A DNA stretch of 20,531 nt from a virus: IMG/VR virus record IMGVR_UViG_3300031566_000464, positions 1-20,531 of that record, one strand, 5' to 3'. The notes under the pieces were generated by a model, which was not told the origin of the DNA, did no database searches, and saw nothing but the letters and a program-made list of their open reading frames with translations. This document shows, in pieces, positions 1 to 20,531 of this stretch; positions within the stretch are counted from its first letter, which is position 1, and every line of letters starts with the position of its first letter. The position numbers and the translations under genes are program-made.

Positions 1-374
1 GCAATTACTTTTTCTTGTGCTGTTAAAAAATAGTTGCCGTCACTGGATTGTAATTGCGTGCCGAGTGGTATTGCGGCACCTAGCGTGCCTGTAACTGTAA
101 TGTTTCCTGTCGATTGTGTTGCAGCATTGCGGTAAATACCTTTAAATGAAGCCCATCTGTCCGCAAACTCGCCTGTCGCTGTATCTGGGAATAATTGTTT
201 TTGCAACTCTTGAACTGTTTTATTTGTATCGTAAATCGCGCCTGAATACCCAATCGCAAGCGCTAAAAGATATGAGTTGCGTAAAAAAGGCTCGCTTTCG
301 GGCAGCGCAGCTTGGATGTCCGTGCTAACGCGGTCTACAATTTCTTGTCTATTTTCTGGGTATAAAATTGGCAT
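1..374 (-). CDS. Baseplate J/gp47-like protein (3' part outside window)
   Basis: An open frame starts at the ATG at 374 and runs off the left edge, giving 124 residues without a stop. It opens MPILYPENRQEIVDRVSTDI and later contains a stretch around ATGEFADRWA, followed by GNITVTGTLGAAIPLGTQL. This is the typical N-terminus of the Mu gp47 / P2 baseplate J family, which forms the wedge part of the contractile-tail baseplate. It lies 6 bp after the gp46-like gene, the same order as in phage Mu (45, 46, 47). Full family members are about 350-400 residues, so roughly two thirds is missing. Family assignment is from pattern recognition and gene order. Confidence 0.85.
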   Translation of the reverse strand, partial: MPILYPENRQEIVDRVSTDIQAALPESEPFLRNSYLLALAIGYSGAIYDTNKTVQELQKQLFPDTATGEFADRWASFKGIYRNAATQSTGNITVTGTLGAAIPLGTQLQSSDGNYFLTAQEKVI

Positions 375-380
375 AATATT

Positions 381-824
381 TTAAAATGAGTTTGTATTTT
401 CCCACAAATCAAATGCAATGCTTAATGTTTTATTGGGGCTAATAACCAAGTCAGCTTCTACGCTAATACCATCCACGATAAAACTTGATTCTGATTTTAT
501 TTCTTTCACTAAAGTATCACTTATTAGCCACTGCAAGCAATCACTAGTGTATGTTTTTGCTAAATTTAAAGTCGTATTGTCTTTTCTCGCTTGTTCTAAC
601 AGCCAAAGCTTTGAACCTATTTCGTAATTATCATATTTTAATACTGTATTGCCCCACCACCCGCGCCGAAACTCTGGCGTTGGAATTTCACTTGCGGCCG
701 CCCTTTTTTCGCATAAAAAAGACAGAAGCAACGCTGTACCCAATCCATCAGTCAACGCAAAATCGCCGTCTAAAAAATCAAAATCGTAATAACCTTTTTC
801 TTTATTTAACAAAATGTCCGCCAT
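381..824 (-). CDS. Mu gp46-like baseplate protein
   Basis: This 147-residue protein matches the phage Mu gp46 family (P2 gpW/T4 gp25-like role), which links the baseplate hub and wedges and helps start sheath polymerisation. Recognisable features are the N-terminal DFDFLDGDFALTDGLGTALLLSFLCEKRA, split by the typical 'D-G-L-T' pattern, a central RRGWWGN segment, and a C-terminal beta-rich part ending near LSIAFDLWEN. The RGWWGN piece is characteristic of gp46 proteins. The start at 824 lies 1 bp after the stop of the gp45-like gene, so translation is probably coupled. Length is normal for the family. Confidence 0.85.
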   Translation of the reverse strand: MADILLNKEKGYYDFDFLDGDFALTDGLGTALLLSFLCEKRAAASEIPTPEFRRGWWGNTVLKYDNYEIGSKLWLLEQARKDNTTLNLAKTYTSDCLQWLISDTLVKEIKSESSFIVDGISVEADLVISPNKTLSIAFDLWENTNSF

Positions 825-825
825 C

Positions 826-1419
826 TTAATTACTCGTATTATGGATGCTACCCGTTGTTATTAAGCCCGTTTTGCCGTCTACTACAACCTCATCACCAAG
901 ACGTGCAATAGCCGCCCCTCCAGTGCCAAAATTAAATGTGCCGTTACCATTAAATATTCCGCTCGTACTAAAACCGAAAGAAAAACTTCCGCTTGTGAAA
1001 TTCATGGCAGGAGCTGTTACATTAAACGTTTGTGCCGTCATGTCTATATCTGTTACTGTACTGACAATTAATTTGCCTTTACAGGTTATTTCAATATCAC
1101 CATTTTCTAAAAATTTTATATAACTACCAGAGACAGGACTGCCAAAAATAACTTCCCCAGATTTTAAATTTTTAAATCTATCTTGTTGCGAATAAGGCAT
1201 AACCGCCAAATTGGCTTCGTTGCCGCATACGGTAAACGCTAATCCGATATTATCAACAGGCGCAACGGCGCTCATCCCATAGGGATAAATACATTCAGCC
1301 GCTGCAATCTTTGATAGATAAGTAACTTGGCAGTGAGAAATAGGTTTCTCATCTTTACTAATTGCCGTTATAACTACACGTTTTATATAGTTAGTTATTT
1401 TATTTGCTAAATGTTTCAT
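826..1419 (-). CDS. Mu gp45-like baseplate spike protein (gpV-like)
   Basis: A 197-residue protein of the Mu gp45 family, the trimeric spike at the tip of the tail tube that pierces the outer membrane. The N-terminal half (to about residue 110) is the OB-fold-like part, with a typical VDNIGLAFTVCGNEANLAV stretch and SGEVIFGSPVSGSYIKFLENGDIEI split around residues 85-112. The C-terminal third is rich in G, N, T, S and F with short beta repeats (FNGNGTFNFGTGGAAIARLGD), as expected for a spike beta-helix. The start ATG at 1419 overlaps the upstream stop in an ATGA motif, which supports coupled translation and this start. An outer-membrane-piercing spike fits a Gram-negative host. Confidence 0.87.
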   Translation of the reverse strand: MKHLANKITNYIKRVVITAISKDEKPISHCQVTYLSKIAAAECIYPYGMSAVAPVDNIGLAFTVCGNEANLAVMPYSQQDRFKNLKSGEVIFGSPVSGSYIKFLENGDIEITCKGKLIVSTVTDIDMTAQTFNVTAPAMNFTSGSFSFGFSTSGIFNGNGTFNFGTGGAAIARLGDEVVVDGKTGLITTGSIHNTSN

Positions 1420-2603
1420 ATGCCTTTATAAGGAGTTAGATTGCTTATAATTCCGCCGTTAACATCCTCTCCTGATGCTTTTTTCTTTTTGCGGTTTCTG
1501 TATTTTATGCCTTGCAATGTTTCTACAGAATAGCCTTCTTTGTCTATCAATTCTAATGTTGTCATGCTTCCTCCAGCAATTGAATAATTAAACTCAACGG
1601 ACTTAATCAATAATAATTGCTTTGGTATATTGCAGTAATCATCATTTACTAATATCAATTGGTTTGGCTGCCAAATTCGCGCAGGATCGTTTATCGGCGA
1701 AAAACCTTGAACTGTAACCGTATATTTAAATCCTGTCGCGCGGTTATAGTTTGCCTGCGATGTAGCGCGTTCTTGTAAATCAGCCTGACTGTTGTAAGAA
1801 TCATCATGTGTCATTAAATTAAAAACTCGCGTATGTCTTATCGCTTCGTCGTAAGCAGTAGCGGAAACCGAAACAATCTTGTCATTACTTATCGCGTGAA
1901 CATCTTCCACGATCCCGTTACTAACAACATTACTTTGTGATTTCATCGCGTATCTATAAAACCTTTTTGTATCATCATATATTGCCACGGCACTTAAAAT
2001 AACAGCTTGATAACCAGGACTTGACGTTAAAACAGTATTTAATCTTTCGTCGTCTTTTGGTGTGCGCGCTAATAAAATATTACCATCGCCATCGGACATC
2101 AACAAAACTTGTCTTTTTTTGGCAAATTTTTCAATAAACAAATATGCTGACTCGCCAATTTGTGCCGACATGTTATTTAATTCTGTGTTATCAAAAACAT
2201 CTAGTTTAGCATTACTATTAACGGCTATTTCATTTTCTAAGCCAAAATTCTTCAATACTTTTCTAATAATATTTTCTAAACTAATGCCCGCGCTAAAAGA
2301 CAATTCACTGCCAAGTGTGTTGTCTATAATGTCGCATGTTTTATCTCGACCCCCAATGGTTATTTGATGCTGTTTTGAATCATAATTGATGCCTATAGTT
2401 TCAACATATCCTGTAATAAAGGCTTTCCCGTTAACTAGCACCCTGCATTTACTTCTATTTTGTATTGGGAATTTTTGTAAATTATCCAACACTGAAATAT
2501 TAAAACTAAAGCTGCCGCTAATATGCTCCATGGATTTACTAGCCGTCGCACTAGTAAATCCACTATAAGGGACGCCATTTATTTCCAATGCAATGTCGTT
2601 CAT
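1416..2603 (-). CDS. Mu gpP (gp44)-like baseplate hub protein
   Basis: A 395-residue protein of the Mu P / gp44 family, related to P2 gpD and T4 gp27, which form the trimeric baseplate hub under the tail tube. The N-terminus (NDIALEINGVPYSGF) and the segment with GYVETIGINYDSKQHQITI and GGRDKTCDIIDNT are typical of the first barrel domain. A second region around residues 110-200 includes a long helix and LMSDGDGNILLAR. The C-terminus is basic (RNRKKKKASGED). It starts with ATGA overlapping the upstream stop and is followed by the gp45-like spike gene with the same overlap. Order N-P-45 equals that of Mu. Length is near the family norm. Confidence 0.87.
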   Translation of the reverse strand: MNDIALEINGVPYSGFTSATASKSMEHISGSFSFNISVLDNLQKFPIQNRSKCRVLVNGKAFITGYVETIGINYDSKQHQITIGGRDKTCDIIDNTLGSELSFSAGISLENIIRKVLKNFGLENEIAVNSNAKLDVFDNTELNNMSAQIGESAYLFIEKFAKKRQVLLMSDGDGNILLARTPKDDERLNTVLTSSPGYQAVILSAVAIYDDTKRFYRYAMKSQSNVVSNGIVEDVHAISNDKIVSVSATAYDEAIRHTRVFNLMTHDDSYNSQADLQERATSQANYNRATGFKYTVTVQGFSPINDPARIWQPNQLILVNDDYCNIPKQLLLIKSVEFNYSIAGGSMTTLELIDKEGYSVETLQGIKYRNRKKKKASGEDVNGGIISNLTPYKGI

Positions 2604-3790
2604 TGCGTTGCTTCCGTTAAAATTTTAATATCCCCGCTAATTTGAGTGACGTTATTTAAATCGTTTAGCGCTATTACCTCGTCTTCATTTTCAAAATCAG
2701 CATAATACCTATACAATAGAACAGATAAGGGCGTCACAGGCACGTTAACAGTAATGACTTTACTTACATTCACTTTTAATTGACTAAAAAATCTTTTCAC
2801 AGTGTTGCGTAACTTTTCTAATTGCCTCAAAATATCGATGTCAAGCACATTATTATTCATCAAATATTGGTACTTAGTCTCTAGATCGACTTCTTTTTCC
2901 ATAATTTGCAAATCGTCTAAATACGTTATTTGTAGCGCGTTAGAATATAACGTCATCAATAAAACTGTGTTCACATAACAATTCAAGATTTTTCTATTTA
3001 AAATTCTTTGGCTACGTTCCGCAGTCGTGTCTTTTATTATTATATCGTCGGCGCCAAAATAATATGCCGTAGAATTAAGTGCATAACTATCTTCAGCTGA
3101 TAACCCTAAATTATTATACGCATCTAACAAATCTACAATTGAAGCCGAAAAACTTGCACTATCTTGCAATGACACATATCGATTAACTTCAAAATCTGCG
3201 CTTTTCGATGTAAAATCGTTTAAAGCATTATCCTCGGTAGCTACAGCGCGCGTTGGTTGTAGCGAGCTATTTAATTTTTGGCTCTTACTCGAAGCATCTG
3301 CTATATTGTGTTTAAAACTAAGTGCAAATTTGGTAACGAAAAAAGCAGTTAAATAAGGGGCTATCTCATTAATAATACTATCGACAAAAGAACCGCCCGC
3401 ATCTCCAAACACAGGGAAAAGATTTTGTCTCGCCTCTTCAAATGTAATGCTAAAAACACACTCGCCTAAAGACGTTAAATTTTCTGTGACTGTATATGTT
3501 TTTACAGTGACAAGCACAAGCCCATATAAAGGATGCGTCAACACTCCTATTCCTTTCTTTTGCAATGCTAAGATAAAAACTTCTCGCAAAACTAAGTAAT
3601 CGTCATTACCAGTAATTATAGCGTCAACATCAAACGTTCTTAAATTTTCGCCCAAATCTTCTACGAAACGATATTGTTTGTTGGGGTATTCGAAAGTCTG
3701 CGTCTTTCTTCCGTAATGCATCGTGCTTGTATCCACAAGAAATGGCACCCCGTTAAAAGTTGCTGTAAATAGCTGGTTAAGTAATGCCAT
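2600..3790 (-). CDS. Mu gpN-like DNA circularisation / tail protein
   Basis: A 396-residue protein whose first about 120 residues match the DNA circularisation N-terminal domain (Mu gpN family). It has FNGVPFLVDTSTMHYGRK, then EYPNKQYRFVEDLGENLR, a TGNDDYLVLREVF stretch, and GIGVLTHPLYGLV followed by a strand and FSITFEEAR. The family name comes from an old Mu phenotype. Structurally these proteins are baseplate or tail-tip components, equivalent to the distal tail ring around the hub. The remainder is helical and poorly conserved. The start ATG shares one base with the tape measure stop (TGATG), so the two are translationally coupled. The downstream neighbour is the hub gene. Confidence 0.85.
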   Translation of the reverse strand: MALLNQLFTATFNGVPFLVDTSTMHYGRKTQTFEYPNKQYRFVEDLGENLRTFDVDAIITGNDDYLVLREVFILALQKKGIGVLTHPLYGLVLVTVKTYTVTENLTSLGECVFSITFEEARQNLFPVFGDAGGSFVDSIINEIAPYLTAFFVTKFALSFKHNIADASSKSQKLNSSLQPTRAVATEDNALNDFTSKSADFEVNRYVSLQDSASFSASIVDLLDAYNNLGLSAEDSYALNSTAYYFGADDIIIKDTTAERSQRILNRKILNCYVNTVLLMTLYSNALQITYLDDLQIMEKEVDLETKYQYLMNNNVLDIDILRQLEKLRNTVKRFFSQLKVNVSKVITVNVPVTPLSVLLYRYYADFENEDEVIALNDLNNVTQISGDIKILTEATQ

Positions 3791-5145
3791 CAGTAAGACC
3801 CCATGGTTGTTCTTCCTAATTCAGACTTAACAGCAAGTGGTATGCTCCCAACCATATTGCCCTCATGCATCAATCGAATTAAACTAGGAGCCGACACAAC
3901 GGAGCTTATTTGTTGTGCTCCAGCTGACGGGTTAAACCCTAATAAGCTTGCTCCTGAAGAAATAGTGCCTGGCTGCGCTGTCCCTGCAGATTCACCAAGC
4001 GCCGATAACGCCCCGCCCACAGTCTTCCACCCTACTTTCGTTTCTCCCCCTCCAAATTGTTTTAATGCGGTCAGCATGCTTTGATTAAATGATGAAAAGT
4101 CCACCCCTTTCGCGCCTTCCCACATCGCAAGCACTGCAAGGATTGGTCCTGAGGCTCTTGCCATTGCGCCAAAATAACCAGCTAAAAGACCAAAACCCCA
4201 AGTAATAGTTTTAAGAACTGATGCTATTGATATCAAAGCCGCCCCAATAAGTCCTATATTTACCGCCATTTTAAACACTTCTGGATTAGCTTCTAACCAA
4301 GCTTTTATTTTAGGCTCCAATTCAGCCAATCTATCCGCTATGCCTTTCATCCCGCCTTCAATGCCGTAAACTTTAAATAACGCATCGCCGAAGTCCGCCG
4401 CGATAAAACGTAAAGCATTATGCACTCGATCTGCAGACGTGCCTGTGGTCATTAACATTTTTCTATAAGATTCATAAAAATCGCTTCCCTTTTTTGTCAT
4501 ACTGTCAAGAACAGGTTCTATTAATTTAAAATCAAGCTTTTTTGATGTTAAATTATTCCATGCCTTATCGCTTAAATGATAATATTCTTTAAAAGCTTTA
4601 ACTAACGGGATGCCTTGTTGTGACATTCTAGCCATGAAACGCCCCTGCGCATATCCGACCGTTTTCATTCGGATAAGTCCTGATGCGATTTCAGTTATAT
4701 CTCTACCAGAACCCACCGCTAACACAGACATTTGCTTTAACTTTTCGTTTATTTTGTCCATCCCATAACCAGCCGCTAACAGTTTTGTTGCTGTCTGGTT
4801 TAATCCTTCAGGTGACAATCCTGTAGACAATGACATCTCTTTAACACTAGCCATAACCTTCGCCGCATTTTTAGCAGAACCTGCGACGGATTCTAACCTT
4901 ATTTGCATCGTTTTGAATTGCTCGGAATTTTTTAAGGCATAAGTAGCCGCAGCAGCCATTGGCAAAACCAATCCTTTGAATAAAATTTTACCCGTTTTTT
5001 GCACAGTGTCGCTAAACTTTTTAACGTTGTCGGCGCTCTTTTTCATTTGAACTTCAAACTTTTCCATAGAAGCGCTAATTTTTTTCACCGCAGGCGAAAA
5101 ATTATCAATCGCTTTGAAAATGTAGGCTAGATCATAAGTGCTCAT
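3790..5145 (-). CDS. Tail tape measure protein (short)
   Basis: A 451-residue protein in the position of Mu gp42. Residues 1-60 are Lys/Ser-rich coil (VKKISASMEKFEVQMKKSAD). Residues 60-260 carry the usual tape measure pattern, including SEQFKTMQIRLESVAGSAKN and a STGLSPEGLNQTATKLLAAG stretch. Residues about 290-345 hold hydrophobic segments likely to be membrane-active when released. The C-terminus is Gly/Ser-rich. It acts as the scaffold and ruler of the tail and is ejected during DNA entry. It is short: by the known rule of about 0.15 nm per residue, a tail near 70 nm is expected. The start overlaps the stop of the -1 frame of the chaperone gene as ATGA, a strong coupling signal. Confidence 0.88.
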   Translation of the reverse strand: MSTYDLAYIFKAIDNFSPAVKKISASMEKFEVQMKKSADNVKKFSDTVQKTGKILFKGLVLPMAAAATYALKNSEQFKTMQIRLESVAGSAKNAAKVMASVKEMSLSTGLSPEGLNQTATKLLAAGYGMDKINEKLKQMSVLAVGSGRDITEIASGLIRMKTVGYAQGRFMARMSQQGIPLVKAFKEYYHLSDKAWNNLTSKKLDFKLIEPVLDSMTKKGSDFYESYRKMLMTTGTSADRVHNALRFIAADFGDALFKVYGIEGGMKGIADRLAELEPKIKAWLEANPEVFKMAVNIGLIGAALISIASVLKTITWGFGLLAGYFGAMARASGPILAVLAMWEGAKGVDFSSFNQSMLTALKQFGGGETKVGWKTVGGALSALGESAGTAQPGTISSGASLLGFNPSAGAQQISSVVSAPSLIRLMHEGNMVGSIPLAVKSELGRTTMGSY

Positions 5146-5339
5146 CGATTAATCGCCTTTTTTTGCTCCGCAGTTGCTTCTTTATTTATTCGTTCTGCAT
5201 TACGTTTTAGATTAATAAATTCTACAATAGGCATTTCTTGAAAATCTTTATATGTAACAGCACCTTTATAAAAAACCATCAAATTTGAAGCTAAAAAATT
5301 TAGTTCTTCTTCTTTGATTGCAACATAATTGATGGTAAT
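5142..5339 (-). CDS. -1 frameshift extension of tail assembly chaperone (GT-type)
   Basis: In the -1 frame relative to the chaperone gene, an ORF of 65 codons without its own good start runs from the slippery site to a TGA at 5144-5142. Its sequence starts ITINYVAIKEEELNFLASNL and includes MVFYKGAVTYKDFQEMP and a basic helix LKRNAERINKEATAEQKK. The product, about 209 residues in total, would be 144 residues of the zero frame followed by these 65. Contractile and lambda-like phages make such an extended chaperone (lambda G/GT; Mu 41/41') to recruit the tape measure during tail assembly. The stop overlaps the tape measure ATG as ATGA, which strongly suggests that this frame is translated. The frameshift itself is inferred. 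Confidence 0.85.
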   Translation of the reverse strand: MTINYVAIKEEELNFLASNLMVFYKGAVTYKDFQEMPIVEFINLKRNAERINKEATAEQKKAINR

Positions 5340-5770
5340 AAAAAATTTGCGATATAATCTCCAAGCAATCGCAATGTTTCACGTGAATCTAAAGCGTTAA
5401 ACAAGTCTAAAGTTAAAGCCTCCTTGCCGTCAATCAGACAAATATTATCAGACAAAATTAAATCCTGAAAGACCTCTACAAATTCCGCCATTTGCTCAGG
5501 TGCAAGCGAGCCTGAAATAAGCATATAAATGCTCGCGCCATCTATAATATCATCTTGCGACTCTACGTCTTTCTTTGACGTGTCTTCTTTGTAATTTTCT
5601 CTAGCTTTTATCAAAGACGACATTACCGTTGAGCTTAATTTACTAGATAAAGAAAGCAATCGAGTTGTTGGCGCTCGTAATAATAGCCGCTTTGCTTTAA
5701 TACCAGCCTTGCCGTCATGGGCATAAATCAAATCATCTTGCAAAATAAAATCAAACTCTTTTTTTAGCAT
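5300..5770 (-). CDS. Tail assembly chaperone (Mu gp41-like, G-type short form)
   Basis: A 156-residue protein between the tail tube and tape measure genes, where all long-tailed phages encode the tail assembly chaperone. It begins MLKKEFDFILQDDLIYAHDG and has a helical middle (LLSLSSKLSSTVMSSLIKAR), an acidic strand region, and DGKEALTLDLFNALDSRETL. I rely on position, length and the frameshift site in its last codons for the call, more than on a clear domain motif. Normal termination gives the short form. A slip at codon 144 gives the long form described separately. The chaperone is expected to coat the tape measure protein and not to enter the virion. Confidence 0.82.
   Translation of the reverse strand: MLKKEFDFILQDDLIYAHDGKAGIKAKRLLLRAPTTRLLSLSSKLSSTVMSSLIKARENYKEDTSKKDVESQDDIIDGASIYMLISGSLAPEQMAEFVEVFQDLILSDNICLIDGKEALTLDLFNALDSRETLRLLGDYIANFLLPSIMLQSKKKN
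5339..5345 (-). promoter_or_regulatory. Slippery heptamer for -1 frameshift (U UUU UUA)
   Basis: The minus strand reads T TTT TTA in phase with the chaperone codons (AAT TTT TTA), a perfect X XXY YYZ heptamer. It is identical to the HIV-1 gag-pol slip site. It is preceded directly by A AAT TTT, another permitted slip heptamer. A GGAG at 5362-5359 lies 13 nt upstream, similar to the internal Shine-Dalgarno that stimulates the dnaX frameshift in E. coli. I did not establish a downstream hairpin or pseudoknot. Confidence 0.85.
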
Positions 5771-5791
5771 TTTTATTTTCCGATTAAAAAA

Positions 5792-6178
5792 TTAAACTAA
5801 CGAATCGCATTGGAACTCAACACTTATCATGCCATCAATGCCAGTCTCGACTTCGTATTTGTTCACAATTCCTGCATCTGAACCATACCTAGTAAATTCC
5901 GCATCTGTGATACTTATGGCGTTATCAAAGTCATTGTTGACCCAAGTGCGTGCCAATTCAACATTTGCAACAGTGTTAAGTAATTGAAATTTAACCTCTG
6001 AAAACTGCGTTGTCACGTCTATCGACGACACCCTCTGCATAGAACCTCCGCCGCCCGTTTGAGTCCTAACTTTTTTTTCTGGCGTTCCTTCTGTAAAAGT
6101 TAGTGATCCCGCAATGTATGGGACTAAAACATTATTTATCATTAAAAATGGAGTGGACAAACTTTTTATATTAGTCAT
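5792..6178 (-). CDS. Tail tube protein (Mu gpM-like)
   Basis: A 128-residue protein directly after the sheath gene, matching the Mu M (gp40) tail tube family in length and pattern. It has an N-terminal strand with SLTFTEGTPEKKVRTQTGGG, a beta-rich core (DVTTQFSEVKFQLLNTVANV), and a C-terminal strand ending GMISVEFQCDSLV. It forms the inner tube through which DNA passes. A strong ribosome binding site (AAAGAGGT) lies about 8 nt before the ATG, in keeping with the high copy number of the protein. Confidence 0.88.
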   Translation of the reverse strand: MTNIKSLSTPFLMINNVLVPYIAGSLTFTEGTPEKKVRTQTGGGGSMQRVSSIDVTTQFSEVKFQLLNTVANVELARTWVNNDFDNAISITDAEFTRYGSDAGIVNKYEVETGIDGMISVEFQCDSLV

Positions 6179-6198
6179 CGTAAAACCTCTTTTTATTA

Positions 6199-7776
6199 TT
6201 AACTATTTGCAGAAAATGAGACTTGCATAGTCATTATAATTGTTCGTAATTGCGTAACTATTGGCAACAACATAGTTACGGTTGCCTTACCTAAATCCAA
6301 ATCTAATACAACAGATAAATTTTGTTTAAAATAAGTTAACCAATCTGTGCCTGTCTCTTCATCTTTGCCGACTCTAACAAGCGCCATAGTTCCTAAGTCG
6401 TTATATAAGCCTGTTAAAAAAGATTTGATTATTTGATCGTTCGCCATGTTGTACCCCAATACCACATCGCCGCTTGTTAAACGACTTTGAGAAAATCTTT
6501 CTCTTAAGTTATCGTAAAAATATTCCCTACAGGTCACTTCTGTGTCGACGTATTCTAAATATTTAAAGCTGATATCTGGGTCACCCGCACCGTCTGTCTT
6601 ATACGTAGTAACTGTTGTGCCTAAAATAATTTGATTATTTGCAATATTATTGCCAAGTGTTGCAGCCCCAGCTGCAACTAAACTAGCTAACTCCGAGTCA
6701 ATAAAATTTTTACCTGTTTCTTCTAAGGGGAGCGTTGGTATAATAGTGTTGAAATAAGGCAAACTTGCAATATGCATACCACCGAATGCGTCTTTAGCGC
6801 CATAAGTAGCTGAAACATATTGACCGATATTCACATCGGGAGTCAATCGTAACGCACGAATTGCCGCAACTTTTGCGGCAATAATCGTATTAATCTCAAA
6901 AATACCTGATCCCGCATAAAACGCTAACGGAGTCGCGATTTGTTTATTCGCTATAATGACAATACTTTGGGAATTATCTGCGTTTGCTGCTATTGCAATA
7001 TTTGTTGCTGTGTCGGTCATGCAACTAACGCCCACTCCGTCAAGAATTTTATTATCAGAATTAAATCTGGCGTCTAAAAATGTTTTAGCAGTAGATTTCA
7101 CATATGAAGGGTAAACAAGCGTTTGGTATCTTGTATCGCCAATCACGTCGAACAAAGTCGTTAGCGCTGGATCGGTTGCGCCACCTGTCATTCCTGTTAC
7201 TGTATAAGTAATTCCCGCGGCAGACCCAGAAACTAAAATACCAATGAAATTACCTTCCGTTCCTTTATGTACGGCAGTTAACGCTACATCGCCAGTCGTA
7301 TTAATCGCTGTAACGGGCGATGTAGTATCTGCTGTAATTGCAGCGGCGAGTAAAATTCCAAGCGCGTCAGCAGTCATTGTATTTGTAACACTTAACTCAT
7401 ATACATGCCGCAAGGTTGCTAGTGTTCCTTTTGATCCGACTGAAACTGTTATTGTGCCTGCCGCTGACGCTGTACCAGTAAATGTAACTGCTCCCACCGC
7501 CTCGCTTCCTGCTCCGTTATCTGAAAGAGGAATTGCGTCAACGCGTGAAATTTTATTGTGATACTTAGCTGCTCTAATCATCGTAGCTAACATCGAATTC
7601 TTGCCAAATAAAGCATCTTGCTCGTTCGTATTGTCTATATTTTCATAAAGAACGCCCGACGTTGCAGTTCCTACAGCAGTCATTTGTCCAATAAATAAAA
7701 GTTTTTGCTGATCATTTTGCACACGTTGTTGCGCAGATGCTAAACTGATAGAAATAGTTGGTAATCTAATAGTCAT
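6199..7776 (-). CDS. Tail sheath protein (Mu gpL-like)
   Basis: A 525-residue contractile tail sheath protein of the Mu L (gp39) type. Signs are the N-terminal QNDQQKLLFIGQMTAVGTA region, an IRAAKYHNKISRVDAIPL segment, an inserted Ala/Thr/Gly-rich beta domain at about residues 85-200 that probably faces outward, and a conserved C-terminal region. That region includes LEYVDTEVTCREYFYDNLRE, followed by a stretch with DLDLGKATVTMLLPIVTQLR near the end. The C-terminus interlocks with neighbouring subunits and the tube. A GAGGT ribosome binding site lies 11 nt upstream of the ATG. Its presence makes the phage a myovirus. Length is close to Mu gpL (495). Confidence 0.92.
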   Translation of the reverse strand: MTIRLPTISISLASAQQRVQNDQQKLLFIGQMTAVGTATSGVLYENIDNTNEQDALFGKNSMLATMIRAAKYHNKISRVDAIPLSDNGAGSEAVGAVTFTGTASAAGTITVSVGSKGTLATLRHVYELSVTNTMTADALGILLAAAITADTTSPVTAINTTGDVALTAVHKGTEGNFIGILVSGSAAGITYTVTGMTGGATDPALTTLFDVIGDTRYQTLVYPSYVKSTAKTFLDARFNSDNKILDGVGVSCMTDTATNIAIAANADNSQSIVIIANKQIATPLAFYAGSGIFEINTIIAAKVAAIRALRLTPDVNIGQYVSATYGAKDAFGGMHIASLPYFNTIIPTLPLEETGKNFIDSELASLVAAGAATLGNNIANNQIILGTTVTTYKTDGAGDPDISFKYLEYVDTEVTCREYFYDNLRERFSQSRLTSGDVVLGYNMANDQIIKSFLTGLYNDLGTMALVRVGKDEETGTDWLTYFKQNLSVVLDLDLGKATVTMLLPIVTQLRTIIMTMQVSFSANS

Positions 7777-7790
7777 AATGTGTAACCTCG

Positions 7791-8888
7791 TTACAGTGGG
7801 TGGTCATCTAAATTAACTAATGAAGTCATTAACTCATTATGTTTTGAGTTTAGATAACTATTAAAATGCAAATCAATGTCGCGAAAAGCAACGCTGTCGA
7901 AATCATCCACGCCGTCTTCTCGGACTAAATCATAAACAAACTCATATTTAAACTCATGAATATACTTTGAAACATCGTACATATGCGTATCATGCCCAAC
8001 AAGTGTCACCCCTAAATTTGTCTCAAACGCTGACCCTGTGGGGAATGTATGAAATAAAATGCTTTTATTTAATATCCTAGCCATATAGTCCATTCCGTCT
8101 CTAATGGTCATAGCCGTTAGAGTATTCGAAGACGGGGTTACAATAAAAATACTAAAAGGATCAATAATTCGAATTCTTGCGTCTACGGCGCTTGTTGTAC
8201 TTGTCGACAATGCGTCGGATAACGTGAACCTGTCTTTACTTGCAAAAGCGCCCCCTAAAACAACCACCAAGTAAAACTTATTAACATTTTGCTTCGAATA
8301 AGACTCTAAAAACCGTTCCATAGTTACGTCGCCCGTGATTGCTAGTTCTTTTCGCAACTTTATTGTTCCTAGAGCAGGACTTTCTGGCGTGCTAGTAATC
8401 GCATATGTAAATTTATATGTATCAATTAAACTATTGACCGCGTGAAGACCGTTATACCCAGCTTTTATATCTTCAGTCATTTTGATCGTGCCTGTTGCGG
8501 GGGTGCTAGGACTGCCCGTAACAGAAAATGAAAAAGTCCTGCGATTCTGTACGTCAACTAAAGCATGACTGCCGTTATATTCTTCTTGCGCTGCTCCAGT
8601 TAATGTGACCGTTTCTTGAAATCCTAACGTCAAATCATGATTGCTATTTGTAACCGCTGTCGCTATTGCGTCAACACGAGTGATGGAGTTGATAGTTATA
8701 GGCGTTAGCGCACCAGCAATAAATACTTCATCGCCAACAGACAATCCATGAGGCGTTGAACACGTACATGTAACAAGCCCTGTGGCATTATAAAAATCAA
8801 GTGACGTGACGTCTAATTCGTCACAAAAAAGGCTAGTATGCCGAGGCACAATTTGTTTTAATCTAGTTATGATATCAACCGTGTTCAT
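7791..8888 (-). CDS. Probable tail terminator with inserted beta-repeat module
   Basis: A 365-residue protein directly upstream of the sheath gene, where Mu-like phages place the gp37/gpK-type tail terminator. The outer parts (residues 1-25 and about 183-365) resemble a terminator-like alpha/beta protein, with FYLVVVLGGAFASKDRFTL and a later HEFKYEFVYDLV segment. Between them, residues about 28-182 form an inserted beta module: TCSTPHGLSVGDEVFIAGA, then two similar units of about 37 residues at 104-139 and 145-182, both with YNG-H, F-Y/F and P-GTIK. Such 'GLSVGD...YNG' modules occur in phage surface proteins. The start overlaps the gp10-like gene by ATGA. The terminator role rests mainly on position. 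Confidence 0.55.
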   Translation of the reverse strand: MNTVDIITRLKQIVPRHTSLFCDELDVTSLDFYNATGLVTCTCSTPHGLSVGDEVFIAGALTPITINSITRVDAIATAVTNSNHDLTLGFQETVTLTGAAQEEYNGSHALVDVQNRRTFSFSVTGSPSTPATGTIKMTEDIKAGYNGLHAVNSLIDTYKFTYAITSTPESPALGTIKLRKELAITGDVTMERFLESYSKQNVNKFYLVVVLGGAFASKDRFTLSDALSTSTTSAVDARIRIIDPFSIFIVTPSSNTLTAMTIRDGMDYMARILNKSILFHTFPTGSAFETNLGVTLVGHDTHMYDVSKYIHEFKYEFVYDLVREDGVDDFDSVAFRDIDLHFNSYLNSKHNELMTSLVNLDDHPL

Positions 8889-9409
8889 TTTTTTATCGCT
8901 TGATTAATTGCATTTGCAAATTTTCGTTTTATATTACTTTTATTTTTTTTGTACGCCGCGCTTATAAACGGTCGGGGTGAAACTCTGTTTTTATCATGAA
9001 AAACGCCTGCCAGCCGGATTACCGACAGAGCAGTCAAATTACTATATTCTAAATATTTACCATAAGGCGCTTTACCGCGAGACAAATCAACGCCAAATAT
9101 CATCTCATTGTATCCATTAACCGTAAAATTAATACTTTTTCTAAGCTGACCAGTCACAACCGCAGGAGCTTCCCCCGGCGCCGACGCTGTATAATATCGT
9201 GGCTTCTTTAATTCGCCTCTTAGACCGTGAGTCTTAAGATAAATTGCCCCATGTTTTGGCTTTTTATTTATTTCTTCTTTTGTAGACGCAACTAAATCTT
9301 TACCAATATCATAAAACGCCTTTCGAATCGCATTCCTAACTAAAGGAACGGTATTTTTTAACTGCAAATTTACTCTCGCAACATTCGCCTTTGGTGTAAT
9401 AGTAAACAT
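8885..9409 (-). CDS. HK97 gp10-like head-tail / tail completion protein
   Basis: A 174-residue protein of the HK97 gp10-like family, found between head closure and tail genes in many phages. Its signature is visible: a long N-terminal helix (NAIRKAFYDIGKDLVASTKE), then TASAPGEAPAVVTGQLRKSI, YGKYLEYSNL and a final SPRPFISAAY followed by a basic helix. The family is thought to act in tail completion or in joining the tail to the neck. It starts 2 bp after the head closure gene and its stop overlaps the next start by ATGA. Confidence 0.82.
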   Translation of the reverse strand: MFTITPKANVARVNLQLKNTVPLVRNAIRKAFYDIGKDLVASTKEEINKKPKHGAIYLKTHGLRGELKKPRYYTASAPGEAPAVVTGQLRKSINFTVNGYNEMIFGVDLSRGKAPYGKYLEYSNLTALSVIRLAGVFHDKNRVSPRPFISAAYKKNKSNIKRKFANAINQAIKK

Positions 9410-9411
9410 AC

Positions 9412-9801
9412 TTATGCTTGATTAGCGACTTTGCTATCCGCGCCTCTTACACTGCAATATAAAATTTGGTATCGTTTTTCTTCATTTAAATTTTCAATCT
9501 GCACAATATCGTAATATTTTGAATCGTACCAAATCCAATGCTCTTGTGTTAAAAACGGTAAATATCTAATCATTAATCTATGGGAAACTACTCTCTCAAT
9601 ATTTACACTATCAAAAACAACAATACCGCCAACACTTTCGATAGAACCCCAAACCGTAATTTTTTTCTTGAAACTTAAACTGTAATTGCCCGTGTCATCT
9701 GTTGGAGCTTTAATCGTTCTATCGTAGATATCGATCCTATGGATCATATCTCCGAGACAAGGCATAACATATTTTCTAGGTTTATATGAAAGTTGAGGCA
9801 T
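9412..9801 (-). CDS. Head-tail adaptor / head closure protein (SPP1 gp16-like)
   Basis: A 129-residue beta-barrel protein of the phage head-tail joining family. Typical features are MIHRIDIYDRTIKAPTDDTG near residue 19, then LSFKKKITVWGSIESVGG, an RYLPFLTQEHWIWYDSKYYD region and a terminal strand IVQIENLNEEKRYQILYCS. These match the usual pattern of 'rhrv-iq---' to 'W--i---g' to 'd-i-y-g-y-I--v-n-----y--l-c'. It forms the ring that seals the connector after packaging. Its first 20 bp overlap the end of the gp6-like connector gene. A later Met within the first 20 residues could be the true start. Confidence 0.83.
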   Translation of the reverse strand: MPQLSYKPRKYVMPCLGDMIHRIDIYDRTIKAPTDDTGNYSLSFKKKITVWGSIESVGGIVVFDSVNIERVVSHRLMIRYLPFLTQEHWIWYDSKYYDIVQIENLNEEKRYQILYCSVRGADSKVANQA

Positions 9802-10429
9802 TCAAATTAACCACTCTAAAATGTTTGATGTACCCGTCGCGTACCATCAGCGGTATTTCATCTACAGGACAATTGCCTTTATTTTCGTATAACCACGTAA
9901 CATGCTGGCACAGCAACAGTCTAAGCATAGCAGGCACTGTATCTTTAGTCGTACCGTAACCCGCTGTAAATTCAATCTCAATACAATTTTGTTGGTCTAA
10001 AACATCTTGTGGAAAGGACATCGTATCTTTGAGAATAATTTGCGTAAAAGGGTCTTGCACTTTTACATAATAAACCTCTGCTGGCACATCTACTAAAACT
10101 TCACTTGAGTTTTTATATTTAAAACTATTCACCACACCATTTGATCCGCGGCGCAATTCTATAAACTCTAATGGAAAATCTCTAAACGTTTTCCATTTCT
10201 GGTTTATAAAACTTCTATTCGTAAACATTTCTGCTGAATTAACCGCAGCAGCGATTAATAAATTAATATAATTTTCTTGTGTCTCATCTATGTAATCTAT
10301 TTTAAGATGAGATTTTAAATCTCCTATATCAATTGGATAAATCGTACGTGGCAATATAGATAAGTACGTATACGCTCGCGCTTTATACATCAACTGGTAA
10401 TTTTGATTGTACGTAAACCCAAATGTCAT
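9782..10429 (-). CDS. Head-tail connector protein (gp6-like)
   Basis: A 215-residue protein of the HK97 gp6 / phage connector family, which forms the adaptor ring below the portal. The family core starts at about residue 30 with TIYPIDIGDLKSHLKIDYID, followed by ENYINLLIAAAVNSAEMFTN and the conserved RSFINQKWKTFRDFPL. Later come IEIEFTAGYGTTKDTVPAML and a helix with LLLCQHVTWLYENKG, which are also typical. The start ATG overlaps the preceding stop as ATGA, so I keep it, although the first 25 residues precede the conserved part. The next gene overlaps it by 20 bp. Confidence 0.86.
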   Translation of the reverse strand: MTFGFTYNQNYQLMYKARAYTYLSILPRTIYPIDIGDLKSHLKIDYIDETQENYINLLIAAAVNSAEMFTNRSFINQKWKTFRDFPLEFIELRRGSNGVVNSFKYKNSSEVLVDVPAEVYYVKVQDPFTQIILKDTMSFPQDVLDQQNCIEIEFTAGYGTTKDTVPAMLRLLLCQHVTWLYENKGNCPVDEIPLMVRDGYIKHFRVVNLNASTFI

Positions 10430-10791
10430 CGTATAATGTCCTGCACAAAATCAACGGTGTTAATTGTCGTAATTTCGTTAACAGTTTCTTTAATAGTTAC
10501 TTCTTGAACACGCGCTCCCCATACAATTTGTAGCGCAACAAAATATATACCTGCTGGAATAGTAGTATCTGTCGTTGATAACGATACTTTTATATTTCCA
10601 GTGACGGGCGTATCAACTACTATCCCGCTAATTAAATCTTTTGAAATCTTTGCAGTTAAATCGGTATCAGTTTCATTAACTTTTACCATAAATTTTATAG
10701 CGGTCGCAGCGCTTAAATTCAGTATAACCGCGCCATTTTTATCCTGCGCTGTAAATAATAAATCAATTGAATTGCCAATTTTAAGTCGCAT
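10426..10791 (-). CDS. Small beta-rich structural protein
   Basis: A 121-residue protein that reads as a single beta-sandwich: KIGNSIDLLFTAQDKNGAVI, AATAIKFMVKVNETD, SGIVVDTPVTGNIKVSLSTT, then PAGIYFVALQIVWGARVQEV. The pattern of alternating strands with 'D--G---L-ga--i-f-v' and 'aG-Y---l----G' resembles the BppU N-terminal / Ig-like fold seen in phage receptor-binding and neck proteins, but I cannot assign a named family with confidence. It sits between the fibre-like gene with its micro-ORF and the gp6-like connector, starting 1 bp after the micro-ORF stop. An accessory part of the neck or fibre attachment is the likeliest role. Confidence 0.6.
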   Translation of the reverse strand: MRLKIGNSIDLLFTAQDKNGAVILNLSAATAIKFMVKVNETDTDLTAKISKDLISGIVVDTPVTGNIKVSLSTTDTTIPAGIYFVALQIVWGARVQEVTIKETVNEITTINTVDFVQDIIR

Positions 10792-10792
10792 T

Positions 10793-10882
10793 TTAAGCCA
10801 CTTCTGCGATTAGTGGATAGACAACGATAGGCGCAGGAACATACGACTGCATCCCCTGCGTTATTAATGCTAAAGGATTCAT
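10793..10882 (-). CDS. 29-residue micro-ORF between fibre-like and neck genes
   Basis: A 29-codon ORF fills the gap between the fibre-like gene and the beta-rich protein. It starts MNPLALITQGMQSYVPAP and ends with a hydrophobic VVYPLIAEVA tail. Three facts support translation: its ATG overlaps the upstream stop as ATGA, its TAA lies 1 bp before the next start, and no other frame uses this stretch. Small proteins beginning 'MNPLALATQG'-like are, from memory, a recurring item in this position of other phage head-tail modules. The function is unknown. It is too short for most gene callers. Confidence 0.6.
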   Translation of the reverse strand: MNPLALITQGMQSYVPAPIVVYPLIAEVA

Positions 10883-12063
10883 AGTTTCACCGTTTTATAT
10901 GTTAATACTTTTCCAGCCGTTTCTGTTGCTGTCATGTTATACGTAGCAATCACATCGTTATCTGTCCCAACACTTGCAGGATCACTATAAAGTCTAACTC
11001 TGCCTGAGGTTAAAACATTACTCGCAGAATAAATTGGTTGGTCGATATAAACATTATCATATAAAGAGTGGATACGCGCTTCACTTAATGCCTCCCCTGT
11101 CGATCCTACGATTAAATGATCCGCCAAAACCGTATCCCAAATTTCGGTAGCGATTGTAGTTTCAGATAATAAATTAAATACGCCCTTATCTGCCACGCGA
11201 GATTGGATATTATCGCCGCTAAAATTCATTTTATCTGTTTGAGTTTTAATTAGCGCACTTGTCGCCTCTAAAGCTGCAACGCTGGCTAAAGCGCTTAAAG
11301 TAGTTTCTTTTGCAACTGTAGCATCTAGTGCCGCCACTCCTGCTAACGCGCTTAAAGTAGTTTCTTTTGCAACTGTAGCATCTAATGCCGCAACGCTGGC
11401 TAACGCGCTTAAAGTAGTTTCTTTTGCGACTGTAGCGTCTTTTGCAACTGTAGAATCTAGTGCCGCCACTCCTGCCAGTGCGCTTAAAGTAGTTTCTTTT
11501 GCAACTGTAGAATCTAGTGCCGCCACTCCTGCCAATGCGCTTAAAGTAGTTTCTTTTGCAACTGTAGAATCTAGTGCCGCCACTCCTGCTAACGCGCTTA
11601 AAGTAGTTTCTTTTGCAACCGTAGCGTCTTTTGCAACCGTAGCATCTAGTGCCGCCGCTCCTGCCAATGCGCTTAAAGTAGTTTCTTTTGCAACTGTAGC
11701 GTCTTTTGCAACCGTAGCGTCTTTTGCAACCGTAGCGTCTTTTGCAACCGTAGCGTCTTTTGCAACCGTAGCATCTAGCGCCACTACTCCTGACAATATT
11801 GCTAACGCTTCTAAAGACGCTACTTTGTCAAGCACGATATTTACAATTTGGCCACTTCCTGCAATGACAACAGTTTCCACTTTCCCAACGAACCCAGGAA
11901 CTTCAGCTGTGGGATAAAATGTAGCAAGACTCGTGTATGTATAAACAAATGGGCTATTTTCAATCGATACAGACCCGATACCGTCACGAGGATCAAACGT
12001 AATAGAATGCAACGCATTTGCACTAGAATCTTTAACATTAAACGTTGTTACATAATCAACCAT
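10879..12063 (-). CDS. Fibre-like structural protein with two-block repeats
   Basis: A 394-residue protein in three parts. Residues 1-94 are a beta-rich head. Residues 97-265 are a pure repeat array of a 6-residue block (DATVAK or DSTVAK, 13 copies) and a 13-residue block (ETTLSALAGVAAL and variants, 7 copies). Residues 270-394 hold a conserved-looking EIWDTVLADHLIVGSTGEAL segment, known from many phage fibre or appendage proteins, followed by a beta domain. The arrangement suggests an elongated, probably trimeric appendage on head or neck. Location between capsid and connector genes favours a head or neck fibre over a tail fibre. A clear ribosome binding site (AGAGGCGGG) precedes the ATG. 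The stop overlaps the micro-ORF start. Confidence 0.65.
   Translation of the reverse strand: MVDYVTTFNVKDSSANALHSITFDPRDGIGSVSIENSPFVYTYTSLATFYPTAEVPGFVGKVETVVIAGSGQIVNIVLDKVASLEALAILSGVVALDATVAKDATVAKDATVAKDATVAKDATVAKETTLSALAGAAALDATVAKDATVAKETTLSALAGVAALDSTVAKETTLSALAGVAALDSTVAKETTLSALAGVAALDSTVAKDATVAKETTLSALASVAALDATVAKETTLSALAGVAALDATVAKETTLSALASVAALEATSALIKTQTDKMNFSGDNIQSRVADKGVFNLLSETTIATEIWDTVLADHLIVGSTGEALSEARIHSLYDNVYIDQPIYSASNVLTSGRVRLYSDPASVGTDNDVIATYNMTATETAGKVLTYKTVKL
11263..11781 (-). repeat. In-frame mosaic of 18-bp and 39-bp coding repeats
   Basis: The DNA coding for residues 95-267 of the fibre-like protein is made of an 18-bp unit and a 39-bp unit, most often joined as a 57-bp pair. 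At 11699-11770 four 18-bp units are identical and contiguous. Elsewhere copies differ by only a few bases. All units are multiples of three, so gain or loss of copies keeps the reading frame. The near identity of copies indicates recent expansion or homogenisation. Confidence 0.92.
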
Positions 12064-12088
12064 TACCCGCCTCTAAAAAAATATTCAA

Positions 12089-12556
12089 TTAAACTAAACT
12101 TAAAACGACGCTATTATTTAAATGAATTTCCCACTGTGTAATCGATTTATAACCAATTACAATCCTATCTGCTGCGGCATTAAATGTTGCAGTATTGTTT
12201 GTGCCGTCGAATGTCGTACCTGCAGCAGTCGTAACTACTACATTTCCAGACGCTAAACTAAGCACATTAATATCACAAACTGCGTACGCAATTGGAGCCG
12301 CTAAAGTCATTGCTAACCCAGTGCCCCCAGCGATAACAGCTTTTCCCGCAACTGCAATCGCCGCAGGAGCAGCATAACTAGTAACAACTTGGTTCGCGAC
12401 AACTGTCCCAGCACCACCACCCGCCAAAACGGCGTCTATTTGTGCGGCAGTATATTCGTTCCCGTTATAAACGCTCGTCCCCTCAAGATGGGCTTTGTTA
12501 TTGTCATCAACGGACTTTGGCTGCTCCAAATAATTTTTACAATTATAAGAACTCAT
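12089..12556 (-). CDS. Gly/Ala/Val-rich probable head-associated protein
   Basis: A 155-residue protein of unknown family. The N-terminus is polar (SSYNCKNYLEQPKSVDDNNK), followed by YTAAQIDAVLAGGGAGTVVA, a phrase common in small phage head-region proteins. The rest is a low-complexity beta-rich stretch with many Ala, Val and Thr, and ends TQWEIHLNNSVVLSLV. A strong GAGAGGT ribosome binding site about 7 nt before the ATG suggests good expression. Between capsid and fibre-like genes, it may decorate the head or anchor the fibre. No domain could be named. Confidence 0.6.
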   Translation of the reverse strand: MSSYNCKNYLEQPKSVDDNNKAHLEGTSVYNGNEYTAAQIDAVLAGGGAGTVVANQVVTSYAAPAAIAVAGKAVIAGGTGLAMTLAAPIAYAVCDINVLSLASGNVVVTTAAGTTFDGTNNTATFNAAADRIVIGYKSITQWEIHLNNSVVLSLV

Positions 12557-12558
12557 AA

Positions 12559-12798
12559 TTAAACCTCTCGTTTTCGCGGTCGACCGCGTTTTTTATAAAT
12601 TAAATTAATTACTTTATTTTCGAAATGAGGAGTTATTTTTAAATTTAAATGACTCCCCGTTTCGATTTTAGCTGCTAACCCATTTTCTATTAAAGACGAA
12701 GCGGCTGAATTATTTAGATCCAATTCTTGATTTGCATCTAAAATCAAAAGCCGCCCCTCAATAATATATCTACAAGGGTTTAATATTTTAACTTTCAT
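12559..12798 (-). CDS. Small hypothetical head-region protein with basic C-terminus
   Basis: A 79-residue protein that opens MKVKILNPCRYIIEGRLLIL and has ASSLIENGLAAKIETGS in the middle. This 'MKVKvl-p------G----G-----l----A--Li--GlA--i' layout is common in small proteins next to phage capsid genes. The last eleven residues, KKRGRPRKREV, contain a GRPRK core like an AT-hook, a minor-groove DNA-binding motif. In a head-region protein this could contact packaged DNA, or be a simple basic tail. The ribosome binding site is weak (GGAAG about 20 nt upstream). It ends 2 bp before the next start. Confidence 0.62.
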   Translation of the reverse strand: MKVKILNPCRYIIEGRLLILDANQELDLNNSAASSLIENGLAAKIETGSHLNLKITPHFENKVINLIYKKRGRPRKREV

Positions 12799-12827
12799 TT
12801 TTTATTATTAAATTAAAACTTCCGACA

Positions 12828-13241
12828 CTAGTCTACGTTAGCAACTGCAGGATTACCTTTAACGCCTATCGCGCTAATTGTGCCGTTACCAGTACTTGAA
12901 GTCACGATACTTAATCTAACGTAGCGTTTTTTGCCTGCATACCCAATACTTTTGCATGCATTATCATCAGCTGAGGCGGTTGTAAAAGTTGCAGCCGCAT
13001 ATGTGCCTAATAAATAATCAGCGGCTACGTCGGCAACATCGGACAACCCAGAATCGTCTCCGTCTCTCAACAAAGGGGTGAAAACTCCCGTAGTGATAGT
13101 TCCGGAAAAAAGGACGAATTCGATGGATTGATACCCCAACATGTCAATAATTACACCATTAGTTGTGGTATCAGTATTAATAACCTGAATATTTAATGCA
13201 GGGGTCGATGCAATACGTGTATGTAAATCAACTTGAGACAT
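12828..13241 (-). CDS. Probable head decoration / capsid-associated protein
   Basis: A 137-residue beta-rich protein directly downstream of the major capsid gene with a strong ribosome binding site (AAAGAGGT). Readable parts are VDLHTRIASTPALNIQVINT, GYQSIEFVLFSGTITTGVFT, an acidic LLRDGDDSGLSDVADVAADY and YAGKKRYVRLSIVTSSTGNG. The combination 'iGY-GkkRYVRL' and 'L--Gd----l-D' is frequent in proteins in this position of siphovirus and myovirus genomes. Position and expression signal suggest a capsid-stabilising or decoration role. The exact family is not certain. Confidence 0.6.
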   Translation of the reverse strand: MSQVDLHTRIASTPALNIQVINTDTTTNGVIIDMLGYQSIEFVLFSGTITTGVFTPLLRDGDDSGLSDVADVAADYLLGTYAAATFTTASADDNACKSIGYAGKKRYVRLSIVTSSTGNGTISAIGVKGNPAVANVD

Positions 13242-13267
13242 TTTAATAACCTCTTTATTTTAATTTT

Positions 13268-14506
13268 TTAAACGTGGCATTGTAATTTTACGAAAGCTTC
13301 GGACAGTCTTACTTTTCCGCCGTTATACAAATGCATGATAAATTGGATCATCGCACGATCTGCTTTTGTAATTTCATCTCGGATAACGTACAGACCAAAT
13401 CGATCAACAATCTGATACCCCTCTTTAAAATCACCGAAAATAACAGGGTATAAATTAGCACCAATATCGTCCATATCAATTGCGCGTATATACGGAAAGC
13501 CGCATAATGTCGAAGGAACACCGTCCCCCGTAGAGCCCTCTTGCCACAAATACGCACCGACTGAATTTTTAAGGGTACTTAAATACGCAATCGTGCGCCT
13601 ATTTAACACAAACGTTGGGTTATAACCAACTTTTAAGTCACCAGTCATCAATTTTAACGCGTCAAAGTCAATATTATCTGCTATCAATGAGACACGTGTT
13701 GGGACACCCGTATCGTTCATAAGCCCATAAGGCTGTTTAACGCCGTTACCTTTCAAAAACATGTAACCTTCTTTTTTGGCAAATTGAATTGCTGCGTCGT
13801 TTTGAATTTCAGCCATTACGTCATAATGCCCATCGTTCAGCATCTCATAAGTAACTGGAATTTTAGCTGTCAAGCGATTGTTGACGATCTCAACTAAGCC
13901 GTACTGCGAGTTAGTATCGCCTACTTGCTCTGCTTCTCCTTCGTAGCTTGCCTCTGCCAACGTATTACGTACTGGTTGCTCAAATAGTTTTGTACCAACA
14001 GTCGTGACACGGCAAAGAGACCGCATCGGGCTAATTTCTATAATTTTCTTGGCAATCTCTTTTGACCATTCTGGAGGACACAAATAGCCGCCATCGACAT
14101 TGCTATCTGTACGCATGTACTTGGTTTCCACCCCATATTCAAACATAGATTTAGCATGCATCTGTTTCATATCGGCAAGAGCGTCAAAAGATTCTTGTCG
14201 TGACCTTGTTAAAGCTTTTTTCAAAAAAGTTTCTGCCTCGCTAACAAGTTTAATATGACTATCACCCGATGGGCGGTAAAATTTAGTCTCTAACTCATTG
14301 ACTTTCTTTTCCAATGCAATTTCTTTTTCATTCTTTGCGATGACTTCTTTCGCAATGTCGGCATTCTTTTTTTCTGCCGCCTCGAAAGAAATTGAAAGTT
14401 TATCTAATTGTTCTTTGTACTCGCCGCTTTCTTTTGATTTTGTTTCTACAAGAGCGCGCAGTTCGGCGACGATTTGCTCTACGCTATTTTTATCTGATTC
14501 AGCCAT
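13268..14506 (-). CDS. Major capsid protein (HK97 fold)
   Basis: A 412-residue major capsid protein of the HK97 gp5 family. Residues about 5-76 are a charged coiled coil, the scaffolding delta domain normally removed by the prohead protease. The mature part starts somewhere near residues 105-135 and carries the conserved DGGYLCPPEWSKEI, then SPMRSLCRVTTVGT, a FAKKEGYMFLKGNGVKQPYG stretch, LMTGDLKVGYNPTFVLNRRT and a C-terminal VIFGDFKEGYQIVDRFGLYV. The TGA stop of the protease gene is part of its Shine-Dalgarno (TGAGG, 9 nt before the ATG), so translation is coupled. Length with delta domain is usual for the family (HK97 gp5 is 385). Confidence 0.95.
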   Translation of the reverse strand: MAESDKNSVEQIVAELRALVETKSKESGEYKEQLDKLSISFEAAEKKNADIAKEVIAKNEKEIALEKKVNELETKFYRPSGDSHIKLVSEAETFLKKALTRSRQESFDALADMKQMHAKSMFEYGVETKYMRTDSNVDGGYLCPPEWSKEIAKKIIEISPMRSLCRVTTVGTKLFEQPVRNTLAEASYEGEAEQVGDTNSQYGLVEIVNNRLTAKIPVTYEMLNDGHYDVMAEIQNDAAIQFAKKEGYMFLKGNGVKQPYGLMNDTGVPTRVSLIADNIDFDALKLMTGDLKVGYNPTFVLNRRTIAYLSTLKNSVGAYLWQEGSTGDGVPSTLCGFPYIRAIDMDDIGANLYPVIFGDFKEGYQIVDRFGLYVIRDEITKADRAMIQFIMHLYNGGKVRLSEAFVKLQCHV

Positions 14507-14517
14507 TTTTCAATGCC

Positions 14518-15282
14518 TCACAATTTGGTAAGTAGGGTTTTTAATTCATGCAAATGAATTAAATTATTTTTTTCTTTTGTATCGGTTGGGACATCAGACT
14601 CACTCCGCGCCTTTTCGATGAAACGCGCGGCTAAGAAAATAGCCGCTTCTTTTGAAAACGCTCCTGACTCTCTCAAGATGTTTTCATAATCTTTTTTAGT
14701 AAATAAAATACTTTTTAAATCTGTTACATTATAAAATTTTTGCTTCGCTGCATGCTTAACTTCGGTCACATTCGCATCTTCATTTGCAGGCTCTCCAACG
14801 ATTGAGACTTCCCAGAGTTTTAATTTTTTTAAGCACCGCTCTTCTCGCGTATATGTAGACCCCTCTTCCTCTACAGTAAAACTAATTGACATGTCGCTTA
14901 ACACTCCCTGCTTAGCCAATTCATAAACATCATTACCAAGCTGCACTTTAGTATTAATATCAATTGCAACCAACAGCCCCTTTTTATCGCTGTTAAGATT
15001 TTCAGGCCTTATGCCTCCAATCGGCACGTTAAAAGTGTCATGCTGGTAATAAACTTTTAACATACGATTTTGATTTTTATAATCTTGTATAGAACCGTCA
15101 AATGCGCCTTCTAAAATCACGTCATTCACGCGATCAACGTTTCCGTAAGTCGCCGCATACCCTTTTATGATGCCTATTCCTTTATTATCATAAAGACTGG
15201 CTTTAGTTTCTTGTATAGAAAATGGAAAAATTTTATATTCCATTTTTTCTATTTTGGTCGGGCTCTCGGGAGAATGAGGCAT
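14518..15282 (-). CDS. Prohead protease (HK97 gp4-like, peptidase S78)
   Basis: A 254-residue serine protease that cleaves the capsid delta domain and itself during prohead maturation. Family marks are GYAATYGNVDRVNDVILEGA, the catalytic histidine in VYYQHD (H81) followed by VPIGGI, the probable nucleophile in GVLSDMSISF (S132), and WEVSIVGEPANEDANVTEV. The start at 15282 has a GGA about 8 nt upstream. Met15 is an alternative, because the conserved part begins after it. It lies next to the capsid gene as in HK97. Upstream is the divergent regulatory gap and the inserted plus-strand cassette, which separates it from the portal and minor head genes. Confidence 0.93.
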   Translation of the reverse strand: MPHSPESPTKIEKMEYKIFPFSIQETKASLYDNKGIGIIKGYAATYGNVDRVNDVILEGAFDGSIQDYKNQNRMLKVYYQHDTFNVPIGGIRPENLNSDKKGLLVAIDINTKVQLGNDVYELAKQGVLSDMSISFTVEEEGSTYTREERCLKKLKLWEVSIVGEPANEDANVTEVKHAAKQKFYNVTDLKSILFTKKDYENILRESGAFSKEAAIFLAARFIEKARSESDVPTDTKEKNNLIHLHELKTLLTKL

Positions 15283-15315
15283 AAAAATTTTCCAAAAGTA
15301 GTTAAAAAGAGTTAT

Positions 15316-15346
15316 ATAATCAATCTAGCAGGAAGGGATTGATTAT
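15316..15346. repeat. Inverted repeat, 10-bp perfect arms
   Basis: ATAATCAATC at 15316-15325 and GATTGATTAT at 15337-15346 are perfect inverted arms around an 11-bp spacer. The second arm overlaps the next inverted repeat. AT-rich arms and the place between two divergent genes suggest an operator more than a terminator. Confidence 0.75.
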
Positions 15347-15372
15347 GCAATAAAAAAATCATTGCATATCAA
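15342..15372 (-). promoter_or_regulatory. Weak candidate minus-strand promoter before the protease gene
   Basis: TTGATA (15372-15367) and CATAAT (15347-15342) each match the sigma70 consensus at five of six positions, but the spacer is 19 bp, longer than ideal. It could drive protease, capsid and downstream genes independently of transcription from the terminase side. Both inverted repeats overlap it. I hold this loosely. Confidence 0.25.
15344..15368. repeat. Inverted repeat, 8-bp perfect arms
   Basis: TATGCAAT at 15344-15351 and ATTGCATA at 15361-15368 form a perfect dyad with a 9-bp A-rich centre. It lies in the divergent gap and covers the possible minus-strand promoter. A protein-binding site is the likely role; the ligand is unknown. 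Confidence 0.7.
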
Positions 15373-15394
15373 GTAGTTAGGGTGTACGTTAAAG

Positions 15395-15443
15395 TGTTTT
15401 ACCGTGCGTTAATACTCGTTGACATGTTTTAATGCGCGTAATA
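15395..15443 (+). repeat. Imperfect direct repeats, 30 bp apart, at the cassette promoter
   Basis: TGTTTTA followed by CCGTGCGTTAATA (15395-15414) recurs as TGTTTTA followed by ATGCGCGTAATA (15425-15443). The second copy fills the -35/-10 spacer. The 30-bp distance is close to three helical turns, so a bound protein would sit on the same DNA face. This is the layout of tandem operators. Confidence 0.55.
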
Positions 15444-15447
15444 AAAT
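15419..15447 (+). promoter_or_regulatory. Sigma70 promoter of the plus-strand cassette
   Basis: A perfect -35 box TTGACA (15419-15424), a 17-bp spacer and TAAAAT (15442-15447, five of six) form a near-consensus promoter reading into the helix-turn-helix gene. Transcription would start near 15454. AAGAGG at 15468-15473 lies 14 nt before the ATG, a rather long spacing for a ribosome binding site. It makes the cassette independent of late transcription, which runs the other way. Confidence 0.8.
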
Positions 15448-15487
15448 AAGAGCAAGTCTTAAAATTTAAGAGGAAACTAAAACGAAA

Positions 15488-15691
15488 ATGAAAAAAAAGA
15501 CTGAAACTGAAACAATAACATTTACAATCAATGAATTCTGCAAACACTACGGCTTCTGTCGTGCTACTTACTACAGATTAAGAAAAGAGAGCAACTTGCC
15601 GCCAATAAGAAAAATTGACAGGAAATGTTTTATCAAAATAGAAGACGCAAAAATTTGGTTTGAAAAACTTAGAACAGAGTTTGATAAATAA
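15488..15691 (+). CDS. Small helix-turn-helix DNA-binding protein (AlpA/excisionase-like)
   Basis: A 67-residue protein with a winged helix-turn-helix of the AlpA/MerR-like type. Residues 13-32 give the helix-turn-helix (INEFCKHYGFCRATYYRLRK). Residues 38-50 form the wing with PPIRKIDRKCFI, then the typical IEDAKIWFEKL helix. Proteins of this kind act as small transcription factors or excisionases. It is the first gene of the plus-strand cassette and sits right behind repeats that could be its own operators, so autoregulation is plausible. An excisionase role is less likely because no integrase is in the window. The start is the only ATG downstream of the promoter in this frame. Confidence 0.75.
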   Translation: MKKKTETETITFTINEFCKHYGFCRATYYRLRKESNLPPIRKIDRKCFIKIEDAKIWFEKLRTEFDK

Positions 15692-15705
15692 CAGGAAGAA
15701 AACTT

Positions 15706-16236
15706 ATGCCCGAAAATAACGAAACAAACAGAGTCGATTTAACTACATACTTTTGTTGCCTATCTTGCGGATCAATTTACTCTAAAGATAAAGCCATTCA
15801 CACACCAGTCAGTTTCCAATGTTTAAAAAACATGACAGATGGAAACTTTAAGTTTGAATTGCGTTACTGCCCTAATTGCATCTACGGTCTAGCACATTAT
15901 ATCGCATGCCAAATTTTAGGGGCCTGGAGTTCCGATTCTAACTCCCATATTATAACCGATCTAATAGATGAATTACGGCATACAGACAGCATACATCCTA
16001 TTCTAAGACAAAAAATTGATGGCTGTCTTAAGCAGTTGAATTACATGCCACAGGGCTCGAAAATGAAACAAGCTCCAAGCACAATCGAAGAAGTAATACA
16101 ACGTATCGATGAAAAAAAGCAGGAAAACAAAGAAAAAACAATTAAAAAAAATAAATTTTCGGTAAGCCATTGGTTAGTATATATGTTTCGTAGAACTATT
16201 AAATCGGGGCAGAGAAAGAATTACAGAAATTTATAG
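15706..16236 (+). CDS. CxxC...CxxC zinc-ribbon-like protein, unknown function
   Basis: A 176-residue protein of no family I recognise. C18-LS-C21 and C55-PN-C58 form two CxxC pairs 33 residues apart, a probable zinc site, with aromatic residues around them (YFCCLSCGSIY and ELRYCPNCIYGLAHY). A helical middle (ITDLIDELRH) follows, then a charged Lys/Glu coil at about 125-150 and a basic C-terminus. GGAAG lies about 8 nt before the ATG. The last about 15 residues are coded by a 34-bp stretch that is an exact copy of the 3' part of the following ligase gene, read in another frame, so the C-terminus is of recent, foreign origin. Function cannot be stated. Confidence 0.65.
   Translation: MPENNETNRVDLTTYFCCLSCGSIYSKDKAIHTPVSFQCLKNMTDGNFKFELRYCPNCIYGLAHYIACQILGAWSSDSNSHIITDLIDELRHTDSIHPILRQKIDGCLKQLNYMPQGSKMKQAPSTIEEVIQRIDEKKQENKEKTIKKNKFSVSHWLVYMFRRTIKSGQRKNYRNL
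16190..16223 (+). repeat. 34-bp perfect direct repeat, copy 1
   Basis: The 34 bp starting GTAGAACTATTAAATCGG are identical to 16803-16836. This copy lies in the last codons of the zinc-ribbon-like gene, where it is read as codons from R162 on (RTIKSGQRKN). It lies 613 bp from copy 2. Confidence 0.97.
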
Positions 16237-16244
16237 GCTATAAA

Positions 16245-16868
16245 ATGATCAAATACCCAAAAATACACACCATTTTTAGAAGAGATGAAGAGACTCACAA
16301 ACTAATTTCAAACGAATACTCCGCCCCTGAATTTGAATTTTTAGCCAATAATATTTGGCAAATGAGCGAAAAAATAGACGGCACAAATATCAGAGTTGCG
16401 TGGGATCATGAAACTAAAAGAGTAACGTTTGGCGGCAGAACTGATAACGCGCAAATCCAAAACCTGCTACTAAACAGACTGCGAGAAATTTTTAACATAG
16501 AAATATTATCGATTTTATACCCTGACGTTTCTATTTTATTTTTTGGCGAGGGCTATGGATATAAGATTCAAACCGGCGAAAAATACAAAGCAAACGGCAA
16601 CGACTTCATTTTATTCGATGTGCTAGTAGGCAAATGGTGGTTAAAAAGAGAATCCGTAGACAGCACCGCAAAAAATTTAAATACCCACTCTGTTCCAATA
16701 ATCAAAGAAGGAAATTTGGCGCAAGCTATAGAGCTGGCTAGAAATGGATTCAACTCTATTTTCGGAAATTTTATTGCAGAAGGCATTGTTATACGCCCAA
16801 AAGTAGAACTATTAAATCGGGGCAGAGAAAGAATTATCGCAAAATTGAAATATAGTGACTTTAAATAG
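16245..16868 (+). CDS. RNA ligase (covalent nucleotidyltransferase family, compact)
   Basis: A 207-residue RNA ligase of the T4 Rnl2-like / RNA_ligase Pfam group. All core motifs are visible: motif I EKIDGTN with the AMP-accepting K43, GGRTDNAQI around R65, motif III FFGEGYGYKIQTG with E102, motif IIIa FILFDVLVG, motif IV AEGIVIRP with E179, and motif V IIAKLKYSDF with K200 and K202. The enzyme would seal RNA ends with ATP through an enzyme-AMP intermediate. It lacks the C-terminal domain of larger ligases, as many phage members do, and no polynucleotide kinase partner is in the window. Its last 8 bp overlap the end of the minus-strand minor head gene. RNA repair against host anticodon nucleases is a possible role, by analogy with T4. 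Confidence 0.87.
   Translation: MIKYPKIHTIFRRDEETHKLISNEYSAPEFEFLANNIWQMSEKIDGTNIRVAWDHETKRVTFGGRTDNAQIQNLLLNRLREIFNIEILSILYPDVSILFFGEGYGYKIQTGEKYKANGNDFILFDVLVGKWWLKRESVDSTAKNLNTHSVPIIKEGNLAQAIELARNGFNSIFGNFIAEGIVIRPKVELLNRGRERIIAKLKYSDFK
16803..16836 (+). repeat. 34-bp perfect direct repeat, copy 2
   Basis: This is the second copy of the 34-bp sequence at 16190-16223. Here it is read in the ligase frame from V187 (VELLNRGRERI), just before motif V. Conserved ligase sequence in this copy suggests that it is the original, and copy 1 the derived one. Confidence 0.97.
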
Positions 16869-17712
16869 GTTTACGCATTTTCCATTCCCAATTTTCTATA
16901 GATTCGCAACGACAACCCATCAGATTTTCATCGCTAGCCCCTAAACTATCGTCGCGCGGCTCCATTAATTCTTCCCCGTCAACAATATATGGCTGATCAT
17001 AATCCACGGTCTGCCCATCAGCCGACCTATGCCACGGTCTTGTTTGGGAATCTAATATCGCAATCCATGTCTTTTGTGTCTTATAATCAGCTAAAGAAGT
17101 ACCGTCATCAAATTCTGCGTCTGTATCATCTAAGGCGTCAATTTCGTTTGCTTTACCATCGTCAGCCGCAACACCCGTCTCCATCTGCGATATTAAATCC
17201 AATCTATCCTCTATTGTGTCTTCAAAATCATCACTTATATCATCCGCAATATTTTCTTTTGATAACACCGCCCCAGCTACTGCAGCCGCCGCTATCGACA
17301 TCTTAATTGCGTCCTTATAATTATCTTTTGTCGTGCCAGAAATTGAATCCGCCGCGAAATCGCTACGATCATCTGCATCAACTTCTATGTTTGCGTCGAT
17401 CAAAGATTGCAATCTTTCGTCGTCTGGAATTGGTTTAAAATTATCACGAATTGTTGTTGATGCCAAAGTAGCAGTATCAATATAATGCGCATTTATAATG
17501 CTTTTGACTGCGTTTCTATGCGGTTCAAACGAAGGCAGTTTGCCGTTATTACTATAATATTTTTTTACTCCTTTCCCTAACTGCTTAAAATGTGGTCGCA
17601 GATCCTCCTTTAACTTTTTTTCTCGTTTGAATTTAAATGCTAGGATAGAAGCGGCTGCCGCTTGTTTTTCTTTACTGCTTTTATTATGCGTGGTTCGATT
17701 ATTCGAGTCCAT
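16861..17712 (-). CDS. Minor head protein (Mu F / SPP1 gp7-like)
   Basis: A 283-residue protein whose C-terminus carries the Mu F-like motif: KTWIAILDSQTRPWHRSADG (W216, D221, R225, H228, G233), then DQPYIVDG, EPRDDSLGASDEN and the final GCRCES (CRC at 267-269). The N-terminal 50 residues are a basic helix, and the middle is acidic and helical. Proteins of this family bind the portal inside the procapsid, and a few are ejected with DNA. The gene overlaps the portal gene by 14 bp, as usual. The family 'ARTE'-like region before the motif is degenerate here. Its 3' end overlaps the oppositely oriented ligase gene by 8 bp. Confidence 0.85.
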   Translation of the reverse strand: MDSNNRTTHNKSSKEKQAAAASILAFKFKREKKLKEDLRPHFKQLGKGVKKYYSNNGKLPSFEPHRNAVKSIINAHYIDTATLASTTIRDNFKPIPDDERLQSLIDANIEVDADDRSDFAADSISGTTKDNYKDAIKMSIAAAAVAGAVLSKENIADDISDDFEDTIEDRLDLISQMETGVAADDGKANEIDALDDTDAEFDDGTSLADYKTQKTWIAILDSQTRPWHRSADGQTVDYDQPYIVDGEELMEPRDDSLGASDENLMGCRCESIENWEWKMRKPI

Positions 17713-19159
17713 GCCTGTCAGCTATTTTATTTATTTCTTCTTCCGTAAACAAAGAGCCTCCATCCGCATCAACTTTGGATTTTAATATCTCAACAAATCG
17801 CGCCCGCGAAGTTTTTTTAGAGCCTAACTTTTCATCGTTGCCGCCAACCTCATCCAATGCTGGTAAGTCTTCGTATTCAGGCATAATACTTTCATCATTA
17901 GGATCCGTAGCTAATGGAATTTGTGCCGCTTGCCCATAAATTGCATTGCCTCCCAGCAAAGGGTCTGCCCCAGCCATTGCGCGTAACTGATTCGTAGTGA
18001 ATATGTTTAAATCATGTAAAACTTTTAACTGCTCATTTCTGCGCGGTTCTAAAGCAATGATATCGCCTACGTCGTACGATAAAATTAAATCTTCATTGTC
18101 CCCGTAACGCGGCATTAAAAAATTAGATAGTTCACTAAAAATACGATTCGCAACAGGTAGAACGGCATTATCATAAAACATTAGCATCGCGCGCGTCATA
18201 TTATCTAGCGTCATTGTTTCTTTGCTAATTAACGACAACGGAATTTTTAAATTTTTATATATCGATTCTGTTACTTCTTTTTTTAATTCCAAAAAATCCA
18301 TGTCTTTGTTTGTAATAGTAGTCGGCGTATAACCAAACCCCCCATTCAGTAGCATCAAACGTCCCGCATTTTCCGCCCCCGCATGTGTTTTCTCTAGCTG
18401 CTGCTGCAGTCGCACAAATGTCTCATCGTCGACAGGTGGCTCTAACGTTAGTATCCCACTGGATGTTACCCCGCGGTTTAGCACAGATAAATTATGCCTA
18501 TTTGCGGCTTGATGCTGATTAATCTCATAATAAATTGGGTTTAATGGCGACATCCCGTATACATTCCCCTGGATAGTAGTAGGGTTAAAAAATTTAGTAT
18601 GCCAAATCTCTGCTGTTCGTGCTCTGTTGTAATACCGAAACCGACTTTTTACTTCGTCCCTCAAATAAAGATCCGTTCCCCAATAAAGTGTCGTTTGCAG
18701 TGACTGCACAAAACCATCTTTTCCGGGCAAAACAGTCACAGCTTGAGAGGGATAACAATACAACTCCTTAGGAGGCAACCCTGGTTTGCCCGAAGCTACA
18801 ACATAATTATCCCCAGTAACAAGATAAAAACTTACAAGTGAATAAATAAATTCTTCCCAAGAAATATCTGCGTTAGGCAATTTTAATAAATCTAAAATCG
18901 GATGATTAGTCACCCAAATTTCTTTTTCTTTATCAAAAACTTTAGGCGGTATATTTTGGATCGCCGCCGCAATCATATCAATAGCATTAAAAAGAGGTGA
19001 GCATTTAGTGTAATAACTAACCGCAAGAATTTTAGTAATTAAATAATTTTGAGAATTAGTAAAATAATCGTACATATTCCCAAAATCCCATGCGGTATCA
19101 ATCGGAGATAAATTCTTTTTCTCAAGCTTCTTTTTAAAAAATTTGTTAAAAATGTTCAT
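17699..19159 (-). CDS. Portal protein (HK97-type)
   Basis: A 486-residue portal protein of the HK97 gp3 family. Typical stretches are FNAIDMIAAAIQNIPPKVFD, HPILDLLKLPNADISWEEF, LVTGDNYVVA, then HTKFFNPTTIQGNVYGMSPL. Further on are the wing and stem helices with NRGVTSSGILTLE and LKIPLSLISKETMTLDNMTR, and a LEPRRNEQLKVLHDLNIFTT segment near the C-terminus. Twelve copies form the DNA channel at one capsid vertex and dock the terminase. It starts 6 bp after the terminase stop and ends inside the minor head gene. Length is slightly above HK97 gp3 (about 424), mostly through a charged C-terminal tail. Confidence 0.94.
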   Translation of the reverse strand: MNIFNKFFKKKLEKKNLSPIDTAWDFGNMYDYFTNSQNYLITKILAVSYYTKCSPLFNAIDMIAAAIQNIPPKVFDKEKEIWVTNHPILDLLKLPNADISWEEFIYSLVSFYLVTGDNYVVASGKPGLPPKELYCYPSQAVTVLPGKDGFVQSLQTTLYWGTDLYLRDEVKSRFRYYNRARTAEIWHTKFFNPTTIQGNVYGMSPLNPIYYEINQHQAANRHNLSVLNRGVTSSGILTLEPPVDDETFVRLQQQLEKTHAGAENAGRLMLLNGGFGYTPTTITNKDMDFLELKKEVTESIYKNLKIPLSLISKETMTLDNMTRAMLMFYDNAVLPVANRIFSELSNFLMPRYGDNEDLILSYDVGDIIALEPRRNEQLKVLHDLNIFTTNQLRAMAGADPLLGGNAIYGQAAQIPLATDPNDESIMPEYEDLPALDEVGGNDEKLGSKKTSRARFVEILKSKVDADGGSLFTEEEINKIADRHGLE

Positions 19160-19165
19160 AAGTTA

Positions 19166-20531
19166 TCAGATGGAAGCTATACACAAATTATTACTTGACC
19201 GTTCGCCATTTAGTAGCATACTTAAAACGTCCACTATATCATCATGAGCCCCTGTTGGGAAGCGAGAGCACTCGTCTATGAAAGTTTCAAGCCACGGCGC
19301 TCCCTCAGGCAAATAAACCTCCCCCGCTTCTATGACTGGTGTTATTGGTTTTACTCGCGCAACTTTATCCCGTCCTTTGGTCGTGTATGGAGTTATAACC
19401 GTACGATAATGCGTAGTCTGGAGTTCGCTAATGAGAGGCGTCCCGTTTGACGCGTCTTCAATATAAATTTTTTGCGGTCGGTTGGCATCCGCCAGACTTA
19501 TAAAATCCCGTTTTAGCTGCGGGAATTCCACTCGTTTGCGATAAAATCCTAGTACGTAAAACTTACGTCCTATTTTTTTCATCGTTAAGCAAACGCTGTA
19601 ATCGTTCGTGTCTTTAGTTTTTGCAGCACAATCCCATCCTTGAACTATTTTTCCAGATAAATTTTTTATTTGTTCCTGCGAGTAATAATTCCACCATCGC
19701 CTTTTAATAATTGCGCCCTCTTCCAAAATTGGCTTCTGTTGACACTGCGCCGAATATTGTTGAGACCCCAACACATATTGCATTAATTTAATCCCTTCAA
19801 CATCAAATTTCGGTATATCCCATAACACCTCGCCCCTTTTTTCGCGCGGATCTTTGTAATAAGGGCTAACGAATTCTTCCTCGGGTATAAACTCAAGTGG
19901 TAGCACAAGATGAAAACAGTTAGCCATGGATAATAAAACCGAGTGATAATCGTCGGGGTGAAACCTTTGCCCAATCCCCATAATAGCTGTTTTTTTTGTG
20001 ATATTTTGTCGGTTGAATAAAGTCTTACACAAAAAATTGTTAACTCCTTTTCGCTCAATTTCAGATTCCGCTTGTTTCTGACTTAGCGCATCATCCAATA
20101 AAATATCATCCCCGCGCAACCCCGTTGTGCCACCTGTAGATGAAAATGCAATCCTATAGCCATGATGGTCATTTTCGAAATTTGATTTTGTATTCTGGTC
20201 GGTAGTGAGCTGGAAAACATTTCCCCATCTTTTTTGATACCAATCGCTTTCAATTAAACGCCGACATTTTAAAGTATCGCGTATCGACAGCTCCATATTA
20301 TGTGACCCCGTGAGGAATCGGCGCGACGGATCTGTCGCCCACACCCAAGCGGGATACAACACCGAACAAATTAGGCTCTTACCAAACCCCGCGGGGATAT
20401 TAACATCCATAATTTGAATCTCTCGCCGATTAAGCGCCTCCATATGTCTGCAAATGCATGTGATGTGCCAATTGGGAATAAATTGGTCTGCATCAACTAC
20501 GCTCCACGCCTCGCGCACAAAGTGATAAAAA
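19166..20531 (-). CDS. Terminase large subunit (5' end outside window)
   Basis: The frame is open to the right edge; the apparent GTG at 20518 is an internal valine preceded by in-frame FYHF, so the true start lies beyond the window. Counting from that GTG, the ATPase part shows a Walker A variant VNIPAGFGKS (about 39-48), Walker B DDILLDD (137-143) and the TTGLRGD coupling region just before it. The nuclease half has GWDCAAKTKDTNDYSV, IYIEDASNG and GAHDDIVD, the three acidic sites of the RNase H/RuvC-like nuclease that cuts concatemers. The DQNTKSNFEN and GYRIAFSSTGG stretches are typical for this terminase group. It powers DNA packaging through the portal encoded next to it. The small subunit must lie to the right. 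Confidence 0.93.
   Translation of the reverse strand, partial: FYHFVREAWSVVDADQFIPNWHITCICRHMEALNRREIQIMDVNIPAGFGKSLICSVLYPAWVWATDPSRRFLTGSHNMELSIRDTLKCRRLIESDWYQKRWGNVFQLTTDQNTKSNFENDHHGYRIAFSSTGGTTGLRGDDILLDDALSQKQAESEIERKGVNNFLCKTLFNRQNITKKTAIMGIGQRFHPDDYHSVLLSMANCFHLVLPLEFIPEEEFVSPYYKDPREKRGEVLWDIPKFDVEGIKLMQYVLGSQQYSAQCQQKPILEEGAIIKRRWWNYYSQEQIKNLSGKIVQGWDCAAKTKDTNDYSVCLTMKKIGRKFYVLGFYRKRVEFPQLKRDFISLADANRPQKIYIEDASNGTPLISELQTTHYRTVITPYTTKGRDKVARVKPITPVIEAGEVYLPEGAPWLETFIDECSRFPTGAHDDIVDVLSMLLNGERSSNNLCIASI

Follow-up and report, generated by a model that had tools for sequence, protein, structure and literature searches.

A 34-bp direct repeat of ligase-gene origin in a moron-like locus of an uncultured tailed phage

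The window, that is, the whole 20.5 kb stretch of DNA analysed here, is a fragment of an uncultured tailed phage represented by an IMG/VR metagenome contig. Nearly all of its genes lie on the minus strand and specify head and tail functions, including the terminase, portal, Mu F-like head protein, prohead protease, capsid and tail proteins. Between the start of the prohead protease gene at 15282 and the end of the Mu F-like gene at 16861 lies a trio of genes on the plus strand. The slot occupied by this trio is bordered on the left by the protease (Peptidase_S78; 14518..15282, minus strand) and on the right by the Mu F-like head morphogenesis protein (16861..17712, minus strand). The first gene of the trio (15488..15691, plus strand) codes for an HTH_17/excisionase-like DNA-binding protein, which is retained in the related contigs L103 and L104, the second (15706..16236, plus strand) for a zinc-ribbon-like protein with two CxxC pairs, and the third for an RNA ligase. 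Upstream of the trio we noted a promoter-like site, TTGACA-17-TAAAAT (15419..15447, plus strand), which agrees with the consensus at 11 of 12 positions; the number of promoter-like matches in the region is not above that in shuffled sequences, and a similar site, TTGACG-17-TAAAAT, is found upstream of the HTH gene of L103. Words resembling CGTTAA/GCGTTAAT recur in the segment 15390-15450, just upstream of the HTH gene, and could possibly be operator sites; GAGCGTTAACGAG is likewise present upstream of the HTH gene of L103. No terminator-like site was detected in 15200-16960. The G+C content of the trio (0.33-0.36) is within the range of the remaining window, and the skew alone differs, as expected from its location on the opposite strand. 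Searches with models of defence systems recovered no meaningful match, the single weak hit (E 0.003) being to the HTH gene, and searches for a host found none, the portal relatives in genomes being distant (26% identity). Elsewhere in the window, the gene at 10879-12063 contains an imperfect array at 11198-11800 with units of 18, 57 and 75 bp (ATVAKDATVAKETTLSALAG repeats), of which a further relative, L014, has a shorter version.

The third gene of the trio (16245..16868, plus strand) is a predicted Rnl2-like RNA ligase of 207 aa. It matched PF09414 (E 4e-17; 63.4 bits against a cut-off of 27), phrog_548 (E 3.6e-23) and, in profile comparisons, the structures of T4 RNA ligase 2, while an alignment with five phage ligases revealed the nucleotidyltransferase motifs I, III, IV and V as EKIDGTN, FGEGYG, EGIVIRP and KLKYSDF, respectively. 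In these motifs, in its catalytic-domain length and in its many phage homologues it resembles the phage Rnl2-type ligases; however, it does not possess the C-terminal domain of T4 Rnl2, and it does not reach the cut-offs of the two NCBIfam equivalogs, Rnl2 and DRB0094. The same slot of L014 contains a different Rnl2-type ligase of 290 aa with a C-terminal extension (2596-3468, minus strand). The window ligase shows 46-53% identity to ligases of unrelated phages, as against 27% to that of the L014 slot, indicating that the two were probably acquired separately.

Positions 16190-16223 and 16803-16836 of the window, as the original prediction had stated, are identical, forming a perfect direct repeat of exactly 34 bp. 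We found mismatches immediately outside it on both sides (C/A at 16189/16802 and C/T at 16224/16837). No third copy was found in the window with up to 3 mismatches. In 60 surrogates generated with a first-order Markov model of the window without its tandem array, the longest exact direct repeat had a mean of 14.5 bp and a maximum of 17 bp, and hence the 34-bp repeat is not a product of chance. An identical arrangement is seen in the IMG/VR contig IMGVR_UViG_3300031539_000667 (L004), where 12,251 bases align to the window with a single mismatch (99.99%). Similarity does not extend significantly past the edges of the repeat: an anchored extension was matched by 67 of 300 shuffles on the right and by all 300 on the left. 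A longer homology, tempting by eye on account of an ATTTTCGG octamer upstream and TATAG downstream, was likewise not significant against shuffles. The repeat has no hairpin potential beyond that of shuffled sequences (z 0.64). Of 91 phage loci (727 kb of related and ligase-bearing loci), about ten, or approximately one in nine, contained an exact dispersed repeat of at least 30 bp, defined as two copies separated by 200 bp or more, several of these repeats being duplicated genes or parts of tandem arrays; this shows that a repeat of such size is no rarity among phages.

Both copies lie on the plus strand and are read one base out of phase with each other, in the frames originally proposed, while stops interrupt the remaining frame. 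The copy within the ligase gene (R2; 16803..16836) encodes VELLNRGRERI directly before motif V. In our alignments this stretch is conserved across more than 80 phage Rnl2-like ligases, where it typically takes the form VEL..R.G.RIITKIK. The upstream copy (R1; 16190..16223) encodes the RTIKSGQRKN(Y) of the C-terminus of the zinc-ribbon-like protein, whose final 15 residues are supplied by R1 and the bases following it. Given that R2 belongs to the conserved sequence of the ligase family and that R1 is out of the ligase phase, the repeat DNA came from the ligase gene, with R2 as the source copy and R1 as the derived one. Thus the sequence comparisons support copying in the direction from the ligase to the upstream zinc-ribbon-like gene.

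Further evidence comes from a homologue of the zinc-ribbon-like protein in L104, which is encoded in the same slot beside the Mu F-like gene; the gene that comes next there is a different, small zinc gene, and there is no ligase. In BLASTP comparisons this homologue aligns with residues 11-161 of the window protein at 31% identity, and residue 161 corresponds to the last codon before R1. Past the aligned part it has its own unrelated seven-residue tail, WIKTTKL. The termination of the alignment before R1, along with the family-wide conservation of R2, supports the earlier proposals that the tail of the window protein is foreign and that ligase DNA was copied into the upstream gene; homologues sharing the same tail without a ligase neighbour would have spoken against them, and the one in L104 ends differently. 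At this level of identity a single known homologue does not fix how the window protein natively ended, and the BLAST alignment may end near residue 161 for other reasons. When R1 alone is removed in silico, the protein has PEIYRL as a tail of six residues, and its stop falls a single base ahead of the ligase gene. This layout is close to that of L104, where the stop of the homologue overlaps the next start; the agreement in tail length between PEIYRL and the L104 protein is weak evidence. No further homologues were recovered from annotated phages or from bacterial and archaeal genomes, and a two-sequence profile drew in none beyond L104 from viral contigs.

Comparison with relatives established that the slot is variable. 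In L103 the HTH gene stands alone between the Mu F-like and protease genes. In L104 it is accompanied by several further genes, the zinc genes among them; in L009 an HTH gene is found with unrelated genes, and the slot of L014 combines an HTH gene with several more genes and a different ligase. None of these four slots contains the repeat, the best matches having 12-15 mismatches out of 34. The slot turns over by whole genes, and the repeat, as far as these sequences indicate, is not needed for such turnover. We also observed that in L104 (IMGVR_UViG_3300020045_015507) the segment 1-1185, bearing the HTH-protease end, is inverted with respect to 1186-4440, bearing the cassette-MuF end, unlike in all relatives; its protease is slightly shortened, and the contig is either chimeric or bears a real inversion. 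In L009 (IMGVR_UViG_3300036715_002741) the terminase ORF (3504-5990; 828 aa) has what by eye resembles an intein-like insert, with no match to an intein in Pfam; an ORF for an HNH_3 endonuclease (5195-5860; E 1.3e-9) lies wholly within it in a different frame, both being open.

Morons, as defined in PMC4378225, or regions of genomic plasticity, are known from phage genomes, for example those of Mu-like Pseudomonas phages. The slot resembles them (PMC4378225) in having accessory genes inserted between conserved neighbours that are otherwise adjacent in relatives, in the variation of these genes from one relative to another, in their location on the opposite strand and, possibly, in the promoter-like site. 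It differs in having several genes under one putative promoter, in the retention of the HTH gene, and in the lack of a detected terminator or a clear G+C shift. The locus is moron-like, and we do not classify it as a moron because no terminator of its own was found.

We consider it probable, with some room for doubt, that 34 bp of the acquired ligase were copied upstream as a one-off templated insertion into this moron-like slot, and the best reading of the duplication is a recent event of illegitimate recombination. The phage group would have possessed a slot between the head-morphogenesis and prohead-protease genes with oppositely transcribed accessory genes, headed by the small HTH regulator. 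In the lineage of the window, an Rnl2-like ligase would have been horizontally acquired as the last gene of the slot, behind the zinc-ribbon gene. On or after its arrival, 34 bp from its 3' coding part would have been copied 613 bp upstream into the 3' end of the zinc-ribbon gene, either by illegitimate recombination or by template switching of a polymerase, and the insertion would have shifted the frame and provided the zinc-ribbon-like protein with a new 15-residue tail. Short templated insertions and ectopic duplications arise by template switching or illegitimate recombination, and the repeat resembles them in being a short, exact duplicate of a neighbouring sequence, placed at a new junction, that alters the frame and the C-terminus. 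The sharp edges of the repeat, with no significant similarity outside them, favour this reading, in which the event would be a pure insertion rather than a replacement. However, many template-switch events show microhomology at their edges, and there is none at the edges of R1 under a pure insertion, which counts against templated insertion; furthermore, unlike known templated insertions, this one is seen in a single lineage, so that there is no ancestor for direct comparison. Published work on phages dealing with templated insertions or with deletions at direct repeats offered nothing directly usable.

The main rival to templated insertion is a partial tandem duplication, in which a segment from just upstream of the ligase to 16836 would have been duplicated. 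A later deletion would have taken most of the first copy together with the original end of the zinc-ribbon gene, leaving 34 bp fused to that gene. Such a history yields the same anatomy as observed, the stretch that separates R1 from the ligase start would be the native leader of the ligase, and no junction contradicts it. Nevertheless, it invokes two events where one suffices, and neither flank of R1 has any other detectable trace of a ligase; we regard it as a serious but unlikely alternative.

The original prediction had also viewed the ligase as a removable cassette. Regular recombination between the copies, with loss of the ligase and both forms held in the population, would be permitted by the geometry, as the 34 identical bp are 613 bp apart and both neighbouring genes would be open after the deletion; the predicted single-copy product, with 613 bp lost and a tail ending in ...NYRKIEI, is right, and ligase-less relatives do exist. 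However, a search for the single-copy, ligase-less version recovered none from 2.9 million viral contigs, and both known contigs have two copies. The ligase-less relatives are free of the repeat altogether and differ by whole genes, other phage ligases show no such flanking repeat (one 16-bp and one 15-bp match in 86 loci, without recurrence), and recombination between the copies would be a one-way loss rather than a switch. The cassette view was not supported: the copies could in principle recombine, but nothing shows that they do or that this is selected, and a population holding both forms is very improbable. It is, if anything, slightly less probable still that the repeat is a maintained deletion switch, by which phage populations would shed the RNA ligase through recombination between the copies and keep a working upstream gene whose tail is altered, and the repeat probably has no function at present.

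An assembly artefact is comparably improbable. The window is a metagenome contig, and short exact repeats can cause misjoins, but both genes are open and properly spaced, and the presence of the same arrangement in the near-identical L004 makes an assembly slip unlikely, although the two assemblies may not be fully independent. Least credible of all is a site-specific recombination site (att or attC-like) for gene entry into the slot: the repeat does recur at the ends of two successive genes like the attC sites of integron cassettes, but it lies inside coding sequence conserved across the ligase family, is missing from the slots of the four relatives and lacks the attC-like hairpin, and no recombinase was recognised in the window, so that we rejected an integron-type gene cassette.

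The repeat is a real but ordinary genomic scar, most probably left by illegitimate recombination, in a locus that resembles a moron. It provides a small, well-bounded case of a phage gene gaining its tail from the DNA of a neighbour, read in another frame, amidst the turnover of genes in a slot. The out-of-frame reuse of this DNA as a C-terminus is a neat detail that adds no new principle and leaves the accepted picture unchanged. The broader point is that the window phage and its relative L014 have probably each received an RNA ligase of a different kind in this slot, independently of one another.
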